From Faecalibacterium prausnitzii (GTDB taxonomy: Bacteria; Bacillota; Clostridia; Oscillospirales; Ruminococcaceae): a stretch of 64,000 bases of DNA. The position numbers were made by a program, and so were the translations under genes. The notes under the pieces are model-generated. The model was not told the DNA's origin. It made no database searches and was given only the letters and a program-made list of their open reading frames with translations. The DNA lies in contig NZ_PRLD01000014.1 of the NCBI RefSeq assembly GCF_003287405.1, positions 1-64,000 on the forward strand, in the 5' to 3' direction. Positions 1 to 64,000 of the stretch are shown here, piece by piece. Each line of letters begins with the position of its first letter. The first letter of the stretch is position 1.

Positions 1-12
1 GGTGGGTGGAGT

Positions 13-58
13 CCAGAGGTAGGGAGGGGGGAGTCGGAACACCCCTCCCTGCCTCTGG
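13..58. repeat. Long GC-rich inverted repeat
   Basis: Two 17-base arms at 13-29 and 42-58 (left arm CCAGAGGTAGGGAGGGG) pair with a single G-T wobble around a 12-base loop. No T-run follows, so it is not an obvious intrinsic terminator. It lies upstream of the symporter gene; its role is unknown. Confidence 0.6.
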
Positions 59-131
59 CCCAGCGGAGCGTCTTTGCACGCTTGCGGCAAGCAGTTACTT
101 TCCCCGCGGAGCGCTAGGCGTTTCTTTTCTG

Positions 132-157
132 GTTCTCTTTTGGTGTCAAAAGAGAAC
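132..157. repeat. Perfect 11-bp inverted repeat in the symporter leader
   Basis: GTTCTCTTTTG at 132-142 and CAAAAGAGAAC at 147-157 form a perfect 11-bp stem with a GTGT loop, about 45 bases before the symporter start. It could be an mRNA leader hairpin or an operator. There is no direct evidence for either. Confidence 0.55.
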
Positions 158-203
158 ATCCACCGTCTAACAGTAATTTTCACCATCAAAGGAGGGCCAC
201 AGG

Positions 204-1643
204 ATGCCAGAGCGGTTCATGCGGGGAATCGAGGTCGTGAACGGCATCGTGTGGGGGCCGGTGGGGCTGGGGCTGCTCTTCGGCACAGGGCTGCTGCTGA
301 CGGTGCGCACCGGGGGCTTCCAGCTGCGGCGGTGGGGCTACTGGATGCGGCATACCCTCGGCGCTATCCTGACCGACCAGAGCGTCACCGCCCATACCGC
401 CCGCGAGGAACAGGCCATCAGCCAGTTCCAGAGCCTGTGCACCGCGCTGGCGTCCACCATCGGCACCGGCAACCTTGTGGGAGTGTCTACCGCCATACTT
501 TCCGGCGGGGCGGGGGCGGTGTTCTGGATGTGGGTCATGGCGCTGCTGGGCATGATGACCAGCTACGCCGAGAACGTGCTGGGTATCTACTACCGCCGCA
601 AAGACCCGGCGGGCGGCTGGCGCGGCGGGCCGATGTACTACCTGCGGGACGGCCTTGGCGGCAAGCCGGGGCGGGTGCTGGCGGTGCTGTTTGCCGCGTT
701 CTGTGCGCTGGCAAGCTTTGGCATCGGCAACCTGAGCCAGCTCAATTCCATCGCGGGCAATCTGCGGGCGGCTTTCGGTGTACCGGAAGCCGTCACCGGC
801 GCAGTGCTGGCGGCAGTATCGGCGGTGATTTTGCTGGGCGGGCTCAAGCGGGTGGCTGCTGTAGCGGAAAGGCTTGTCCCCGCCATGGCGCTGCTGTACA
901 TCGTGGGTGCGCTCACCGTGGTGGGGGTGCACATCACCGCCGTCCCGGCGGCGCTTGCCGCTATCGTAAAGGGTGCGTTCGGGCTGCGCGCCGCCGGTGG
1001 GGGCATCGTAGGCTACGGGCTGTCCCGGGCGGTCACATGGGGCTTCAAGCGGGGTGCTTTTTCCAACGAGGCGGGGCTTGGCTCCTCGGTGATGGTGCAC
1101 GCGGCTTCCAACGTAAAAGAACCGGTGCAACAGGGGATGTGGGGCATTTTTGAGGTGTTTGCGGACACCATGGTGGTGTGCACCCTGACGGCGCTGGTGG
1201 TGCTGACCTCCGGCTTTGTGGATCTGGACACCGGGCGCATCGCCGCCGGGGCGGCGGGCAGTGCGCTGGTGGGGCTGGCCTTTGACGCCGTGTTCGGCAC
1301 GCTGGGGTCAAAGCTCATTGCGGTGTGCATTCTGCTGTTCGCCTATTCCACCACCCTTGGCTGGAGCTGCTACGGCTGCAAGGCTGTGGAGTATCTTTTT
1401 GGTGCGGGGGCAGGGGCAGGCTACCGGGTGCTGTTCGTAGCGCTGATGCCGATGGGCGCAGTGATGCGGCTGGACCTTGCGTGGACGCTTTCCGACACCT
1501 TCAACGGCCTGATGATGCTGCCGAACCTCATCGGCGTAATTGCGCTGTCCGGCACGGTGGTGCGCATTACCCAAAACTACCTTGCCCGTAAGCTGCACGG
1601 CAGCCCCGCGCCGCCGCTGTTGTCGGCGGGCGAGACGATTTAG
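204..1643 (+). CDS. Alanine/glycine:cation symporter (AGCS family)
   Basis: A 479-residue polytopic inner-membrane protein of the sodium:alanine/glycine symporter family, expected to import small amino acids with Na+ or H+. Family hallmarks seen are the N-terminal segment with GTGLLLT, the QFQSLCTALASTIGTGN stretch near residues 73-90, and the GAFSNEAGLGS motif near residue 285. The length matches the family (450-500 aa). The ATG at 204 is preceded by AAAGGAGGG with good spacing. It stands alone and is followed by a repeat-like hairpin terminator. The substrate cannot be fixed from sequence; alanine or glycine is the usual assignment. Confidence 0.93.
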   Translation: MPERFMRGIEVVNGIVWGPVGLGLLFGTGLLLTVRTGGFQLRRWGYWMRHTLGAILTDQSVTAHTAREEQAISQFQSLCTALASTIGTGNLVGVSTAILSGGAGAVFWMWVMALLGMMTSYAENVLGIYYRRKDPAGGWRGGPMYYLRDGLGGKPGRVLAVLFAAFCALASFGIGNLSQLNSIAGNLRAAFGVPEAVTGAVLAAVSAVILLGGLKRVAAVAERLVPAMALLYIVGALTVVGVHITAVPAALAAIVKGAFGLRAAGGGIVGYGLSRAVTWGFKRGAFSNEAGLGSSVMVHAASNVKEPVQQGMWGIFEVFADTMVVCTLTALVVLTSGFVDLDTGRIAAGAAGSALVGLAFDAVFGTLGSKLIAVCILLFAYSTTLGWSCYGCKAVEYLFGAGAGAGYRVLFVALMPMGAVMRLDLAWTLSDTFNGLMMLPNLIGVIALSGTVVRITQNYLARKLHGSPAPPLLSAGETI

Positions 1644-1698
1644 AATGCGCTCCGCGTTGCTCTGCGCATCATCAGCGGAAAAAAGATTTTTAATTTGT

Positions 1699-1739
1699 GG
1701 GTTCTGAAAAGCCTGCGGGCTTTTCAGAACCCCTTTTTC
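1699..1739 (+). terminator. Intrinsic terminator after the AGCS symporter
   Basis: GGGTTCTGAAAAGCC (1699-1713) pairs with GGCTTTTCAGAACCC (1718-1732), giving a 15-bp stem with a 4-base loop followed by CTTTTT. It lies about 55 bases after the symporter stop. Confidence 0.85.
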
Positions 1740-1779
1740 ACAAGTGGGGTCGTAACCGGAAGCAGTCGCGCCGCGGTTA

Positions 1780-1943
1780 GCGTCCTCGCCCTCTCCGTCA
1801 TCGCTGCGCGATGCCACCTCTCCCAAAGGGAGAGGCCTTGGCATGGCGGTAAAGTTTCCGGCTTAAGTGCCAAGTGACCGGTTTCGCCAGAGGCTCTCCC
1901 TTTGGGAGAGCTGGCGCGTTAGCGCCTGAGAGGGCGAGGACGC
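1780..1943. repeat. Dispersed palindromic repeat, copy 1 (16-bp terminal inverted repeats)
   Basis: A 164-bp unit bounded by perfect 16-bp inverted ends (GCGTCCTCGCCCTCTC and its complement). It contains two inner palindromes CTCTCCCAAAGGGAGAG and CTCTCCCTTTGGGAGAG. No coding sequence is present. Related copies lie at 13455, 18381, 22917, 30649, 32085, 32284 and 40979, always between genes. Together with the terminator at 1699 it accounts for the 388-bp gap between the symporter and the MATE gene. Confidence 0.8.
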
Positions 1944-2031
1944 TTTCGGGGGAGATGCCCCTTGTCCCAAGGCGGGGTTTGTGCTATGCTAGGGGGTACA
2001 AGCGATTTTTTGCGCTGAGAGGAGGAACCCC

Positions 2032-3387
2032 ATGGCCGCCGTAAAAACACGGAATACCGCTACCCTTATGACCGAGGGCAGCATTGTAAAAAGCCTGCTG
2101 CTGTTTGCCCTGCCGCTGATCTTCGGCAACCTGCTGCAGCAGATGTATAATACCGCCGACAGTATCATTGTGGGCAATTTTGTGGGCAGCAATGCCCTTG
2201 CCGCCGTGGGCTCCAGTGGTTCGCCCATCTATCTGCTCATCGGCTTCAGTCAGGGACTTGCCGTGGGTGCGGGCGTGGTGGTGTCGCAGTATCTGGGCGC
2301 AGGCGACCACAAGGAGACCCGCGAGGCGGTGCACACCTCCCTTGCCATTGCGGTGGTCATGGGGCTTTTGCTGACCGTGGGCGGCGTTGCCTGCGGGCGC
2401 GCTTTGCTGGTGGCCATGAACACCCCCGCCGAGGTGCTGGCAGACGCTGTGACCTATATCCGCATCTACTTTGGCGGGGTGCTGTTCAGCGTGGTGTATA
2501 ACATGACCGCCGGCATCCTGAACGCCGCCGGCAACTCCCGGCGCTCGCTGGTATATCTGGCATGGGCGTCGGTGACCAACATCGTGCTGGACCTTGTGTT
2601 CATCGTGGGGCTGCGGATGGGAGTGGCAGGCGCTGCCATCGCCACAGACCTGAGCCAGCTGGTGTCCTGCGTGCTGAGCCTGCGCTTTCTGATGAAAAGC
2701 GAGGACGCCTGCCGGGTGGAGCTTTCCGCCATCCGGCTGCATCGCAAAATGGCAGGCCGCATTATCCGGGTGGGTCTGCCTACCGGCATCCAGAACATGG
2801 TCATCTCCTTTTCCAACGTGCTGGTGCAGGCCAGCGTGAACAGCTACGGTGCCGCCGCCATGGCGGGCTTTGCAGCCTACATGAAGATCGATGGTTTCAA
2901 CATTCTGCCGGTCAGCAGCATCAGCATGGCCGCCACCACCTTTGTGGGGCAGAACTACGGCGCGGGGCGTCTGGACCGGGTAAAGCGCTCGGTGTGGGTC
3001 ACCCTTGCCATCGGGGTCATCTACACCCTTTGCACAGGCGCTGCCCTGCTGGCCGGACAGGATGCCATCCTGCACCTGTTCACCGCCGACGAGGCCGTGG
3101 TCACCTACGGCAAGCTGGCCATGCGGTGGTTCTGCCCGTTCTACTTCCTGCTCAGCATCCTGCACGGCCTTGCCGGTGCCGTGCGCGGCACGGGTGCCAG
3201 CATCCCGCCCATGGTGGTGCTGCTGGTCTCGCTGTGCCTGTTCCGGGTGGTGTGGATCCAGTTTCTGCTGCCCTTCTTCTCCGGCATCGAGGGCGTGTTC
3301 ATCCTCTACCCCGTCAGCTGGGGTCTGGGCGCATTGCTCATGATCCTGTATGCATGGAAGGGCAAATGGATGGAGTACCATACATAA
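2032..3387 (+). CDS. MATE family efflux transporter
   Basis: A 451-residue multidrug and toxic-compound extrusion protein, an inner-membrane cation-coupled drug/metabolite exporter with about 12 membrane helices. The N-terminal segment (LFALPLIFGNLLQQMYNTAD, residues about 23-42) and the following IVGNFVGSNALAAVGSSG are classic MATE signatures, and the second half repeats the fold (VGLPTGIQNM near residue 250). The length is normal for the family. The ATG at 2032 follows AGAGGAGGAACCCC. It is monocistronic, with a repeat upstream and a strong terminator downstream. The substrate is unknown. Confidence 0.93.
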   Translation: MAAVKTRNTATLMTEGSIVKSLLLFALPLIFGNLLQQMYNTADSIIVGNFVGSNALAAVGSSGSPIYLLIGFSQGLAVGAGVVVSQYLGAGDHKETREAVHTSLAIAVVMGLLLTVGGVACGRALLVAMNTPAEVLADAVTYIRIYFGGVLFSVVYNMTAGILNAAGNSRRSLVYLAWASVTNIVLDLVFIVGLRMGVAGAAIATDLSQLVSCVLSLRFLMKSEDACRVELSAIRLHRKMAGRIIRVGLPTGIQNMVISFSNVLVQASVNSYGAAAMAGFAAYMKIDGFNILPVSSISMAATTFVGQNYGAGRLDRVKRSVWVTLAIGVIYTLCTGAALLAGQDAILHLFTADEAVVTYGKLAMRWFCPFYFLLSILHGLAGAVRGTGASIPPMVVLLVSLCLFRVVWIQFLLPFFSGIEGVFILYPVSWGLGALLMILYAWKGKWMEYHT

Positions 3388-3404
3388 CCATTTTTATAAA
3401 CAAC

Positions 3405-3446
3405 GACCCGCCGCACTGAAGGAGGTGCGGCGGGTCATTGTTTTTT
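3405..3446 (+). terminator. Intrinsic terminator after the MATE gene
   Basis: GACCCGCCGCAC (3405-3416) pairs with GTGCGGCGGGTC (3425-3436), followed by ATTGTTTTTT. It sits between convergent genes and may also slow transcripts from the minus strand. Confidence 0.88.
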
Positions 3447-3468
3447 CAGGAACTTCTGTCAGGACAGC

Positions 3469-4653
3469 TTACCATGCAAAGCCCACGGAGTCCATGTCGA
3501 TCTTCTTTTCCACCAGACCCAGACGGCTCTCGATAAAGTTCACCGCCATATCCGGCCACTGGGCGATCTGGGTGTAGTAATCCACATAGCCCTTGGTGCC
3601 AGTGCCCAAGCCCACACCGTGGGGCGCATCGGGTGCCAGATAGAAGCTGAAATCCTTGAAGGTATTCGCGCACTCCGGCAGAGAGGGCAACATCATAGCG
3701 CTCAGGCCGTCCTTCTGCCCCACAACACCAAAGACCGGGGGCAGGTTGGGGTTCTTCGTGAAGTCCAGACCGGTGACGAACAGTCCGTAGATGGGGATCG
3801 CCACATTCAGGTCAGCGCTCTCATAGTCCACAGCATCGCAGACGTAGCTGGGGTAGACCTTATCCGGGGTATTCGTAGTGCCGAACTGGTCGGCCACCAC
3901 CTGCATCACATTCATGCCGCCAGCAGAGAAGCCCACAGCGATCATGATATCGGTCTTGCCGATGTGTTTTTCAGAGGCGTTGTGGCGGATGTAGCGGATA
4001 GCGCGTGCCAGATCCAGCCGCTGATCCACAGCGGCATAAGGGTTGACGCGGCGCTGCAGCACAAAGGCGTTGTAGCCGTTCTTGTTGAAGAACTCGGCCA
4101 CAGGATAGCCCTCCACCACGTTGTTGCGGTGGGTGCTGCCGCCGCCTGCAATAATGATCACGTTGCCCTTCACCTTGCCCTGATCTCGCAGCAGGTACGG
4201 GTTCAGGAAGGGACGGAAGCCCTCGTTATCGTAGCAATTTTCCCAGTTGGTGGGCAGCGGAGATTCCACGGCCATCTGATCTCCCCAAATTTCCCAAACG
4301 GTGCTCTTGGGGTCCTTGATCTGGCGCAGCGCCTTGCGGGCATTGGTCAGAGCAACACACATATCGTAGTGAGAAGCATTGATGCCGGGCGCAGCTGCAC
4401 CATCCACCTTCTCGTACTGAGCGCGGGACAGCTTGTGGAACAACACATAGAACTTGTCAAAATCGCCCCGGAAAGCAGCCGGATAAAAGGCCACCTCGCG
4501 GGAGAGACGGAGTTCCTCTGCCACCATGGCCTGCACCTCAGCATCGGTGTGCACGCCAGCGTTCTCAGCAAAGGATGCGGGCGCCATGCCAGCCACTGCG
4601 CCCATGGTCACGGCAGAAGCGGCGGAAAGCTTCATAAAGTCTCTTCTGTTCAT
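3469..4653 (-). CDS. Secreted alpha/beta hydrolase with Tat-type signal
   Basis: About 394 residues. The N-terminus MNRRDFMKLSAASAV resembles a twin-arginine signal (RRDFMK) followed by a hydrophobic stretch ending in ASFAEN, so export is expected. The nucleophile elbow GFSAGG lies near residue 250. A candidate acid is in VGQKDG and a candidate histidine in DAPHGVG, completing an alpha/beta-hydrolase triad. Three in-frame ATGs (4659, 4656, 4653) follow AAAAGGAGA; 4653 gives the best spacing and starts at the RR motif. The fold suggests an esterase, perhaps acting on acylated carbohydrate, but the substrate is not shown. It is monocistronic. Confidence 0.82.
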   Translation of the reverse strand: MNRRDFMKLSAASAVTMGAVAGMAPASFAENAGVHTDAEVQAMVAEELRLSREVAFYPAAFRGDFDKFYVLFHKLSRAQYEKVDGAAAPGINASHYDMCVALTNARKALRQIKDPKSTVWEIWGDQMAVESPLPTNWENCYDNEGFRPFLNPYLLRDQGKVKGNVIIIAGGGSTHRNNVVEGYPVAEFFNKNGYNAFVLQRRVNPYAAVDQRLDLARAIRYIRHNASEKHIGKTDIMIAVGFSAGGMNVMQVVADQFGTTNTPDKVYPSYVCDAVDYESADLNVAIPIYGLFVTGLDFTKNPNLPPVFGVVGQKDGLSAMMLPSLPECANTFKDFSFYLAPDAPHGVGLGTGTKGYVDYYTQIAQWPDMAVNFIESRLGLVEKKIDMDSVGFAW

Positions 4654-4891
4654 CATCATTTCTCCTTTTAAATGCAGACGGCTCATTTGTGCAGAACAAA
4701 GCCGCCCGAAGCTGTACAGCAAACGCCCTGCTGCCGGGTCCAACGGACATTTCGACAGTATCGCGCCGTCGGAATCTGTGCAAAGCGTATCACAAATCAG
4801 ATGGATTGTAAATAGATTTCATCGCTTTTGAGCAAAATTGATATATTAGTATGCCAGTTCTTGTGAAAATCGACAGGCGTTGGACGGGCAC

Positions 4892-4931
4892 AAAAAAGGA
4901 TTGCCGTACATCTGCACGGCAGTCCTTTTTG
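4892..4931. terminator. Bidirectional hairpin terminator
   Basis: AAAAAAGGATTGCCGT pairs imperfectly with ACGGCAGTCCTTTTT. On the minus strand the stem is followed by TTTTTT, ending the helicase-methyltransferase operon. The minus-strand hydrolase lies beyond it. Confidence 0.8.
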
Positions 4932-4938
4932 TATCTTA

Positions 4939-5787
4939 TTACAGCTTTTCAAACACCAGAAAGCGGAAGGCGATGGTGGTGGTGAGCTGCGGCAGAGCCG
5001 CAAGGCGGGCGGCACCATCGCGGGGCGTTTTCCAGTAGTAGGGGGTCATGGCGAACAGGGCTTCCAGCTGGGCGGCGGGCACGGTGATGGTGCCCTGCAC
5101 CTCCCGCTCGTCGATGGCGCGGAAGCCCGGGTACTCCACCTGCTGCACCGGGTTCTTGTAGGGCTTTTCGTAGAGCACGGCCTTCATCTGGTACAGATGC
5201 TCTGCCCCCGGCACAACGTAGATCATGCGCCCGCCCGGGCGCAGCACCCGGCTGAACTCCTCCTGTGCAAAGGGCGAAAAGCAGTTCAGCAGCACATCTG
5301 CCCAGCCGGTGCGTACCGGCTGGCTGAAGCTGGACGCCACCGCATACTGTGCAGTGGGCAGCGCCTTTGCAGCCAGCCGCACGGCGGGCTTTGCGATATC
5401 GAACCCGGCCAGCTGCAGCGGCTTTTCTGCCGCCGCGAACTGCTGCGCGATGCAGCGGTCGTACCAGCCCTCGCCGCAGCCTGCATCCAGCAGATGCAGC
5501 GGGGCGTCCTTCGCGGCGGGCACGCCGTGGGCAAGGCACAGTTCCCCCAGCGCCTGCCCAAAGATGCCGTAGTATCCGGCGTTCAGGAAGGCGCGGCGGG
5601 CGGCTACCATCTCCTTGCTGTCCCCGGGGGCTTTGGTGCGCATACTCTGCACCGGCAAAAGATGCCAGTAGCCCTCCCGGGCACGGTCAAAGCAGTGGCC
5701 TTTTTCACATTTCAGGTCATTCTCCCCTTGCAGCGCACCGCCGCACAGGGGGCACTGCCACGGGGCAAAGGCTTCGTTCCGGCTCAT
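4939..5787 (-). CDS. rlmA: RlmA-like 23S rRNA (guanine-N1)-methyltransferase
   Basis: A 282-residue SAM-dependent methyltransferase. The N-terminal zinc ribbon (CPLCGGAL then CEKGHCFD, residues about 13-33) followed by REGYWHLL and [17 protein letters not shown] is the RlmA/RrmA signature. The SAM site is [13 protein letters not shown] near residues 100-112, and the catalytic-domain loop LLNCFSPFA follows. The family methylates G745 or G748 of 23S rRNA; which one cannot be told here. Its ATG overlaps the stop of the upstream helicase by 4 bases, so the two are translationally coupled, consistent with shared ribosome-assembly work. Confidence 0.85.
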
Positions 5788-7691
5788 ACTTCTTCGCTGT
5801 GATCCTCAATGGGTGCGGTAGCACCGCCGTGGGCGTCCATATACTCCTCAAAACTGGTGTACTTCTGCTGGGGCGGGCGGCGGCTGATGAGCATCAGCCC
5901 CGGGTCCTCGTCCCGGGCGGCGGCATTGCGGCCGCGGCGGGCAGGCTCGGCCTTGGGGGCGCGGTTCTGATTGCCGGCGCTGCCGCGCTCATTGCGGGCA
6001 GGACGGGCGTTGTTGCTCTGGGCTGCGGGGCGGGCATTGCGCTGTTCACCCCGGTCGCTGCGGTCGTTGCGGCGGCTGCCGCTGCGGTTTGCGTTCTGGT
6101 TATTCTGGGGCTCCTGTGCGCTGCGGATGGCGGGTGCTGCCGGGGCGGCAGGGATCTTGCGTGCCGGGCGCAGCGGGGTGGCCTCCGGGGCGCTGACAAA
6201 ATGGGGGTCAAACTTGGGCTGGGCGTTGCTGCCCCGGGCGGGGGCGGCATTCTCGCGGCGGGTGCGGGGCGCTGCCGTCTCCTTGGGGGCGTTTGCGCCC
6301 CGGTTGTTGGCGCGGCGGTCGTTGCGGATCCCGCGCTTTGCGTTGCTGTCTTGCATCAATGTTTCCTCTTTTTTCGGTTTTGCAGGCACCGCGTTCTTTG
6401 CAGCCTTCGGTTCCTGCTTCGGCGCGGGCGCAGCTGCCTTTGCAGCTTTTGCGGGCGCAGTTTCGGCCTGTTTTTTCGGTGCTTCGGCCGGTTTTTCTGC
6501 TTCGGGGCGGGGCTTTTTGCCGCGCACGGGCAGCACCGGGCGCACCGGGGCGGGCACGCCGTCCCACGGATGGCCGGATACCACCGGGATCTTGCGGCGG
6601 TTCAGCTTTTCGATGCCTGCCAGATACTCCTGCTCCTCCGGGGCGCAGAAGCTGACGGCGGTGCCGTCTGCACCGGCGCGGGCGGTGCGCCCGATGCGGT
6701 GCACATAGGTCTCCGGCACCTCGGGCAGGTCGTAGTTGAACACATGGGAAAGCTCGCTGATATCAATGCCGCGTGCGGCGATATCGGTCGCCACCAGCAC
6801 CCGGGTCTTGCCGGACTTGAAGTCCTCCAGCGCGGTCACGCGGGCGGTCTGGCTCTTGTTGCCGTGGATGGCGGCGGCGGGGATGCCCTGCTTTGTCAGA
6901 TCCTTTGCGATCTTATCCGCGCCGTGCTTGGTGCGGCTGAACACCAGTGCGTTGACCACCGGCGGCTGCAAATTTTTGATGAGCCACGGCAGCAAAAGCT
7001 TTTTGTTGCCCTTTTCCACATAGTAAAGGCTCTGCTGGATGCGGTCGACGGTGCTGGACACCGGGTCCACCTTGACAAAGGCAGGCTCGTGCAGGATACC
7101 GGCGGCCAGCTGCTCGATCTCGGCGGGCATGGTGGCGCTGAACATCAGGTTCTGGCGCTGGGCGGGCAGCTTTGCAATGACCTTTTTCACGTCATGGACA
7201 AAGCCCATGTCCAGCATCCGGTCGGCCTCGTCCAGCACAAAGATCTCCAAAGCGGACAGGTCGATAAAGCCCTGTCCGATCAGGTCGTTCAGCCGTCCCG
7301 GACAGGCGATGAGGATGTCCACGCCCTTTTTCAGTGCTTCCACCTGCGGTGCCTGTCCCACGCCGCCAAAGATGACGGTACTGCGCAGTTTCAGGTACTT
7401 GCCGTAGGCTTCAAAGCTTTCGCCGATCTGCAAGGCCAGCTCCCGGGTGGGGGTCAAAATCAGGGCGCGGACAGCGCCCTTGCGGCGGGGCGCATTGGCG
7501 GTGAGCCGGTCCAGCATGGGCAGCGCAAAAGCCGCCGTCTTGCCGGTGCCGGTCTGGGCGCAGCCCATCAGATCCCGGCCTGCCAGCACCGGCGGGATGG
7601 CCGCTGCCTGAATGGGCGAGGGGGTCTCGTAGCCCGCTTCCTGCACAGAACGCAGCAGCGGGGCGGACAGATTCAGTTCTTTAAATGTCAT
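5784..7691 (-). CDS. DEAD-box ATP-dependent RNA helicase (RhlE/CsdA type)
   Basis: A 635-residue cytoplasmic RNA helicase. Motifs in order: Q motif near residues 18-28 (TPSPIQ), Walker A AQTGTGKT (about 45), Ia PTREL, motif [15 protein letters not shown] (about 152), motif III SATMP, and motif [15 protein letters not shown] near residue 331. Residues about 380-635 are a long low-complexity Ala/Pro/Arg/Asn tail with RGxN-type segments, likely disordered and RNA-binding. The ATG follows TAGGAGAACC. It lies 12 bases after the DUF1015 gene and overlaps rlmA by 4 bases, forming a three-gene operon. Confidence 0.95.
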
Positions 7692-7703
7692 GGTTCTCCT
7701 ATT

Positions 7704-8996
7704 TTATTCTGTGATCTTCCGGCACTCGATGTAATAGCGCTTTTCCTCCGCGTGTCCCATGCTGAAGGTCTTGCGGGGCAGCACGCCGCCCATCACAACG
7801 CCGCGGAACAGGTCGCTCTTGGCGAAGGGCGGCATCAAAAACGCCACCGCGCCCTGCTTGCACAAAGCGCGCACAGCCGGTTCGTCATGCACATAGTCCA
7901 CCTTTGCTTCCGGGTGGCGCTCGATATAGTCCGAAATAAAATCGTCGATGGTGCCCACGGTCAGCGGCTCGGTGGGGTCCTCAAAGCTGAGCACATTAGC
8001 CATGTGGGGGCCCGCCAGCGTAAAGGGCTGCTTTTTGCTGCCGCCAAAGCAGCAGCCTGCCATGTTGGCGTCGCTCCATGTAATGAGGCTCAGCAGCACG
8101 GTGGCGCAGTCCACGTTGAACAGTACCCGGTGGATGGGCTCGATCTCGATAGCCGGGGAGTGCACGTTGCACACCTCTGCCAGACACCAGCGGGCAGGGT
8201 GGTTCTCTGCCTGCTCCGGGGTCAGGGTCTTTTTCAGCTCCTCCCAGCAGGCTTTTGCGGTAGCCAGCGAGTGGTTGCCGTCGCCCACTGCCAGCGTCAG
8301 CGGGTCGCGGCGGGTGGCATCGGGGTATTTCTTGTCAAATTCTTCCTGACTGCCCAGCACGGTCAGCGCGTTTTCGATCTGTGCGATGAGGGCGGGGTCC
8401 TCCACCGCCCAGCCGGCCACATGACCGCCGCCCAGCATCAGCTCGCCCTCGTACACCTTGGGCAGGCTGTCCTTGTGGGCGGCAATTGGCTCGATGAGGG
8501 TGCAGTCCGGGTCATCCGCCAGCATCATGATGTGGGGCGTTTCCAGCGCAGCGCCGGTGCGCACCTTCATGCGGGGCGGGATGCGGCTTTCCACGGTGCA
8601 CTCGCTGGGACGCACGGTGCATTTTTCGCCACGGCGGTAGCTGTAAGCCTCTAGGTCCACACGCCCTACAAGCCCCTGCCGTACCCGGCCGCTCTGCTCG
8701 GTGCGCTCCACATAGATAAAGCCGTCCACCGCCCGGGTGAGCACGTTCTGGGCGTAATCCTGCATGGTGGCGTGGATCTTTTCCACCCGCGCGTCAGCGT
8801 CTCCGTCCTCCAGATACACCTCCGGCAGGATCAGGTTCAGGGTGCTGGGCGCACCCGCAGCGGTCTTTTCTGCCCGCTGCCAGTAGCTGCGGTCACTGGT
8901 AAACTGGTCACAGGCAATGCAGCCCCACTGCTCCAGCGGCACCTGCTCCGAAGGCAGCAGGATGTGTGCAGGTGCAAAACAGGTAGTCGGTTTCAT
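7704..8996 (-). CDS. DUF1015 family protein
   Basis: A 430-residue cytoplasmic protein of the widely distributed DUF1015 family, whose biochemical role is not established. Recognisable features are an N-terminal PAHILLPSE segment, a central VRPSECTVESRIPPR block, LEPIAAHKDS-like text and a C-terminal DGNHSLATAK motif near residue 239. It is first in an operon with the helicase and the rRNA methyltransferase, but DUF1015 genes occur in many contexts, so this gives no function. The ATG follows AGGGGAGGAAACGACT. Confidence 0.85.
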   Translation of the reverse strand: MKPTTCFAPAHILLPSEQVPLEQWGCIACDQFTSDRSYWQRAEKTAAGAPSTLNLILPEVYLEDGDADARVEKIHATMQDYAQNVLTRAVDGFIYVERTEQSGRVRQGLVGRVDLEAYSYRRGEKCTVRPSECTVESRIPPRMKVRTGAALETPHIMMLADDPDCTLIEPIAAHKDSLPKVYEGELMLGGGHVAGWAVEDPALIAQIENALTVLGSQEEFDKKYPDATRRDPLTLAVGDGNHSLATAKACWEELKKTLTPEQAENHPARWCLAEVCNVHSPAIEIEPIHRVLFNVDCATVLLSLITWSDANMAGCCFGGSKKQPFTLAGPHMANVLSFEDPTEPLTVGTIDDFISDYIERHPEAKVDYVHDEPAVRALCKQGAVAFLMPPFAKSDLFRGVVMGGVLPRKTFSMGHAEEKRYYIECRKITE

Positions 8997-9019
8997 AGTC
9001 GTTTCCTCCCCTCTTTATT

Positions 9020-9062
9020 GCAATTCAACTTTTTTAATGCAACAGCAACAACGTTGAATTGC
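9020..9062 (-). promoter_or_regulatory. Perfect inverted repeat upstream of the DUF1015 gene
   Basis: GCAATTCAAC (9020-9029) and GTTGAATTGC (9053-9062) form a perfect 10-bp inverted repeat with a 23-base loop, ending 24 bases before the DUF1015 start. It lies in an unusually AT-rich 127-bp gap and could be an operator or a leader hairpin. Confidence 0.4.
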
Positions 9063-9123
9063 ATATCGCAAATATGCTGTTTGAATGTTGCGCTAATTTT
9101 TGACTTGCGATAAAAGCCGCTTC

Positions 9124-10230
9124 TCAGCGGAACGCTGCGGTGTCGTGCACTACAAGATGCTGCACACCGGCGTCGGCAGCGGCCTGCTCCAGCGCAGCGC
9201 GGCTGTCCGCATCCAGTGCGGTACTGCTGGTGACCAGCAGATTTTCCATGCCAAGGGACGTGCCGGTGGTGCCAAGGGCATCGGTGGCAGCGGTGCACAG
9301 TGCGTCCGGGTAGCTGACCCACAGGGTCACGCTGCCTGCAAAGCGGGTCTGCCACGCAGCGATATCGGCGGTAAGCTGGGCGGCGCGTCCCTCCCGGCTC
9401 TTGCCGCCGGAAGCGCCGAAGTCCTGCTTGCGGGTGATGATATTGGGGAACTGCACCCCGGTAAGCACCACCTGCTCGTAGCCCATGCCCTGCACCTCTT
9501 CAATGAGGTCGCCGACATACTGCACCGCGCTTGCGGCAAAGGGGTTCATCCACGCCTTGCCGCCCTTGGCTGCGCTGACGTTGTCCAGCCAGAGGCTGTT
9601 GCCGTCGTAGTGCACGCCCATGCTGCGGTCGGTGTACACCGACACCGGGTCGGTAAAGGCGGCAAGCTGCGCCGCCGGGATAATGCCTTCTTCCCGCAGG
9701 ATGGCGGCGATGCTTGCCGCATCCACCGGGCTTTCGGTGATGCTTTGGGCGGCATTTGCCACCCCGGAAGCGTAGTACACCGTGCCAGCGGCGTCCTTCA
9801 GGGTGACAAGGGCATAGTCTGCGCCCTGCTGCTTCAGCTGCCGGGCAGCGGCGCGGATGGCGGCTTCATCGGTCAGGGCTGTCACGTCCAGCTCTGCCCA
9901 GCTGCCGCCGGTGATGGCCTTGCCGTCCAGCGGCTTTTCCTTCTCCGGCTCCGGCTCAGACGCTGCCTGCGAAGCGGCGGCGCTGCTTGCCGCTGCAGAG
10001 GAAGCTGCTGCTTCGGCGCGGGAAGCGCTTTCGGCTTCCAAGTCCCGATCCTTGACCACGGTATACCATGTGTGGGTGGCCCAATCCAGCACATGGGGTG
10101 CGGCAAACCATGCGGCTGCCAGCACTGCCGCCACCAGCACAACAATGCCGATGCCGCGCTTTACGCGCGTTTCCCGGCTGTAAAAGCTGCGGTTATAATG
10201 CTTGACCTTCTGACGTTTATTCTTAGCCAT
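9124..10230 (-). CDS. DUF4015-like putative glycoside hydrolase, membrane-anchored
   Basis: A 368-residue protein with a basic N-terminus, one membrane helix at about residues 26-48, an Ala/Ser/Glu-rich linker (65-100), and an outer domain resembling the putative glycosyl hydrolase family DUF4015 (PF13200). Matching blocks are WAELDVTAL, the WMNPFAASAVQYVGDLIEEV segment and GVQFP near residue 282. In typical members the last block reads like FDYVRFP; here the acidic residue is missing (LTGVQFP), so catalysis is doubtful. It lies 24 bases after rnfA and probably belongs to that operon. Assignment is from remembered family patterns. Confidence 0.6.
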   Translation of the reverse strand: MAKNKRQKVKHYNRSFYSRETRVKRGIGIVVLVAAVLAAAWFAAPHVLDWATHTWYTVVKDRDLEAESASRAEAAASSAAASSAAASQAASEPEPEKEKPLDGKAITGGSWAELDVTALTDEAAIRAAARQLKQQGADYALVTLKDAAGTVYYASGVANAAQSITESPVDAASIAAILREEGIIPAAQLAAFTDPVSVYTDRSMGVHYDGNSLWLDNVSAAKGGKAWMNPFAASAVQYVGDLIEEVQGMGYEQVVLTGVQFPNIITRKQDFGASGGKSREGRAAQLTADIAAWQTRFAGSVTLWVSYPDALCTAATDALGTTGTSLGMENLLVTSSTALDADSRAALEQAAADAGVQHLVVHDTAAFR

Positions 10231-10254
10231 GGTATCCTTTCCTCCCTGTCTGCA

Positions 10255-10866
10255 TTACAGGATAACGGAATGTCCGGTAAAGCCATAGATCGCCAGCGCC
10301 AGCACGCCGATATACACCAGCGTGATGGGCAGGCCGCGGAATGCCTTGGGGATGGCTTTGCTGCGCAGGCGGTGGCGCGCTTCGGTAACCAGCAGCACCG
10401 CCAGCACATAGCCAAGGCCGCTGCCAAGGCCAAAGCCAAGGCTCTGGCCAAGGGTAAAGCTCTGGGTGCGCTCCACCAGCACCGTGCCCAGTACGCCGCT
10501 GTTCAGCGCGGCCAGCGGCACGATGCGCAGCAGCTGGGCGCGGCGGGGCAGGCTGCGCAGCAGCCACAGCACCAGATGCTCTGCCAAGCACACCACGGCG
10601 ATGCTGGCGATATACACCAGCGGGCGCAGCTGGGCGCGGTTATCCAGCGGGGCGATGAATCCGCCGGCAATGAAAGCCACGGGTGCTACCAGCACCTGCG
10701 TGATGCACAGCATCATGCCGAACAACGCGCTGCTGGTGCGGTCGTCCCCCACCAGCTGCACCATGCGGGACACGCCCAATGCACGGGTAAAGACAGCGTT
10801 CTGTGCAAAAATAGCCAGCAGTGCATAGCTGAAAAACACTGCCGAGCTGCTTACAACTTCCTTCAC
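10255..10866 (-). CDS. rnfA: Rnf/Rsx electron-transport complex subunit A
   Basis: A 203-residue integral membrane protein of the RnfA/NqrE family with about six helices. The conserved AVFTRALG segment appears near residue 24, close to where family members carry NPVLVRALG-like text. The start is GTG at 10866, overlapping the TGA of rnfE (GTGA), with AGGAGG 13 bases upstream inside rnfE; an ATG-initiated reading further upstream would intrude deeply into rnfE and is unlikely. Rnf complexes couple ferredoxin:NAD+ electron transfer to Na+ or H+ transport. Only D, E and A are present here. Confidence 0.85.
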   Translation of the reverse strand: MKEVVSSSAVFFSYALLAIFAQNAVFTRALGVSRMVQLVGDDRTSSALFGMMLCITQVLVAPVAFIAGGFIAPLDNRAQLRPLVYIASIAVVCLAEHLVLWLLRSLPRRAQLLRIVPLAALNSGVLGTVLVERTQSFTLGQSLGFGLGSGLGYVLAVLLVTEARHRLRSKAIPKAFRGLPITLVYIGVLALAIYGFTGHSVIL

Positions 10867-11588
10867 GGTTCGCGGTCCACCTCCTTCTGGTAGTGCACGG
10901 TCAGGGTATCCTGCGCTTCCTTTTTCAGAAATTCCCTGCGCTTTGCAGCAGCAGCGCGCCAGATGGCGCACAGGATGCCCAGCACGATAAAGCCGCCCGC
11001 CGGCATCTTAGCCAGCGGCAGCAGCGCCCAGCGCCCCACCGGGGCACCGAACACGGTGCCAAGGCTGAGCCACTCGCGCACCATGCCGATCACGAGCAGC
11101 AGCAGCGCGTAGCCCACGGTGATGCGCACGCCCTTGGAAACCGCCTTGTGCACCGTCTCCTGCACGCGGCCGAAGCGGTAGGTCAGAAGCGGCTCCACTA
11201 CCAGCATGGGCAGGTAGATGCCAAGGTTCAAAAGACCGGTGCCGAACACAAGGTTCAGGATGGGATACGCCGCCAGATACACCACAGCGGCGCTGGCTGC
11301 GTACAGTATAGCGCGGGGCAGCAGTTTTTTCTGCAGCTGTGCGGGCGAGGGTTCCTCGTCCCGCAGGGGCACAAGGCGGCTGAGCAGGCAGGCCAGCACG
11401 CGGGAGGGCACCAGCAGCAGCGCCACCGCCGCCGCCAGCATCAGGCTGTTCTGACCGGTGGTAGCCACGACCACCAGCGGTGCCAGACCCATGCCCTGCA
11501 TGACCACCGGGTTATTCAGGAACACGCGGTCATGATGGGCAAACTTTTCGGGATCTTGCAAGATCAGTTCCGCAGTACGCTTTTTCAT
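10863..11588 (-). CDS. rnfE: Rnf/Rsx electron-transport complex subunit E
   Basis: A 241-residue polytopic membrane protein of the RnfE/NqrD family. Signature text includes NNPVVMQGMGLAPLVVVATT near residues 25-44 and LGIYLPMLVVEPLL in the middle. It is slightly longer than usual because of a basic C-terminal tail (AAAKRREFLKKEAQ). The ATG at 11588 follows AAAGGAGGCTGCGGA and overlaps the rnfD stop by 4 bases; its own stop overlaps the rnfA GTG. The pair E/A forms the membrane core of the pump in known Rnf complexes. Confidence 0.88.
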   Translation of the reverse strand: MKKRTAELILQDPEKFAHHDRVFLNNPVVMQGMGLAPLVVVATTGQNSLMLAAAVALLLVPSRVLACLLSRLVPLRDEEPSPAQLQKKLLPRAILYAASAAVVYLAAYPILNLVFGTGLLNLGIYLPMLVVEPLLTYRFGRVQETVHKAVSKGVRITVGYALLLLVIGMVREWLSLGTVFGAPVGRWALLPLAKMPAGGFIVLGILCAIWRAAAAKRREFLKKEAQDTLTVHYQKEVDREP

Positions 11589-12604
11589 TCCGCAGCCTCC
11601 TTTCGTTCGGACGGCAGACGGTGCAGCAGACGGTACAGCCGCTCCTCGGTGCGGTCGATGAGCGCGGACACACTGTTGACGGCCAGCAGTGCAAAGCAGA
11701 CGCCGGTCTCGTACACGCCGAAATAGCGGAAGCCCATGGTGGCAGCACCCACCAGTGCGCCGTACAGGATGCGCCCAAGCCGGTGATGCGCACAGGTGTA
11801 TGGCTCGTTGAGCAGGAACACCGCGCAGAACAGCATTGCACCCGTGTGCAGCTCGTCCCGGACGCCCTGCAGGCGGGGCATCAGGCTGCTGAAGAGGGTG
11901 CTGTCTGCCAGACCTACCTGCCGCGGGAAGAAGAAAGCGATGAGCCCGCAGGTGACCAGAAAGCTTACGGATGCGGCGATATGCACGTCCTTCTGGGTCC
12001 ACAGCACAAGGCCGCAGGCCAGAATGACCAGCGCCGCGCCGGTGCCCATGGGGGCGGCAAACTCGCCCAGCGCGATGGCAAGGGAGTTCAGGTTCAGGAT
12101 GCCGCCGCTGCGCAGGGTATCCTCGATGGTGCTGCTCACCGGCACGGCGGAGGCGTTCCACAGGGGCAGCGGGGTATAGGGCTGCGGGTAGCGCACTACC
12201 TGCTCCGGCCACGATACCGCCGCCACGGCGTAGCCCACGGCAGCGGGGTTGAAGGGGTAGCTGCCGTAGCCGCCAAAGACCTCCTTGCCGATGAGCACGC
12301 CCGCCAGCACTGCCACCACCAGCACATAGATGTCCACGGTGGCGGGCATGAGCAGGGCGATGATGAGACTGAAGCTCTCGTTGGAGAGATCTTTATTGGT
12401 GTACACCCGATGGCGCAGCAGCGCCACCAGACGGTCGCACAGGTTGCCGGTAAGCAGGGCGATGCCGCACAGCAGCAGCGGACGCGCGCCGTAGAAATAG
12501 CAGGCCATGCACAGCAGCGGCACACACAGCCAGAAAACGTGCTGGTAGTACCGGCCGGTCTTTTGCAGCTGCCGCTCCTGCTCTTGGATCAAAGCTTCAT
12601 CCAT
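11585..12604 (-). CDS. rnfD: Rnf/Rsx electron-transport complex subunit D
   Basis: A 339-residue membrane protein of the RnfD/NqrB family with about nine helices. Conserved text includes GKEVFGGYGSYPFNPAAVG near residues 107-125. RnfD normally carries FMN linked to a threonine; a candidate is the SST segment near residue 157, though this block diverges from the usual form. It begins 12 bases after rpe and overlaps rnfE by 4 bases. RnfC, RnfG, RnfB and the flavin transferase ApbE are not in this window. Confidence 0.85.
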   Translation of the reverse strand: MDEALIQEQERQLQKTGRYYQHVFWLCVPLLCMACYFYGARPLLLCGIALLTGNLCDRLVALLRHRVYTNKDLSNESFSLIIALLMPATVDIYVLVVAVLAGVLIGKEVFGGYGSYPFNPAAVGYAVAAVSWPEQVVRYPQPYTPLPLWNASAVPVSSTIEDTLRSGGILNLNSLAIALGEFAAPMGTGAALVILACGLVLWTQKDVHIAASVSFLVTCGLIAFFFPRQVGLADSTLFSSLMPRLQGVRDELHTGAMLFCAVFLLNEPYTCAHHRLGRILYGALVGAATMGFRYFGVYETGVCFALLAVNSVSALIDRTEERLYRLLHRLPSERKEAAE

Positions 12605-12616
12605 ATACAGCCCTCC

Positions 12617-13267
12617 TTACAGGCTGGCCAGTGCGCCCACAGCCGCAGCGGGGTCGGCAGCGCCGAACACGGCACTGCCCGCCACCAGCACGTCGGCGCC
12701 GGCTTCCACGCACAGGGGTGCGGTGGCGGCATCCACGCCGCCGTCCACCTCCAGCAGGTAGGAAAGGCCGCGTGCTTCCCGCTCCGCCTTGAGCCAGCGG
12801 AGCTTGTCCAGCGCCGAGGGCATGAACTTCTGCCCGCCGAAGCCGGGCTCCACGCTCATCACCAGCACCAGATCCAGCTGATCCAGCCACGGTGCCAGCG
12901 CCTGGGCCGGGGTGCCGGGCTTGATGGTCAGACCCACCTTGCAGCCCAGCGCACGCACTGCATCAATGGTGGCCTGAATATCATCCTCGCACTCCAGATG
13001 GAAGTTATACAGGGTCGCACCGGCCTTGATGAAAGGCTCGGCGTATTGCAGCGGGTGGCTGATCATCAGATGCACGTCGTAAAAGGCATCCGGCAGCGCC
13101 TTGTGCAGGCTTTTGAGCACCGGCACGCCAAAGCTGATGTTGGGCACAAAATGCCCGTCCATCACGTCGTAGTGCAGCATCTGTGCGCCGGCATCCAGCA
13201 CCATGCGGCAGTCTGCACCCAGCTTGCCAAAATCAGCAGAAAGAATCGAAGGACTTACGATGGCCAT
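12617..13267 (-). CDS. rpe: Ribulose-phosphate 3-epimerase
   Basis: A 216-residue TIM-barrel enzyme of the pentose phosphate pathway, interconverting ribulose-5-phosphate and xylulose-5-phosphate in the cytoplasm. Diagnostic blocks are SPSILSADF (residues 5-13), HYDVMDGHFVPNISFG (32-47) with a catalytic Asp and metal ligands, DVHLMI, MSVEPGFGGQKF near 137 and the second catalytic Asp in EVDGGVD near 174. The length is typical. It heads the operon with rnfD, rnfE, rnfA and the DUF4015-like gene. The ribosome site GGAG is rather far (about 14 bases) from the ATG. Confidence 0.95.
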   Translation of the reverse strand: MAIVSPSILSADFGKLGADCRMVLDAGAQMLHYDVMDGHFVPNISFGVPVLKSLHKALPDAFYDVHLMISHPLQYAEPFIKAGATLYNFHLECEDDIQATIDAVRALGCKVGLTIKPGTPAQALAPWLDQLDLVLVMSVEPGFGGQKFMPSALDKLRWLKAEREARGLSYLLEVDGGVDAATAPLCVEAGADVLVAGSAVFGAADPAAAVGALASL

Positions 13268-13370
13268 AATATTTCATTACGCTCCGTTATTTTTAGCAGT
13301 TTTTATCCCACGCGTTGTGCATTTTGCGGGGTTTTCCCGCCCGGAAAACACACGGGCATGGTTACTCTTT

Positions 13371-13399
13371 AGTTTACATGAAAACGGCCAAAAAATCAA
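13371..13399 (-). promoter_or_regulatory. Sigma-A type promoter for the rpe-rnf operon
   Basis: On the minus strand TTGATT (13394-13399), a 17-base spacer and TAAACT (13371-13376), about 105 bases before the rpe start. Confidence 0.5.
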
Positions 13400-13454
13400 A
13401 CCCGCAGCCGTTTTTTTCACTGAAAAGTCGTAAATAGCGCAAAAAGTCCATCCG

Positions 13455-13675
13455 GCGGGCTCGCCCTCTCAGTCACCTTCGGTGACAGCTCTCCCAAAGG
13501 GAGAGCCCTTGGCATAGCGGCAAGGTTTTCGGTCAAGCCGTGAAGTTTACCGCACCAGAAGGTTTCAGCATCGCAAGGTTTCCGGTCAGAATATAAAGCT
13601 TACGGTTTCGCCAGAGGCTCTCCCTTTGGGAGAGCTGGCAAGCCCGACAGGGCTTGACTGAGAGGGCGAGCCCGC
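13455..13675. repeat. Dispersed palindromic repeat, copy 2 (20-bp terminal inverted repeats)
   Basis: A 221-bp unit with perfect 20-bp inverted ends: GCGGGCTCGCCCTCTCAGTC at the left and its complement at the right. It contains CTCTCCCAAAGGGAGAG and CTCTCCCTTTGGGAGAG, plus two similar internal GCAAGGTTT(T)CGGTCA segments. It fills most of the 484-bp gap between rpe and the histidine kinase. It is non-coding. Confidence 0.8.
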
Positions 13676-13712
13676 TGACCGGTCACCAGCGTCGCCCCCC
13701 CAAGCGCCAAAG

Positions 13713-13745
13713 CAGCCAGACCGCCCGGGCGGGGCAGTCTGGCTG
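13713..13745 (-). terminator. Weak hairpin after the two-component operon
   Basis: CAGCCAGAC (13713-13721) pairs with GTCTGGCTG (13737-13745) around a GC-rich loop, directly after the kinase stop on the minus strand. Only CTTT follows, so termination may be inefficient. Confidence 0.5.
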
Positions 13746-13751
13746 CAGGTC

Positions 13752-15281
13752 TTATTCTACCGGCTTCATGCTGGCGGGGTCTTCCACCGCGCCGGGCTGA
13801 CCGGCGGCGTCCGGCAGGCGCTTCATGCCGCCGGGGTTGGGGGAACAGGTGGGCAGGGTGAACACAAAGCGACACCACTCGCCCTGCTGGCTCTCCACGC
13901 GGATCTGCCCGCCGGCCAGATTGACCAGCACCTTGCAGATGTTCAGCCCAAGGCCGGAGCCGCGGGCGTGCAGACCGCGGGAGCGGTCCTCCTTATAGAA
14001 CCGCTCAAACACATAGGGCAGCGCCTCCGGGCTGATGCCCTGCCCGGAGTTCCAGATGGAGATCTCGGCTTCGGGGCCAAGCTTTTCTACGCTGAAGCGG
14101 ATGGTGCCGCCCGCCGGGGTGAACTTGATGGCGTTGTCCAGCAGGTTATACGCCACCTGATGGATCAGGTCAGGGTCGGCGTAGACCAGCACCTTTTCGT
14201 CCATGGTCAGGCCTTCCAGCTCGATCATGCCGTCATTGATGCGCTGCTCTGCCGCCAGCGCCACGCCGGTCAGGGTCTCCCAGATATTGAACATCCGGGC
14301 GTTTACCTGATACTCCCCGCTTTCCAGCTTGGAGAGATCCAGCATATTCTGGATGAGCCGCGCCAGACGCCCGGTCTCCTCGCTGACCAGCTGCAGATAG
14401 TGGTTCTGCATCTCGGGCGGGATGGTGCCGTCCAGAATGCCGTCCACAAAGCCCTTGATGGTGGTCATGGGGGTGCGCAGCTCGTGGGCGATGTTGCCCA
14501 TGAACTGTCCCCGGGAGTTATCGTTGGACTGGATGTTCTCTGCCATCTGGTTGAAGGTGCGGGCAAGGTCTGCCACCTCGCCATCGCCCTCCACGCCCTC
14601 CACGCGGACGGAGAGGTCGCCGCCGCCAAAGCGCTGGGCGGCATCGGTGACTTTTTGCAGCGGGTCGGTGAGCTGACGCATCAACAGGCGGGTCAGCACG
14701 CTGGCGCACAGCAGCATCACGCAGGCAGACATGAGGAAGTTCGACCAGAACTGCTGCTTGAAGTCGGTGAGCTGCGCGCCGGAGGAGCACAAAAACAGCC
14801 AGCCGCTGAACAGGCTCTGGTCGTCGATGGTCTCCACCGCCGCGATATAGCTTTTTTCGGTCAGGGCACCGCCCAAATCGCCGAAAGCGTGGTAGTGCCG
14901 GGCGTCCGGGTCAGCCACTGCGTTGGCGCGCTGGCAGATATCCAGCGGCACGGTGTCGGTGGTAAGCTTTTCCGGGTCGGAGGCAATGAGCACATTGCCC
15001 TGCCGGTCGGTGAAAAACAGATACGCCTCGGCGCTCTCGCCGATGATCTCCAGCTTGGTGTTCAAAGCGTCCAGCTCTGCGCCCTGCGGCATGGTCTCGC
15101 TGTTTACCAGATATTCTGCGGTGCGCTTGGCAACGTTTACCACCTGATCCAGTGTTTCGTATCGATCCTTCGCAAAATAATTCTTGAACAGCACCCACTC
15201 CGAGCAGCCCATCAGCACGATGCCCAGCACCATCAGGGTGGACACCATGGAGAAAAAGGCTGTGGAGATACTTTTACGCAT
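13752..15281 (-). CDS. Two-component sensor histidine kinase
   Basis: A 509-residue membrane kinase. TM1 is at about residues 8-30, an extracytoplasmic sensor domain at about 31-180, and TM2 at about 181-200. A HAMP linker follows (about 200-255), then the HisKA domain with phospho-acceptor in NIAHELRTPMT near residue 273 and a HATPase domain with N box HQVAYNLLDNAIKF, G1 IWNSGQGI and G2 GSGLGLNI. The C-terminus has an extra Pro/Ala-rich tail after the catalytic domain. Its ATG overlaps the regulator stop by one base (TAATG), so the two are one operon. The signal sensed is unknown. Confidence 0.93.
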   Translation of the reverse strand: MRKSISTAFFSMVSTLMVLGIVLMGCSEWVLFKNYFAKDRYETLDQVVNVAKRTAEYLVNSETMPQGAELDALNTKLEIIGESAEAYLFFTDRQGNVLIASDPEKLTTDTVPLDICQRANAVADPDARHYHAFGDLGGALTEKSYIAAVETIDDQSLFSGWLFLCSSGAQLTDFKQQFWSNFLMSACVMLLCASVLTRLLMRQLTDPLQKVTDAAQRFGGGDLSVRVEGVEGDGEVADLARTFNQMAENIQSNDNSRGQFMGNIAHELRTPMTTIKGFVDGILDGTIPPEMQNHYLQLVSEETGRLARLIQNMLDLSKLESGEYQVNARMFNIWETLTGVALAAEQRINDGMIELEGLTMDEKVLVYADPDLIHQVAYNLLDNAIKFTPAGGTIRFSVEKLGPEAEISIWNSGQGISPEALPYVFERFYKEDRSRGLHARGSGLGLNICKVLVNLAGGQIRVESQQGEWCRFVFTLPTCSPNPGGMKRLPDAAGQPGAVEDPASMKPVE

Positions 15282-15979
15282 TACTGACGCACCTCGAACT
15301 TATAGCCCACGCCCCAGACGGTTTTCAGCTCCCACTTATCAGAAGCCCCGGCCAGCTTTTCGCGCAGGCGCTTGACGTGGACATCAATGGTGCGGCTGTC
15401 GCCGTAATACTCAAAGCCCCACACCTCGTCCAGCAGCTGGTCGCGGGTGTACACGCGGTTGGGGTGGGATGCCAGACAGTTGAGCAGCTCCAGCTCCTTG
15501 GGGGGAGCTTCCACCACCTTGCCCTTGACCCGCAGCTCGTAGCTGTTCATATCCAGCCGCAGGTTGTCGAACTCAATGACACCCTCGGTGCTCTCGGCGG
15601 CAGCGGAGGTAGTCTGGCAGCGGCGCAGCACCGCCTTGATGCGCGCCACCACCTCTTTTGCGTCAAAGGGCTTTACCATGTAATCGTCTGCGCCCAGCTC
15701 CAAGCCCAGTACCTTGTCGAAGGTCTCGCCCTTGGCGGTAAGCATCATCACCGGGGTGTTGCCCGCCTTGCGGATGCGGCGGCAGACCTCAAGGCCGTCC
15801 ATGCGGGGCATCATCACGTCCAGCAGCACCATGTCCGGCTTGACGGCGTTGAACTTTTCCAGTCCCTCTTCGCCATCGTTGGCCACAGTGACCTGATAGC
15901 CCTCCTTGGTCAGGTACAGCCGCAGCAGCTCGCAGATGTTGGCGTCGTCGTCCACCACAAGGATCTTTTCGTTTGCCAT
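15281..15979 (-). CDS. OmpR/PhoB-family response regulator
   Basis: A 232-residue transcription factor. The receiver domain has the acidic pair VDDDAN near residue 10, the phospho-acceptor Asp in MVLLDVMMPRMDG (about residue 54) and Lys in MVKPFDAKEV near 105. The C-terminal winged helix (about 130-230) ends in the usual TVWGVGYKFE. It precedes the histidine kinase with a one-base overlap and is presumably phosphorylated by it. Targets are unknown. Confidence 0.95.
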   Translation of the reverse strand: MANEKILVVDDDANICELLRLYLTKEGYQVTVANDGEEGLEKFNAVKPDMVLLDVMMPRMDGLEVCRRIRKAGNTPVMMLTAKGETFDKVLGLELGADDYMVKPFDAKEVVARIKAVLRRCQTTSAAAESTEGVIEFDNLRLDMNSYELRVKGKVVEAPPKELELLNCLASHPNRVYTRDQLLDEVWGFEYYGDSRTIDVHVKRLREKLAGASDKWELKTVWGVGYKFEVRQ

Positions 15980-16144
15980 AAGTGTTTCCTCCCCTTTTAT
16001 GCAGGTTTTTGTAGTATTTGCAGCCCTTCCGGGCGTTTTGACAGTCTCTTACCCTTCTATTATACGGAACAGTTATGACAAAATAAAGAAGGAAGTGTAG
16101 TTTTTTTCACATTTCTGCCTAGGGTACACCTTACGCAGCCGCGC

Positions 16145-16198
16145 TATCGGCAAAAAGCATTCACAATGGAACCTCTGAAATTTGATTTCTTGCCGATA
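16145..16198 (+). promoter_or_regulatory. Inverted repeat around the fic promoter
   Basis: TATCGGCA (16145-16152) and TGCCGATA (16191-16198) form an 8-bp inverted repeat separated by 38 bases; the right arm lies inside the -35/-10 spacer of the fic promoter. It could be an operator for a helix-turn-helix protein such as the Fic N-terminal domain. Confidence 0.35.
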
Positions 16199-16210
16199 AA
16201 ATGGTATAAT
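16182..16210 (+). promoter_or_regulatory. Promoter for the Fic gene
   Basis: TTGATT (16182-16187), a 17-base spacer and TATAAT (16205-16210). The Fic ATG lies 22 bases after the -10 box, preceded by GGGAGGTG. Confidence 0.75.
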
Positions 16211-16232
16211 CGTTTTACTGGGAGGTGTTATC

Positions 16233-17168
16233 ATGAAGTACCATTCTGTCGCTGATACGGCAAAATTATGGAATATTTCAGAACGAACTGTCCGCAACTA
16301 CTGTGCTACCGGCAAGATTCCGGGCGCAGTGCTTACCGGCAAGACTTGGAACATTCCGCAGGATGCCAAGCGCCCGGCGCGCACCAACAAAAAGCCGGAA
16401 ACACCCCGTACCCTGCTGGATATTTTGCAGAACGAGATGACCGGGCAGGTCAAGGGCGGCATCTACCACAAAATCCAGATCGACCTGACCTATAACTCCA
16501 ACCATATTGAGGGCAGCCGCCTGACCCATGACCAGACACGGTATATCTACGAGACCAATACCATCGGCATGGAGAATGGTATTGTCAATGTGGATGATGT
16601 GGTCGAAACGGCCAATCACTTCAAGTGCATTGACCTTGTCATCCGGGATGCAAAGAAACCCATCAGCGAAGCGTTTATTAAAAAGCTGCACCTTACCCTG
16701 AAAAGCGGCACCAGCGATTCCCGCAAAGACTGGTTTGCTGTCGGTGAATATAAAAAGCTCCCGAACGAGGTCGGCGGCAGAAGCACCACTGCGCCAGAAC
16801 TGGTTGCCCCACAGATGAAAGAGCTTTTATCTGCGTACAATCAAAATTCTGCCAAGTCGCTGGAAGACCTGCTGGAATTTCACTATGCCTTTGAATCCAT
16901 CCATCCGTTTCAGGATGGAAATGGCCGTGTCGGGCGGCTTCTGCTCTTCAAGGAGTGCCTGCGGAACAACATCGTGCCGTTTATTATCACGGATGACCTC
17001 AAAATGTTCTACTATCGGGGTCTGCACGAGTGGAAAACCGAACGCGGGTATCTACTGGACACCTGCCTGACCGCGCAGGATCAGTTCAAAGCCGTCATGG
17101 ATTATTTCAGGATTCCTTACTTTAAGATAGCCCCTCCCCCTTGCGCTGGCGGGGTTCATCGCGTATAA
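16233..17168 (+). CDS. Fic-domain protein with N-terminal helix-turn-helix
   Basis: 311 residues. Residues 1-45 look like a MerR/excisionase-type DNA-binding helix-turn-helix (SVADTAKLWNISERTVRNYC). The Fic core carries HPFQDGNGRVGR at 224-235, the full catalytic motif for transferring AMP (or another nucleotide) to a hydroxyl side chain. SNHIEG at 89-94 matches the inhibitory (S/T)xxxE(G/N) motif placed N-terminal to the Fic core, so the enzyme is probably self-inhibited. The last residues (APPPCAGGVHRV) are encoded by the ychF promoter region and look like read-through, so the natural C-terminus may be lost. The target protein is unknown. Confidence 0.88.
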   Translation: MKYHSVADTAKLWNISERTVRNYCATGKIPGAVLTGKTWNIPQDAKRPARTNKKPETPRTLLDILQNEMTGQVKGGIYHKIQIDLTYNSNHIEGSRLTHDQTRYIYETNTIGMENGIVNVDDVVETANHFKCIDLVIRDAKKPISEAFIKKLHLTLKSGTSDSRKDWFAVGEYKKLPNEVGGRSTTAPELVAPQMKELLSAYNQNSAKSLEDLLEFHYAFESIHPFQDGNGRVGRLLLFKECLRNNIVPFIITDDLKMFYYRGLHEWKTERGYLLDTCLTAQDQFKAVMDYFRIPYFKIAPPPCAGGVHRV

Positions 17169-17169
17169 T
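17141..17169 (+). promoter_or_regulatory. Promoter for ychF, overlapping the end of fic
   Basis: TTGCGC (17141-17146), a 17-base spacer and TATAAT (17164-17169). The -10 box contains the fic stop codon. Confidence 0.65.
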
Positions 17170-17216
17170 GGTAGATGTATCGTTATGCCAAAAAACGTGT
17201 AAGGAGCGTATTTTAT

Positions 17217-18350
17217 ATGAAGTTAGGTATCGTCGGCCTGCCCAACGTGGGCAAGTCCACTCTGTTCAACGCCATCACCTCCACCAAAAATGCTGAAGCT
17301 GCAAACTATCCCTTCTGCACCATCGAGCCGAACTCCGGCATCGTGGCGGTGCCGGACAAGCGGCTGGACAAGCTGGCTGAGATCTGGCAGACCAACAAAA
17401 AGACCCCCGCCATCGTGGAGTTCGTGGACATTGCGGGTCTGGTGAAGGGCGCAAGTCAGGGTGCCGGCCTTGGCAACAAGTTCCTTGGCCATATCCGCGA
17501 GTGCGACGCCATCGTGCACGTGGTGCGCTGCTTTGACGATGACAACATCATCCATGTGGTGGAGGACGTGACCAAGGCCGAGGCCGTGGACCCCATTGCC
17601 GATATTGACGCCATCGACTACGAGCTGATCCTCTCCGACCTTGAGGTGGTGCAAAACCGCGCCGGCCGCATGGCAAAGGCTGCCAAGAGCGGCAACAACA
17701 AGGGCGCTGCCGCCGAAGCTGCTTGGCTGCAGCAGCTTGCCGACCATCTGAGCACCGGCAAGCCCGCCCGCAGCTTTGATTTCGACCCTGCCGACACCGA
17801 GCAGCAGACCGTGCTGCACGAGATGGGTCTGCTGAGCGCAAAGCCGGTGCTGTACGCCTGCAACGTGGGCGAGGACGATCTGATGGAGGGCATCGAGAAC
17901 AACAAGTACGTCCCGCTGGTGGCTGCCCGCGCCAAGGAGGAGGACGCCCGCTACATCCCCATCTGCGCCAAGACCGAGGAGGATATCGCGGATTACAGCC
18001 CCGAGGAAAAGAAGGCGTTTCTGGCTGAGATGGGCATCGAAGCCAGCGGTCTGGACAACCTCATCACCGCCAGCTACGACCTGCTGGGCCTGATCTCCTT
18101 CCTGACCGATGGCAAGAAGGAGTGCCGCGCATGGACCATCCGCAAGGGCACCAAGGCTCCGCAGGCTGCCGGTAAGATCCACAGCGACTTCGAGCGCGGC
18201 TTCATCCGCGCCAGCGTCATCGGCTACAACGATCTGGAAGCCAACAACTTCGACTACGCCGCCGTCAAGGCCAAGGGCCTGCAGCGCACCGAGGGCAAAG
18301 AGTACGTTGTGCACGATGGCGATGTCATCGAGTTCCTGTTTAATGTCTGA
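17217..18350 (+). CDS. ychF: YchF/OLA1 family ribosome-associated ATPase
   Basis: A 377-residue Obg-family P-loop protein. G1 GLPNVGKST is at residues 7-15, the switch region is followed by [20 protein letters not shown] near 68-87, and the usual NKxD is replaced by NVGED (about 220), the variant that makes YchF bind ATP rather than GTP. The C-terminal TGS domain ends FNV, as is typical. The start at 17217 is chosen because [12 protein letters not shown] is the family N-terminus and AAGGAG lies 10 bases upstream. It is cytoplasmic and linked to translation and stress responses in other bacteria. Confidence 0.96.
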
Positions 18351-18380
18351 TATCTGAATAGCAGCCCTGTAAAACTCTGC

Positions 18381-18582
18381 CGGGCTCGCCCTCTCCGTCT
18401 TTGCTTCGCAAATCCACACTCCCCCTTTTGTCGCTACGCGACATCTTCCCCCGGCGCGGGGGAAGTCTTTCCTCAAAGGGAGAGGCCTTGGCAAAGAGAT
18501 GAAGTCAGCGTGGACTGCCAAGGGCTCCCCCTTTGGGGGAGCTGGCAAAGCCAACAGGCTTTGGCTGAGAGGGCGAGGTCGC
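18381..18582. repeat. Dispersed palindromic repeat, copy 3
   Basis: About 202 bp with inverted ends CGCCCTCTC and GAGAGGGCG. It carries inner hairpins around CTCCCCCTTTGGGGGAG and an insert GTCGCTACGCGAC flanked by CCCCC/GGGGG tracts that recurs near 32127. It fills the ychF-mtnN gap. Confidence 0.75.
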
Positions 18583-18618
18583 TATAAGAAAGCAATCCTA
18601 CCATAAAAGGAGTCCACC

Positions 18619-19302
18619 ATGATCTTTGGTATTATGGGCGCTATGCCCGATGAAGTAGACCAGCTGTGTGCAAAGCTGGAAAATGTCACCGTTGAGCCCT
18701 ACGGCGGCGTGGAGTACCACAAGGGTACGCTGGCCGGCAAGCAGGTGGTGGTGTGCTGCGCCGGTATGGGCAAGGCCAACGCCGCCGCCACCACGCAGGT
18801 GCTCATCACCAAGTTCGGCGCAGAGAAGATCATCTTCTCCGGTATTGCGGGCAACATGACCAGCAAGATCGGCATCGGCGATGTGGTCATCGGCAAAACG
18901 GTGCTGTACCATGACGCCCAGCTGGATATGATCTGTCAGAACCCGCCCTTTTTGAAGGAGTACACCGGCGACCCGGAACTGATCGCCGCCGCCGAAGCTG
19001 CCTGCGCCGAAGCCGGGGTAAAGGCACTGGTGGGCAAGATTGCCACCGGCGACCTGTTTGTGGGCGACAGCGAGACGAAAGCCGCCATTGAAGCCAAGTG
19101 CGCCCCGGACTGCGTGGAGATGGAAGGCGCTGCGGTAAGCCAGATCGCCGCCAAGAACGATGTGCCCTGCGTCATCCTGCGCGCCATGAGCGACAACGCC
19201 GATGAGGACGGCCACGAGGTACTGGTGGTGAAGAAGTTCAGCATCGGGGAGTATGTCGCCACCGCCACCAAGATCGTGGCAGCGATGGTGGAAAAGCTGT
19301 AA
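18619..19302 (+). CDS. mtnN: 5'-methylthioadenosine/S-adenosylhomocysteine nucleosidase
   Basis: A 227-residue cytoplasmic enzyme that removes adenine from MTA and SAH, in the methionine salvage and activated-methyl cycles (SRH then feeds LuxS). Family blocks: MIFGIMGAMPDEVD at the start with an acid-base Glu, FSGIAGNM near 73, ATGDLFV near 146, VEMEGAAVSQIA near 166 that binds the ribose, and the catalytic Asp in RAMSDNAD near 191. The length is typical. The ATG follows AAAAGGAGTCCACC. Confidence 0.96.
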   Translation: MIFGIMGAMPDEVDQLCAKLENVTVEPYGGVEYHKGTLAGKQVVVCCAGMGKANAAATTQVLITKFGAEKIIFSGIAGNMTSKIGIGDVVIGKTVLYHDAQLDMICQNPPFLKEYTGDPELIAAAEAACAEAGVKALVGKIATGDLFVGDSETKAAIEAKCAPDCVEMEGAAVSQIAAKNDVPCVILRAMSDNADEDGHEVLVVKKFSIGEYVATATKIVAAMVEKL

Positions 19303-19347
19303 AAGCGGCGGATCTGCCGCGCACGGCAAAAACAAGCTTGCATTTGG

Positions 19348-19393
19348 GGAGTCCTGAAAAAACGCCTGCGGGCGTTTCAGGGCTCCTTTTTTT
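19348..19393 (+). terminator. Intrinsic terminator after mtnN
   Basis: GGAGTCCTGAAA (19348-19359) pairs with TTTCAGGGCTCC (19375-19386), with inner AACGCC/GGCGTT, followed by TTTTTTT. Confidence 0.9.
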
Positions 19394-19463
19394 GCGAACG
19401 GGTCAGCAGCCTTGTATTCCGCCGCACAAAGGCGTATACTGGGGCAAAAAGGAGGTGTTTGCC

Positions 19464-19877
19464 ATGTGGTTCGTTTACGCGCTGGGGTCTGCGGTGTTCG
19501 CTGCCCTTACCTCGATTCTGGCGAAGATCGGCATCGAGGGGGTCAACTCCACCCTTGCCACCGCCATCCGCACGGCGGTGGTGCTGCTGATGAGCTGGGG
19601 CATGGTGTTCCTCACCGGCACCCAGACCGGCATTGCGGATATCTCCCGCCGCAGCTGGCTGTTTCTGGTGCTGTCCGGCCTTGCCACCGGCGCAAGCTGG
19701 CTGTGCTACTACCACGCCTTGCAGGTGGGTGCAGCGTCCAAGGTAGTGCCCATTGATAAGCTGAGCGTGGTCATCACCCTTGCGCTGGCTTTTGTGGTGC
19801 TGCACGAGCCCTTCACCGCCAAAAGTCTCATCGGCTGCGCCCTCATCACCGCCGGTACGCTGTTTATGGTGCTGTAA
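19464..19877 (+). CDS. Small EamA-family transporter
   Basis: A 137-residue membrane protein equal to one EamA half-unit, with about five predicted helices (residues 3-20, 30-50, 62-83, 90-108, 115-135). The text VPIDKLSVVITLALAFVVLHE is typical of the family. Single-domain members are expected to work as dimers; the substrate is unknown. The start at 19464 follows AAAAAGGAGGTGTTTGCC; an ATG upstream at 19338 would run through the terminator and is rejected. It is followed by a bidirectional terminator. Confidence 0.88.
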   Translation: MWFVYALGSAVFAALTSILAKIGIEGVNSTLATAIRTAVVLLMSWGMVFLTGTQTGIADISRRSWLFLVLSGLATGASWLCYYHALQVGAASKVVPIDKLSVVITLALAFVVLHEPFTAKSLIGCALITAGTLFMVL

Positions 19878-19885
19878 CGAGATAT

Positions 19886-19930
19886 GCAAAACGGCTGCTG
19901 CACGTTCTTGTGCAGCAGCCGTTTTATCGT
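19886..19930. terminator. Bidirectional intrinsic terminator
   Basis: AAAACGGCTGCTGCAC (19888-19903) pairs perfectly with GTGCAGCAGCCGTTTT (19910-19925) between convergent genes. Confidence 0.92.
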
Positions 19931-19932
19931 TT

Positions 19933-20388
19933 TTATTCCTCGCCTTTTTTCAGGATGTCCAGTTCCGGCATCAGCTCGGTGCTCACGATGGTAAGCATCT
20001 GTTCCAGCTTAGCGCATTCCGCGGGGGTAAAGCGCTGCCGGGCACGCTCCACTACGGTGTGCAGATACGAGTAGCTGATGTTGTAGTAGTCGATATACTT
20101 CTGGGTGGGGCGCAGATGGTACTCCCGCCGGTCGGTGGTGGACTGGATCTTTTCCACATAGCCCTTTTTCACCAGACTGCCGATCTTATACGCCGCATTG
20201 GGGGTGGAGATCTGCATCATGCGGGAAAACTCCGCAATGGTGGGCTCGCCCATCGCCATGATGCCCTCCATGCAGAAGGACTCCACCGTGGTCAGGGTAG
20301 CCTCACGGGTGGCAAAACGCTGGAACACGTTCTGATAAAAATGCAGCTTGAATTTGGTGTAGACGTCCTGAAAAGCTTTTTCCAGCAT
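19933..20388 (-). CDS. MarR-family transcriptional regulator
   Basis: A 151-residue winged-helix DNA-binding protein. The recognition-helix region is about residues 52-75 (TIAEFSRMMQISTPNAAYKI), followed by a wing with STTDRREYHLRPT near 88-100, a MarR hallmark. It lies downstream of the nhaC-type antiporter on the same strand with an 81-base gap containing its own TATAC-GGCTA-GTATA inverted repeat (20423-20437), a possible autoregulatory operator. Ligand and targets are unknown. Confidence 0.85.
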   Translation of the reverse strand: MLEKAFQDVYTKFKLHFYQNVFQRFATREATLTTVESFCMEGIMAMGEPTIAEFSRMMQISTPNAAYKIGSLVKKGYVEKIQSTTDRREYHLRPTQKYIDYYNISYSYLHTVVERARQRFTPAECAKLEQMLTIVSTELMPELDILKKGEE

Positions 20389-20422
20389 GGGTCATGCGCC
20401 TCCGATGCTTTAGTTTTCTTGC

Positions 20423-20437
20423 TATACGGCTAGTATA
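20423..20437 (-). promoter_or_regulatory. Inverted repeat in front of the MarR gene
   Basis: TATAC (20423-20427) and GTATA (20433-20437) form a short inverted repeat that overlaps a TATACT -10-like box on the minus strand. It is a possible operator for MarR self-control. Confidence 0.35.
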
Positions 20438-20469
20438 CCACGAAAATGCCCCGCTGCATAGCGGAATTT

Positions 20470-22143
20470 TTACACAGCATCCCCGGAAGTTTTTGCCCGG
20501 GTGCGGGCGCGGATGACGCCGAGCACCGCCAGTTCCAGCACGATGGCAACCACCAGCAACACCAGCGAGGTGACAAGGCTTGCGCGGCTGCCCAGCACCG
20601 CCTGTGCAAGGCCGGTGATGATGTAGCACACCGCCGAGCAGGCTGCCGCCGTAATGGCGTAGGGCAGCTGGGTGGAAACATGGTTCACATGGCTGCAATG
20701 TGCGCCTGCCGAAGCCATGATGGTGGTATCCGAGATGGGAGAGCAGTGGTCGCCGCACACCGCGCCGGACAGGCAGGCGGCAATGGACACCACCAGCATC
20801 TCGCCGTCCGGGAAGGCCTGACAGACGATGGGGATCAGGATGGAGAAGGTGCCCCAGGAAGTGCCGGTGGCAAAGGCAAGGAACACCGCCACAAGGAAGA
20901 TGATGAACGGCAGCAGATACTGCAAAGCCGCCGCAGAGCTGCCCAGCAGATTTGCCACATAATACTTTGCGCCCAGCAGGCCGGTCATGCCGGACAGCGT
21001 CCATGCAAGGGACAAAATCAGCATGGGGCTGACCATGGCCTTGAAGCCCTCGGGGATGCAGGCGGCAAAGTCCTGAAAGGTCATCACGCCGCGCACCCGG
21101 TAAAATACAAAGGTGAACAGCAGGGCGATGCTGCTGCCCAGCACCAGACCCGCCGAAGCGTTGCAGTCCGCAAAAGCGGTGATGAAGTCCACGCCCTCAA
21201 AGAAGCCGCCGGTGTACACCATGCCGAAGATGCAGGCCGCGATCAGCACCAGCACCGGTGCGATCAGGTCGATGACATGGCCGTTGGTATCATTCCCATC
21301 GTCCACATCGTCGCCGTAGGGACGGTCGGCGGTGGTAAACAGGTCGCCGTTTTTGGCGTTGTCCTCGTTCAGCTTCATGGGGCCGAACTCCGCCCCGGTA
21401 AAGATGAGGAACAGGCTCATCACAACGGTCATGACGGCGTAATAGTTATAAGGAATGGTGCGCAGGAACATGGTGAAGCCGTTGATGCCGGAACCCGCCG
21501 GGACGCTGGAAGTGACCGCAGCCGCCCAGCTGGACACCGGCGCAATAATGCAGATGGGCGCGGCGGTGGAATCGATCAGGTAAGCCAGCTTTGCGCGGGA
21601 CACCTTCTGCCGGTCGGTCACCGGGCGCATCACCGAGCCCACGGTCAGGCAGTTGAAGTAGTCGTCCACAAAGATCATCACGCCCAGCAGCAGGGTGGCA
21701 AACTGTGCGCCCGCCCGGCTGTGGATGTGGGTGGACGCCCAGCGGCCGAAGGCTGCCGAGCCGCCCGCCTTATTCATCAGCGCCACCAGAATGCCCAGCA
21801 TCACCAGAAAGGCCAGAATGCCCACGTTGCCGGAGTCCGACAGCTTGGTGATCATGCCGCCGTCCTCGTTGAAGAACAGGGTGTTCAGCGCCAGCTCAAG
21901 GTTGCCGTTGGCATACAGCAGCGCACCGGAAGCAATGCCCACCAGCAGCGAGGTGTACACCTCCTTGGTGTTCAGCGCCAGCACGATGGCAATGACCGGC
22001 GGCAGCAGGGAAAAGAAGGTGCTGTACACCGCACAGGTGTAGGTGGCGGGGTCGGCCACCTTGCCGGGGGTCACCGCCGTGCACCACAGCAGCAGGGCAA
22101 AGACGAACAGCGCCCCCACCCAGGATAAGTTTTTGTTTTTCAT
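20470..22143 (-). CDS. NhaC-family Na+/H+ antiporter
   Basis: A 557-residue polytopic inner-membrane protein. It matches the NhaC (YuiF/MleN) family through FVDDYFNCLTVGSVMRPVTD near residues 160-180, DSTAAPICIIAPVSSW near 193, FATGTSWGTFSILIP near 422 and GDHCSPISDTT near 463. A charged cytoplasmic loop (DDVDDGNDTN) lies mid-protein. It is expected to exchange Na+ for H+, or an organic acid pair as in MleN. The likely regulator is the MarR gene behind it. The ribosome site GAGGAG is unusually close to the ATG. Confidence 0.9.
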   Translation of the reverse strand: MKNKNLSWVGALFVFALLLWCTAVTPGKVADPATYTCAVYSTFFSLLPPVIAIVLALNTKEVYTSLLVGIASGALLYANGNLELALNTLFFNEDGGMITKLSDSGNVGILAFLVMLGILVALMNKAGGSAAFGRWASTHIHSRAGAQFATLLLGVMIFVDDYFNCLTVGSVMRPVTDRQKVSRAKLAYLIDSTAAPICIIAPVSSWAAAVTSSVPAGSGINGFTMFLRTIPYNYYAVMTVVMSLFLIFTGAEFGPMKLNEDNAKNGDLFTTADRPYGDDVDDGNDTNGHVIDLIAPVLVLIAACIFGMVYTGGFFEGVDFITAFADCNASAGLVLGSSIALLFTFVFYRVRGVMTFQDFAACIPEGFKAMVSPMLILSLAWTLSGMTGLLGAKYYVANLLGSSAAALQYLLPFIIFLVAVFLAFATGTSWGTFSILIPIVCQAFPDGEMLVVSIAACLSGAVCGDHCSPISDTTIMASAGAHCSHVNHVSTQLPYAITAAACSAVCYIITGLAQAVLGSRASLVTSLVLLVVAIVLELAVLGVIRARTRAKTSGDAV

Positions 22144-22250
22144 AAGCTCCTCATATCAGGTGTCAATCATTGTCTGCGGGGTTCGTCCGGCGTATCGGGG
22201 CGCAGGCTGCGGGGCAGACTACCCACAGAAACGCAAAGGGGGTGTGCACC

Positions 22251-22406
22251 GTGCCGGATTACAAGGCCATGTACTTTGAGCTGTTCCGCGCCAGTGTGCA
22301 GGCTGTGCAGCTTTTGCAGGACGCGCAGACCCGCGCCGAGCAGCAGCTGCTGGCCGCAGACTTGCCGCCGTTGCGGCTGGACGAAACAGAACCGGACGAT
22401 CCTTAG
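22251..22406 (+). CDS. Small conserved hypothetical protein (51 aa)
   Basis: A 51-residue soluble protein starting with DYKAMYFELFRASVQAVQLL and an amphipathic helix QDAQTRAEQQLLAA. This resembles small Clostridia proteins with DYKKMYxxLF...AQxxAEE, of unknown role. The GTG at 22251 is preferred over an in-frame ATG at 22170 because AAAGGGGGTG lies directly upstream and the conserved part begins there. Its stop overlaps the stop of the convergent thioesterase gene. Confidence 0.65.
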   Translation: MPDYKAMYFELFRASVQAVQLLQDAQTRAEQQLLAADLPPLRLDETEPDDP

Positions 22407-22792
22407 CCCTTTTTGGCCTCGGCCTTAGCGGCAAACTTTTCCTCAAAGATGATAAAGCGCTCATGGGTGCCGCCGCCCACAGGGCCTTTCTCATCCGCAA
22501 GCGTCACCTTGAAGGTCAGCTTGCGGCCCTCTACGGCCACCAGCTCGCTGTGGCAGGTCACGGTCATGCCCACAGGGGTGGGTGCGGTGTGCTCCAGCTC
22601 CAGCTTGGTGCCCACCGTGCCGCTGCCTGCTTCCAGTGCAGGGGCAACGCTCTGCCAACAGGTCTTTTCGGCCAGTGCCACCAGTGCGGGGGTGGCAAAC
22701 ACGTCCAGTGTGCCGCTGCCCATGGTCTTTGCGGTATTCTCTGCGCTCACGCGCACGCTCTGCTCGCCGCAGATCCCGGTTTCCAACTTCAT
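22403..22792 (-). CDS. Hot-dog fold thioesterase (FlK-like)
   Basis: A 129-residue cytoplasmic protein of the fluoroacetyl-CoA thioesterase-like hot-dog family. Recognised blocks are VFATPALVALAE near residues 31-42 (contains the usual Thr), GTKLELEHTAPTPVGM near 62-77 with the conserved His, and GTHERFIIF near 108. The family hydrolyses small acyl-CoAs; most members have unknown substrates. The ATG follows AAGGAGGAACTGTAT. It is monocistronic, with a repeat block upstream. Confidence 0.85.
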   Translation of the reverse strand: MKLETGICGEQSVRVSAENTAKTMGSGTLDVFATPALVALAEKTCWQSVAPALEAGSGTVGTKLELEHTAPTPVGMTVTCHSELVAVEGRKLTFKVTLADEKGPVGGGTHERFIIFEEKFAAKAEAKKG

Positions 22793-22916
22793 ATACAGTT
22801 CCTCCTTATGCGTCCTTTAAACGCAGTTGTGTTATTTGTGGTTACACACCTTTATAAGATATCACAAAACGCGCCGGAATGCACTATTTTTTGCATAATT
22901 TTTCAGGGGGCTTTAT

Positions 22917-23097
22917 ACCCCCTCAGGCTCACTACGTTCGCCAGCTCCCCCAAGGGGACGCCTTTGCGCTATGCCGGCAACCTTCCCGCCATGCCAAAGG
23001 CTCCCTCCCAGAGGGAGCTGGCAAAGCCGTCAGGCTTTGACTGAGGGAGTTCAGGCGCCCCCTTGGGGGAGCTGTCGCCGCAGGCGACTGAGGGGGT
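22917..23097. repeat. Dispersed palindromic repeat, copy 4
   Basis: About 181 bp with inverted ends ACCCCCTCAG (22917-22926) and CTGAGGGGGT (23088-23097), and inner CTCCCCCAAGGGG, CTCCCTCCCAGAGGGAG and GCGCCCCCTTGGGGGAGC palindromes. It is a variant of the family with CCCCC/GGGGG in place of CTCTC. It lies in the gap between the thioesterase and the metal regulator. Confidence 0.75.
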
Positions 23098-23197
23098 AAA
23101 CCCGCACCCCATTTGCAAATTAAATTTGCATCTTTTTTGCGTTTTACGGCGATTTTCAGCAATTTTGCGGCAATGTAAAAAACTTTGCGGATTTTGC

Positions 23198-23226
23198 TTG
23201 ACAGGGGGCTGTCTGCGTGTTATCAT
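23198..23226 (+). promoter_or_regulatory. Consensus promoter of the metal-responsive cassette
   Basis: TTGACA (23198-23203), an exact 17-base spacer and TATCAT (23221-23226). Confidence 0.85.
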
Positions 23227-23230
23227 GAAC

Positions 23231-23250
23231 ACATGAACAGATGCTCATGT
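23231..23250 (+). promoter_or_regulatory. Putative CzrA/SmtB-type operator
   Basis: ACATGA (23231-23236) and TCATGT (23245-23250) form an inverted repeat with ATGAACAG-ATGCTCAT core, just downstream of the -10 box. It resembles the ATGAACA...TGTTCAT sites of ArsR/SmtB zinc sensors, so repression by the adjacent regulator is likely. Confidence 0.7.
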
Positions 23251-23274
23251 ATCGAAACGAAGGGGGAGGACAGC

Positions 23275-23610
23275 ATGACCGGTCTAGAACAAGCCGCACC
23301 GGAAAAGGAAAAGCAGCCGGTGGAGATGCCGGATGACGAGGTGCTGTACGAGCTGGCAGATCTGTTCCGCGTGTTCGGCGATTCCACCCGCATCAAAATT
23401 TTGTATGCCTTACATGACAGCGAACTTTGCGTGCAGGATATCGCGGACGCCGTGCAGCTGAGCCAGTCTGCCGTCAGCCACCAGCTGCGGGTGCTCAAGG
23501 ACTCCAAGCTTGTGCGCTTCCGGCGGGAAGGCAAAACTGTTTTCTACGCACTGGACGATGACCATGTGCGCAGCATCCTCTCCATGGGGATGGACCATAT
23601 CGAAGAATGA
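23275..23610 (+). CDS. ArsR/SmtB-family metal-sensing repressor (CzrA-like)
   Basis: A 111-residue winged-helix repressor. The recognition region is QLSQSAVSHQLRVLKDSKLV (61-80). The C-terminal helix contains D95, H97, H108 and E111, reproducing the spacing of the CzrA alpha5 zinc site (Asp, +2 His, +11 His, +3 His) with Glu as the last ligand. ELCVQD at 50-55 resembles CadC but has only one Cys, so alpha5 sensing is more likely. The start at 23275 follows GGGGGAGGACAGC. It heads a cassette with an HMA protein and a P-type ATPase and probably responds to Zn, Co or Cd. Confidence 0.88.
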   Translation: MTGLEQAAPEKEKQPVEMPDDEVLYELADLFRVFGDSTRIKILYALHDSELCVQDIADAVQLSQSAVSHQLRVLKDSKLVRFRREGKTVFYALDDDHVRSILSMGMDHIEE

Positions 23611-23651
23611 CCGGGCACACGCCCGCACAAAAAGAAAGGCTGGTACTTATT

Positions 23652-23873
23652 ATGAAAAAGACCTACAAGATCGAAGTGGACTGCGCCAACTGCGCCCAGA
23701 AGATGGAGGATGCCGCCAACACCGTAGCTGGTGTGGAAAAGGCTACCGTCAGCTTTATGACCCAGAAGATGAAGGTGGAGTTCGCCGAGGGTGCCGACCC
23801 CCACGCCACCATGGAGAACGTGCTGTCTGCCTGCAAGAAGGTAGAGGACGACTGCGAGATCTTTGATATCTGA
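23652..23873 (+). CDS. HMA-domain heavy-metal-binding protein
   Basis: A 73-residue single heavy-metal-associated domain. The metal site CANCAQKM (residues 11-18) follows KIEVD, and a beta-alpha-beta pattern ends in DDCEIFDI with a further Cys. It is likely a soluble chaperone or a detached N-terminal domain for the P-type ATPase encoded next, which lacks an HMA domain of its own. The start at 23652 follows AAAGGC at 12 bases. Confidence 0.88.
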   Translation: MKKTYKIEVDCANCAQKMEDAANTVAGVEKATVSFMTQKMKVEFAEGADPHATMENVLSACKKVEDDCEIFDI

Positions 23874-23885
23874 TGTGCGGCAAAG

Positions 23886-23919
23886 CTCTCCCGGTCGGTA
23901 CGGACTGGGGGAGTTTTTC
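23886..23919 (+). terminator. Weak hairpin between the HMA gene and the ATPase
   Basis: CTCTCCCGGTC can pair imperfectly with GACTGGGGGAG and is followed by TTTTT. It may attenuate transcription into the ATPase gene. Confidence 0.45.
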
Positions 23920-24086
23920 TGTGGAAAAATCCGCCACTTTTCAACAATTTCCACCGGGTTTTCAACACGCTTTGCGAAAAAAGAGAAAAAGAAGCGTGGA
24001 AAAGCGCTTTTTTACAGGAAAACTGTGTGGAAAACGCGGGTAAAACTGTGGAATACCCATTTTTCGCTGAAAAACTTGTGGAAAAC
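23920..24086. repeat. Cluster of TGTGGAAAA repeats (DnaA-box-like)
   Basis: TGTGGAAAA occurs at 23920, 24026 and 24078, GTGGAAAA at 23996 and TGTGGAATA at 24048, with an opposite-strand near-copy near 23948. The complement TTTTCCACA differs by one base from the DnaA box TTATCCACA. The 258-bp gap has no gene and is rich in A-tracts. Confidence 0.5.
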
Positions 24087-24131
24087 CACCCGTTTTTCAC
24101 CCGATGCACCCCAAAACGAGGAGCGTTGCTT

Positions 24132-26015
24132 ATGAACAAGAAACAAAAAAAGACCCTTGAGCGCATCCTGATCGCTGTGGCGCTGGTGATCGTGCTCAAG
24201 CTTTTGCCCGCCCTGCCCATGCCGGTGGAGCTGGCGCTCTACTGCATCCCCTACCTTGTGGTGGGCTGGGATGTGCTGCGCAAGGCGCTGAAGGGCATCA
24301 AGAACCGCCAGCCCTTTGACGAGTGCTTCCTGATGGCAGTTGCCACCGTGGGCGCGTTTGCGCTGGGCGATTATGTGGAGGGCTGCGCCGTTATCATCTT
24401 CTACCAGATCGGTGAGCTGTTCCAGAGCGTGGCGGTGGGCAAGAGCCGCCAGAGCATTGCCAGCCTGATGGATATCCGCCCGGACTACGCCAATATTGAG
24501 GACGAGGACGGCAAGCTGGAACAGGTAGACCCGGATGATGTCGAGGTGGGCACCGTCATCGTGGTGCAGCCCGGCGAGCGGGTGCCCATTGACGGCGTCA
24601 TCGTGGAGGGCAGTTCCGCCCTGAACACTGCCGCCCTGACCGGCGAAAGCCTGCCCCGTGACGTGAACGCCGGGGACGAGGTCATCAGCGGCTGCGTGAA
24701 CATGACCGGCCTGCTGAAAGTGCGCACCACCAAGGAATTTGGCGAATCCACCGTCTCTAAAATTCTCGACCTTGTGGAAAATTCCAGCATGAAAAAGGCC
24801 CGGGCGGAAAACTTTATCACCCGCTTTGCCCGGGTGTACACCCCCGCCGTCTGCTACGGCGCACTGGCGCTGGCTTTCCTGCCGCCGGTGGTGCTGCTGC
24901 TTATGGGACAGCCCGCCCGCTTTGGCGATTGGGTCTACCGCGCTTTGACCTTCCTTGTCATCAGCTGCCCCTGTGCGCTGGTCATCTCCATCCCGCTGAG
25001 CTTCTTCGGCGGCATCGGCGGCGCTTCCTCCTGCGGCATCCTCATCAAGGGCTCTACCTATCTGGAAGAGCTGGCAAGCACCGGCGTTGTGGTGTTCGAT
25101 AAGACCGGCACCCTGACGCAGGGTGCATTTAAGGTCACTGGCATCCACCCCGCCGAGGGCGTGACCGACGCTGCACTGGTGGAAGCCGCCGCGCTGGCGG
25201 AAAGCTGGTCCAAGCACCCCATCTCTCTGAGCATCAAGGCTGCCTATGGCAAGCCCATCGACGCCGCCCGGGTCACAGACGTGCAGGAACTGGGCGGTCA
25301 TGGCGTGACCGCGAAGGTAGATGGCAAGACCGTTGCCGCCGGTAACGCCCGCCTGATGGAAAAGCTGGGCATCACCGTGCCCGCCGTAGAGGGCGTGGGC
25401 ACCATCGTGCACGTTGCCGTAGAGGGCAGCTATGCGGGCTATCTGCTGATTGCGGACGTGGTAAAGCCCCACAGCGCCGATGCCATCTGCGCTTTGAAGG
25501 CTTCCGGCGTGCGCAAGACGGTCATGCTGACTGGCGATGCACAGCCGGTGGCGCAGGCGGTGGCGCAGCAGCTGGGTCTGGACGAGTACCACGCCGGTCT
25601 TTTGCCCGGCGACAAGGTAGACCAGATCGAAAAGCTGCTTGCCGCAAAGCAGCCCAAGGAGAACCTTGCCTTTGTGGGTGACGGCATCAACGATGCGCCG
25701 GTGCTGTCCCGCGCAGACGTGGGCATCGCCATGGGTGCGCTGGGTTCGGACGCCGCCATCGAAGCCGCAGACGTGGTGCTGATGGATGACGACCCCGCCA
25801 AGATCGCGCTTGCCATGCGCATTGCCCGCCGCACCCTGCGCATCGTGCACCAGAACATCGTGTTCGCACTGGGCATCAAGGCGCTGTGCCTGCTGCTGGG
25901 TGCACTGGGCATTGCCGGAATGTGGGCAGCCATCTTTGCGGACGTGGGCGTGATGGTCATTGCCGTGCTCAACGCTACCCGCGCCCTATATACCAAAGAC
26001 CTTGCCGGAAAGTAA
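24132..26015 (+). CDS. P1B-type heavy-metal exporting ATPase (Zn/Cd/Co type)
   Basis: A 627-residue inner-membrane pump. It has the metal-channel motif SCPCALV (CPC at 279-281), the phosphorylation site FDKTGT with Asp 323, the actuator TGES near 170-173, SKHP near 404 for nucleotide binding, and the hinge GDGINDAPVL near 517. The N-terminus goes straight into membrane helices with no HMA domain, matching the separate HMA gene upstream. CPC together with the CzrA-type regulator points to Zn/Cd/Co export rather than Cu. The ATG at 24132 follows GAGGAGCGTTGCTT; an earlier ATG at 24027 lies in the repeat region and is rejected. Confidence 0.94.
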   Translation: MNKKQKKTLERILIAVALVIVLKLLPALPMPVELALYCIPYLVVGWDVLRKALKGIKNRQPFDECFLMAVATVGAFALGDYVEGCAVIIFYQIGELFQSVAVGKSRQSIASLMDIRPDYANIEDEDGKLEQVDPDDVEVGTVIVVQPGERVPIDGVIVEGSSALNTAALTGESLPRDVNAGDEVISGCVNMTGLLKVRTTKEFGESTVSKILDLVENSSMKKARAENFITRFARVYTPAVCYGALALAFLPPVVLLLMGQPARFGDWVYRALTFLVISCPCALVISIPLSFFGGIGGASSCGILIKGSTYLEELASTGVVVFDKTGTLTQGAFKVTGIHPAEGVTDAALVEAAALAESWSKHPISLSIKAAYGKPIDAARVTDVQELGGHGVTAKVDGKTVAAGNARLMEKLGITVPAVEGVGTIVHVAVEGSYAGYLLIADVVKPHSADAICALKASGVRKTVMLTGDAQPVAQAVAQQLGLDEYHAGLLPGDKVDQIEKLLAAKQPKENLAFVGDGINDAPVLSRADVGIAMGALGSDAAIEAADVVLMDDDPAKIALAMRIARRTLRIVHQNIVFALGIKALCLLLGALGIAGMWAAIFADVGVMVIAVLNATRALYTKDLAGK

Positions 26016-26054
26016 TTGGCAGGGATTGCATCTTCAGCAAAAAGAATATTTTTT

Positions 26055-26097
26055 GAGGTTCAGGAAGGTCTGCGGACTTTTCTGGACCTCTTTTTTT
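26055..26097 (+). terminator. Intrinsic terminator after the metal ATPase
   Basis: GAGGTTCAGGAAGGTC (26055-26070) pairs with GACTTTTCTGGACCTC (26075-26090) with a TGCG loop, then TTTTTTT. Confidence 0.88.
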
Positions 26098-26173
26098 AAC
26101 AGAAGCAGCCGTGCAGCGGGGGATCTTTCTGCTGTCCGTTTCAAAAAGCGACGAATCAGCCAAAACTAACCGC

Positions 26174-26252
26174 AATGTGTTTCAAGAAGTAACATATTGC
26201 GACAAGAAAATTGAACAAACTCTGAATATGTTTCAAAAAAGAACGCAACAAA
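26174..26252 (+). promoter_or_regulatory. Direct repeats upstream of the SLC13 operon promoter
   Basis: AATGTGTTTCAAGAAGTAAC (from 26174) and AATATGTTTCAAAAAAGAAC (from 26225) are near-identical 20-base direct repeats, the second about 20 bases before the -35 box. The arrangement suits an activator binding as two dimers. They lie in a 366-bp gene-free stretch. Confidence 0.4.
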
Positions 26253-26263
26253 CCAAAAAATGA

Positions 26264-26292
26264 TTGTGACGCACAGCGGAAAACTATATACT
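26264..26292 (+). promoter_or_regulatory. Promoter of the SLC13-VOC-exchanger operon
   Basis: TTGTGA (26264-26269), a 17-base spacer and TATACT (26287-26292), about 90 bases before the first start codon. Confidence 0.65.
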
Positions 26293-26381
26293 TTTAATCA
26301 AGAAAGCCGCAGCAGAATTGTGCAAAGGGTCGGGCTCTTGCGCAACAGGTACTGCGGACACAAAAAAGGAGGACACGTTCT

Positions 26382-27662
26382 ATGACACTTCCCATGATCA
26401 TTGCTCTGGCAGTGACTGTCCTCATGATCATCCTGATCATGGTGGATAAACTGCCCTTCGGTGCACCCCCGCTGCTGGCACTGCTGCTGCTGGTGGTGTT
26501 CGGCGTCACCGACATCAAGACCGCCTTCGGCGGCTTCGCAAACCCCACCATCGTCATGCTGGCATCCTTCATGGCCATCATCGCGGCTCTGCAGAAGACC
26601 AGCTTCATCGTCAAGTTCAAGCAGACCATGTTCAACATGGCCAGCAAGGGCGGCTTTAAGGCATACGTCCTGCTGATCCTCATTGTTATGCTGGGCTGCA
26701 GCCTGTTCGGCACCGGTTCCACCGCCTACTATGTGCTGGTCATCGGCCTGCTGTCCACTCTGCCCTACTCCAAGCAGCTGCCCCCGTCCAAGGTGCTGAT
26801 GCCTGCGGGCTTTGCAGCAAACCATCCCCTGCTGCCCTTCAACACCGCTCTGCAGTACGGCATCGTCATCGCCGTTCTGCAAAGCGCAGGCGTTGCGGCA
26901 AACGTCAATCTGGTCAAGTTCTCTCTGGTCAACCTGTGCCTGTCCATCGGCTTCCTGGTGTGGTGCATCCTGGCTTACAAGATCATGCCTGACCACCCCA
27001 TTGCCGAGGCCAAGGAAGAGGCTCTCCACGCCGGTGAGCAGAAGGTTGCCCTGACCAAGAATCAGGAGCTCATCACCTACTTCAGCTTTGTGCTCGCCGT
27101 TGTGGGCATGATCCTGCAGAGCAAGATCGGTGACGCAGGCTACGCCATCACCGGTCTGGCCGTGGGCGTCATCCTGATCTCCGGCGTTATGGACTTCAAC
27201 GAGATCCGCAACTCCATCAGCGCACCCATCATCCTGATGTCCGCAGGCGTCATCGGCATCGCCGATGCTCTGGGCAACACCGGCCTGACCAGTCTGGTGG
27301 GCGAGACCGTTGCCAAGATGCTGGGCACCAACGTCAACCCCTTCGTGCTGATCTTCGCTTTCTGCATCCTGACCAGCCTGCTGGCAACCCTGACCGGTTC
27401 CACCATCGGCACCGTGTACGTCTTTGCTCCCATGGCCATTGCCACCTGCGTCAATCTGGGTCTGGACCCCACCGCAGCCGCTGCCGCTATCGTGGTCTCC
27501 GGCTGGTGCGGACACTTCCTGCCCATTGACGGTATGCCCGCCATGATCATGGGCGCCGGTGACTACAAGATCACCGAGTTCTGGAAGTTCACCATTCCGC
27601 AGTATTTCATCCGTCTGCTGGCGCTGACGGTGGGCGCTGTGCTGATCTTCCCCATGAAGTAA
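26382..27662 (+). CDS. SLC13/ArsB-NhaD (ion-transporter superfamily) permease
   Basis: A 426-residue polytopic membrane protein with about 11-12 helices, a reentrant segment ANPTIVMLASFMAI near residues 52-65, and its symmetric counterpart TGSTIGTVYVFAPMAIATC near 341-359. This pattern is typical of the divalent anion:Na+ symporter/ion-transporter superfamily. A cytoplasmic loop rich in Lys/Glu (AEAKEEALHAGEQK) lies near 208. The likely substrate is a carboxylate, which the sequence does not show. The ATG follows AAAAAGGAGGACACGTTCT. It is co-transcribed with a VOC protein and a Ca2+ exchanger. Confidence 0.85.
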   Translation: MTLPMIIALAVTVLMIILIMVDKLPFGAPPLLALLLLVVFGVTDIKTAFGGFANPTIVMLASFMAIIAALQKTSFIVKFKQTMFNMASKGGFKAYVLLILIVMLGCSLFGTGSTAYYVLVIGLLSTLPYSKQLPPSKVLMPAGFAANHPLLPFNTALQYGIVIAVLQSAGVAANVNLVKFSLVNLCLSIGFLVWCILAYKIMPDHPIAEAKEEALHAGEQKVALTKNQELITYFSFVLAVVGMILQSKIGDAGYAITGLAVGVILISGVMDFNEIRNSISAPIILMSAGVIGIADALGNTGLTSLVGETVAKMLGTNVNPFVLIFAFCILTSLLATLTGSTIGTVYVFAPMAIATCVNLGLDPTAAAAAIVVSGWCGHFLPIDGMPAMIMGAGDYKITEFWKFTIPQYFIRLLALTVGAVLIFPMK

Positions 27663-27677
27663 CAGGAGAAACACCAA

Positions 27678-28025
27678 ATGAAAAACACGTTTGAGCTGGA
27701 GCACGTCGGCATCAACACCGACAACGCAGGCGAGGCCGAGCAGCTGGCGCTGCTGCTGTGCAAGCTGTTCAACTTAGAGCCCCGCCACGGACAGAAGTCC
27801 GAGTTTGCCGGCAACTATTTCGAGTGCATGAAGAGCCCATTTCTGGGCAAGAACGGCCACATCGCAATGCGCACCCCCGACCTGAAGGCTGCGATGGAGG
27901 AGCTGGAGGAAAATGGCTTTAGCTTCCGCATGGAGACTGCTGCCTATTTTGAGGACGGCCGTATCAAGAACGTATATCTTGACGGCGAGTACGGCGGCTT
28001 TGCCATCCACATCATGCAGAAATAA
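27678..28025 (+). CDS. VOC (glyoxalase/bleomycin-resistance fold) protein
   Basis: A 115-residue single-domain protein of the vicinal oxygen chelate superfamily: N-terminal FELEHVGINTDNA with His 10 as a candidate metal ligand, a middle HIAMRTPDLKAAMEELEENG block with His 55, and a C-terminal VYLDGEYGGFAIHI strand with a candidate Glu. It resembles small VOC proteins found near sugar-acid metabolism, but the substrate is not evident. It sits 15 bases after the permease and about 95 bases before the exchanger, suggesting it acts on the transported compound. Confidence 0.75.
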   Translation: MKNTFELEHVGINTDNAGEAEQLALLLCKLFNLEPRHGQKSEFAGNYFECMKSPFLGKNGHIAMRTPDLKAAMEELEENGFSFRMETAAYFEDGRIKNVYLDGEYGGFAIHIMQK

Positions 28026-28120
28026 CGCCAACTGACCGATCTTGTGCAGAACCGGGGATGGAGCGATCCGTTCCCGGTTCTGCAGGTTCATGCCCCGCGA
28101 AAATTCAGAGGAGAAAAATT

Positions 28121-29095
28121 ATGCTGGTTCCTGTATTGTTATTTATCGTCGGTCTGCTGTTCCTGATCAAGGGCGGCGACTGGTTCGTGGACGGTGCTTC
28201 GGCACTGGCACGGCGGTTCCACCTGCCGGAGCTGCTCATCGGTGCAACGGTGGTGTCCATCGGCACCACCCTGCCGGAGGTCATGGTATCCACCATGTCC
28301 GCTGTCTCCGGCCATGGTGAGATCGCCTACGGCAACGCCATCGGCTCGGTCATCTGCAACTCTGCCCTGATTGCCGCCATCACCATCGCCGTCCGTCCGG
28401 GCAAGGTAGACCCCAAGACCCTGCGGGTGCCGGTAGCCTTCTTCTTTGCCGCAGCCGCCATCTACTGCGTGGCTGCCTACGCCATGGGCGAGTTCACCCG
28501 CCCGCTGGGCTTTGTGATGCTGGCCATGTTCGTGGCTTACATGGTGGCAAACGTATTGCAGATGAAAAAAGCCCCTGCCGCCGCCGAAGCGGAGGCCGAG
28601 GCCGAAAATGCCGGGGAAGAGATGTCCCTTGCCAAAACACTGGTGCTGCTGGTGCTGGGCGCTGTGCTGATCGCACTGGGCGCAAACCTGCTGGTGGATA
28701 ACGGCACCCTCATCGCACAGGCACTGGGCGTGCCGGAGTCGGTCATTGCGCTGACCTTTGTGGCGCTTGGCACCTCCCTGCCGGAGCTGGTCACTGCCAT
28801 CACCTCGCTGGTCAAGGGCTGCAGCGATCTGTCCCTTGGCAACATCGTGGGCGCAAACGTGTTCAATCTGGTGCTGGTCAGCGGCGTGTCCGTCACGCTG
28901 GCACCCTTCACCGTGCCGCAGAGCTCTACTTTGTTCGGCATCAATTCCAGCCTTGTGCTGGAGATCCCGGTCATGCTGGCTGTCATGGCGATCATGACCC
29001 TTCCCGCACTGAAGCGCGGCAAGCTGTCCCGTGCGCAGGGCATTATCCTGCTGTGCATCTACGCCGCCTTCTGCGCCATCCAGTTTACCATGTGA
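28121..29095 (+). CDS. CaCA-family Na+(K+)/Ca2+ exchanger
   Basis: A 324-residue membrane protein of the YrbG-type calcium/sodium antiporter family, with two inverted half-repeats. The alpha-1 repeat is GATVVSIGTTLPEVMVS with following GNAIGSVICNSA (residues about 42-75). The alpha-2 repeat is LTFVALGTSLPELVTAI with GNIVGANVFNL near 206-247. An acidic Ala/Glu loop (AEAEAEAEN) separates the halves. It probably exports Ca2+. The ATG at 28121 follows AGAGGAGAAAAATT; longer upstream reading frames are rejected. A strong terminator follows. Confidence 0.93.
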   Translation: MLVPVLLFIVGLLFLIKGGDWFVDGASALARRFHLPELLIGATVVSIGTTLPEVMVSTMSAVSGHGEIAYGNAIGSVICNSALIAAITIAVRPGKVDPKTLRVPVAFFFAAAAIYCVAAYAMGEFTRPLGFVMLAMFVAYMVANVLQMKKAPAAAEAEAEAENAGEEMSLAKTLVLLVLGAVLIALGANLLVDNGTLIAQALGVPESVIALTFVALGTSLPELVTAITSLVKGCSDLSLGNIVGANVFNLVLVSGVSVTLAPFTVPQSSTLFGINSSLVLEIPVMLAVMAIMTLPALKRGKLSRAQGIILLCIYAAFCAIQFTM

Positions 29096-29116
29096 CATTC
29101 CCGGAGATACTTCCTG

Positions 29117-29153
29117 AAAAAAGGCTGCTGCACTTTCGTGCAGCAGCCTTTTT
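29117..29153. terminator. Bidirectional intrinsic terminator
   Basis: AAAAAGGCTGCTGCAC pairs with GTGCAGCAGCCTTTTT around TTTC between the exchanger and the convergent Ala/Glu-rich protein gene. Confidence 0.92.
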
Positions 29154-29168
29154 GTGGTTCTCTGGTTT

Positions 29169-29627
29169 TCAGCCCTTGCAGCCCTGTTCCTCCCAGTCGC
29201 CGAAATCGTTGGCATCGGCGATCTTGGTGGCGTCGATCTTGCCGTTCTCGTCCCTGGGGGCAACGGCGGGGCCGGCCTCCACGGGGTTGGCGTTCGGAGC
29301 TTCGGGGTCGTACACCGGGCGCTCTTTGGCGGTCTCCGGCTGGGTCTGGGGTGCGTTCTCAGCAGGGGCGGGTGCTTCCGGTGCGGCTTCCTCGGCAGCT
29401 TCTGCGGCGGCATCGGCAGCCTTCGCCTCTTCCTTGGCTTCAGCTTCCGCGTAGGCTTCGGCGGTCTTTTCGGCCTCCTCGGCGGTCTTTTCGGCTTCCT
29501 CCGGGAACTCGACCTCCTCCACATGGAGCGGGTCTTTCTGGTTCAGGATCTTGTCCAGCACCACGATGGCAGCGCCGGTGACGGCCACGGCAGCAGCCGT
29601 GCCAAGAATACGGAACAGAGTTTTCAT
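29169..29627 (-). CDS. Ala/Glu-rich membrane-anchored hypothetical protein
   Basis: 152 residues. A helix at residues 7-25 (ILGTAAAVAVTGAAIVVL) is followed by about 60 residues of E/A/K-rich low complexity (EEAEKTAE repeats, predicted helical or coiled), a Pro-rich stretch, and a short acidic C-terminus ending DFGDWEEQGCKG. It is probably anchored in the membrane with the tail outside or inside; topology is unclear. No family is recognised. The ATG follows AACAAGGAGGTTCTGGT. It lies 28 bases after the CobW-DUF1980 gene on the same strand and may share its transcript. Confidence 0.75.
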   Translation of the reverse strand: MKTLFRILGTAAAVAVTGAAIVVLDKILNQKDPLHVEEVEFPEEAEKTAEEAEKTAEAYAEAEAKEEAKAADAAAEAAEEAAPEAPAPAENAPQTQPETAKERPVYDPEAPNANPVEAGPAVAPRDENGKIDATKIADANDFGDWEEQGCKG

Positions 29628-29655
29628 ACCAGAACCTCCTTGTTATAAAGAAACG

Positions 29656-30618
29656 TTAAGAGAACGTTACGACCTCTTCCAGGGGCTTTTCGGCGGGCTC
29701 CACCGACACGGCGGTCAGCACCGGGCCCTTGCCCCGGTAGATGTTGTGGAACTTGTACCCCACCTTGGCGGTCACCCGCACCCATGCGCGCTGCTCCAGC
29801 GCCTTGTAGCCATCGTAGCTGCAGGGGAAGCCCACAAACTGGATGTCCTGCACGCAGCAGGTCATGGCAAAGCGGCCGGGCACAAAGCTGTTTTTGCCGG
29901 CGCGGTTGGTCTGGCAGACCTGTGCCAGAAAACGCACCGTCTTGCCGGTGTACTTCTGGGGCTCGTCCTGACAATCCATGTACCAGATGCCGAAATCGTC
30001 ATCCGGGATGTCGATGGGGTCGGCGTTGATATCAAAGGGCAGCGGGTCGGGGATATCATCGTAGGCTACGCTGCCGTCCTTGAACTCGTAGGCGATATCG
30101 CACTTGCGGGAGGCCTGCCGCACCAGCTTGTGCAGCTCCTGCCGGGCGTCATCGTTGTTCACGGCTTCGGCGCGGTTGAACACGATCAGCTCGCTGCGGG
30201 CGATCTTGTCCAGCATCAGGCTGCGCATGGAGTTGTCGCGGGCGTAGGTCAGGGCGGTGGTGCCGTCGGCGGTGGCGATGCACTGGTACACCAGCCAGTT
30301 CTCGGGCAGGGCATCCGCTAAATCCTGCAGCAGCCACATTCCGTTGTACTCGATGACCACGCGGCCTGCGTCTGCTTCCTTGCCCAGCTTTGCAAGGTTC
30401 TGGGGATTCAGCTCGGACTTATCCTCCAGCACCTTCACGGTCACGCCGGGAAAGGCGAACTTCTTCTCGTTGTACTCCTCTTCGCCCTCCTCGCAGATCA
30501 GCAGCAGGGTCTTGTCGCCGGAGTCGAAATTGGGGTCTTCAAAGGTCTCCTGAATAAACTTGGTCTTGCCGCTTTCCAGAAAGCCCACAAACAGGTAGAC
30601 CGGGATCTCTTTTGCCAT
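29656..30618 (-). CDS. CobW-like GTPase fused to a YcgQ/DUF1980-like domain
   Basis: 320 residues. The N-terminal half is a G3E/CobW-type P-loop GTPase: Walker A GFLESGKT at 12-19, a base-recognition segment FNRAE at 147-151. The CxCC metal motif of classic COG0523 proteins is absent. The C-terminal half (about 222-305) resembles the YcgQ/DUF1980 (TIGR03943) domain: GKTVRFLAQV, then RFAMTCCVQDIQFVGFPC at 249-266 and WVRVTAKV. Such C-terminal domains usually follow membrane permease YcgR in a separate protein. It lies downstream of a second CobW GTPase with a metal-binding loop. A role in metal homeostasis is inferred. Confidence 0.75.
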   Translation of the reverse strand: MAKEIPVYLFVGFLESGKTKFIQETFEDPNFDSGDKTLLLICEEGEEEYNEKKFAFPGVTVKVLEDKSELNPQNLAKLGKEADAGRVVIEYNGMWLLQDLADALPENWLVYQCIATADGTTALTYARDNSMRSLMLDKIARSELIVFNRAEAVNNDDARQELHKLVRQASRKCDIAYEFKDGSVAYDDIPDPLPFDINADPIDIPDDDFGIWYMDCQDEPQKYTGKTVRFLAQVCQTNRAGKNSFVPGRFAMTCCVQDIQFVGFPCSYDGYKALEQRAWVRVTAKVGYKFHNIYRGKGPVLTAVSVEPAEKPLEEVVTFS

Positions 30619-30648
30619 AATAAATGGTTGCTCCTTTTATCAATGATA

Positions 30649-30700
30649 GGCGCCCCCCTTGGGGGAGCTGGCAATGCCGTCAGGCATTGACTGATGGGGT
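30649..30700. repeat. Dispersed palindromic repeat, copy 5 (partial)
   Basis: A short remnant of the family with GCCCCCCTTGGGGGAGC and AATGCCGTCAGGCATT palindromes, separating the two CobW genes. Its left end extends to about 30649. Confidence 0.6.
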
Positions 30701-31914
30701 CAGCAGCCGAACAGCTGGGCGATGGCGGTCTCGTTCAGCTTGGAGCCGATGACCACCAGCTTGCCGCCCACGTCTGCGCTGCGGCTGCGCACTTCCCACT
30801 CGCCGGGCACATAGTCGAACTCCAGCCAGCCGTCTGCGCCGCCGTCCACGATGCCCTTGCTGCGCAGGATCATGCCGTAATTGCCGGTATCCAGCTCGGT
30901 GAGGGCGTGCTCCACTTCAGCCTTGGTGAACTTGCGGGCAGTCTCCACGCCCCAGCTGGTGAACACTTCATCGGCGTGGTGGTCGTGATGATGATGACCG
31001 CAGCAGCAGTGGTCATCATGGTCATGCTCGTCATGATCATGGTGATGATGCTCATGCTCGTGCTCGTCATCATCTTCATCATGATCGTGGTGGTGACCGC
31101 AGCAGCAATGGTCATCATGATCGTGCTCGTCGTGGTCGTGGTGATGATGCTCATCCTCATCGTCGTCATCGTCGTCATGGTCATGATGATGGCCGCAGCT
31201 GCACACACCGTTCTCATGGTCGTGATGATGGTGATGCTCGTGCTCTTCTTCCTCGTCCTCGTGGGCGTGCTCCTCGTTGGCCTTGGCAGCCATGGCGATC
31301 AGCTCGGCCTTGAAGTCGTCCTTGGTGGACATGGCTTTCAAGATCTGCTCACCGGTCAGGTGATCCCATGCGGTGGTCACGATGGTGGCGGTGGGGTTCT
31401 TTTCGCGCAGCATTGCCACGGCAGCGGCGATCTTTTCCTCGCTGGCGGTCTGGGTGCGGCTGAGCAGGATGCAGCTTGCATGGCTGATCTGGTCATCGTA
31501 GAACTCGCCGAAGTTCTTCATATACATCTTGACCTTGTTCACATCGGCCACGGTGACAAAGCTGTTCAGCTGCACGTCCAGATGCTCGGCCACGCCCTCC
31601 ACGGCGCGGGTCACATCACTCAGCTTGCCAACGCCGGACGGCTCGATGACGATGCGGTCGGGGTGGTACTGCTCCACCACCTGCTGCAGAGCGGTGCGGA
31701 AATCGCCCACCAGAGAGCAGCAGATGCAGCCGGCGTTCAGCTCGTTGATCTGGATGCCGCTTTCCTTCAGGAAACCGCCGTCAATGCCGATCTCGCCGAA
31801 CTCGTTCTCGATCAGCACCACCTGCTGGCCTGCAAAGGCTTCGGTGATCAGTTTTTTGATCAGGGTGGTTTTGCCGGCGCCAAGGAAGCCGGAGAAGATA
31901 TCGATTTTAGTCAT
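30700..31914 (-). CDS. COG0523 (CobW) GTPase with a large His/Asp/Cys-rich metal loop
   Basis: 404 residues. Walker A SGFLGAGKTT (8-17), the metal-transfer motif GCICC at 62-66, Walker B-like IVIEPSG near 88, and a C-terminal CobW_C domain from about 315. Between the halves, residues 213-314 form an extreme metal-binding insert of His, Asp, Glu and Cys with CSCGHHH and two CCCGHHH clusters; a unit of 33 residues is repeated (256 and 289). COG0523 members with such loops act as GTP-driven zinc (or other metal) chaperones. The ATG follows AAAGAGG. The neighbouring CobW-DUF1980 gene lies downstream. Confidence 0.93.
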   Translation of the reverse strand: MTKIDIFSGFLGAGKTTLIKKLITEAFAGQQVVLIENEFGEIGIDGGFLKESGIQINELNAGCICCSLVGDFRTALQQVVEQYHPDRIVIEPSGVGKLSDVTRAVEGVAEHLDVQLNSFVTVADVNKVKMYMKNFGEFYDDQISHASCILLSRTQTASEEKIAAAVAMLREKNPTATIVTTAWDHLTGEQILKAMSTKDDFKAELIAMAAKANEEHAHEDEEEEHEHHHHHDHENGVCSCGHHHDHDDDDDDEDEHHHHDHDEHDHDDHCCCGHHHDHDEDDDEHEHEHHHHDHDEHDHDDHCCCGHHHHDHHADEVFTSWGVETARKFTKAEVEHALTELDTGNYGMILRSKGIVDGGADGWLEFDYVPGEWEVRSRSADVGGKLVVIGSKLNETAIAQLFGC

Positions 31915-31939
31915 GTTCCAAATGCCTCTTTCTTTTTAT

Positions 31940-31965
31940 CGCAATATTCGCAATTGTTAGCGCAA
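31940..31965 (-). promoter_or_regulatory. CGCAA direct repeats upstream of the metal-loop GTPase
   Basis: CGCAA occurs at 31940, 31949 and 31961, within the palindrome-like CGCAATATTCGCAATTG, 26 to 51 bases before the start codon. This could be a regulator site; no Zur consensus is evident. Confidence 0.3.
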
Positions 31966-32084
31966 AGGGCCGCAGAGTGCTGACCCATAAAAATACTACA
32001 CCTCTATTATAACAAGGCTGTCAATGGGAAACCGGCCTTTTTCAAGAAAAAATTGTAACTTTTTTTGCAAATTGACGGCGTTTT

Positions 32085-32270
32085 ACCCCCTCAGGCACGG
32101 CTTTGCCGTGCCAGATTCCCCCTTTTGTCGCTACGCGACATCTTCCCCCGGCCGGGGGAAGTCAGCCCTCAAGGGGACGCCTTTGCGCTATGCCGGGAAG
32201 TTTACCGTCACCGCTGAAGCCGTCCCCTTGGGGAAGGTGGCTGCGACCAGCGGGAGCAGACGGAAGGGGT
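32085..32270. repeat. Dispersed palindromic repeat, copy 6
   Basis: Starts ACCCCCTCAG like copy 4 and contains GGCACGGCTTTGCCGTGCC and the GTCGCTACGCGAC insert shared with copy 3; the right end is degenerate (ACGGAAGGGGT). With copy 7 it occupies most of the 661-bp gap before the aminopeptidase. Confidence 0.65.
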
Positions 32271-32283
32271 GCTCTCTCCCGGC

Positions 32284-32450
32284 AGCGGGCTCGCCCTCTC
32301 CGTCATTGCTGACGCAATGCCACCTCTCCCAAAGGGAGAGACTCTGGCGAAACCGCACACTTTGCAGTTCAACCGGAAACTATACCGCCATGCCAAGGGC
32401 TCTCCCTTTGGGAGAGCTGTCACCGAAGGTGACTGAGAGGGCGAGGATGC
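32284..32450. repeat. Dispersed palindromic repeat, copy 7
   Basis: Begins GCGGGCTCGCCCTCTC and ends GAGAGGGCGAGGATGC, with inner CTCTCCCAAAGGGAGAG and CTCTCCCTTTGGGAGAG, closely matching copies 1 and 2. Confidence 0.75.
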
Positions 32451-32575
32451 TGCCCGCAGAGCGCATTCCAAATCGTCCCCGCATTGCATTCTTCCCCGCA
32501 GAATGATACAATAGCAGCAGCAAACCATCGCCGCCGGACGTTTTTCCGGCAAATGACAGAAAGAGGGCTTTTGTT

Positions 32576-34375
32576 ATGAGTATGAACACAGTTCCCGAGC
32601 GTCTGGCCGCGCTGCGTGCCGCTATGAAGGCAAACGGCGTGGACGTCTATCTGATCCCGGTGGGCGACCCGCATTCCAGCGAGTATCTGCCCGACCACTA
32701 CACCTCCCTGACCTACTTTTCCGGCTTCCACGGTGAGAACTCCAACTTTGTGGTCACTATGACCGAGAGCGCCGTCTGGGCAGACGGCCGGTACTTTGTG
32801 CAGGCAGAGAAAGAGATCGCCGGCACCGAGATCCAGCTGATGCGCATGGGCGAGCCGGGCGTGCCCACCGCCGAGGAATACTGCGGCAAGGTGCTGCCCG
32901 AGGGCGGCACGCTGGGTCTGTGCGGTCTGACCGCCAACTGTGCGCTGGTCAACAACCTGAAAAAAGAGCTGGAGCCCAAGCACGGCAGCATCAAGACCCT
33001 GTTCCTGGAGGACGAGCTGTGGGTGGAGGGACGCCCTGCCCGCCCGGCTACCCCGGCATGGATCTTACCCAAGGAGTACGCAGGCTTCTCCCCGGCAGAA
33101 AAGCTGGAGCAGCTGCGCGCAAAGCTGAAGGAGCAGGGCTGCACCGCCCAGCTGGTTGGCAAGCTGGATAATCTGGCTTGGCTTTTGAACCTGCGCGCCA
33201 TGGATATCGAGTGCACCCCCTACGCCATGGCCTACTGCTATGTTACCCCCAGCCGTGCCGTGCTGTTCATCAATCAGGCACGGGTCACCCCGGAGGCAAA
33301 GGCAGAGCTGGAAGCCAACGGCGTGACGCTGGCCGACTACGACAGCATTCTGGACGTGATGGCCGCCGAGACCGAGCCGCAGACTGTGCTGGCCGAGAGC
33401 GCTACTGTGAACTACGCCGTGTATCAGGTGTTGGAAAACAACCCCGCCCTGACCGTGAAGGACGCCGCCGACCCCCTGCTTGCCATGAAGGGCGTGAAGA
33501 ACGAGGTGGAGCTGGCGCACCTGCGCGAGTCCCATCTGCGGGACGCCGTGGCCATGGTGCGGTTCCAGATCGAGCTGGAGAACCGTCTGGCTTCCGGCGA
33601 ACAGCTGACCGAGCTGACCGTGGACGAGATCTTGCACAAGTACCGCAGCGCGGATGACAAGTTCCTTGTGGAAAGCTTTGGTACCATTGCAGCCTACGGC
33701 GGCAACGCAGCCATGATGCACTACCACGCCACCCCGGAGGATCACGCCGTCTTGCAGCGCAAGGGCTTTTTGCTGGTGGACAGCGGTGCTACCTACATGG
33801 ACGGCACCACCGACATCACCCGCACTTACCCGCTGGGCGAGCTGACCGAGGACGAGCGGCTGTTCTATACTTGGACGCTGCAGTGCCACATCGACATCGC
33901 CAAGGCCGTCTGGCTGGATTACTGCGACTGCCATATGCTGGACACCATCGCCCGCGAGCCGCTGTGGCGTCACCTCATCAACTACCGCTGCGGCACCGGC
34001 CACAGCGTCAGCTTTGTGGGCAACGTCCATGAGGGCCCCCACGCTTTGAACGGCCGCAACACCACCCTGATGCGCCCGGGCATGATCGTCACCGACGAGC
34101 CCGGCGTGTACGAAGCCGGCGAGGTGGGCATCCGCATCGAGAACGAGATCGAGTGCTACCACAAGGCCGACAACCAGTACGGCACCTTCCTTGCCTTCCG
34201 TCCTATCACCTTTGTGCCCATTGCTACCTCTCCCATCGTGCCCGGCGTGCTGGACAAGGAGCAGATCGCTTGGCTGAACGACTACCACCGCAAGGTGTTC
34301 GAGCAGCTGGCACCCCGCCTGACCGAGGACGAGCGCGCATGGCTGGCCGAGAAGTGCGCCGCCATCGGCTGCTGA
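32576..34375 (+). CDS. Xaa-Pro aminopeptidase P family (M24B)
   Basis: A 599-residue cytoplasmic metallopeptidase that removes N-terminal residues before proline. It has the long three-domain form: two creatinase-like N-terminal domains (about 1-310) and a pita-bread catalytic domain. Dinuclear metal ligands are visible as Asp in VDSGATYMDG and DGTTDITRTYPLG, His in GTGHSVSFVGNVHEGPH, Glu in VTDEPGVYE and Glu in RIENEIE. The length matches eukaryote-like and Clostridia APP1 enzymes. The ATG follows AAGAGGGCTTTTGTT. It is monocistronic with a clear terminator. Confidence 0.94.
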   Translation: MSMNTVPERLAALRAAMKANGVDVYLIPVGDPHSSEYLPDHYTSLTYFSGFHGENSNFVVTMTESAVWADGRYFVQAEKEIAGTEIQLMRMGEPGVPTAEEYCGKVLPEGGTLGLCGLTANCALVNNLKKELEPKHGSIKTLFLEDELWVEGRPARPATPAWILPKEYAGFSPAEKLEQLRAKLKEQGCTAQLVGKLDNLAWLLNLRAMDIECTPYAMAYCYVTPSRAVLFINQARVTPEAKAELEANGVTLADYDSILDVMAAETEPQTVLAESATVNYAVYQVLENNPALTVKDAADPLLAMKGVKNEVELAHLRESHLRDAVAMVRFQIELENRLASGEQLTELTVDEILHKYRSADDKFLVESFGTIAAYGGNAAMMHYHATPEDHAVLQRKGFLLVDSGATYMDGTTDITRTYPLGELTEDERLFYTWTLQCHIDIAKAVWLDYCDCHMLDTIAREPLWRHLINYRCGTGHSVSFVGNVHEGPHALNGRNTTLMRPGMIVTDEPGVYEAGEVGIRIENEIECYHKADNQYGTFLAFRPITFVPIATSPIVPGVLDKEQIAWLNDYHRKVFEQLAPRLTEDERAWLAEKCAAIGC

Positions 34376-34424
34376 AAGCAGCTGCCGCTTGTGCGTTGAA
34401 GTGTAAACTGCTATAAAAAATCCG

Positions 34425-34468
34425 AACGGTCTGAATCCTATATGGCACAGGGTTCAGACCGTTTTTTT
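34425..34468 (+). terminator. Intrinsic terminator after the aminopeptidase
   Basis: AACGGTCTGAATCC pairs with GGTTCAGACCGTT across a 12-base loop, then TTTTTT. Confidence 0.88.
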
Positions 34469-34498
34469 GTAAAATATCTCTTTACGGCAAAACGTTCC

Positions 34499-34527
34499 TT
34501 GACATTATCGGTTTTATCCGATAAAAT
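34499..34527 (+). promoter_or_regulatory. Promoter of the toxin-antitoxin pair with embedded operator
   Basis: TTGACA (34499-34504), a 17-base spacer and TAAAAT (34522-34527). The spacer carries a perfect 7-bp inverted repeat TTATCGG (34505-34511) and CCGATAA (34518-34524), the expected place for an antitoxin operator. Confidence 0.82.
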
Positions 34528-34560
34528 ATAGATAGAAAGATTCGGTGTGAGGATGTAAAA

Positions 34561-34920
34561 ATGCGGGGATATGATGTTGACTTCTTCATAAGGGAGAATG
34601 GCGATTGCCCAGTAAAAGAGTTTTTGCTCTCCCTTGACAAAAAGATGCGGGCAAAGCTTTTGGTGGAACTCGACCTGCTGGAAGAAAACGGTCCCCAGCC
34701 CAGAGAGCCCTATTCAAAGCATCTTGAGGACGGGATCTTTGAGCTCCGGGCAAAGCAGGGGTCGGACATCACGCGCGTGCTGTACTTCTTTTTTGTAGGA
34801 AAGAAAATCGTCCTTACAAACGGATTCACAAAGAAAACCCAGAAAACACCCCGCGCTGAGATAGCGACCGCGAAAAAATACCGTGCGGAATACATAGAGC
34901 GAAAGGAGAGTCTCTCATGA
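34561..34920 (+). CDS. HigB/RelE-superfamily toxin (phage Gp49-like)
   Basis: A 119-residue basic protein of the RelE/HigB (Gp49-like) toxin family: CPVKEFLLSLDKKMRAKLLVELDLLEENG near residues 15-45, followed by KHLEDGIFELRAKQGSDITRVLYFF (54-79) and GFTKKTQKTPRAEIATAKKY, the usual catalytic and C-terminal basic segment. It is expected to cleave mRNA on the ribosome. The ATG follows GAGGATGTAAAA; the stop overlaps the antitoxin start by 4 bases (ATGA). Toxin-first order is typical of HigBA. Confidence 0.9.
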   Translation: MRGYDVDFFIRENGDCPVKEFLLSLDKKMRAKLLVELDLLEENGPQPREPYSKHLEDGIFELRAKQGSDITRVLYFFFVGKKIVLTNGFTKKTQKTPRAEIATAKKYRAEYIERKESLS

Positions 34921-35207
34921 GTGATTTTAGAAAATTCCTTGATGAACAGCTTGAGGACCCGGAGTTCAAGGCTGAATGGGACGCTTTGCAGCCGGAACGC
35001 GCACTGGTTCAGGCCATGATCGATGCACGCAAACGCACCGGCATGACGCAGCAGCAGCTGGCAGAAAAAACCGGCATCTCTCAATCCGACATCAGCAAAT
35101 TCGAAACAGGCGGCGGCAACCCTTCCATCAAGACCTTGCAGCGTCTGGCGGCAGGCATGGGAATGATCCTTCAGGTTGAGTTCAAGCCTGTCACAAGCGC
35201 CCACTGA
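34917..35207 (+). CDS. HigA-type antitoxin (XRE family)
   Basis: A 96-residue protein with an N-terminal toxin-neutralising segment (SDFRKFLDEQLEDPEFKAEW) and a Cro/C1-type helix-turn-helix (MTQQQLAEKTGISQSDISKF, residues about 42-61) followed by GGGNPSIKTLQRLAAGMG. It pairs with the upstream toxin, with overlapping codons, and probably represses the operon through the inverted repeat at 34505-34524. Confidence 0.92.
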   Translation: MSDFRKFLDEQLEDPEFKAEWDALQPERALVQAMIDARKRTGMTQQQLAEKTGISQSDISKFETGGGNPSIKTLQRLAAGMGMILQVEFKPVTSAH

Positions 35208-35288
35208 GCTGCGGACACGTTTCCGTTTTGACAGACATTGTTTTTGAAAATTGCGGTAGATCGTCTACCCTGCAAAGGAAACCAAACC

Positions 35289-36008
35289 ATGATCTTTCAC
35301 ATTGCGATATGCAGTCCGGACGGGGCGCTGCGCAGCCGGCTGGAGCACCAGTGCATGGAGTTCTTCGCCCGGCGGGAGGACGCCTGCATCGTGGAGCAGC
35401 TGCAAAGCCCGGATGCGCTTTTGCAGCAGGATGCCGCCGGGCTGCGGTACGAGCTGTACCTCATTGAGCTTGCGGCGGTAGCCCGGCCCGAAGGGCTTGC
35501 GGCGGCGGCAGAGCTGCGCCGCCGGGGCCGCCGCGCTCCGCTGGCCTTTGTGGCGCGCACCCCGGCCCACGCATACAGCGCCTACCGGGTGGACGCCATG
35601 CAGTATCTGCTGCAGCCGGTGCACCAGACGGAGGTCTCTGCCCTGCTCAAGCGGGCGGTGGAGCCGGAATACGGCCCCACACTTACCGTGACCACCGCAG
35701 ACGGCGTGCGGGCGCTGGCCTATGCCGAGCTTGAATATCTGGAGTGCACCCACCATATCGTGCACTTCCACCTGACCACCGGAGAGGATGTGGCTTCCCT
35801 CTCGCTGCGGGTGCCCTTTTCCGCCGTGGCGCAGCCGCTATTGGCAGACGGACGCTTTGTGCAGCCGCACCGCTCCTATGTGGTCAATCTGGAAGCAGTG
35901 CAGCTGCTTTCCCCCGGCGAGGTACGGATGCGCAGCGGGGCACGCATTCCCATCCCCCGCGGACGGGAAACCGCCGTCCGGGAAGCCTTCTGCGCCCGGT
36001 TGGGATAA
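35289..36008 (+). CDS. LytTR-family regulator with degenerate receiver domain
   Basis: A 239-residue protein with a receiver-like N-terminal domain (1-125) and a C-terminal LytTR DNA-binding domain (about 135-235; LECTHHIVHFHL, PHRSYVVNLEAV). The phospho-acceptor position reads YLIEL, with Glu 60 where Asp is expected, and the early acidic pair is reduced to one Asp. Phosphorylation is therefore doubtful. No histidine kinase is adjacent. The start at 35289 follows AAAGGAAACCAAACC; the longer frame from 35238 has no ribosome site. Confidence 0.85.
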   Translation: MIFHIAICSPDGALRSRLEHQCMEFFARREDACIVEQLQSPDALLQQDAAGLRYELYLIELAAVARPEGLAAAAELRRRGRRAPLAFVARTPAHAYSAYRVDAMQYLLQPVHQTEVSALLKRAVEPEYGPTLTVTTADGVRALAYAELEYLECTHHIVHFHLTTGEDVASLSLRVPFSAVAQPLLADGRFVQPHRSYVVNLEAVQLLSPGEVRMRSGARIPIPRGRETAVREAFCARLG

Positions 36009-36013
36009 AAGCA

Positions 36014-36050
36014 AAAGCCGCTGCACAGCGTTTGTGCGGCGGCTTTTTTG
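36014..36050 (+). terminator. Intrinsic terminator after the LytTR gene
   Basis: AAAGCCGC...TGCACA pairs with TGTGCGGCGGCTTT, followed by TTTT. Confidence 0.85.
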
Positions 36051-36135
36051 CTTGACGATATAATTGCCTTTTCACGGGAAAGGCCGTAAAGGCAAACGGC
36101 ATTTGCGGGTTCAAAGCGTCCCGGCTGTAAATGGC

Positions 36136-37158
36136 TTATTCTGTCTTATCCCGGGGCTTTTTGCGGCGGGCGTGCTTTTTGGGCTTTCGCCGGGGCTTTT
36201 TGCGGGAGGGCTCGGGCTGGACGGAAGCATCGTTCAGGCGGGACACGGCATCCAGCAAAGCGCCCTGCAGGCTGTCCGAGGGCACACCGCTTTCCGAAAA
36301 GGCGAACAGGAATTTGTAGATCTGGGGCTGCAGCTCCTCGTACAGTCCAAGGCGGGTGTACACCTCCTTGAACAGCTGAAAGACCTGCGTTTTGTTCTCC
36401 ACGATCCCGCGCAGGTCGATCTGGGTGTGGCAGATGCTTTTGGGGTTCTGGATATAGTGATACCCGGCATCGGGGATGGAAACGAACACCTCCGCGTGTT
36501 CGAGATACCCCATGTTGAAGAGCAGATCCTCTGCCCAATGGACATCGGGCGCAAAGCCAAGCTGGTTTTCCGCGATGATCTCCCGGCGGTAGAGTTTGTT
36601 CCACAGCACGCCGTAGTAAAAGGAGGCGGGCTGCTGCATCAGGCGGCGGGCGTAGTCCTCCCGGCTGTAAACGCCCTGCGGCAGAAAGCCGTACTTGTGC
36701 ACCTCGGTCTTGGGCGCTTCCGGCTCGATGCCCAGCGATTCCTGCAATGTTTCCAGCGCGTGCCCGGTCTTGCTGGAGTTGGAGGGGATCACCATCCAGT
36801 ACGGGGCGATCACTAGATCCGCGCTGTGCTGCAAGGCGGCCTGCACAAGGTTCTGGGTGTAATCGGGGTCCAGAACATCATCGCTATCCGCAAACTGGAT
36901 ATAGTCGCCCTGCGCAAGGGCAAGCCCGGCGTTCCGCGTGCGGGAAACGCCCTCGTTCTCCTTATCCACCACCACGAGACGGGGATCCTTTGCCCGGAAC
37001 TGCTCGCAGATGGCAAGGCTGTCGTCCGTAGAGCCATCATTCAACACGATGATCTCCAGCTCCTGATAGGTCTGGCTGCAGATGCTTTCCAGACAGCGGG
37101 AAAGCCCCTTCTGGGCGTTGTACACGGGCACGATGATGCTGACGAGCGGATTCGTCAT
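36136..37158 (-). CDS. Family 2 glycosyltransferase with a basic C-terminal tail
   Basis: 340 residues. The GT-A fold appears at the N-terminus: VSIIVPVYNAQKGLSRCLES (residues 6-25), LNDGSTDDS near 39 and the metal-binding FADSDD near 90. The acceptor region follows (LYRREII, ENQLGF). It ends with about 20 residues dominated by Lys/Arg (RKKPRRKPKKHARRKK), which could bind membranes or acidic polymers. It is probably cytoplasmic and involved in surface glycan synthesis, but no glycan cluster surrounds it. The start at 37158 follows AAAGGAGGCCCTGTC; upstream residues are rejected. Confidence 0.88.
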   Translation of the reverse strand: MTNPLVSIIVPVYNAQKGLSRCLESICSQTYQELEIIVLNDGSTDDSLAICEQFRAKDPRLVVVDKENEGVSRTRNAGLALAQGDYIQFADSDDVLDPDYTQNLVQAALQHSADLVIAPYWMVIPSNSSKTGHALETLQESLGIEPEAPKTEVHKYGFLPQGVYSREDYARRLMQQPASFYYGVLWNKLYRREIIAENQLGFAPDVHWAEDLLFNMGYLEHAEVFVSIPDAGYHYIQNPKSICHTQIDLRGIVENKTQVFQLFKEVYTRLGLYEELQPQIYKFLFAFSESGVPSDSLQGALLDAVSRLNDASVQPEPSRKKPRRKPKKHARRKKPRDKTE

Positions 37159-37250
37159 GACAGGGCCTCCTTTTTCACGACAGGATTTGAGTATTATTAT
37201 TATCATACTCCTGCGCCGCCCGGATTACAAGAGCGCTGCGCTGGGAAATA

Positions 37251-37901
37251 TTACACCTGCGCCCAGTCCAGCGCGGTCCAGTCCGGCAGGAACTGGTCGC
37301 ATACCCGGCGCAGGGCGGGGGCATCGGCAGCGCTGGTGGTGTCCTGAATGCCTACCAGATAGAAGCCGGCATCGTGGGCAGTCTGGGCGGCGTAAATGGC
37401 GTCCTCGCACACGGCGCACCCGGCAGGGCTTGTGCCGCCAAGGCGGTGCAGCGCCTCCATAAAGGGGGCGGGGCTGCTCTTGCTCATCGCGCCCCGTGCT
37501 TCGATGTAAAAATCAAAGTATTCGTCGATGCCAAGGCGGGTCAGCACGGCGCGGCACTGGCTGCTCCATGTGTTGGAGCAAATGCACATCCGCGCGCCCT
37601 CGGCCCGCAGCCGGGCAAGGGTGTCCCGCACGCCGGGCTTCAGTTCCACCTTCTCGTACAGCTGGGCGATCACCTCGCGCATTACGTCCAGATAGCCGTT
37701 CCTGTCCAGCGGCAGCGCATATTCCCGGATGAGGTACTGTGCGCCGTCCTCCATGCCCATGGTCAGCAAGGTCTCGTGCAGGTCTGCCTTCGGGGTGCGG
37801 CCAAAGCGCGCCAGCAGCGCCTCCGGGGCACCCTCCCATACTACCACCATGCTGTCGGTCAGGGTGCCGTCCATATCAAAGATCCATTGTTTGCAGTGCA
37901 T
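37251..37901 (-). CDS. HAD-superfamily phosphatase/phosphoglucomutase-like hydrolase
   Basis: A 216-residue HAD subfamily IA enzyme: motif I FDMDGTLTDS (residues 8-17) with the nucleophile Asp, an alpha-helical cap (about 20-85), motif II CSNTW near 107, Lys in MSKSSPAPF near 139, and motif IV CEDAIYAAQT near 163. This is the layout of sugar-phosphate phosphatases and beta-phosphoglucomutases. The substrate is unknown. It lies upstream of the glycosyltransferase on the same strand (92-base gap with a GAGTAT...ATACTC hairpin). Confidence 0.88.
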   Translation of the reverse strand: MHCKQWIFDMDGTLTDSMVVVWEGAPEALLARFGRTPKADLHETLLTMGMEDGAQYLIREYALPLDRNGYLDVMREVIAQLYEKVELKPGVRDTLARLRAEGARMCICSNTWSSQCRAVLTRLGIDEYFDFYIEARGAMSKSSPAPFMEALHRLGGTSPAGCAVCEDAIYAAQTAHDAGFYLVGIQDTTSAADAPALRRVCDQFLPDWTALDWAQV

Positions 37902-38081
37902 ACTTTCCTCCTGTTGTGCGCCCCTCCGGGCCGCAGTGATACACGTCTCTGGCTAGTATAGCACGAAACTTTCACAGGAAAAAGGCATGATCTCCGAAAA
38001 ATCGGGAGAATTTTACCTGAAAGTATGGTATAATTATGACAATTTTAGAAAATACCGGGAACGTGCACGGGAGGGTTTGAT

Positions 38082-39263
38082 ATGGAACGCAGAGATCCCA
38101 CGCAAAAGGCGCTGGTGCTGGCAGGCGGCGGCGCGCGCGGCAGCTATCAGGTGGGCGTCTGGCGGGCTTTGATGGAGCTGGACTGGCACCCGCAGATCAT
38201 CACCGGCACCAGCGTGGGCGGGCTGAACGGTGCCATGTTCGTGCTGGACCGTTACGAGACTGCCCGGGATATGTGGCTGACCATCCGCAGCCGGGATGTG
38301 ATGGAGCTGCCGGAGGAAAACGCCGACCTTTCCGCCCTGCACCAGTTTCTGCGCCGGGTGGTAAAGGAAGGCGGCATGGACGTGACCCCGCTGGAGGAGA
38401 TCGTGGAGCGGGTGCTGGACGAGGACGCGCTGCGGGCAGCGCCTATCCGGTTCGGCATCGTGACGGTGGAGCAGCGCGGGCTGCGCCCCCGGGAACTGAC
38501 GCTGGAGGATATCCCCGCCGGGCAGGTGCGGGACTACCTGATGGCTTCGGCGGCCTGCTTCCCCGCCCTGCGGGCGCGGCAGATCGACGGGGTAAAGTTT
38601 CTGGACGGCGGGTACAGCGATAATATGCCCACCGGCCTTGCCAAGACCATGGGTGCAGAGGAGCTGGTCTGTGTGGACCTTGAGGGCGTGGGCATCACCC
38701 GCCCCAACCTGACCGGCCTGCCCACCACCATGATCCGCAGCTACTGGGAACTGGGCGATATCCTCCACTTCGACCCCGACACCGCCAAGCGCAACATGGA
38801 GCTGGGTTATTACGACACCCTGCGCGCCTTTGGCCGCATCCGGGGCTGTGCCTACGCGGTGGACAGCGGTGCGGACAGCAGCGCCGATGCCGAAGCCTTC
38901 CGTGCCGCCTTTGACGCGGTGCAGAAGGAGGTGCGGGAGAAGTACCCCGTCACCCTGACCGCAGATGCCGCTTTGCTGCTGGCACGGATGAAGGACGCCC
39001 AGCTTGCCCCGCTGGAAGCCGCCGCCGAGGATGCCGGGGTGGACCCCACCCATTTTTATACCACCCGGACGCTGGCCCAGGCGTTTCTGGCGGCGTGCGA
39101 CAAAGACCGCATGGAAAGCTTTGCCCCGCTGTTTACGGGCAGCAGCACCGCCGGGCAGGCAGCGCTGGCCGCGTTGCTGCCCAATACATTCTTACAGGCG
39201 CTGGTGTGGCGCACTTTGACCGCATCGGCTTTGCCGGAGGTGACAGAAGATGAAGGTTTATAA
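38082..39263 (+). CDS. Patatin-like phospholipase/acylhydrolase
   Basis: 393 residues. The catalytic Ser/Asp dyad is intact: oxyanion loop AGGGARGSYQ (residues 14-23), nucleophile GTSVGG near 43-48, and the Asp motif LDGGYSDN near 173. No signal peptide is seen, so it is probably cytoplasmic. Patatin proteins hydrolyse lipid acyl chains; the substrate is unknown. The ATG follows GGGAGGGTTTGAT. It overlaps the Enzyme I gene by 14 bases, so both are expressed together, which is unusual for PTS genes. Confidence 0.92.
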   Translation: MERRDPTQKALVLAGGGARGSYQVGVWRALMELDWHPQIITGTSVGGLNGAMFVLDRYETARDMWLTIRSRDVMELPEENADLSALHQFLRRVVKEGGMDVTPLEEIVERVLDEDALRAAPIRFGIVTVEQRGLRPRELTLEDIPAGQVRDYLMASAACFPALRARQIDGVKFLDGGYSDNMPTGLAKTMGAEELVCVDLEGVGITRPNLTGLPTTMIRSYWELGDILHFDPDTAKRNMELGYYDTLRAFGRIRGCAYAVDSGADSSADAEAFRAAFDAVQKEVREKYPVTLTADAALLLARMKDAQLAPLEAAAEDAGVDPTHFYTTRTLAQAFLAACDKDRMESFAPLFTGSSTAGQAALAALLPNTFLQALVWRTLTASALPEVTEDEGL

Positions 39264-40881
39264 AGGCGTATCCGCATCCCCCGGGTTGGTGCTGGGACAG
39301 GTGAGCCGGCTGGAACATCATGTGGAGACCTTCAGCCACGGGCCTTTCAACCCGGAGCGGGAGCTGCGGCTGCTGGCAAACGCCGTGCACACGGCGCAGA
39401 ATGAGCTGGACTCCATGGCGGAGCGCGCCGCCCCCACCGAGCAGGCCATCTTTTTGTTCCAGAGCATGATGCTGGACGATGAGGGCATGATGAACGAGGT
39501 GCGTTTTTGCATCAATGCGGGCATCAGCGCTTCGGCGGCGATGCATCAGGTGGGGCAGCGCTACGCCGACCAGCTTGCCAACATGAAGGATAACCCCTAT
39601 ATGCAGCTGCGCAGCGTGGATATTCTGGACGCCACCCGCCGGGTGATCAACATCCTGACCAACCGCCCCCGGGTGTGGCTGGCGCTGGATCATCCGGTGA
39701 TCCTTGCCGCCGACCGGCTGATGCCCACCGACCTGTTCAGCGTGCCCTCCGGCATGATCCTGGGCGTCATCACCGCAGAGGGCAGCGGCCAGAGCCATGC
39801 CGCCATCATTGCCCGGGCAATGAACATCCCGGGTATCGTGCAGGTGGGCAAGGATTTTCTGGACGACTGCGACGGCCGCACCGTCATTCTGGACGCAACC
39901 AACGGCAACTGCATCCTCGACCCGGATGCCGTCGCCCGCCAGCAGGCAGAAGCCAGCATCTGCCAGCTCCAACGCGAGGACGCGGAGATGAAGCAGCTGC
40001 ACAGCCTGCCGGACGAAACGCGGGACGGCGAACCCTTTGAGCTGCTGGCCAACTGCTTTGGCCCGGAGGATATCGACACCGCCATGCAGTCTGGTGCCAA
40101 GGGCGTTGGGCTGCTGCGCAGCGGCTACATGATGCTGCCCGGGCGCATTCTGGACGAGCAGGAGCAGTATTTCTTCTACTGCTCCTGTCTGGCAGCCGCA
40201 AACGGCTGTCCGGTGACCGTGCGCACCTTCGACTTTGGCTCCGACCGCACCGTGGCGGATGCCAATCAGGGGCCGCAGTCCTCCAAACTCGGTCTGCGCG
40301 GCATCCGCAACAGCCTGCGCCAGCCCCAGCAGTTCCAGACCCAGATCTGCGCTTTGCTGCGCGCAGCCGCGCGCGGCCCGCTGCGGGTGATGTTCCCCAT
40401 GGTGACCGAGGTGGAGGACTGGGACGCCGCCATGAGCATTGTGGAGCACTGCCGCCAGAGCCTGCGGGAGCGGGGCGTGCCCTTTAACGAGAATACCCAG
40501 TTCGGCGTGATGCTGAGCATCCCCGCCGCCTGCCTGACCGTGGAGGACTTTATAGCCCACGGCTGCGATTTTCTGGTCATCGGCACCAACGACCTGACCC
40601 AGTACACCCACGCCGCCGACCGGGAGCTTGCCAGCGCAGAGCACTACTACCGCCCCGCCAGCCCTGCCATGAAAAAGCTGATCACCATGGTGATGGATGC
40701 CGCGGGTGCGCACCACGTCCCGGTGACCATCTGCGGCCTTGCCGTGGGCAACCCCGCCAACACGGCGCAGTACCTGCACCTTGGTCTGCGCAGCTTCTCG
40801 GTAAGCCCCCAGAACCTGCTCAAGGTAAAGCAAGCCCTGCTGGACACCGATGCCCACCCGGACGCAGGGGAAAAGGACTGA
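39250..40881 (+). CDS. ptsI: PTS Enzyme I-like phosphotransferase, divergent
   Basis: 543 residues, usual length about 570. The active-site His is present (GSGQSHAAIIAR, His 183) as is the phosphorylatable linker region. The PEP-binding barrel (about 270-540) retains GLLRS, GTNDLTQY with Asp 448 and Cys 495 (TICG). However, the residue equivalent to E. coli Glu431, a Mg2+ ligand, is Ser 423 (GVMLSIPAA), and CGE is CGL. It may be a reduced-activity paralogue rather than the main Enzyme I. HPr is not adjacent. It is translationally coupled to a patatin gene. Confidence 0.85.
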   Translation: MKVYKGVSASPGLVLGQVSRLEHHVETFSHGPFNPERELRLLANAVHTAQNELDSMAERAAPTEQAIFLFQSMMLDDEGMMNEVRFCINAGISASAAMHQVGQRYADQLANMKDNPYMQLRSVDILDATRRVINILTNRPRVWLALDHPVILAADRLMPTDLFSVPSGMILGVITAEGSGQSHAAIIARAMNIPGIVQVGKDFLDDCDGRTVILDATNGNCILDPDAVARQQAEASICQLQREDAEMKQLHSLPDETRDGEPFELLANCFGPEDIDTAMQSGAKGVGLLRSGYMMLPGRILDEQEQYFFYCSCLAAANGCPVTVRTFDFGSDRTVADANQGPQSSKLGLRGIRNSLRQPQQFQTQICALLRAAARGPLRVMFPMVTEVEDWDAAMSIVEHCRQSLRERGVPFNENTQFGVMLSIPAACLTVEDFIAHGCDFLVIGTNDLTQYTHAADRELASAEHYYRPASPAMKKLITMVMDAAGAHHVPVTICGLAVGNPANTAQYLHLGLRSFSVSPQNLLKVKQALLDTDAHPDAGEKD

Positions 40882-40919
40882 GGGCGCTTTACAAAGCGTA
40901 ATATAATGCAAAATAATAA

Positions 40920-40956
40920 GAGGCTGTTGCACAAACCTTTGTGCAGCAGTCTCTTT
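40920..40956 (+). terminator. Hairpin after the Enzyme I gene
   Basis: GAGGCTGTTGCACA (40920-40933) pairs with TGTGCAGCAGTCTC (40940-40953), then TTT. The T-run is short, so efficiency is uncertain. Confidence 0.6.
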
Positions 40957-40978
40957 GGCGTTGTGTTTTTAACTTTAG

Positions 40979-41118
40979 CGGGCTCGCCCTCTCAGGCGCT
41001 AACGCGCCAGCTCTCCCAAAGGGAGAGCCTTTGGCAGTCCACGCAAACTTCACCTCTTTGCCAAGGCCTCTCCCCTTGGGAGAGGTGTCACCGTAGGTGA
41101 CGGAGAGGGCGAGGACGC
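40979..41118. repeat. Dispersed palindromic repeat, copy 8
   Basis: Starts GCGGGCTCGCCCTCTC and ends GAGAGGGCGAGGACGC, with inner CTCTCCCAAAGGGAGAG and CTCTCCCCTTGGGAGAG. It fills the gap before rsmE. Confidence 0.75.
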
Positions 41119-41134
41119 TGACCGCGTGCAGCAA

Positions 41135-41878
41135 TTACTCCAGATTCCCCGTCAGGGTCATGACGGCGGAGAGCACCGCCAGCGGGGCGGTCTCGCAGCG
41201 GAGGATGCGGGGGCCAAGGCCCACCGTTTTTGCCCCGGCCTTGGCAGCCATTTCGGCTTCCTCGGCGGCAAAGCCGCCCTCTGCGCCGGTAACGATGGCA
41301 AGGCGCAGCTTCTGCCCGTCGGCGGGCTTTGCTTCGGCCAGCAGCTGGCGTAGGGGTGCGCCGCCGCACTCGTAGCAGAACAGCACCAGATCGTACTGGT
41401 CAAAGCTGCGGCACACCGCCCCAAAGTTCGGCAGCGGCAGGGCTACGTCCGGCAGAACGCCCCGGCCGCACTGCTTGGCGGCTTCCAGCGCAATGCGGTT
41501 GTAGCGCTCGTTCTTCTGCTCCTCTTTTTTGGGGGCGGCCACGCAGTAGCGGCTGAAGAAAGGCACGATGTGGGCAGCGCCCAGCTCTACCCCGTGTTTG
41601 ATGATCTGTTCCAGCTTGTCCTGCTTGGGGTAGCCCGCCAGCAACGTCACCTCCACGGTGGGCTCGGCGGCGCTGGGGTAGCCCGGCTCTACGGCAAAAT
41701 CCACCCTGTCCTCCCCAAAGCCGGTGATGGTGGCGGTGTACTCTACGGCGTTGCCGTCGCAGAGGATGACGGTATCCCCCGGCTTTGCCCGCATCACCCG
41801 GGCAAGGTGATGGGCATCCGCACCCCGCAGGGTGGCGGTGCCGTCAGAAATCTCGGTGGTAAAGTAGCGGTGCGGCAT
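41135..41878 (-). CDS. rsmE: 16S rRNA (uracil-1498-N3)-methyltransferase
   Basis: A 247-residue SPOUT-class methyltransferase acting on helix 44 of 16S rRNA. It has the N-terminal RNA-binding PUA-like domain (HRYFTTEI, HHLARVMR) and the knotted C-terminal domain with AGYPKQDKLEQIIKHGVELGA near residues 82-102, QCGRGVLP near 145 and the SAM-binding end VTGAEGGFAAEE near 201 and LGPRILRCETAPLAVLS near 225. The length is typical. It probably shares a promoter with prmA, 32 bases upstream on the same strand. Confidence 0.95.
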   Translation of the reverse strand: MPHRYFTTEISDGTATLRGADAHHLARVMRAKPGDTVILCDGNAVEYTATITGFGEDRVDFAVEPGYPSAAEPTVEVTLLAGYPKQDKLEQIIKHGVELGAAHIVPFFSRYCVAAPKKEEQKNERYNRIALEAAKQCGRGVLPDVALPLPNFGAVCRSFDQYDLVLFCYECGGAPLRQLLAEAKPADGQKLRLAIVTGAEGGFAAEEAEMAAKAGAKTVGLGPRILRCETAPLAVLSAVMTLTGNLE

Positions 41879-41909
41879 ACTGTGCGCTCCTTCTCATAAT
41901 GTATGGATA

Positions 41910-42824
41910 TCAGGCCTTTTTGCAGACGATGCACTCCCAGCCGCGCTTTTCCTTCACTTCCACAATGGCAAGCCCAGCCTTTTCCAGCCCGGCGATCACC
42001 TCGTCCTTGCGGCTGTCGATGATGCCGCTGGCAATAAAGGTGGCACCCTCCGCCATCAGGCCGGGCACGGCGGGTGCAAGGCTGAGGATGGCGTTTGCCA
42101 CGATGTTGGCGGTGATGATGTCATAAGTGCCGCTGGCTTTATCGGACAGGTCGCCCACCAGCACGGTGAGCTTATCCTGCACGCCGTTCAGCGCAGCGTT
42201 CTCCCCGGCGGTGCGCACCGCCACAGGGTCGATGTCCACGCCCTCGGCGCTGGCAGCGCCCAGCTTGAGGGCGGCAATGGCAAGGATGCCGCTGCCGGTG
42301 CCGATATCCAGCACCCGCTCGCCGCCGCGCACCTGCTCGTCCAGCGCTTCAAGGCAAAGGCTGGTGGTCTCGTGACCGCCGGTGCCGAAGGCAAGGCCGG
42401 GGTCAAGGATCAGCTTGACCCGGTCGGTGTCGTACTGCTGCCACGAGGGCACCACAGCCAGACGGCTGCCGATCTCCATGGGGTGGTAGTATTTGCGCCA
42501 GCCGTTCTGCCAGTCCTCCTGCTCCACGCCCTCGGTCTCCACGGTGTAGGGGATGCCGGCGGCTTCCATGCGGGCGGCGATAAGCGCCAGCGTTTCCACC
42601 TGAGAAGCGCCCGGCTCCAGATACAGATGGATGATCACGGTATCCCGGGGCTTGTCCAGCAGCTCCTGCTCGATCAGATCCACGTGGGCGATCTCGGCCA
42701 CCTGCTGCTCGATGTCGCTGTAATCCTCGATGTAGATGCCGCCCTCGGCGATCAGGGTAGCAACGGCTTCGGCGTTTTCGGCATCAGCCTTGGCCACAGT
42801 CAGGCGGATATCGGTCCATTCCAT
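41910..42824 (-). CDS. prmA: Ribosomal protein L11 methyltransferase
   Basis: A 304-residue class I methyltransferase that trimethylates ribosomal protein L11. N-terminal L11-binding domain (1-115), then LDPGLAFGTGGHETTSLCLE near residues 161-180, SAM motif VLDIGTGSGILAIAA near 191, and NIVANAIL (NPPY-like) near 244. The start at 42824 follows AAAAGGAGAATGCCTT. A much longer reading frame continues upstream to 44795 but is antisense to the PTS gene and is rejected. It is followed by rsmE, forming a ribosome-modification operon. Confidence 0.95.
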   Translation of the reverse strand: MEWTDIRLTVAKADAENAEAVATLIAEGGIYIEDYSDIEQQVAEIAHVDLIEQELLDKPRDTVIIHLYLEPGASQVETLALIAARMEAAGIPYTVETEGVEQEDWQNGWRKYYHPMEIGSRLAVVPSWQQYDTDRVKLILDPGLAFGTGGHETTSLCLEALDEQVRGGERVLDIGTGSGILAIAALKLGAASAEGVDIDPVAVRTAGENAALNGVQDKLTVLVGDLSDKASGTYDIITANIVANAILSLAPAVPGLMAEGATFIASGIIDSRKDEVIAGLEKAGLAIVEVKEKRGWECIVCKKA

Positions 42825-43172
42825 AAGGCATTCTCCTTTTACGTTGTATCCATGCCGCCCGGCGGGGCAGATGGAAAAAAGTTCTTTTATCTGTATAGTA
42901 CCCGATTCTGCGCTGGGATGCAAGCATTTGGACAAAATAGACATAAAAAGAAAAGATTTTTCAGCACTTAAATCAGAACGCGTGCAGAAAAAACAAAAAA
43001 TACTGACAAGCGTACCGTTAAACAAGGACTTTTGGTGCATTTTAATAGAAAAAAGAAAAAACCACTTTCTTTTTTTGCAAAAATATGTTACTATTCTGTT
43101 ACGGAACTGTGGACAGCCTGCAACCAGAGACTGTCTGTAAACACAAACATTCTTTAAGGAGGAATGTGTCTT
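42825..43172. other. 348-bp divergent promoter region, prmA/PTS
   Basis: A very A/T-rich gene-free spacer. It holds the prmA promoter (42895-42923), poly-A/poly-T tracts, and the PTS leader with GACAG (43113-43117 region) and CTGTC forming an imperfect inverted repeat. No conserved antiterminator site was recognised. Confidence 0.5.
42895..42923 (-). promoter_or_regulatory. Promoter for the prmA-rsmE operon
   Basis: On the minus strand TTGCAT (42918-42923), 17-base spacer and TACTAT (42895-42900), about 71 bases before prmA. Confidence 0.6.
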
Positions 43173-44639
43173 ATGATGAAGTATCTCCAGAAACTGGGCA
43201 AAGCTCTGATGCTTCCCGTCGCTGTGCTGCCGATCTGCGGCATCCTGATGGGTCTTGGTTATGCCCTCGCTCCGGGCGTTATGGGCGTTCCCGGTGCTGC
43301 AACCTCCGGTGCAGCTTACACCGTCGGCTTCCTGCTGGTCAAGGCAGGCGGCGCTCTGATCGATAACATGGCATGGCTGTTTGCCATTGGTGCCGCTGTC
43401 GGCCTGGCTGACAACGACGGTACCGCAGGTCTGGCCGGTCTGGTCAGCTACCTGATGATGCAGCAGCTGCTGAGCCCCGGCGTGGTCGGCATGGTGCGCA
43501 CCCTGGAAGAGGGCACCGCTACCTACATTGCCTTCCAGAAGGTCGCCGGCAACTCCTTCATCGGCATTCTGGCCGCTGTTGTGGGTGCTGCCTGCTACAA
43601 CAAGTTCAAGAATACCCAGCTGCCTGACTGGCTGGCATTCTTCTCCGGCAAGCGCTTCGTTGCGATCGCTACCGGTCTGATCTCCATTCTGGTGTCCGTT
43701 GTTCTGCTGTTCGTCTGGCCCGTCATCTTCGACGCACTGGTCGCTCTGGGCAAGGGCATCGCCGGCATGGACGGCATCGGCGCCGGCATCTACGCCTTCC
43801 TGAACCGTCTGCTCATCCCCACCGGCCTGCACCACGCTCTGAACAACGTGTTCTGGTTCGATACCATCGGTTTGGGCGACCTGAGCCACTTCTGGGCTGG
43901 CGAGACTTCCGCTGATGTGGGCTGGAGCCTTGGTATGTATATGTCCGGCTTCTTCCCCTGCATGATGTTCGGTATCATGGGCGCTGCTCTGGCTATGGTC
44001 AAGACCGCTAAGAACAAGAAGGCCGCTATTGGTCTGGTTCTGTCCGCTGCAATCTGCGCATTCGTCTGCGGCGTTACCGAGCCCTTCGAGTTCGGCTTCA
44101 TGTTCCTGTGCTTCCCGCTGTACGTTGTGTACTCCGCTCTGTACGGCATCTTCACCATCATCACCTACTACACCGGTTTCCGTGCTGGCTTCTGCTTCTC
44201 CGCAGGTGCTACCGACCTGATCTTCTCTGCATCCCTGCCCGCAGCTGCTAAGACCTGGATGATCATTCCTCTGGGCATTGCAGCATTCCTGGTGTTCTAC
44301 TTCGTGTTCTACTTCGCCATCACCAAGTTCGACCTGAAGACCCCCGGCCGTGAGGATGACGACGAGGAAGCTGAGAAGAAGGTCGTTCTGGCTAACAACA
44401 ACTACACCGAAGTCGCTTCTGCTGTTCTGGCTGCTGTCGGCGGCAAGGAGAACGTGAAGGACGTTGGTTACTGCGCAACCCGTCTGCGTTTTGAGGTGAA
44501 GGATAACGCCAAGGTCGACGAGAAGGCTGTCAAGGCTGCCGGTGCTGCCGGTGTTATCCGTCCCAGCAAGAACGCTTGCCAGGTCATCATCGGCACCAAG
44601 GTGCAGTTCGTGTACGACGAGCTGAAGAAGATGCTGTGA
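43173..44639 (+). CDS. PTS EIICB transporter, N-acetylglucosamine/glucose type
   Basis: 488 residues, inner membrane. EIIC (about 1-385) has eight or more helices with VTEPFEFGFMF near residue 304 and GLHHALNNVFWF near 221, both Glc-family landmarks. EIIB (about 410-488) carries the phosphorylatable Cys 434 in GYCATRLRF. No EIIA domain is fused. The location directly before nagA argues for N-acetylglucosamine, imported and phosphorylated to GlcNAc-6-P. The ATG at 43173 is 10 bases from AAGGAGG; an in-frame ATG at 43164 is too close to it. A strong hairpin terminator follows. Confidence 0.9.
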   Translation: MMKYLQKLGKALMLPVAVLPICGILMGLGYALAPGVMGVPGAATSGAAYTVGFLLVKAGGALIDNMAWLFAIGAAVGLADNDGTAGLAGLVSYLMMQQLLSPGVVGMVRTLEEGTATYIAFQKVAGNSFIGILAAVVGAACYNKFKNTQLPDWLAFFSGKRFVAIATGLISILVSVVLLFVWPVIFDALVALGKGIAGMDGIGAGIYAFLNRLLIPTGLHHALNNVFWFDTIGLGDLSHFWAGETSADVGWSLGMYMSGFFPCMMFGIMGAALAMVKTAKNKKAAIGLVLSAAICAFVCGVTEPFEFGFMFLCFPLYVVYSALYGIFTIITYYTGFRAGFCFSAGATDLIFSASLPAAAKTWMIIPLGIAAFLVFYFVFYFAITKFDLKTPGREDDDEEAEKKVVLANNNYTEVASAVLAAVGGKENVKDVGYCATRLRFEVKDNAKVDEKAVKAAGAAGVIRPSKNACQVIIGTKVQFVYDELKKML

Positions 44640-44699
44640 TCCTGCACTTCTGAAAAGAATGAACTGCAAAAGTCTGGTTGATTTTGCAGTATGAACCGG

Positions 44700-44750
44700 G
44701 CCGCCGGGGGCGGGGTGCACAGCGCCCCCTCCCGGCGGCTCGCTCTTTTT
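44700..44750 (+). terminator. Intrinsic terminator after the PTS gene
   Basis: GCCGCCGGG... (44700-44709) pairs with CCCGGCGGC (44731-44739) and is followed by TCGCTCTTTTT. Another inverted repeat ACTGCAAAA/TTTTGCAGT precedes it (44662-44690). Confidence 0.8.
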
Positions 44751-44781
44751 GCACAGCGGTACAATGTTCACACAAAAGGAC

Positions 44782-44810
44782 TTTTGAAAAAACACCCGGC
44801 GTGCTATACT
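44782..44810 (+). promoter_or_regulatory. Promoter for nagA
   Basis: TTTTGA (44782-44787), 17-base spacer and TATACT (44805-44810); TTGAAA two bases on gives a 15-base spacer. Confidence 0.55.
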
Positions 44811-44823
44811 GGGTGAAAAGCAA

Positions 44824-44869
44824 GAAGCTGTTTTCGTAAGCGGGGTGCAATGCTTATGAAAACGGCTTC
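44824..44869 (+). promoter_or_regulatory. Long leader hairpin before nagA
   Basis: An 18-base arm starting GAAGCTGTTTTCGTAAGC (44824-44841) pairs with GCTTATGAAAACGGCTTC (44852-44869), with two G-T type mismatches and a 10-base loop. It lies between the predicted start of transcription and the ribosome site GAGGTG (44881). No T-run follows. Confidence 0.6.
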
Positions 44870-44892
44870 AAGGAAAGAACGAGGTGTTTTGT

Positions 44893-46020
44893 ATGATCCT
44901 TCAGAATGCACTGGTCTATACCCCGCGCCACACCTTTGAGCGCGGCACCATCATCATCCGCGATGGCCGTATCGTGCCCTTTGCCGCCCCGGAAGAGGGC
45001 GAAGAGGTGCTGGACGCCGAGGGGCTGTACGCCCTGCCGGGCCTTGTGGATATCCACTTCCACGGGGCAATGGGCAAGGATTTCTGCGATGGCACCGAGG
45101 AGGCCATCCAGACGCTGGCGGATTTTGAGGCCAGCAAGGGCGTGCTGGCCATCTGCCCCGCCACCATGACCTACCCCGAGGAGATCCTGAACAAGGTAAT
45201 GGACGCCGCTGCCGCCCATAAAAACGGCAAGGGTGCCGACCTTGTGGGCATCAACATGGAAGGCCCCTTCATCAGCCCCAAAAAGGTGGGCGCACAGAAC
45301 CCGGAGTATGTGCAGGGCGCAGACGCCGCCATGTTCCGCCGTTTGCAGAAGCGTGCAAACGGTCTGATCAAGCTGGTGGACGTTGCACCCGAAGAGCCGG
45401 GCAATCTGGACTTTATCAAGGAGTGCCATAACGAGGTGCGCATCTCCATCGCCCACACCTGCACCGACTACGACACCGCCGTCAAGGCCTTTGAAGCCGG
45501 TGCCACCCACATGACCCACTTGTACAATGCCATGCCCGGCATCACCCACCGTGCGCCCGGTCCCATCATTGCGGCCATGGAGCACGATGCCGAGGTGGAG
45601 CTCATCACCGATAACGTGCACATCCACCCCGCCGTGGTGCGGTTCACCTTCAACACCTTCGGGGACGACCGCGTCTGCCTGATTGCAGACAGCGCTATGT
45701 CCTGCGGCCTGCCGGACGGTCAATACAGTCTGGGCGGACAGGCCATCACGGTCAAGGGGCCCCGCGCCACCCTGACCGAGCACCCGGACACCATTGCGGG
45801 CAGCAACACCTGTCTGTACGACTGCATGAAGCGCGCCGTGCTGGAGATGAACGTGCCGCTGGAAAGCGCCGTCCGCGCCGCCAGCGAGAACCCCGCCAAG
45901 AGCATTGGCGTGGACAACGACTACGGCAGCCTTGCCGCCGGACGCTACGGCAACGTGATCCTTGCGGACAAGGAGCTGAACATCAAGGCTGTCATCCAGA
46001 AAGGAAACCGGATCGTATGA
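44893..46020 (+). CDS. nagA: N-acetylglucosamine-6-phosphate deacetylase
   Basis: A 375-residue cytoplasmic amidohydrolase converting GlcNAc-6-P to glucosamine-6-P. Metal and catalytic landmarks: PGLVDIHFHGAMG (residues about 49-61), EGPFISPKK near 122, AHTCTDYD near 189, THLYNAMPG near 210, and the catalytic Asp in LIADSAMSCG near 263. The start at 44893 follows GAGGTGTTTTGT; a GTG three codons earlier lies in the ribosome site and is rejected. It overlaps the GNAT gene by 4 bases. With the upstream PTS it forms a GlcNAc uptake and catabolism module; nagB is not nearby. Confidence 0.93.
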   Translation: MILQNALVYTPRHTFERGTIIIRDGRIVPFAAPEEGEEVLDAEGLYALPGLVDIHFHGAMGKDFCDGTEEAIQTLADFEASKGVLAICPATMTYPEEILNKVMDAAAAHKNGKGADLVGINMEGPFISPKKVGAQNPEYVQGADAAMFRRLQKRANGLIKLVDVAPEEPGNLDFIKECHNEVRISIAHTCTDYDTAVKAFEAGATHMTHLYNAMPGITHRAPGPIIAAMEHDAEVELITDNVHIHPAVVRFTFNTFGDDRVCLIADSAMSCGLPDGQYSLGGQAITVKGPRATLTEHPDTIAGSNTCLYDCMKRAVLEMNVPLESAVRAASENPAKSIGVDNDYGSLAAGRYGNVILADKELNIKAVIQKGNRIV

Positions 46021-46619
46021 GAGAGCCTGCGTTTATCTGGCGGCTGCTCACCGGCCCGGAGCTGACCGATGTGTATCTGAACGAGATGCGCCGGGACTTT
46101 CCTGCCGGGGAGCTGAAGCCCCTGAGCATGATCCTGAACAGCGAAGCGGATGGCACTGCCCACACATGGGGCGTGTTTGACGGGGACACCCTTGCCGCCT
46201 ATCTGCTGATGGTGCGTCCCGAGGGCTGCCGGATGAGCCAGCTGGATTATTTTGCCGTAGTGCCCGCCTACCGCGCCCACGGCATTGGGGCGCAGCTGCT
46301 GGCGCAGCTGCCCGCCCACGAGGACACCGCCGAGGCCATTTTAATTGAAGCCGAAATGCCGGAAAAGGCCGAGGACGCAGCCATGGCAGTGCGGCGGCTG
46401 GGCTTTTACGCCCGCTGCGGCGCGTGGGACACCCACTACACCGAGCATCTTTTTGACGCGTGGTTCCGCATTCTGGTGCTGGACTGCCCGGGCTGCGCGC
46501 CCCTTGCCCCGGAGACTGCAGTGGAAGCCCTGACCGACTGCTACCGCCGCACCATCAGCCCTACCCAGTGGCAAAAGCACGTGCAGTTCTTTGCCCCGGA
46601 TGGCAGCGTGTGCGGCTGA
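46017..46619 (+). CDS. GNAT-family N-acetyltransferase
   Basis: A 200-residue protein with an acetyl-CoA-binding GNAT core: LDYFAVVPAYRAHGIGAQLLAQL near residues 76-98 (motif A with Gly-x-Gly), followed by AMAVRRLGFYARCGAWDTHY near 122, where motif B resembles GFY. The C-terminal extension (about 150-200) is of unknown use. It is translationally coupled to nagA, suggesting an amino sugar or cell-wall precursor as acceptor, which is inference. Confidence 0.85.
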   Translation: MREPAFIWRLLTGPELTDVYLNEMRRDFPAGELKPLSMILNSEADGTAHTWGVFDGDTLAAYLLMVRPEGCRMSQLDYFAVVPAYRAHGIGAQLLAQLPAHEDTAEAILIEAEMPEKAEDAAMAVRRLGFYARCGAWDTHYTEHLFDAWFRILVLDCPGCAPLAPETAVEALTDCYRRTISPTQWQKHVQFFAPDGSVCG

Positions 46620-46650
46620 GGGCAAAACGCACATAACCATAACATAAAAG

Positions 46651-46694
46651 AATGCCCGCCCACCGTGGTTTCCCACAGGTGGGCGGGCATTTTG
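46651..46694. terminator. Bidirectional intrinsic terminator
   Basis: AATGCCCGCCCACC pairs with GGTGGGCGGGCATT around an inner GTGG/CCAC hairpin, followed by TTTT, between the GNAT gene and the Cys-rich protein gene. Confidence 0.88.
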
Positions 46695-46724
46695 CGGTTT
46701 ATCGTTTGTGCGCTGTAAAAGCGC

Positions 46725-48173
46725 TCAGAGGGCGGCGGTCTGGGGGAGCAGGCGGAAGAGCATTACGGGAAGCCCGCTGTTTGCAAAATCCAGCGTAAAG
46801 ATGAGTTTGCCGTTCTTTGCTTCAAAAGGCATCTCCGTCTGCGTGCCGTCCGGGGCAATGCGCACAAGCGTTTTGCCTTCCAGCAGTCCGGCGGGCAGCG
46901 CAAGCCTTACCAGACCGGTGGGCTGCGTCAGACTGCCGGCAGTCTCAAATGCCACACTCAGGTATTCCCCGTTCGTCCGTGCGGTCACATCCTCCGCAGA
47001 AAGACTGCCGCTGATAGTCCACGCCGTTGCGGCTTCGATCTTTTCCAGCTGCGCGGCGTTTTCTGCCTGCCCGCACACGGGGCAGAAGGTCAGCGTTTCG
47101 CCTTCCGCAGTGCGGAAAGTAAACTTCCGGCAATCAGTGCTGCCGGTGTGCGCGCAGCCCTGCCGCAGACAATCGGCGCTCTGAGCGCCGGTTCCGTTCG
47201 GGGACCATGCACCGAACTGGTGTCCCAGCTTATCGGTCGGGTCTGCGGTGTAGCTGTCTTTGCAGCGGGAGCAGGTAAAAACAGTATAGCCGTCTGTTTC
47301 ACAGGTGGGGTCTACGGTAACAGCCTGATAATCATGATTCAGTGCGGGCAGCTCCGCATAGGTGGTATGGTCGCAGCGGGAGCAGGTGTCGTAAGCGTTC
47401 CAGCCGGGTTTCGTACAGGTGGCGGCTTTCGCTTCGTGAGGCACCAAATCATGGTTCAGTGCGGGCACCTCTGCATAGGTGTTATAGTCGCAGCGGGAAC
47501 AGGTTTTGTAAGCATCCCAGCCGATTTCCTTACAGGTGGCGGGTTTTGCTTGGTGGTACACAAAATCATGTTTCAGTGCGGGGATTTCTCGATAAGTGGT
47601 ATAGTTGCAGCCGGAGCGGGAGCAGGTGTCGTAAGCCTTCCAGCCGATCTCCGTACAGGTGGCGGCTTTCGCTTCGTGATGCACCAAGTCGTGACCGCCG
47701 TCGTACTGCCCTTTGCAAGTGGTGCACTTTCCCTTCGTGATGCAGGTCGCGTTGGGGTCGCCGCCGCAGGGTACGTTCTCTTCTTTTGCGTCGCAGTTGG
47801 GGTTCGTGCATATGCGGGTGTGCGTGCCGTCGCCGTTAGGATTCCACTCGCCCCATGCGTGACCGGGGATGTCGTATTCCGCGCCGCAATCTTCACAGAT
47901 TTTGCCCTCGGTGCAGGTGGGACCTTGGGTACCGCCGGTATGTACCTGTAAATGCGTAACATTGCCATCCTTGTGGCAGTTCTGGCATGCATCTACACAA
48001 ACCTTATGATAGGCCGAATCATATTTTTCGTATCTGCGAACCTCACGTTCTTCCCTAATCCCACAGAAGGCGCAGTACACCGGGACTGTTTCTGCCGCCG
48101 CTTTTAACACGATCCCCGGTATCAGGCACACCATTGCCAGCACCGTCAAACACCGGATCAGCCATTTTTTCAT
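46725..48173 (-). CDS. Secreted Cys-rich repeat protein
   Basis: 482 residues. A signal peptide spans about residues 1-28 (hydrophobic core then AAAETV). A Cys/His-rich region follows with many CxxC pairs, including three clear 38-39-residue repeats beginning HDLV/HDFV and containing ATCTEIGW-like text then YDTCSRC and ALNHD, plus a degenerate fourth. The C-terminal 120 residues form a beta-rich domain (SLTQPTGLVRLALPAG). CxxC spacing suggests metal-binding or disulfide-rich modules common in Clostridia surface proteins. No wall-anchor motif. It lies 28 bases after a TetR regulator and is probably co-transcribed with it. Confidence 0.85.
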   Translation of the reverse strand: MKKWLIRCLTVLAMVCLIPGIVLKAAAETVPVYCAFCGIREEREVRRYEKYDSAYHKVCVDACQNCHKDGNVTHLQVHTGGTQGPTCTEGKICEDCGAEYDIPGHAWGEWNPNGDGTHTRICTNPNCDAKEENVPCGGDPNATCITKGKCTTCKGQYDGGHDLVHHEAKAATCTEIGWKAYDTCSRSGCNYTTYREIPALKHDFVYHQAKPATCKEIGWDAYKTCSRCDYNTYAEVPALNHDLVPHEAKAATCTKPGWNAYDTCSRCDHTTYAELPALNHDYQAVTVDPTCETDGYTVFTCSRCKDSYTADPTDKLGHQFGAWSPNGTGAQSADCLRQGCAHTGSTDCRKFTFRTAEGETLTFCPVCGQAENAAQLEKIEAATAWTISGSLSAEDVTARTNGEYLSVAFETAGSLTQPTGLVRLALPAGLLEGKTLVRIAPDGTQTEMPFEAKNGKLIFTLDFANSGLPVMLFRLLPQTAAL

Positions 48174-48201
48174 GTTGCTCCCTCCTTGTCATCAAACCTT
48201 G

Positions 48202-48882
48202 TTATCCTTTCAGATCAAACTGCACGGACAGCGATGCAAGCACGGCATCTACCACCTTCCGCGCCTGGGCAAGCATATCGATCTCCGCCACAAAAGCGAT
48301 GACCTGCTCGCGCTCCTGCGCGGGGACCTGCAGCGCACTCAGGCTCATGCTCAGGAACCGCCGTATTTTGCGCTCCAGCGTAAAGTAGGGGTCGCACCGC
48401 CGTGCCATGTAGCCGCGCATCATGCCAGCCGTGCCCAGCTCCATCTCGTAGAAATCGCACTCGGCGCACCCGGGCAGATACGCGCTGAACGCCGCCTGCA
48501 GCTCGGCCGTGGTGCTGCGGTGAATGATCTCCGCCGTGGCGGGGAAGGTGTACGCTTCCACATAGATATCCCGCAGATTCTCGCTCAGCTCGGTCATCGC
48601 CAGCTGCAAAGCCGTTTCCACCGCGTAGAGGTACACCGGCGAGGGGGCGTTTGCCGCCAGCGGCCTTACCGCGCCGAACTGCCTGCTGAACATCATGCCG
48701 ATCAGCTCGGTCAGCACACCGTCCTTGGTGCGGAAAATATTCTGGAACGACCCGGCAGAAACATCTGCTTCCTTTAAAATTTCTGCAACCTTGGTGTTCG
48801 TGTAGCCTTTTTCCAGAAAAAGCCGGACACAGGCGGTCAGTATCCGCCGTTTTGCTTCTTTGCTGTCGTATCTGCGCGCCAT
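48202..48882 (-). CDS. TetR/AcrR-family regulator
   Basis: A 226-residue protein. The N-terminal helix-turn-helix is about residues 10-55 (RRILTACVRLFLEKGYTNTK, then ILKEADVSAGSFQNIFRTKDG). The C-terminal ligand-binding part is helical with a candidate Cys-rich pair (CAECD). An inverted repeat ATAATTGG/CCAATTAT at 48901-48924 overlaps its -10 box, consistent with autoregulation. The ATG follows AAAAGGATGATTTCCA. It probably controls itself and the downstream Cys-rich secreted protein. Confidence 0.9.
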   Translation of the reverse strand: MARRYDSKEAKRRILTACVRLFLEKGYTNTKVAEILKEADVSAGSFQNIFRTKDGVLTELIGMMFSRQFGAVRPLAANAPSPVYLYAVETALQLAMTELSENLRDIYVEAYTFPATAEIIHRSTTAELQAAFSAYLPGCAECDFYEMELGTAGMMRGYMARRCDPYFTLERKIRRFLSMSLSALQVPAQEREQVIAFVAEIDMLAQARKVVDAVLASLSVQFDLKG

Positions 48883-48900
48883 TGGAAATCATCCTTTTCC

Positions 48901-48948
48901 ATAATTGGTTTCTAACCCAATTATATATTGATTTTAAAATCACGTCAA
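48901..48948 (-). promoter_or_regulatory. TetR-gene promoter and operator
   Basis: On the minus strand TTGACG (48943-48948), 17-base spacer, TATAAT (48920-48925). The spacer contains the perfect palindrome TGATTTTAAAATCA (48929-48942), and the inverted repeat ATAATTGG/CCAATTAT (48901-48908, 48917-48924) overlaps the -10. Confidence 0.8.
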
Positions 48949-49110
48949 GTAAACTTTTCAGGGCGTATTTTGGGCAGGTTGACGAGGGAGAGCTTTCTGC
49001 GGGTGCGCATCCGGGCAAAACAAAGCCCAATGGACAAATCAACCACCGGTTTTATGGCAGGGTTTAGGACATCCGAACAGACACCGTTTGATATAGAAAT
49101 GAGGTTCACC

Positions 49111-49359
49111 ATGAACAAACTGCTTTCCTGCCGCTTCAATATGGACACCAACCGGGTGGAAGCCCGGTTCGAGGATAGCACCACTCTTGCCATCGACTGC
49201 ATCGCCGTGGAGGACGAGTACGGCAGCACCCCCGCACAGCGGGCAGAGCTGGACTGGCTGCTGTGCAACAGGCCGCTGGAGTACGCACAGCTTGTGCTGG
49301 GAGGAGAGATGGAGCACTATCTCTCGCTGGGATGCGACCACGGCAAGCTGGAAGATTGA
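49111..49359 (+). CDS. Small conserved Clostridia protein (DUF6061-like)
   Basis: An 82-residue soluble protein: SCRFNMDTNRVEARFEDSTT, then IDCIAVEDEYG, AQRAELDWLLCNRPLEYAQLVLGGE. This resembles the short DUF6061-like proteins of Clostridia, from memory, with no known function. The start at 49111 follows GAGGTTCACC. An upstream in-frame extension exists to 48928 but lacks a ribosome site. It lies between the TetR region and a repeat-bearing gap. Confidence 0.7.
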   Translation: MNKLLSCRFNMDTNRVEARFEDSTTLAIDCIAVEDEYGSTPAQRAELDWLLCNRPLEYAQLVLGGEMEHYLSLGCDHGKLED

Positions 49360-49400
49360 TTACTTCGAAAGGCCATTGCCATTTGAGTACCAATCGAATA

Positions 49401-49441
49401 TACTATAAACAGGAGAGCGGACGTCACTCCGCTGGTGTGGC
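49401..49441 (+). other. Two short hairpins at the left edge of the gene-free stretch
   Basis: AGCGGA-CGTCAC-TCCGCT and GGTGT-GGCTG-ACACC lie side by side between about 49415 and 49448. They precede the tandem repeats at 49450 and could be part of one structured transcript. Confidence 0.35.
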
Positions 49442-49449
49442 TGACACCT

Positions 49450-49608
49450 AAAATCCGATCTGATGCAAGACGTAAGGGCTTGAGGCTGGCGGGCAGCGAT
49501 AAAACCCGAAAGCGATGCAGGGCATAGGAGCCTGAGGTTGGCGGACAACAATAAAATCAGTCGCAAGGGACATTGGACAGCACCACGGTGTAGTAGGTGT
49601 CCCTTTTA
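49450..49608 (+). repeat. Tandem imperfect 51/52-bp repeats, possible structured RNA
   Basis: Units start AAAATCC at 49450, AAAACCC at 49501 and AAAATC at 49553. The first two align along GATGCA..., GGGC/GCC, TGAGG(C/T)TGGCGG and end CAGCGAT or CAACAAT. The third unit diverges into AAGGGACA...TGTCCCTTTT, a terminator-like stem. There is no good open reading frame. Confidence 0.5.
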
Positions 49609-49640
49609 TATTGCTGCTATCCAGTTCGCCGCCGAATAGC

Positions 49641-49686
49641 AAAAAATATCCGCCCACCTATGGAGCTAAGGCCCCCTGGTGAGCGG
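49641..49686. terminator. Hairpin with T-run toward the minus strand
   Basis: CCGCCCACC (49650-49658) pairs with GGTGAGCGG (49678-49686) with one mismatch; on the minus strand ATATTTTTT follows. It could end transcripts from the AAA ATPase gene. Confidence 0.5.
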
Positions 49687-50043
49687 ACATTTTGCGTTTT
49701 CATTCGATTCAGGTAAATCTATTCGGCTTGTGGTTTTCGCTAAACCCACGGTTTGGCTCTACAACAGGCTGATGCCGAACCAGTCTATTGCTTCAATGCC
49801 ACCGATAGCTGGTCAACGCCGCTATCCTCTAAAAGTATTATACACCGTTGATGTGGCATTGCAAGGAAAAAACGCGATACACGATAATATGCTCAATCGA
49901 AAGTCGATACTTTTGGGGAACGCAATATATCGAAAGCGATACTTTCTTCGTCAATGTCGATACTTTTTACAAAAATATAGCGAGTTCCCGCACTCCACGG
50001 GATATGCTTGCTCGCTAAACATAGTACGCAGGACATATCCAAA
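49687..50043. other. AT-rich gene-free spacer with CGATACTTT repeats
   Basis: No gene is visible. CGATACTTT occurs at about 49903, 49938 and 49960, in two cases inside small inverted repeats such as GAAAG-CGATA-CTTTC. A GCGAG...CTCGC inverted repeat lies near 49979-50016. Confidence 0.4.
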
Positions 50044-50080
50044 CAATATAATCCTAATTATGATAATTCAAATTATATTG
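50044..50080. repeat. Left 37-bp palindrome flanking the ATPase gene
   Basis: Arms CAATATAAT (50044-50052) and ATTATATTG (50072-50080) around AATTATGATAATT. It overlaps the last codons and the TGA stop of the ATPase gene. It matches the right palindrome (51513-51549) at about 30 of 37 positions. Confidence 0.85.
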
Positions 50081-51495
50081 TTCTCATAAACAGTGTCTTC
50101 CTGAATCAAAATCAAGTTCGGATTCTCTGCAGCCATCTCCACCAGTCGATCTGTAAAGCCGCTCTTGGAGAACAGCCCGTACACAATTTCGTAGCCCTTA
50201 AACGCCGTTGTAAGTTCTTTGGACTGCCCCTTTTCCTGCAAAGCAGAGTAGACCGCCACATCCACAGGTTTCGCATGGTACTTGCACTCACCGAGGAACA
50301 GCCGCTTATGCTGATTATCCACCGCAGCAACGTCGATCTCCGTATCGCCCTCATTATCATTTCGCCAGTAAGAGCCAATGCGTGAGGGCGCAAATTCGAT
50401 CTGCCCCTTTCGGCACAGTTCCGCAAAGATATTCCGGCAGATGCTCTCATAAGCGAAAGCCACAAATTTTTGCTTGAAGTCTTTGCCCATCTCGTCCAGC
50501 ACGATCTGTTGGTTGTCCAGTTCCAACTCTCCCTTGAACGGGTACACATAGCGGAACCAGAAGCGGATGAAGTTGTCCGAAACATAGTACAGGCTTTTCC
50601 GGGAACGCTCTGGATTCTTTTCGGTGATGGGAACGTTCTTGATAACAAAACCAAGGTCGATCAGTGTTTTCAGGTACGGCGTAATAGCTGACGTGTCCTG
50701 CTCCATCGTCATACCGATCTTGCTCAGCTTGTGGTTGCCGTCCGAAATCGCTTTTAGCACGGAGAAATAGTTGATAGGCGTCTGCACTTCCTCGTTGAGC
50801 AAGAAATCCGGTTCTTCATACAAAAAGCCATTTTTCGACAGTACCACACGCCGAATCTGCTCCACCAGCGGCTCGTCCGTCTGGAAAAACTCCATATATT
50901 TCGGTACGCCGCCCGTGATGGCATACTGCTCCACAGCCTGCTCAAACGACAGGTTCTGCGCCGCATACACATCCGTAAATTGCAGCGGCATAAGCCGAAT
51001 CTGTGCCGTTCTACGGCCATAGAGCGGACTGTCGTAGGCAAGTGCGTGTTTTTTCATCATGCTGATGAGGGAACCGCAGAGAACCAGCATCACGTTATGG
51101 TCTTTCAGCACTTCATCCCATGCGTTTTGCAAGATGGACGGGAAATCCGGGTTCGTCTTGACCAGATACGGAAATTCATCAATGACAAGCACCTTTTTCT
51201 CGTCCGGGTGGTCATCTGCTACCACTTGGAATAAATCCAGCCAGTCGGTGAATGTGACCTTGCTGAGCATGGGGTTCTTAGTAGTGCGGGAAAGCACTCC
51301 GGCAAACCGCTTCATGCTCTGGGCTTCACTTTCTGTGGTTGCCAAAAAGTAGAACGCGCGTTTATCTTTGATAAACTCTTTGATCAGCGTCGTTTTTCCA
51401 ACACGCCGCCTGCCGTAAATCACCACAAAGCCGCTGCCGTGCTCTAGCTCCGCATTCAGCGTTGCCAGTTCGGATGTTCTGCCAATGAAGTCCAT
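50068..51495 (-). CDS. AAA ATPase with C-terminal DUF234-type nuclease-like domain
   Basis: 475 residues. N-terminal ATPase_2-type P-loop domain: Walker A GRRRVGKTT at 28-36, Walker B VLVIDEFPYL near 103-112, and a sensor-like VLCGSLISMM near 138. A winged helix follows (about 240-300). The C-terminal part (about 345-430) shows EIDVAAVD then LFLGECKYH, i.e. E386/D388 and E403-x-K405, a PD-(D/E)xK-like pattern of DUF234 proteins. Its role is unknown. The ATG at 51495 follows GAGAGGTG. The gene is bracketed by two near-identical palindromes. Confidence 0.88.
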   Translation of the reverse strand: MDFIGRTSELATLNAELEHGSGFVVIYGRRRVGKTTLIKEFIKDKRAFYFLATTESEAQSMKRFAGVLSRTTKNPMLSKVTFTDWLDLFQVVADDHPDEKKVLVIDEFPYLVKTNPDFPSILQNAWDEVLKDHNVMLVLCGSLISMMKKHALAYDSPLYGRRTAQIRLMPLQFTDVYAAQNLSFEQAVEQYAITGGVPKYMEFFQTDEPLVEQIRRVVLSKNGFLYEEPDFLLNEEVQTPINYFSVLKAISDGNHKLSKIGMTMEQDTSAITPYLKTLIDLGFVIKNVPITEKNPERSRKSLYYVSDNFIRFWFRYVYPFKGELELDNQQIVLDEMGKDFKQKFVAFAYESICRNIFAELCRKGQIEFAPSRIGSYWRNDNEGDTEIDVAAVDNQHKRLFLGECKYHAKPVDVAVYSALQEKGQSKELTTAFKGYEIVYGLFSKSGFTDRLVEMAAENPNLILIQEDTVYENNII

Positions 51496-51512
51496 ACCGT
51501 GCACCTCTCGCT

Positions 51513-51549
51513 TAATATAATTTGAATTATGATAATTTCAATTATATTA
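51513..51549. repeat. Right 37-bp palindrome flanking the ATPase gene
   Basis: Arms TAATATAAT (51513-51521) and ATTATATTA (51541-51549) around GAATTATGATAATTT. It lies 18 bases upstream of the ATPase start and must overlap its promoter and ribosome-site region, so it may be an operator. Confidence 0.85.
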
Positions 51550-51645
51550 TAGCTGCTCTGCACAAAACCGTCAATAGGACGAAACGTCGAATTTTCAACA
51601 TCAAATTCATACAATGTAGAAAACTCCGGGCTTTTTCAGTTTAAC

Positions 51646-51981
51646 TTATGCGGCTGAGAGAAGTCTGTGGACGTTTTTGATTGCAATAGGGCTACCAATT
51701 GCTATTCCAACTACACTAAAAGATACTACGGCAAAATAGAGTACGTTTTGCCAACGCTCCTGATTTCTGCGGTCGTAATTTCTGTCCATAGCATCCAGCT
51801 GTTCTTGGGTGTTCATGTCATCGGCCGACACAATTAATTTTTGTTTTGTTATATATTTCTCTTCTGATGTGGCTTCGGCATCGATTACTGCATCAGAAAT
51901 TTTTTGACAGACTTCATCGATGACTATGTTCTGAAGAGATTTCGTTTCGCCGAGTGGCTGCATAGTATTTTGTTTGTTCAT
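51646..51981 (-). CDS. Unknown small tail-anchored protein
   Basis: 111 residues. A soluble, charged N-terminal part (IDEVCQKISDAVIDAEATSEEKYI; a helical DMNTQEQLDAMDRNYDRRNQERW) leads into one membrane helix at about 81-100 (LYFAVVSFSVVGIAIGSPIA) with a short cytosolic or outer tail. No family is recognised. It is divergent from a helix-turn-helix gene with a shared 156-bp promoter region. The ATG follows ATTTAGGAGGTTATCT. The sequence is more AT-rich than the core genome. Confidence 0.75.
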   Translation of the reverse strand: MNKQNTMQPLGETKSLQNIVIDEVCQKISDAVIDAEATSEEKYITKQKLIVSADDMNTQEQLDAMDRNYDRRNQERWQNVLYFAVVSFSVVGIAIGSPIAIKNVHRLLSAA

Positions 51982-52037
51982 AGATAACCTCCTAAATATA
52001 TGTTTGTCTGGGATTGACAGTTCCTTGGTGTAGCTAT

Positions 52038-52066
52038 ATCATACTACTAGATGACGGATGAATCAA
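52038..52066 (-). promoter_or_regulatory. Promoter for the tail-anchored protein
   Basis: On the minus strand TTGATT (52061-52066), 17-base spacer, TATGAT (52038-52043), about 57 bases before the start codon. It lies within the divergent 156-bp region. Confidence 0.65.
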
Positions 52067-52137
52067 TCTTTAAAATCGTCTGTTTCAATCGTTTGTAAAC
52101 ATAAAAAAGATAAATATGTCTTTAACGAGGTGATATA

Positions 52138-52944
52138 ATGGCATTCAAATCTATAAATCATGATAATGAAAAGATTTTCTATAACAGATTGTGGAAATTG
52201 ATGGAGGAGCGAAACCTTTCAACGGCAAGAGAATTAGCGCAGGCTTTATATGCCGAGGAGATAGTCCCTGTAGACAGTGCATCTGAAGACGAGATATCTA
52301 TAATAGGAAGTATGACGCGCAGAATACAGGAACACTTAAATTTAGAAGGTACAGATAAATTGCAGGGTAGATATGTCAAAGCGTATTGTGATTTTTTTGG
52401 ATGTTCAGCAGATTACCTGTTTGGCTTATCTTCAATTAAAAGTGAAAATCCAGATGTTATTAGATTCTGTGAAGCAACAGGGTTATCTGAAAAATCGGTC
52501 AGAAGGCTAATAGAAGATTTACCGGAAGATATAAAAAGAGATTTAGTTGGGTTTTGGTCTAATGTTTTAGAAAGCAATTTGTTTTATGAAGTACCTTTAG
52601 AATTCCATCAAATGTGCTATGAATTGGGACAGTACAGAATTGCACAGGACCAAATAAAGGCAATCAATATGGCGGCTAAAAAAATGGACAATTCAGATAC
52701 ATTTGTCGATACTTGGAGAGCGATGATGGAGAGTAATTATCTAAAGGAAGCTCAGCCGCATGAAGGGTCCTACCATATGCATCTGAATGAGCTTTTAGTG
52801 AATGTGACAGCGTGTTTGGAAAATTGGGTGGATGAATATGTTCCTACCCATAAAAAAGAGATTCAACAATATTTCTATGGCGACTTAAATAAGAGACTTC
52901 AGGAGAGTTATGATGAATTTTTGAAAGCAACGCGATCCGAATAA
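52138..52944 (+). CDS. Helix-turn-helix protein with unknown C-terminal domain
   Basis: 268 residues. The N-terminal 95 residues look like an atypical Cro/C1-type DNA-binding domain (LWKLMEERNLSTARELAQAL; then YCDFFGCSADYLFGLSS, the usual end of XRE domains). The remainder is helical with ETGLSEKSVRRLIEDLPEDI and no recognised domain; phage and integrative-element regulators often have this two-part form. AT-rich. The ATG follows ACGAGGTGATATA. It probably regulates itself and the divergent small membrane protein. Confidence 0.75.
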   Translation: MAFKSINHDNEKIFYNRLWKLMEERNLSTARELAQALYAEEIVPVDSASEDEISIIGSMTRRIQEHLNLEGTDKLQGRYVKAYCDFFGCSADYLFGLSSIKSENPDVIRFCEATGLSEKSVRRLIEDLPEDIKRDLVGFWSNVLESNLFYEVPLEFHQMCYELGQYRIAQDQIKAINMAAKKMDNSDTFVDTWRAMMESNYLKEAQPHEGSYHMHLNELLVNVTACLENWVDEYVPTHKKEIQQYFYGDLNKRLQESYDEFLKATRSE

Positions 52945-52954
52945 TATCACAGAA

Positions 52955-53001
52955 AAACCGCCTTACTACCGGAGTAAATCCGATGGTGGGGCGGTTCTTT
53001 T
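52955..53001 (+). terminator. Intrinsic terminator after the helix-turn-helix gene
   Basis: AAACCGCC (52955-52962) pairs with GGGCGGTT (52989-52996) with an inner imperfect stem ACTACCGG/CCGATGGT, then CTTTT. Confidence 0.75.
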
Positions 53002-53062
53002 ATACCTTGATTTCTTGACCGTTCTTGAAGGTGAAGCGAATATCGTCAGTGCTGTAAGCAGG
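53000..53062 (-). pseudogene. Possible 3' remnant of a serine recombinase
   Basis: On the minus strand a 20-codon open stretch ending in a stop reads DDIRFTFKNGQEIKV, which resembles the C-termini of some Clostridia site-specific recombinases. An in-frame stop lies directly upstream. Only this tail is left; the identification is tentative. The remaining part of the 368-bp gap (53063-53312) shows no gene. Confidence 0.25.
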
Positions 53063-53312
53063 TCAACGCCAACGCAATCACAGCGTAATAGAATATTTTT
53101 TGAGACGGTAAAGGGGATTTTATCTGCTTTGCCGTTTTTTCACATCTGGACTCCAACATGCCTTTGTGCTATTCAGCGATTCCATCGCGCAGCCTGCGTC
53201 GGGACGGTGCAGATTTGAAAGGGTTTGGGATTTCCCAACAAGTATTTTGCAACGCAAAATGGTCTTTGTATATACGAAGACACTGCTTGCGGGTCTGCTG
53301 GTCATATACCCT

Positions 53313-54074
53313 TCAGCTCTCACCACCACAAAACGTTTCATATTTTTGACTCCATTCAAACTGTGCATTTTTGTCTAACAGCTTTTTGCGTTGCTGCCAA
53401 TCTGGCATAAGTGTCGACAGTATAGCATAAAAATCCTTCGAGTGGTTTGGGTACAGAAAATGACAAAACTCGTGCAATACTACATATTCAATGCAACTGA
53501 CGGGCATTTCGAGCAAGTGCCGGTTCAATGTAATGATAGCTTTCTGTGGAAGACAAGATCCCCAGCGAGTATCCATCGATCGAATATGGATTCGTGGAAA
53601 TGGCACATCATATTTCCGAAATATCGGATAAAGCTGATCCACCGTCTGCTGAAATATTTCGCGACACATCTTATTCAGATAACGGTCAACAAGACGCTTT
53701 TTTTGTTCCTGATCTTCTGTGTCTTTTACGGTAAGATAGAGATAAACGCCATCGGAACGTATATCGTCTTTTTTTCCTTGCTCTACCCGCAGACGCAGAC
53801 TGCGCCCCAAAACGGAAAAGCTTTCCCCACTGATGTAATGTCGAGGCTGCGGTGCATACTGTTGGAATTCCCGAAAATGCTGCTGTGCCTCTGCAATGTA
53901 ACGGCTGTGTCGTTTCACGAATTGCGTAACAACGCTTTCCGGAACATCTTTCGGAGCAGAAATATAAACAGAGGCATCTGTCCGAATCCGAAGGTTGATA
54001 TTGCGTACATTTTTTCGTTCCAGCTGATAGCAGATACAACCATGCTCCGTCTCAACCGCACAAATCTGTATCAT
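53313..54074 (-). CDS. YgjP-like M48-family metallopeptidase
   Basis: 253 residues. The zinc site HEFCH is at 201-205 with a third ligand His 211 (NHSKDF), preceded by MDTRWGSC (168-174), the hallmarks of the YgjP/DUF45 (WLM/SprT-like) metalloprotease family. No signal peptide. Its ATG overlaps the hsdR stop by 4 bases, so it is the last gene of the restriction operon; the same association is common elsewhere. Its role in restriction is unknown, perhaps turnover of HsdR. Confidence 0.9.
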   Translation of the reverse strand: MIQICAVETEHGCICYQLERKNVRNINLRIRTDASVYISAPKDVPESVVTQFVKRHSRYIAEAQQHFREFQQYAPQPRHYISGESFSVLGRSLRLRVEQGKKDDIRSDGVYLYLTVKDTEDQEQKKRLVDRYLNKMCREIFQQTVDQLYPIFRKYDVPFPRIHIRSMDTRWGSCLPQKAIITLNRHLLEMPVSCIEYVVLHEFCHFLYPNHSKDFYAILSTLMPDWQQRKKLLDKNAQFEWSQKYETFCGGES

Positions 54075-57000
54075 GCAAACCTCCGCAACGCAACTGTTTT
54101 AACATTTTCAATAATCATGTCAATCACATCAAAAGAAAGTACCAGGCCCATTTCTTTTTGGTAGCGGTAAAACAGATCATCAATATCCTGCGAGATTCGA
54201 TCATGGATCGTCAGATTGTGGGTCCAGTCTACCTGGCTATGTTTTTCGATGATTGTCGTGATATCCAGTGCCATCTCGGCGGCAAAATCAGGCTCCACTG
54301 ACAATTTTTCATTGGAGAAAATCGCGGTCAGTACACCATAGAACGCCTGTGCATGGACATTGGCTCGGATACGATCCGGGTATGCGATAGCGCTTTTTCC
54401 CGTGCGGTAATCCTCCAGAATATCCCGCATCTTGGCCAGATATTCTGCCTCCGTTATCGTCCGGGCTTTATACAGCTCAAGCGCTTCCTTGATGCGCTTG
54501 GAAAAATTTTCATAGTATGCTGGGTTCTCCTGATACTTCGTATTGATACTCTTGGCGAGCCGTGTGCGAATCGCATCAGCTTTGGCACGCAGTGAGCCCA
54601 ACTCGTTTAATTCCTTTTCAAACGCATCTCTGTCCAGAATGTCTACCGGCTCGGTGATTCGCTTCAGACCCTCTACTGAAAGGTGTACGTCCAGCAGGTT
54701 TTGCATCAGAGGTTCGTATTCCCGATTGTCGATTGAATCCCCATAACGAGGTTTCACACTGCGCCGTACCGCAGAGAAAAAGCCAAATGCTTTGATATAT
54801 TTTTCCCGCTCTTCCACTGCCAGTGCCTCATAGGTTTTTTCGGAATTCAGAACAAGATTCAAGGAGCGACCAAAGTTACACAGCCGTTTGTAAAACTCTT
54901 CCCGCTTCGAACTATCCGCTAAGAAAACCTCTACCGCCTCTGCATCGGTTCCGGCAAGTGTCAGACCGGGAACAGCCGAAAGCAACTCCATCAGTGCAGA
55001 ATAATCGCTGCGTACCGTTCCAATCGCAGAGAGCACGTCCACCACAACGCCTTTCAGATCATGCCCATCAAAGTTTTCCAGCCCAGCACCACTGTAAAGC
55101 TCCATTGCCTCATCCAATTTTTTGATCAGGCCCCGGTAATCCACGATCATTCCATAGCTTTTTCCCTCGCACAGGCGGTTTGTGCGGGCAATGGCCTGAA
55201 GCAAACCGTGCTCCTTAAGTTCTTTGTCCAAGTAAAGCACTTGGCAGAGCGGCTCATCAAAGCCGGTAAGCCATTTGCTGCACACGATCACAAGATCCAG
55301 TTCTCCGGCATGATACTGTGCCTTGATTGCTTCTTCATAATCATCGGCACTGCCATAGCGCTGCATCATCCGATTCCAGTAGGCAACTACCTTGTCGTCT
55401 GCTCCTTCATCTGCATCATCCACACTTTCGCGCAGATCCGGAGCCGAGATCACGACAGCGCAGTTCAGATCGCCAAATTGCTCAAAGCATTCCAGATACC
55501 GAACGGCATCCCGCTTGTAATTGGTGGCGACCATTCCCTTGAAGCCTGTATTTTTATAGGTTCGGCAAAAGTCCTCGTTGATGTCCAAAGCGATCCGTTT
55601 GATGCGTGCATCCGTAGAGGTCAGTCGTCGGATGCTGCTCCATTTCCGGGCGAGATCATCCCTCTGTGATTCCGTCAGACGTTTTGTTGTTTGCTGAAAC
55701 CATAGGTCGATGTTCTTTTCGTCAACTTTCTGTTCCACAAAGCGGCCTTCATAGATCAGTGGAACAATTGCACCATCGGCCACACCGTCCTGAATCGTAT
55801 ACTTGTGAATCAGTCCGCCAAACTTTTTCAAGGTGTTCTTCTCGCTCTTCATCAAGGGCGTTCCTGTAAAACCGATATAGCAGGCGTTTGGAAAAACCGT
55901 CCGCATTTTACGTGACATTTTGCCGTAATTGGAGCGGTGGCTTTCGTCCACAAGAACAAAGATGTCCCGAGATTTGTTGCAACCGTCCAGCCGTTCGGCA
56001 GTGCTGAATTTGTTGATGATGCTGGTGACGATGTCCACCCGCTCATCCGTAACCAATCCCAGCAGATGCCGCCCGTTGGTAGCACGCGCAGGGCGAAGCC
56101 GCGTGTGCGCGAATGTCGCTGTGATTTGCTTATCCAGCTCTTTTCGGTCGGTGACGATCACTACACGTGGATGGTCTGCCTGCAGCTCCAGCAGCAAATA
56201 TTTCGCCACCATCACCATGGTCAGACTTTTTCCGCTGCCCTGTGTATGCCAGATCACACCGCCGCACCGGTTTCCTTTTTCATCACGCTGTTTGACTGTA
56301 TGCAGAATTTCCTTCACCGCAAAATATTGCTGATATCGGCAGATCTTTTTCACATTGTAGTCAAACAGCACGAAATACTTTGTCAGTTCCAACAAACGGA
56401 CCGGTGTAAACAGAGAAACAATATCTTTATCCTGCACCGTTGGTGTCCGATCCGGGATCAGCTGAGCCATTTTCCGGTTCAGGAAATCTGCATCCTGCTC
56501 TTTCCAGATGCTCCAAAATTTTTTCGGCGTTCCCGTTGTCGCATAGCGCACCTCGTTTTTATTGGTCGCCATTACGATCTGCGCAAACGCAAAAAGCTGG
56601 GGGATATAGTGAGGCTGCTGGTTACGGCAGGTTTGCTCAATGGCCTGTTCCACCGGGATATCCGGAGCCTTGCATTCAATCACCGCAAACGGAATTCCAT
56701 TGACAAACAGCACGATGTCCGGGCGGGCATCATGCTGTCCATCGGCGCTTTCCACCGCAAATTCTTCCGTGACATGGTAAAGGTTCTGCGTCGGGTCCTC
56801 CCAGTCAATGTACTTCAAGTTGAAGTTCAGCAGCCTTCCTTCGCCTACAGTTTCGGGATAGCTTGTGCCCAGCATAAGCGCATCATAGATTTTCTCGCTG
56901 GTGCGCACAAGACCGTCCGTCAGCGGTATTTCCAGATCATCCATGGCGTGCTCAATGTTGACTGCAGAAAATTCATTTTCCACACCGCCGTAGGTATAGC

Positions 57001-57178
57001 GGTTTAGTTTCCGCAGCTGACCGCGCAGCACATCCCGCAACAGCACCCGGTAGCCACTTCCGCGCTGCTGACGGCATTCTTCTGGGGAGAGATATGTATA
57101 CCCCATGGCCTGCAGCAGTTCCAGCGCAGGCTTTTTGCTGATGTTGGCTTCGGAGTAAATGGATTTATCGAGGTTCAT
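54071..57178 (-). CDS. hsdR: Type I restriction enzyme subunit R (HsdR)
   Basis: 1035 residues. The N-terminal nuclease domain has PDIVLFVNGIPFAVIECKAP near residues 156-175 (Asp and ExK). The SF2 motor has Walker A HTQGSGKS near 308, DESHRSNYG near 403, GFTGTPL near 426 and QAIARTNR near 671. A C-terminal helical region binds the methylase complex. It is an ATP-dependent translocase that cleaves unmodified DNA remote from its recognition site. The start at 57178 follows AATAAGGAGGTCACC. Full length, with no frameshift visible. Confidence 0.96.
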   Translation of the reverse strand: MNLDKSIYSEANISKKPALELLQAMGYTYLSPEECRQQRGSGYRVLLRDVLRGQLRKLNRYTYGGVENEFSAVNIEHAMDDLEIPLTDGLVRTSEKIYDALMLGTSYPETVGEGRLLNFNLKYIDWEDPTQNLYHVTEEFAVESADGQHDARPDIVLFVNGIPFAVIECKAPDIPVEQAIEQTCRNQQPHYIPQLFAFAQIVMATNKNEVRYATTGTPKKFWSIWKEQDADFLNRKMAQLIPDRTPTVQDKDIVSLFTPVRLLELTKYFVLFDYNVKKICRYQQYFAVKEILHTVKQRDEKGNRCGGVIWHTQGSGKSLTMVMVAKYLLLELQADHPRVVIVTDRKELDKQITATFAHTRLRPARATNGRHLLGLVTDERVDIVTSIINKFSTAERLDGCNKSRDIFVLVDESHRSNYGKMSRKMRTVFPNACYIGFTGTPLMKSEKNTLKKFGGLIHKYTIQDGVADGAIVPLIYEGRFVEQKVDEKNIDLWFQQTTKRLTESQRDDLARKWSSIRRLTSTDARIKRIALDINEDFCRTYKNTGFKGMVATNYKRDAVRYLECFEQFGDLNCAVVISAPDLRESVDDADEGADDKVVAYWNRMMQRYGSADDYEEAIKAQYHAGELDLVIVCSKWLTGFDEPLCQVLYLDKELKEHGLLQAIARTNRLCEGKSYGMIVDYRGLIKKLDEAMELYSGAGLENFDGHDLKGVVVDVLSAIGTVRSDYSALMELLSAVPGLTLAGTDAEAVEVFLADSSKREEFYKRLCNFGRSLNLVLNSEKTYEALAVEEREKYIKAFGFFSAVRRSVKPRYGDSIDNREYEPLMQNLLDVHLSVEGLKRITEPVDILDRDAFEKELNELGSLRAKADAIRTRLAKSINTKYQENPAYYENFSKRIKEALELYKARTITEAEYLAKMRDILEDYRTGKSAIAYPDRIRANVHAQAFYGVLTAIFSNEKLSVEPDFAAEMALDITTIIEKHSQVDWTHNLTIHDRISQDIDDLFYRYQKEMGLVLSFDVIDMIIENVKTVALRRFA

Positions 57179-57188
57179 GGTGACCTCC

Positions 57189-58322
57189 TTATTTTTTGAC
57201 AACTGTATCAAATGTCATCTTTTCAAGCGAGATATCATCCGATTTCAAAATATGCTGATTTGACGTATTGATTGTAATACTGTTTCCGTTTATTTCAGCT
57301 TCTTCAAGAATATAAAAATTTTCATTACAAAAAATTACGACTTCTGTTTTTTTCGGAGTGACAAGGCATTCAAATATTCGTTTATCTTTTGCCATTTCAC
57401 GCCCACTTAATGCGGCAGCTATAACAAGAGCAACAATTATATAGATATATATTAAGAAAAAGCGTTTCCATGATGTTATTGAGAACTCGAATCTTTCACT
57501 TTTGAAAATTTTTTCTTCATCTTCTTTTATCTCATCCACAAAAGAGAGTGTGTTATTATTGTTTTCAATGGCTTTATCCAGTTTCGTCTCGACAGCTTTT
57601 TTCCCAGAGACTTTTAACTGTGAAACGGACCCCAATAATGCCATTGCTATGAATTCTATCATATATAAGGCACTTAAAATAGTAACCATTACGAAGTTTA
57701 CAATATCAGTTAATGCAACTAAAACGATCCAAAATAGAATGGCTACTAGCCCCCATACGACCAGTATTTCAAATGCTCCTTTGCAAATTTCTTTCCAAAA
57801 TAATATTTTTTCAAGTTTTCGTGCTTTCTGAATTAACTCTTTCTGGAGATAGATAGACATTCTTCGTGCATCAAGTCTAGCCAGATGGACTCTATCATCC
57901 GCAGATGCCCTTTTATCGTTCCAAAACTCGGCGTACATACTTTTTAATTCTTTATCTTCTTTGTTTATTCTATGACTGAGTATCCGAAATACTTGATTAC
58001 AACATCTGCCCGTTGTAGTATTATGGATGAATTTTGAAACCGTATTTTTTACGACGAACATCGATATTGTTCCGCATAGCAAAAAAATAAAAGATATCGC
58101 AAAAATAGATCCAAGATTCGGTACATTATATGCCGCATATAAGGTATCAATATTCCAGTATCTTAGGAAAGTGACTGTCGCTAATCTGCACGAAAAGCTC
58201 ATAATTGCCGATGTCAGCGTGACGATCGCCGACACAACAGCAATTATCAATGACGGATTTTTTCTCAAATAATTCCATGCTTTCTTTCCGAAATCCACGT
58301 TATCCGTCTTGTCTTTGCTCAT
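57189..58322 (-). CDS. Unknown multi-pass membrane protein inside the type I RM operon
   Basis: 377 residues. Membrane helices at about 28-46, 70-93, 186-210, 215-240 and 296-316, with a charged cytoplasmic middle (HRINKEDKELK... ARKLEKILFW) and a long loop (GKKAVETKLDKAIENNNN). The final 55 residues (ECLVTPKKTEVVIFCNENFY) are soluble and beta-rich. No family is recognised. The start overlaps the hsdS 3' end by 23 bases, and the stop lies 10 bases before hsdR, so it is firmly embedded in the operon. It is very AT-rich. It may be a membrane effector or an inserted accessory gene. Confidence 0.8.
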   Translation of the reverse strand: MSKDKTDNVDFGKKAWNYLRKNPSLIIAVVSAIVTLTSAIMSFSCRLATVTFLRYWNIDTLYAAYNVPNLGSIFAISFIFLLCGTISMFVVKNTVSKFIHNTTTGRCCNQVFRILSHRINKEDKELKSMYAEFWNDKRASADDRVHLARLDARRMSIYLQKELIQKARKLEKILFWKEICKGAFEILVVWGLVAILFWIVLVALTDIVNFVMVTILSALYMIEFIAMALLGSVSQLKVSGKKAVETKLDKAIENNNNTLSFVDEIKEDEEKIFKSERFEFSITSWKRFFLIYIYIIVALVIAAALSGREMAKDKRIFECLVTPKKTEVVIFCNENFYILEEAEINGNSITINTSNQHILKSDDISLEKMTFDTVVKK

Positions 58323-59514
58323 CCTCTACTCTCGCTTTCCCCATCAGTAGCAATTGCATCAGTGCTTTTTTCTTCTGCTTTTCGGCCTCAATAGATTTTT
58401 GTAGCAGGTCAATTTCATGGTCAGCAACCCTTAAAATTTTAGCAATTTCTTTCTGCTCTTCGGTTTCTGGCATTGTAATTTTGATTCTGAAGAAATCATC
58501 AACAGCAATATTTAACATTCCGTGATTTCTTGCTCCCTCTTGAACAATTGATTGAATTTCTCGATTTATAATACTCGTCTCAAAATATTGTTCCAGAAAG
58601 TCAAGGGACGCCAATTTCTTGTTTACTGCAAAGCAAATATAAAGGGGCGAAACAACGCCTTGGACATATCTCTTCAAGCGTTTTATTGTGCCGTACGGAT
58701 AGCCTTTCGAGTAACTTCTATTGTATGCGAATTCGTCTTTTGAAAGCAAGTAGTAGTTGCTTTTATCGTCACTTGCAATTACTTTGTCAAAAAATTCCGT
58801 CTGATTTATCAATCCATACTGCGCCGATATTGTAAGAACGTTGTTATTTCCAACCGTATTTTTGGTTTCATTACGGCATGAAATTTCATTCAAGTGAATA
58901 GTTTTCCACTCACCCCCAAATCCCGGCAGCCGCTTTTTCCCGGTCAGCAACTGCTGCATCAGATATTTTTTCTGCTGCTGTTTTTGAGCAAGGAGCTTTT
59001 CTTTCAGCTCAATCACTTTGTCCTGTGTGGAAAGGATGGCAGCAATCTTTTGCTGCTCAGAAAGGGGAGGCAATGTAATTTTACTTTTCAGAAAACGTTC
59101 CTGCCCTAAGGTTCGGTTCCGTCCAGCCCCACCTGGAGATGCCGCTTCCAGAATATCTGTTCCTCTCTTAGTTAGAAAATAATAAATCAAGTAATCAATA
59201 TCTACCAAATCATTCTTCGGGCGATACATTGGAAAGCGGTGGGAACCAATCATACCAATTTCATTTTCAGTCGTTTTTGTGATTGCCTGTTCCCATGCAA
59301 ATACCACGTTAAGAATAAAGCAATTGGGCTGAATCCAGAAAACCTGCTTGTTTCCAAGAGCCTTTCCCAAAACTGGTTCTTTATAAAATAAGCCCTTTCC
59401 GTGAGAGCGAATACCAATTTGGACATATTTTTTGTTTGATTCAACATTAACAGGGACTTCAACGCGTTCGAGAATATCACGGAATAAATAAACATTCCAA
59501 TTTTTTGGTTCCAT
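58300..59514 (-). CDS. hsdS: Type I restriction specificity subunit S (HsdS), full-size
   Basis: 404 residues from the ATG at 59514 (MEPKNWNVYLF). Two target-recognition domains (about 1-150 and 200-345) each end in a conserved helical region: LPPLSEQQKIAAILS then LKEKLLAQKQQQKKYLMQQL (about 152-190), and TMPETEEQKEIAKIL then EAEKQKKKALMQL (about 350-390). It gives the bipartite DNA target. The ribosome site GAGGAAA is weak and distant. It overlaps the membrane-protein gene. Confidence 0.93.
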   Translation of the reverse strand: MEPKNWNVYLFRDILERVEVPVNVESNKKYVQIGIRSHGKGLFYKEPVLGKALGNKQVFWIQPNCFILNVVFAWEQAITKTTENEIGMIGSHRFPMYRPKNDLVDIDYLIYYFLTKRGTDILEAASPGGAGRNRTLGQERFLKSKITLPPLSEQQKIAAILSTQDKVIELKEKLLAQKQQQKKYLMQQLLTGKKRLPGFGGEWKTIHLNEISCRNETKNTVGNNNVLTISAQYGLINQTEFFDKVIASDDKSNYYLLSKDEFAYNRSYSKGYPYGTIKRLKRYVQGVVSPLYICFAVNKKLASLDFLEQYFETSIINREIQSIVQEGARNHGMLNIAVDDFFRIKITMPETEEQKEIAKILRVADHEIDLLQKSIEAEKQKKKALMQLLLMGKARVEDEQRQDG

Positions 59515-59522
59515 AATCACGA

Positions 59523-60416
59523 TTATTTTCCTCGGATATAAGATAAGTCCATTCCATATTTCTGAAGCTTCTTCTCCATATTGCAAAGTTCATTTTCTGC
59601 TCTTTTCCAATACGGAAGACATATTTTTTCATAAAACCCATCTAGCTTTTCTACGCAAATCGAATGGTATAAGGCTTTACCTGCTTTTGTAAAGATTGCT
59701 CCGCCAACAGCAATTCGCTTTGTTTCAGATAAAGGGTAGATTTCATCAAAATATTGAACTGTAGTTTCACCTGTTTCACTTGCTAAAAAATATGAATTGG
59801 AATTTGTATTAATAAGTCCAAGTGATGTTAAGTCGATTAACGTATCAAGTGCAAGGCCCCACTGCGCATATTTATCAATATTGACAGTGTCAATGATTGG
59901 CGATGCTGATTTGCCCATCCGAATAGCCATTCTGCAAATTAAAGAAAAGTTTTCTGCATCCTCTTTGTCCATCCGCGGAAGAATTTCCAACAAGGCTCTT
60001 GGTACACATCCTGGCTCATTGCACTCATTCGCTAAAATCTTGCCCCAAATAAGTTGAAACTCTTCGGAAGACACAAGCCGAGCTTTATCCATGAACTGTG
60101 CCAACCAGTCAGCATCAATATTTTCTGGCTTTGCATCACTTTTCACAGATTGTATGGCAATGGATACAATGTTTTCTTGGTTGCAGTACTCGCGAATAAT
60201 CTTTTTGGCATTACTGATTCGAGCTGCTTTAATTAGTGGATCAATGTTACTGTTTTGGATTTCAGCAATATAGGTATTTATTGCTACGCGATTTGGCGTA
60301 TCATGGTTTGCATACCAACCCACAGCGTGCGACAATTTATCCAACAATGCTGTAATAACTCCGCCTAATGCAGTGGCAGCTTCACCGGTTCCTAAAAGAT
60401 CTGTTAATGTTCCCAT
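59523..60416 (-). CDS. DUF2806-like protein in the RM operon
   Basis: 297 residues from the ATG at 60416, which follows AGGAGGAAGGAAAA; an earlier in-frame ATG at 60470 also has a possible site. It has a hydrophobic N-terminal helix (ALGGVITALLDKL), then text typical of DUF2806 proteins: FMDKARLVSSEEFQLIWGKI near residues 109-128, then ALLEILPRMDKEDAENF. A C-terminal charged helix follows. DUF2806 has no established function. It lies between hsdM and hsdS and is probably cytoplasmic. Confidence 0.7.
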   Translation of the reverse strand: MGTLTDLLGTGEAATALGGVITALLDKLSHAVGWYANHDTPNRVAINTYIAEIQNSNIDPLIKAARISNAKKIIREYCNQENIVSIAIQSVKSDAKPENIDADWLAQFMDKARLVSSEEFQLIWGKILANECNEPGCVPRALLEILPRMDKEDAENFSLICRMAIRMGKSASPIIDTVNIDKYAQWGLALDTLIDLTSLGLINTNSNSYFLASETGETTVQYFDEIYPLSETKRIAVGGAIFTKAGKALYHSICVEKLDGFYEKICLPYWKRAENELCNMEKKLQKYGMDLSYIRGK

Positions 60417-60579
60417 TTTTCCTTCCTCCTGCGATTTACTTCTTGCAGTCGATAGGCTTTCATCGTCCATGCTCTTGCTTTCCTTTCATAAGAAAGTATA
60501 TCATACGCCGATGTACAATTTAAACTACAATATTTCGGAATTTTTGCATCATAAACTGTGCATTGCCTCGTATAAAGCT

Positions 60580-62127
60580 TTACAACCCCAGCTCATCCAA
60601 ATACTTTTTCATCTGCTCCTGTACCTGCGCCAGTTCAGCTTCGATATCCGCAATATTTTTCTTCACCGCCTGAATATCTACCGGGTCTTCCTCTTCAAAA
60701 GTATCCACATAGCGGGGAATGTTCAGATTGTAGTCGTTCTCCCGGATTTCATCCAGCGTCGCACGATAGCTGTACTTCGGCGTGGTTTCACGCTTTTTAT
60801 AGGCATCCACAATTTTCTGGATGTCCGTGTCTCGCAGAAGGTTCTGGTTCTTGCCTTTCTCGAAGTTGCCCTCTGCGGAAGCGTCGATGAACAGAACATT
60901 ATCGACACCTCGGCTAATGCGATCCTTGCGGAACACCAGAATGCAGGCCGGAATGCCCGTGCCGTAAAACAGGTTGGCAGGCAGACCGATCACAGCATCC
61001 AGAAGGTTGTGTTCAACAATCTGGCGGCGAATTTTGCCCTCGCTCGCACCGCGGAACAGTACACCGTGGGGCAGCACGACAGCCATTCGGCCTTGACTGC
61101 GGTCAAGGCTGTTGAGCATATGCAGAACAAAAGCATAATCACCCTTGGAAGATGGTGGAACGCCCCAATCAAAGCGCCCCCATGGGTCCAGAGAAGCGTT
61201 CATTTTTTCCGGCTTTTTTCCCTTGGCATCCAAAACCGCATTGGAAAGGAAGCCGCTGTCCCATTTGTCCAAACTGAATGGCGGGTTTGCCACAATGCAC
61301 TGGAACAACATCAGATTATCGTTTTCGATATTCTGCGGGTTGCTCAGGGTGTCGCCCTGCCAGATGCGGGCATCGTCTACCTCGTGCAGGAACATATTCA
61401 TCTTGCACAGAGCCCATGTCTGTGCGTTTAATTCCTGACCGTAAACTGCCACTTTTCCGTCCGGCACGCGCTTGCATGCCTTGAGCAGGAGACCACCGCT
61501 GCCGCAGGTCGGGTCATAGATACGGTCATTTTCCTGCGGATCTACCAATGCCGCTGCCAGTTCGGAGACCTTGCTCGGCGTAAAGAACTCTCCGCCCTTC
61601 TTGCCGGCGTCCGAAGCAAAGTTGCCGATCATATATTCGTAGGCATCACCGATAATGTCAGAACCGTCCAGCGCAGAAGAACGCAGGTCAAGTCCGTGGA
61701 AGTCTTCCAGCAGGTTGCAGAGGGTCGCATTTTTTGCCTTGATGTCTGTACCAAAGTCCACATTGGAGTTGAAATCGATGGAGCGAAACACGTTCCGAAG
61801 CTTGCTGCTGTTATGATCTTCAATAGAAGCCAGTGCCGTGTTGATCTTCAGCCCGATTTCGGAATCATGGCGATTTTTATAAAGGTACCCAAACGTAGAT
61901 GTATCATCCAGCTTAAAACGCTCACGGCTCATGGCACGCTCGACACGGCGTTCATCACCGTCGTATTGCTCCCGGTATTGCTCTCGTTTTTCCTCCGAAA
62001 CGTCGCTCAGATATTTTACGAACAGCATGGAAAGAATGTAGTCCTTATAACGGGAACTGTCAATTTTACCGCGAAAGCTGTCGCAGGCGTTCCAAAGAAC
62101 GCGTTCGATTTCCGATTTTGTCGTCAT
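60580..62127 (-). CDS. hsdM: Type I restriction-modification DNA adenine methyltransferase (HsdM)
   Basis: 515 residues. The N-terminal HsdM helical domain (1-150) precedes SAM motif I YDPTCGSGGLL at 204-214 (with FFTPSKVSELAAALV at 181-195), and catalytic motif IV ANPPF at 280-284, giving N6-adenine methylation. A C-terminal helix (IADIEAELAQVQEQM) contacts HsdS. Full length. It lies 5 bases downstream of the half-size S gene. Confidence 0.96.
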   Translation of the reverse strand: MTTKSEIERVLWNACDSFRGKIDSSRYKDYILSMLFVKYLSDVSEEKREQYREQYDGDERRVERAMSRERFKLDDTSTFGYLYKNRHDSEIGLKINTALASIEDHNSSKLRNVFRSIDFNSNVDFGTDIKAKNATLCNLLEDFHGLDLRSSALDGSDIIGDAYEYMIGNFASDAGKKGGEFFTPSKVSELAAALVDPQENDRIYDPTCGSGGLLLKACKRVPDGKVAVYGQELNAQTWALCKMNMFLHEVDDARIWQGDTLSNPQNIENDNLMLFQCIVANPPFSLDKWDSGFLSNAVLDAKGKKPEKMNASLDPWGRFDWGVPPSSKGDYAFVLHMLNSLDRSQGRMAVVLPHGVLFRGASEGKIRRQIVEHNLLDAVIGLPANLFYGTGIPACILVFRKDRISRGVDNVLFIDASAEGNFEKGKNQNLLRDTDIQKIVDAYKKRETTPKYSYRATLDEIRENDYNLNIPRYVDTFEEEDPVDIQAVKKNIADIEAELAQVQEQMKKYLDELGL

Positions 62128-62132
62128 AGTCG

Positions 62133-62720
62133 TTATCCTTTCCTCTGTGCGTGATTCATTTGTTCCAGCATCGCCTCATAGCAGCTTCGCTTTTCAACTT
62201 CCAACTTACGCAGAAGGCGTAGTTCCTGCTGTGCCAGCAAGCGAAGCGCTTCCATCTGGCGTTGTATTTCCGGCGATGGCAGCTGAAGCTCCAAGCGGCA
62301 AAAATACCTTGCGTTTACGGAGCTGATCATACTTTTGGTGGTATTTTGATAGATCTGCCTTTTTGCCTTCGGCGTGTTCAGATACCAATAAAGATACCCC
62401 GGCACAAGCTCTGTTCCCTGAATGCGAATTACGACAAAATTCGACGTGATCACCAAGTTGCGTGTGGTGTCGTCAATCAAAACTGCTGTGTAGGGGGCAG
62501 TCAAGCGCACTACAATGTCATTTGGCTGCGTCAGATAGTCCATGGACAATGGTTCTTTCGCGAAGTACGGCTCCAATTCAGCAGGATCAATCTCACCTTC
62601 CGCTTTTACCGCCCGTAGACTAAGTTGGTGGTATCGGATCGCCTGTGGGGAGTCGGCGCTTGCCTGTTTTCGAGAAAGGACAAGTCCGCTACGGATATCT
62701 GCAATTTCTCCAAGATTCAT
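62133..62720 (-). CDS. Half-size type I specificity-subunit-like protein
   Basis: 195 residues: one target-recognition-like domain (GEIADIRSGLVLSRKQ at the start, then VRLTAPYTAVLI and VPGYLYWYLN) and one conserved helix (LPSPEIQRQMEALRLLAQQE then LRKLEVEKRSCYEAMLEQM). Full HsdS has two such units; this has one. Half-S proteins in some systems dimerise or donate recognition domains. The ATG follows AGCAGAGGTGTGAA. It is first in the operon, directly before hsdM. Confidence 0.85.
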   Translation of the reverse strand: MNLGEIADIRSGLVLSRKQASADSPQAIRYHQLSLRAVKAEGEIDPAELEPYFAKEPLSMDYLTQPNDIVVRLTAPYTAVLIDDTTRNLVITSNFVVIRIQGTELVPGYLYWYLNTPKAKRQIYQNTTKSMISSVNARYFCRLELQLPSPEIQRQMEALRLLAQQELRLLRKLEVEKRSCYEAMLEQMNHAQRKG

Positions 62721-62772
62721 TTCACACCTCTGCTGTCACGTGCAATAAAGAACAAAAGCTTTTGAAAAAGAA

Positions 62773-62797
62773 AGACAGAGCGGATTTCACTCTGTCT
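62773..62797 (-). promoter_or_regulatory. Hairpin at the 5' end of the RM operon transcript
   Basis: AGACAGAG (62773-62780) and CTCTGTCT (62790-62797) form an 8-bp stem; on the minus strand TTCTTTTTC follows. It lies at the predicted transcript start and could act as an early terminator or a stabilising 5' stem. Confidence 0.45.
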
Positions 62798-62805
62798 CTG
62801 AGTTA

Positions 62806-62835
62806 AGTATACTCTGCTTTGATTATCAATGTCAA
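62806..62835 (-). promoter_or_regulatory. Promoter of the type I RM operon
   Basis: On the minus strand TTGACA (62830-62835), an 18-base spacer and TATACT (62806-62811), about 85 bases before the first gene. Confidence 0.8.
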
Positions 62836-63073
62836 GTGCTTTTTGCAAATTATCCCGTCATAATTAAAAATAACACTATTTTTGAGCTTATCAAATTTCA
62901 CCGTTTCCCTGATCTTACCCACATGACACTATAGCATCGTAGAATTGGCTCGGATTTTTTATTTTGCATCATTGTATACAACACATGGACTGAGAGGGTG
63001 GGTAACTTGGACTACGAGTCCATAAACTTTTGCTGCGGAAACCGGTACACTGTTGTCAAAGGAGGCGAACAAT
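62836..63073. other. Spacer between the RM operon and the ParB-like gene
   Basis: About 240 bp with no gene. It is AT-rich in its left half; the ParB-like gene begins after AAAGGAGGCGAACAAT. No direct repeat of an attachment-site type was recognised. Confidence 0.5.
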
Positions 63074-64000
63074 ATGCTGAAACTAAGCAATCTCAAAATA
63101 GACCCCGAGTTTTCCGCTCAAATTTTGCCGCTGAGTTTTGAGGAGCTCCAGCAGCTTGAAATGAACATGATTCGAGACGGAAAGCTCACAGACCCGATCA
63201 TTGTGTGGAACAAAACCATTCTGGACGGGCATAACCGCTACAACATCCTGCGGAAGCATTCGTTTATTGAATATGAGATCAAAGAAATGGAGTTTTCCAG
63301 CCATCAGGAGGCTCTGATCTGGATCTGCAATCATCAGCTTGGGCGGCGCAACCTGACACCTGAGCGTAGAAAGTATCTGATTGGAAAGCGGTATGAAATG
63401 GAAAAACAGGTCTCTCAAAACCGCGGCAATCAGTATACATCCGCCAAGAAAGATGCCACGGATCAAAATGATCCCTGCCAAAACAAATCCGGCAGCCACG
63501 TTACGCGGCAGCGGATCGCAAACGAGACCGGCACCAGCGAGGGTTATGTGCAGCGTGCCGAAAAGTACATGAACGGCGTGGAGGCTGCCGATGAAGCAGC
63601 ACCCGGTGCCCGGGAGGAAATTCTAAACGGGAAAATCAAAGCTGCTGACCGTGAGATCTGTGCCATCGCTAAGGCTCCGAAGGAACAGCGGTCGGAAATC
63701 GTTGCAGAACTTCGCAAGCCGAAAAGTGAGCGAGATAAGCAGCTTGCTTCCTCTACAAAAAGCCCTTCCGTGAAGGTAGAATCTTTTGATGATGACGGAA
63801 GTCGATTTCTGATCGGCATTTCAAAAAAAGTACAAGGGCACAAAAGGGCACTGACCGAAAGTGATCAAAAAGCCCTGAAAAAATCTGTTGAAGCATCTGC
63901 GGATCATTCCATCCACATCGCTGCGATTGAAGGTGCTTATGACGCCTTTATCGAGAATTGGGAACTCACGTTTCGAGAGTACCCAGATCTTCTGACAGGG
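63074..64000 (+). CDS. ParB/Spo0J-like protein, truncated by the window edge
   Basis: 309 codons without a stop, running off the right end. The N-terminal ParB-nuclease-like domain has LSFEELQQLEMNMIRDG, DPIIVWN and ILDGHNRYNIL near residues 54-64. Next is a Gln/Lys-rich linker, then a helix-turn-helix VTRQRIANETGTSEGYVQRA near 148-167. Such proteins occur on plasmids, conjugative elements and as accessory regulators, so the right end may lie in an integrative element. The ATG follows AAAGGAGGCGAACAAT. The C-terminus is not visible. Confidence 0.85.
   Translation, partial: MLKLSNLKIDPEFSAQILPLSFEELQQLEMNMIRDGKLTDPIIVWNKTILDGHNRYNILRKHSFIEYEIKEMEFSSHQEALIWICNHQLGRRNLTPERRKYLIGKRYEMEKQVSQNRGNQYTSAKKDATDQNDPCQNKSGSHVTRQRIANETGTSEGYVQRAEKYMNGVEAADEAAPGAREEILNGKIKAADREICAIAKAPKEQRSEIVAELRKPKSERDKQLASSTKSPSVKVESFDDDGSRFLIGISKKVQGHKRALTESDQKALKKSVEASADHSIHIAAIEGAYDAFIENWELTFREYPDLLTG

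Follow-up and report, generated by a model that had tools for sequence, protein, structure and literature searches.

The ATPase_2-DUF234 gene of the Faecalibacterium prausnitzii contig NZ_PRLD01000014.1 was found to carry a conserved, operator-like palindrome on its own promoter, as would befit autoregulation. By the window, the whole stretch of 64,000 nucleotides that was analysed is meant; the features under study are collected in Table 1. The best explanation, which we regard as probable, is that the palindrome is the gene's own operator, to which an oligomer of the encoded protein would bind and which it would repress until phage relieves the repression. Position on the promoter, a 15-bp register, conservation linked to the gene and co-variation with the protein subclade were each read from sequence, and together they suggest that the gene travels with its own control switch. 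The domains of the protein were already known, and the operator is new as far as the literature was searched: no report on the regulation or an operator of ATPase_2-DUF234 genes was found in openly licensed papers, which were mostly judged from listings. The term DUF234 drew mainly papers on type VI secretion, which presumably concern DUF2345.

Table 1. Coordinates of the ATPase_2-DUF234 gene, its palindromes and promoter, and the neighbouring restriction genes (window positions)
Feature	Position	Strand	Remark
Left (3') palindrome	50042..50082	.	20-bp arms; spans the stop codon
ATPase_2-DUF234 gene, PADLOC PDC-S27 candidate	50068..51495	minus	475 aa from ATG 51495
C-terminal PD-(D/E)xK nuclease-like domain, DUF234 and beyond	50071..50580	minus	predicted
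Winged-helix-like region	50635..50778	minus	~residues 240-287 from ATG; secondary structure of the model
Right (5') palindrome, putative operator	51513..51549	.	18-bp arms
-10 box TATAAT	51546..51551	minus	17 bp from the -35 box
-35 box TTGACG	51569..51574	minus	ATPase_2-DUF234 gene promoter
hsdR, type I restriction-modification	54071-57211	minus	same island
hsdS, type I restriction-modification	58300-59586	minus	same island
hsdM, type I restriction-modification	60580-62127	minus	same island; restriction genes span 54071..62127

Both palindromes were scored against shuffled sequence. The arms of the right (5') palindrome were complementary at 16/18 positions (0/5000 shuffles as good), and under a stricter score it was beaten by 0/2000 shuffles. 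It was composed of three 9-bp units, 15 bp apart (51512-51520, 51527-51535 and 51542-51550), with TTATGATAA as the central unit and looser outer units, and it overlapped the -10 box of the TTGACG-N17-TATAAT promoter, beginning on that box. The left (3') palindrome, in which the stop codon TGA is contained (50068-50070), carried the same triad at the same 15-bp spacing (50043-50051, 50058-50066 and 50073-50081; centre TTATGATAA). Its arms were complementary at 17/20 positions (0/5000 shuffles as good); under the stricter score, which punishes its three adjacent mismatches, 442/2000 shuffles were as good, so that by this score the left palindrome alone is not unusual. Left and right palindrome were identical at 30/35 aligned positions (86%) and had a G+C content of 15% and 8%, respectively, vs 56.6% for the window. 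The original prediction, which had been made from the letters of the stretch, had described two near-identical palindromes, AT-rich within GC-rich DNA, the left one across the stop codon and the right one at the promoter; arm matching, base composition and coordinates confirmed that both are real and lie where it had put them. Within the 3.03-Mb genome, a degenerate palindrome pattern (at most 3 mismatches) matched nothing but the left and right sites (reversed control: 0). A similar pattern was found in 4/31 genomes of the genus, twice each in the own genome (G000), G013 and G030, which all carry the gene, and a single time in G015, which lacks it. Of the two possible starts of the gene, ATG 51495 is likelier than GTG 51504: it is at the ATG that close homologues start, with ...FIGR.

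For the upstream comparison, homologue loci were taken as the best matches, up to 30 in each search, and the counts given are not independent events, since homologues share ancestry. Gene starts were set by script; partial matches (L007, L016), a locus at the same place as L002 (L008) and stretches of less than 80 bp were not counted, and the dropping of near-identical upstream regions reduced the set from 98 to 86. A pair of TTATNATAA motifs (at most 2 mismatches, exactly 15 bp apart, within 120 bp upstream) was present, among the matches listed, in 16/16 homologues of at least 60% identity and in 18/24 homologues at 40-60% identity, where 0.1 was expected from shuffles in either group; after removal of near-identical upstream regions, the pair was retained in 11/11 and 16/21, respectively. 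Below 40% identity the TTATNATAA motif was found in 1/58 homologues, yet many of these had other palindromes or repeats. The pair started precisely 16 bp downstream of the first -10 base in 13/16 close homologues; two others had it in the same register, at an offset of 1, and L014 had no clear promoter. Hosts of the pair included Clostridia and an Eggerthellaceae MAG (L014; possibly a binning error). Of five bacterial plasmid matches, one from a Fusobacteria bacterium and two Cetobacterium records carried the exact pair, Vescimonas had it with 2 mismatches and Fusobacterium vincentii missed it with 3.

On the protein tree, the TTATNATAA-type operator was distributed with 8 changes vs 22.5 after shuffling (0/500 as low), a figure to which near-copies contribute. 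The genome G013 contained both this gene and a 34% relative, each with a different palindrome. Because of these two genes, and because the palindrome is absent elsewhere in the own genome and was met in only 4 of the 31 genus genomes, the operator site appears to follow the gene, not the host. The 'self-controlling' part of the original prediction is thus one that the sequence comparison favours: the promoter palindrome is conserved across phyla together with the gene, its register relative to the -10 box is constant, and it varies with the protein subclade. When palindromes were scored without regard to the motif, 67/99 homologues among the matches listed had one upstream at a nominal 5% level vs 20/113 control genes, one of the 20 control palindromes being an ATPase operator seen from a divergent frame. 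As control genes exceed the nominal 5%, this test alone is loose, and the palindrome score is a weaker family test than the spacing.

Spacing was assessed in a motif-free manner, by counting direct repeats with at least 9/10 matches at each spacing from 8 to 30 bp. Among the matches listed, repeats at 15 bp were present in 35/86 non-redundant upstream regions and repeats at 30 bp in 7/86, every other spacing giving 3 or fewer. As controls at 15 bp, other genes of these loci gave 5/187 (Fisher p 1.7e-15 against the 35/86), coding starts 0/86 and downstream regions 4/83, the last being a slight excess; the other-gene controls peaked at a spacing of 13 bp (6/187). The remaining 51/86 homologues fell below the strict repeat threshold, and some had neither palindrome nor repeat. 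The test was devised after the 15-bp distance had been seen in the close homologues and, by eye, in one distant group; because the idea came from there, the fairer tests are the archaea, the DUF4143 genes and the low-identity homologues outside that distant group.

Homologues of less than 40% identity, taken alone, had 15-bp repeats in 20/54 of the matches listed vs 0.3 expected, and their repeat sequences differed (e.g. AAATCACGATT). Haloarchaeal plasmid homologues (15 taken from the 25 archaeal records within the best 30 of 161) had 15-bp repeats in 13/15 at a looser threshold (at least 7/8 matches within 80 bp), with every other spacing at 1 or fewer, and 11/15 had AAGTCATTAT.G...TAATCATTA as a common motif immediately ahead of the ATG. 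In the look-alike ATPase-nuclease family DUF4143, the 15-bp register was seen in 0/28 of the matches listed (best 30 loci, 29 with enough upstream DNA, 28 non-redundant; the start was set to the first ATG of the frame). The register accordingly belongs to the gene family in Bacteria and Archaea, while the repeat sequence differs by subclade, and it may serve as a sequence test to separate ATPase_2-DUF234 genes from DUF4143 genes, which we take to belong to PDC-S01. As a separate observation, DUF4143 genes had upstream palindromes at p of at most 0.05 in 11/28 of the matches listed, and those of L269, L275, L277, L282 and L284 had long upstream palindromes of their own (e.g. GGCTAAAATACGATTGCATCGTATTTTAGCC) without the 15-bp register.

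The encoded protein matched the Pfam profiles ATPase_2 (PF01637; 1e-23, 84.8 bits vs a cut-off of 33.2) and DUF234 (PF03008; 5e-21, 75.4 bits vs a cut-off of 22.5), both above the curated cut-off and in this order, by which it is a member of the family. It also matched the PADLOC profile PDC-S27 (7.7e-61, residues 5-425), which makes the gene a candidate for phage defence, and weakly PDC-S01 (4e-14). Two alignments were prepared, A1 from the window and 71 of 90 listed references and A2 from 59 of the 72; L001 (for which the window stands), L008, L079, L152, L159, L170 and L178 were left out of the list, and L080, L133 and L148 were skipped for an in-frame stop. Walker A and Walker B were intact (G33, K34, T35 and D106 in 72/72, E107 in 71/72), and the catalytic residues of a PD-(D/E)xK nuclease were found at D388 (72/72), E403 (68/72) and K405 (71/72); E386 was present in 61/72.

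An AlphaFold2 model of the protein (mean pLDDT 93.2) was compared with solved structures. Residues 1-318 are predicted to share the fold of the archaeal ATPases PABY2304 (PDB 2qen; Z 22.6, rmsd 2.8, 296 aligned) and SSO1545 (PDB 2fna; Z 20.6, rmsd 3.2, 290 aligned), the aligned span reaching residue 315-318; the solved chains of these two have ~350 residues and no match over the C-terminal nuclease-like domain present here. Weaker matches of the model were obtained with NLR, ORC/Cdc6 and TnsC structures, some of them solved with DNA, and a sequence search of solved structures gave weak TnsC matches only (E 0.015 and 0.024). The modelled C-terminal domain matched 2vld (Z 10.2, rmsd 3.3, 106 aligned), 1y88 (Z 9.9), EndoMS 5gke (Z 9.3), PaqCI (Z 9.2) and MspJI (Z 8.5), with a best Foldseek E of 7e-4. 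Profiles, conserved residues and fold matches hence agree with the P-loop ATPase and PD-(D/E)xK C-terminus that had been proposed originally. The protein is best described as a probable ATPase of the ORC/STAND type that also has a winged helix and, as predicted, a PD-(D/E)xK nuclease domain, and as a defence candidate, in which the winged-helix-like region may be the DNA reader.

The PDC-S27 candidate has the same domains as the protein studied here, ATPase and PD-(D/E)XK, and the available part of its source mentions no operator, regulation or infection assay, in contrast to the operator-like site found here (PMC12988326). It is described as particularly frequent in Archaea, with 3,503 detected in that domain and 4,562 in Bacteria, PDC-S01 is given as an ATPase fused to a PD-(D/E)-X-K member, and for most such defence candidates validation is pending (PMC12988326).

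The proposed mechanism would run as follows. The right palindrome would be the gene's own operator, with three 9-bp sites every 15 bp, which starts on the -10 box and would cover the likely transcription start. The protein would bind these sites side by side as an oligomer, and the bound oligomer would block its own promoter, whereby a dangerous nuclease would be kept at a low level; phage attack might then change the nucleotide or bound state, so that the promoter is released. We infer the protein itself as the binder, repression by its binding and relief on infection. An operator that travels with its gene would predict the DNA bound by the protein, the geometry of the oligomer and a reporter for the trigger. 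Copies of the operator at the 3' end of the gene, a solo copy in G015 and a copy beside a gene remnant in L009 lie beyond simple autorepression. A joint reading that takes in these copies as well is tentative: an ORC/STAND-like family of defence ATPase-nucleases in Bacteria and Archaea would carry a portable self-operator with a 15-bp register, bound by an ordered oligomer; the protein would set the spacing of the subunits, and each lineage would have re-invented the base sequence that is read. The promoter-bound oligomer would be a resting immune sensor, released or redirected to a nuclease state on infection, and stray copies would arise from protein-guided breakage and joining of DNA.

That a regulator of the host or the island, and not the ATPase protein, binds the operator is unlikely, although such an arrangement has been described. 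RptR, a separate repressor with repeated sites, controls another type I restriction-modification island, and, as far as the available part of the source goes, it resembles the present case in acting at a defence-island promoter on three direct repeats with a short palindromic core (PMC12255303). RptR is, however, a separate small homodimeric regulator that binds TAGCTA, whereas here the ATPase-nuclease is the proposed regulator (PMC12255303). The island in the window also contains an HTH-like gene (52138-52944) between the ATPase and restriction genes, with an HTH_26 match below the cut-off, which is a possible regulator of the island. Against an external regulator stand the operator type that accompanies the gene through Clostridia, the Eggerthellaceae MAG and Fusobacteria, and takes another sequence in haloarchaea, the different operators of the two such genes in G013, and the confinement of the palindrome to this gene within its own genome. 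For an ATPase of this kind at a promoter, IniR offers a partial likeness: it is reported as a promoter binder, and its ATPase domain was predicted to be similar to SSO1545, but it is an 818-aa activator with a separate C-terminal DNA-binding domain, and a nuclease is not among the three domains named in the available part of the source (PMC5760070).

A type I restriction-modification island ends with the gene; this island was common to G013 and G030 at 97% over 7 kb (window 50012 to ~57.2 kb); homology to G013 extended, with gaps, to ~66.8 kb of the contig. Among the 31 genomes of the genus (own included), the gene was found at 98% in G013 and G030, and a 34% relative in G003, G013 and G014. 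A dispersed repeat of ~250 bp, matched dozens of times within the genus, was located at window 49108-49359 and at G000:C10:66494-66847, and because its copies lie on both sides of the island, the island may move by recombination between them. Another dispersed repeat, of ~105 bp (window 53186-53290), occurred in many places in the genus, with several copies per genome in some. ARAGORN detected no tRNA as integration site in the five loci checked.

The original prediction had further suggested a mobile unit whose protein recognises its own ends. A minimal mobile or homing unit, with the two palindromes as the ends at which the protein would cut or recombine the DNA, we consider very unlikely. 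For it speak the two near-identical palindromes that lie ~1.47 kb apart in three genomes (own, G013 and G030; 1469-1470 bp from the 5' to the 3' one), the nuclease fold of the predicted C-terminal domain, and the further copies in L009 and G015 that are described below; but among 66 loci with a clear upstream palindrome, a set to which the two 98% copies from G013 and G030 do not belong, only the window's copy carried another at the gene end, and the 3'-end palindrome was confined to the three Faecalibacterium copies among the loci examined. L009 had a further operator copy, TTATCATAATTCAATTTATCATAA, not at the gene end but 928 bp beyond the stop of the ATPase, where it lies at the 3' end of an ORF that holds a DUF234 remnant. 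This ORF (L009:1915-2817) has by eye a metallophosphoesterase-like start, without a Pfam match, followed by the DUF234 remnant (8.2e-19), with the operator copy near its end.

The only solo palindrome found in the genus was that of G015, which is without the gene. It follows the stop of an SLFN_AlbA_2/HATPase_c_4 gene by 31 bp and precedes by 8 bp a hairpin flank that also occurs, beyond the 3' palindrome, in G030 (391 bp, 88%) and G013 (167 bp, 91%). Order and orientation are the same in these two, but the flank starts 306 bp (G030) and 283 bp (G013) from the 3' palindrome, in place of the 8 bp of the solo site, and the other side of the solo palindrome had nothing in common with G013 or G030. 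The same flank was present in G003 without a palindrome, after what by eye is the end of a histidine-kinase gene, its match to G030 starting 136 bp past the 3' palindrome of G030. The flank and palindrome searches of the 31 genus genomes (one per species) thus gave no clean empty site, the G015 flank being matched on a single side and at a different distance. The own genome held one match of the gene and no second copy, the gene is shared as part of a large island, not alone, and the palindrome site is locked to the promoter. Of the marks of a mobile element, neither several copies in the own genome nor, among the loci examined, conservation of both ends in relatives was found, and this part of the original prediction is largely unsupported. 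It had looked to palindromes around homologues, to further copies of gene plus palindromes and to empty sites in related strains: the first are there, on the promoter side; the gene is single in its own genome; and the third came down to the solo G015 palindrome with its one-sided flank.

Returning to the self-operator, the left palindrome is a second operator copy without a strong promoter, present at the gene end only in the Faecalibacterium lineage. A promoter scan of this 3' copy gave two weak matches vs 0.8 expected in shuffles, and a weak promoter-like match, AAGACA-N16-TATAAT, adjoined the left palindrome. The 3' copy may add cooperative binding, or be a recombination leftover, or be the remnant of a lost second gene. 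Homology of the own genome to G013 and G030 faded ~30 bp beyond the 3' copy. From this position and those in G015 and L009, stray operator copies tend to adjoin homology breaks, a lead from few cases.

A role of the palindromes as RNA hairpins, whether attenuator, terminator or mRNA end, is highly improbable: the window copies and the solo copy give strong RNA folds (z -5.0, -5.1 and -4.4, respectively) and the outer arms of the 3' copies (G000, G013/G030) and the solo copy vary in a paired way (AACA/TGTT, AATA/TATT, GTTA/TAAC), but folds are weak for the 3' copies in G013 and G030 (z -2.1 and -1.2, respectively), about a quarter of the 5' copy would not be transcribed since it starts on the -10 box, tandem 15-bp repeats stand in many relatives in place of one long palindrome, and a scan of the 3' copy gave no terminator-like site. 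A terminator was rejected separately: palindromes at p of at most 0.05 were located downstream of 36/98 homologues, with a mean G+C content of 46%, unlike the AT-rich 3' copy.

A regulon elsewhere was likewise considered and rejected. The pattern TTATNATAA-N6-TTATNATAA, searched without mismatches, gave 58 sites in 391 genomes of the class vs 62 for the reversed pattern, so that in AT-rich DNA a pattern as short as this does not rise above chance; of the 58 sites, 30 were examined, and 4 of these were at ATPase homologues. In 18 viral stretches with a looser palindrome pattern, no ATPase homologue was found. At L240:1497-1528 (G813), a palindrome with the exact TTATNATAA pair was seen upstream of an apparent other gene, in a locus without an ATPase homologue. 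Finally, window 49880-49970 contained repeated GTCGATACTTTT-like motifs, which by eye resemble the KVSTS-coding repeats of the SLFN_AlbA_2 gene of L103 (5754-7334) and are possibly the tail of a lost gene.
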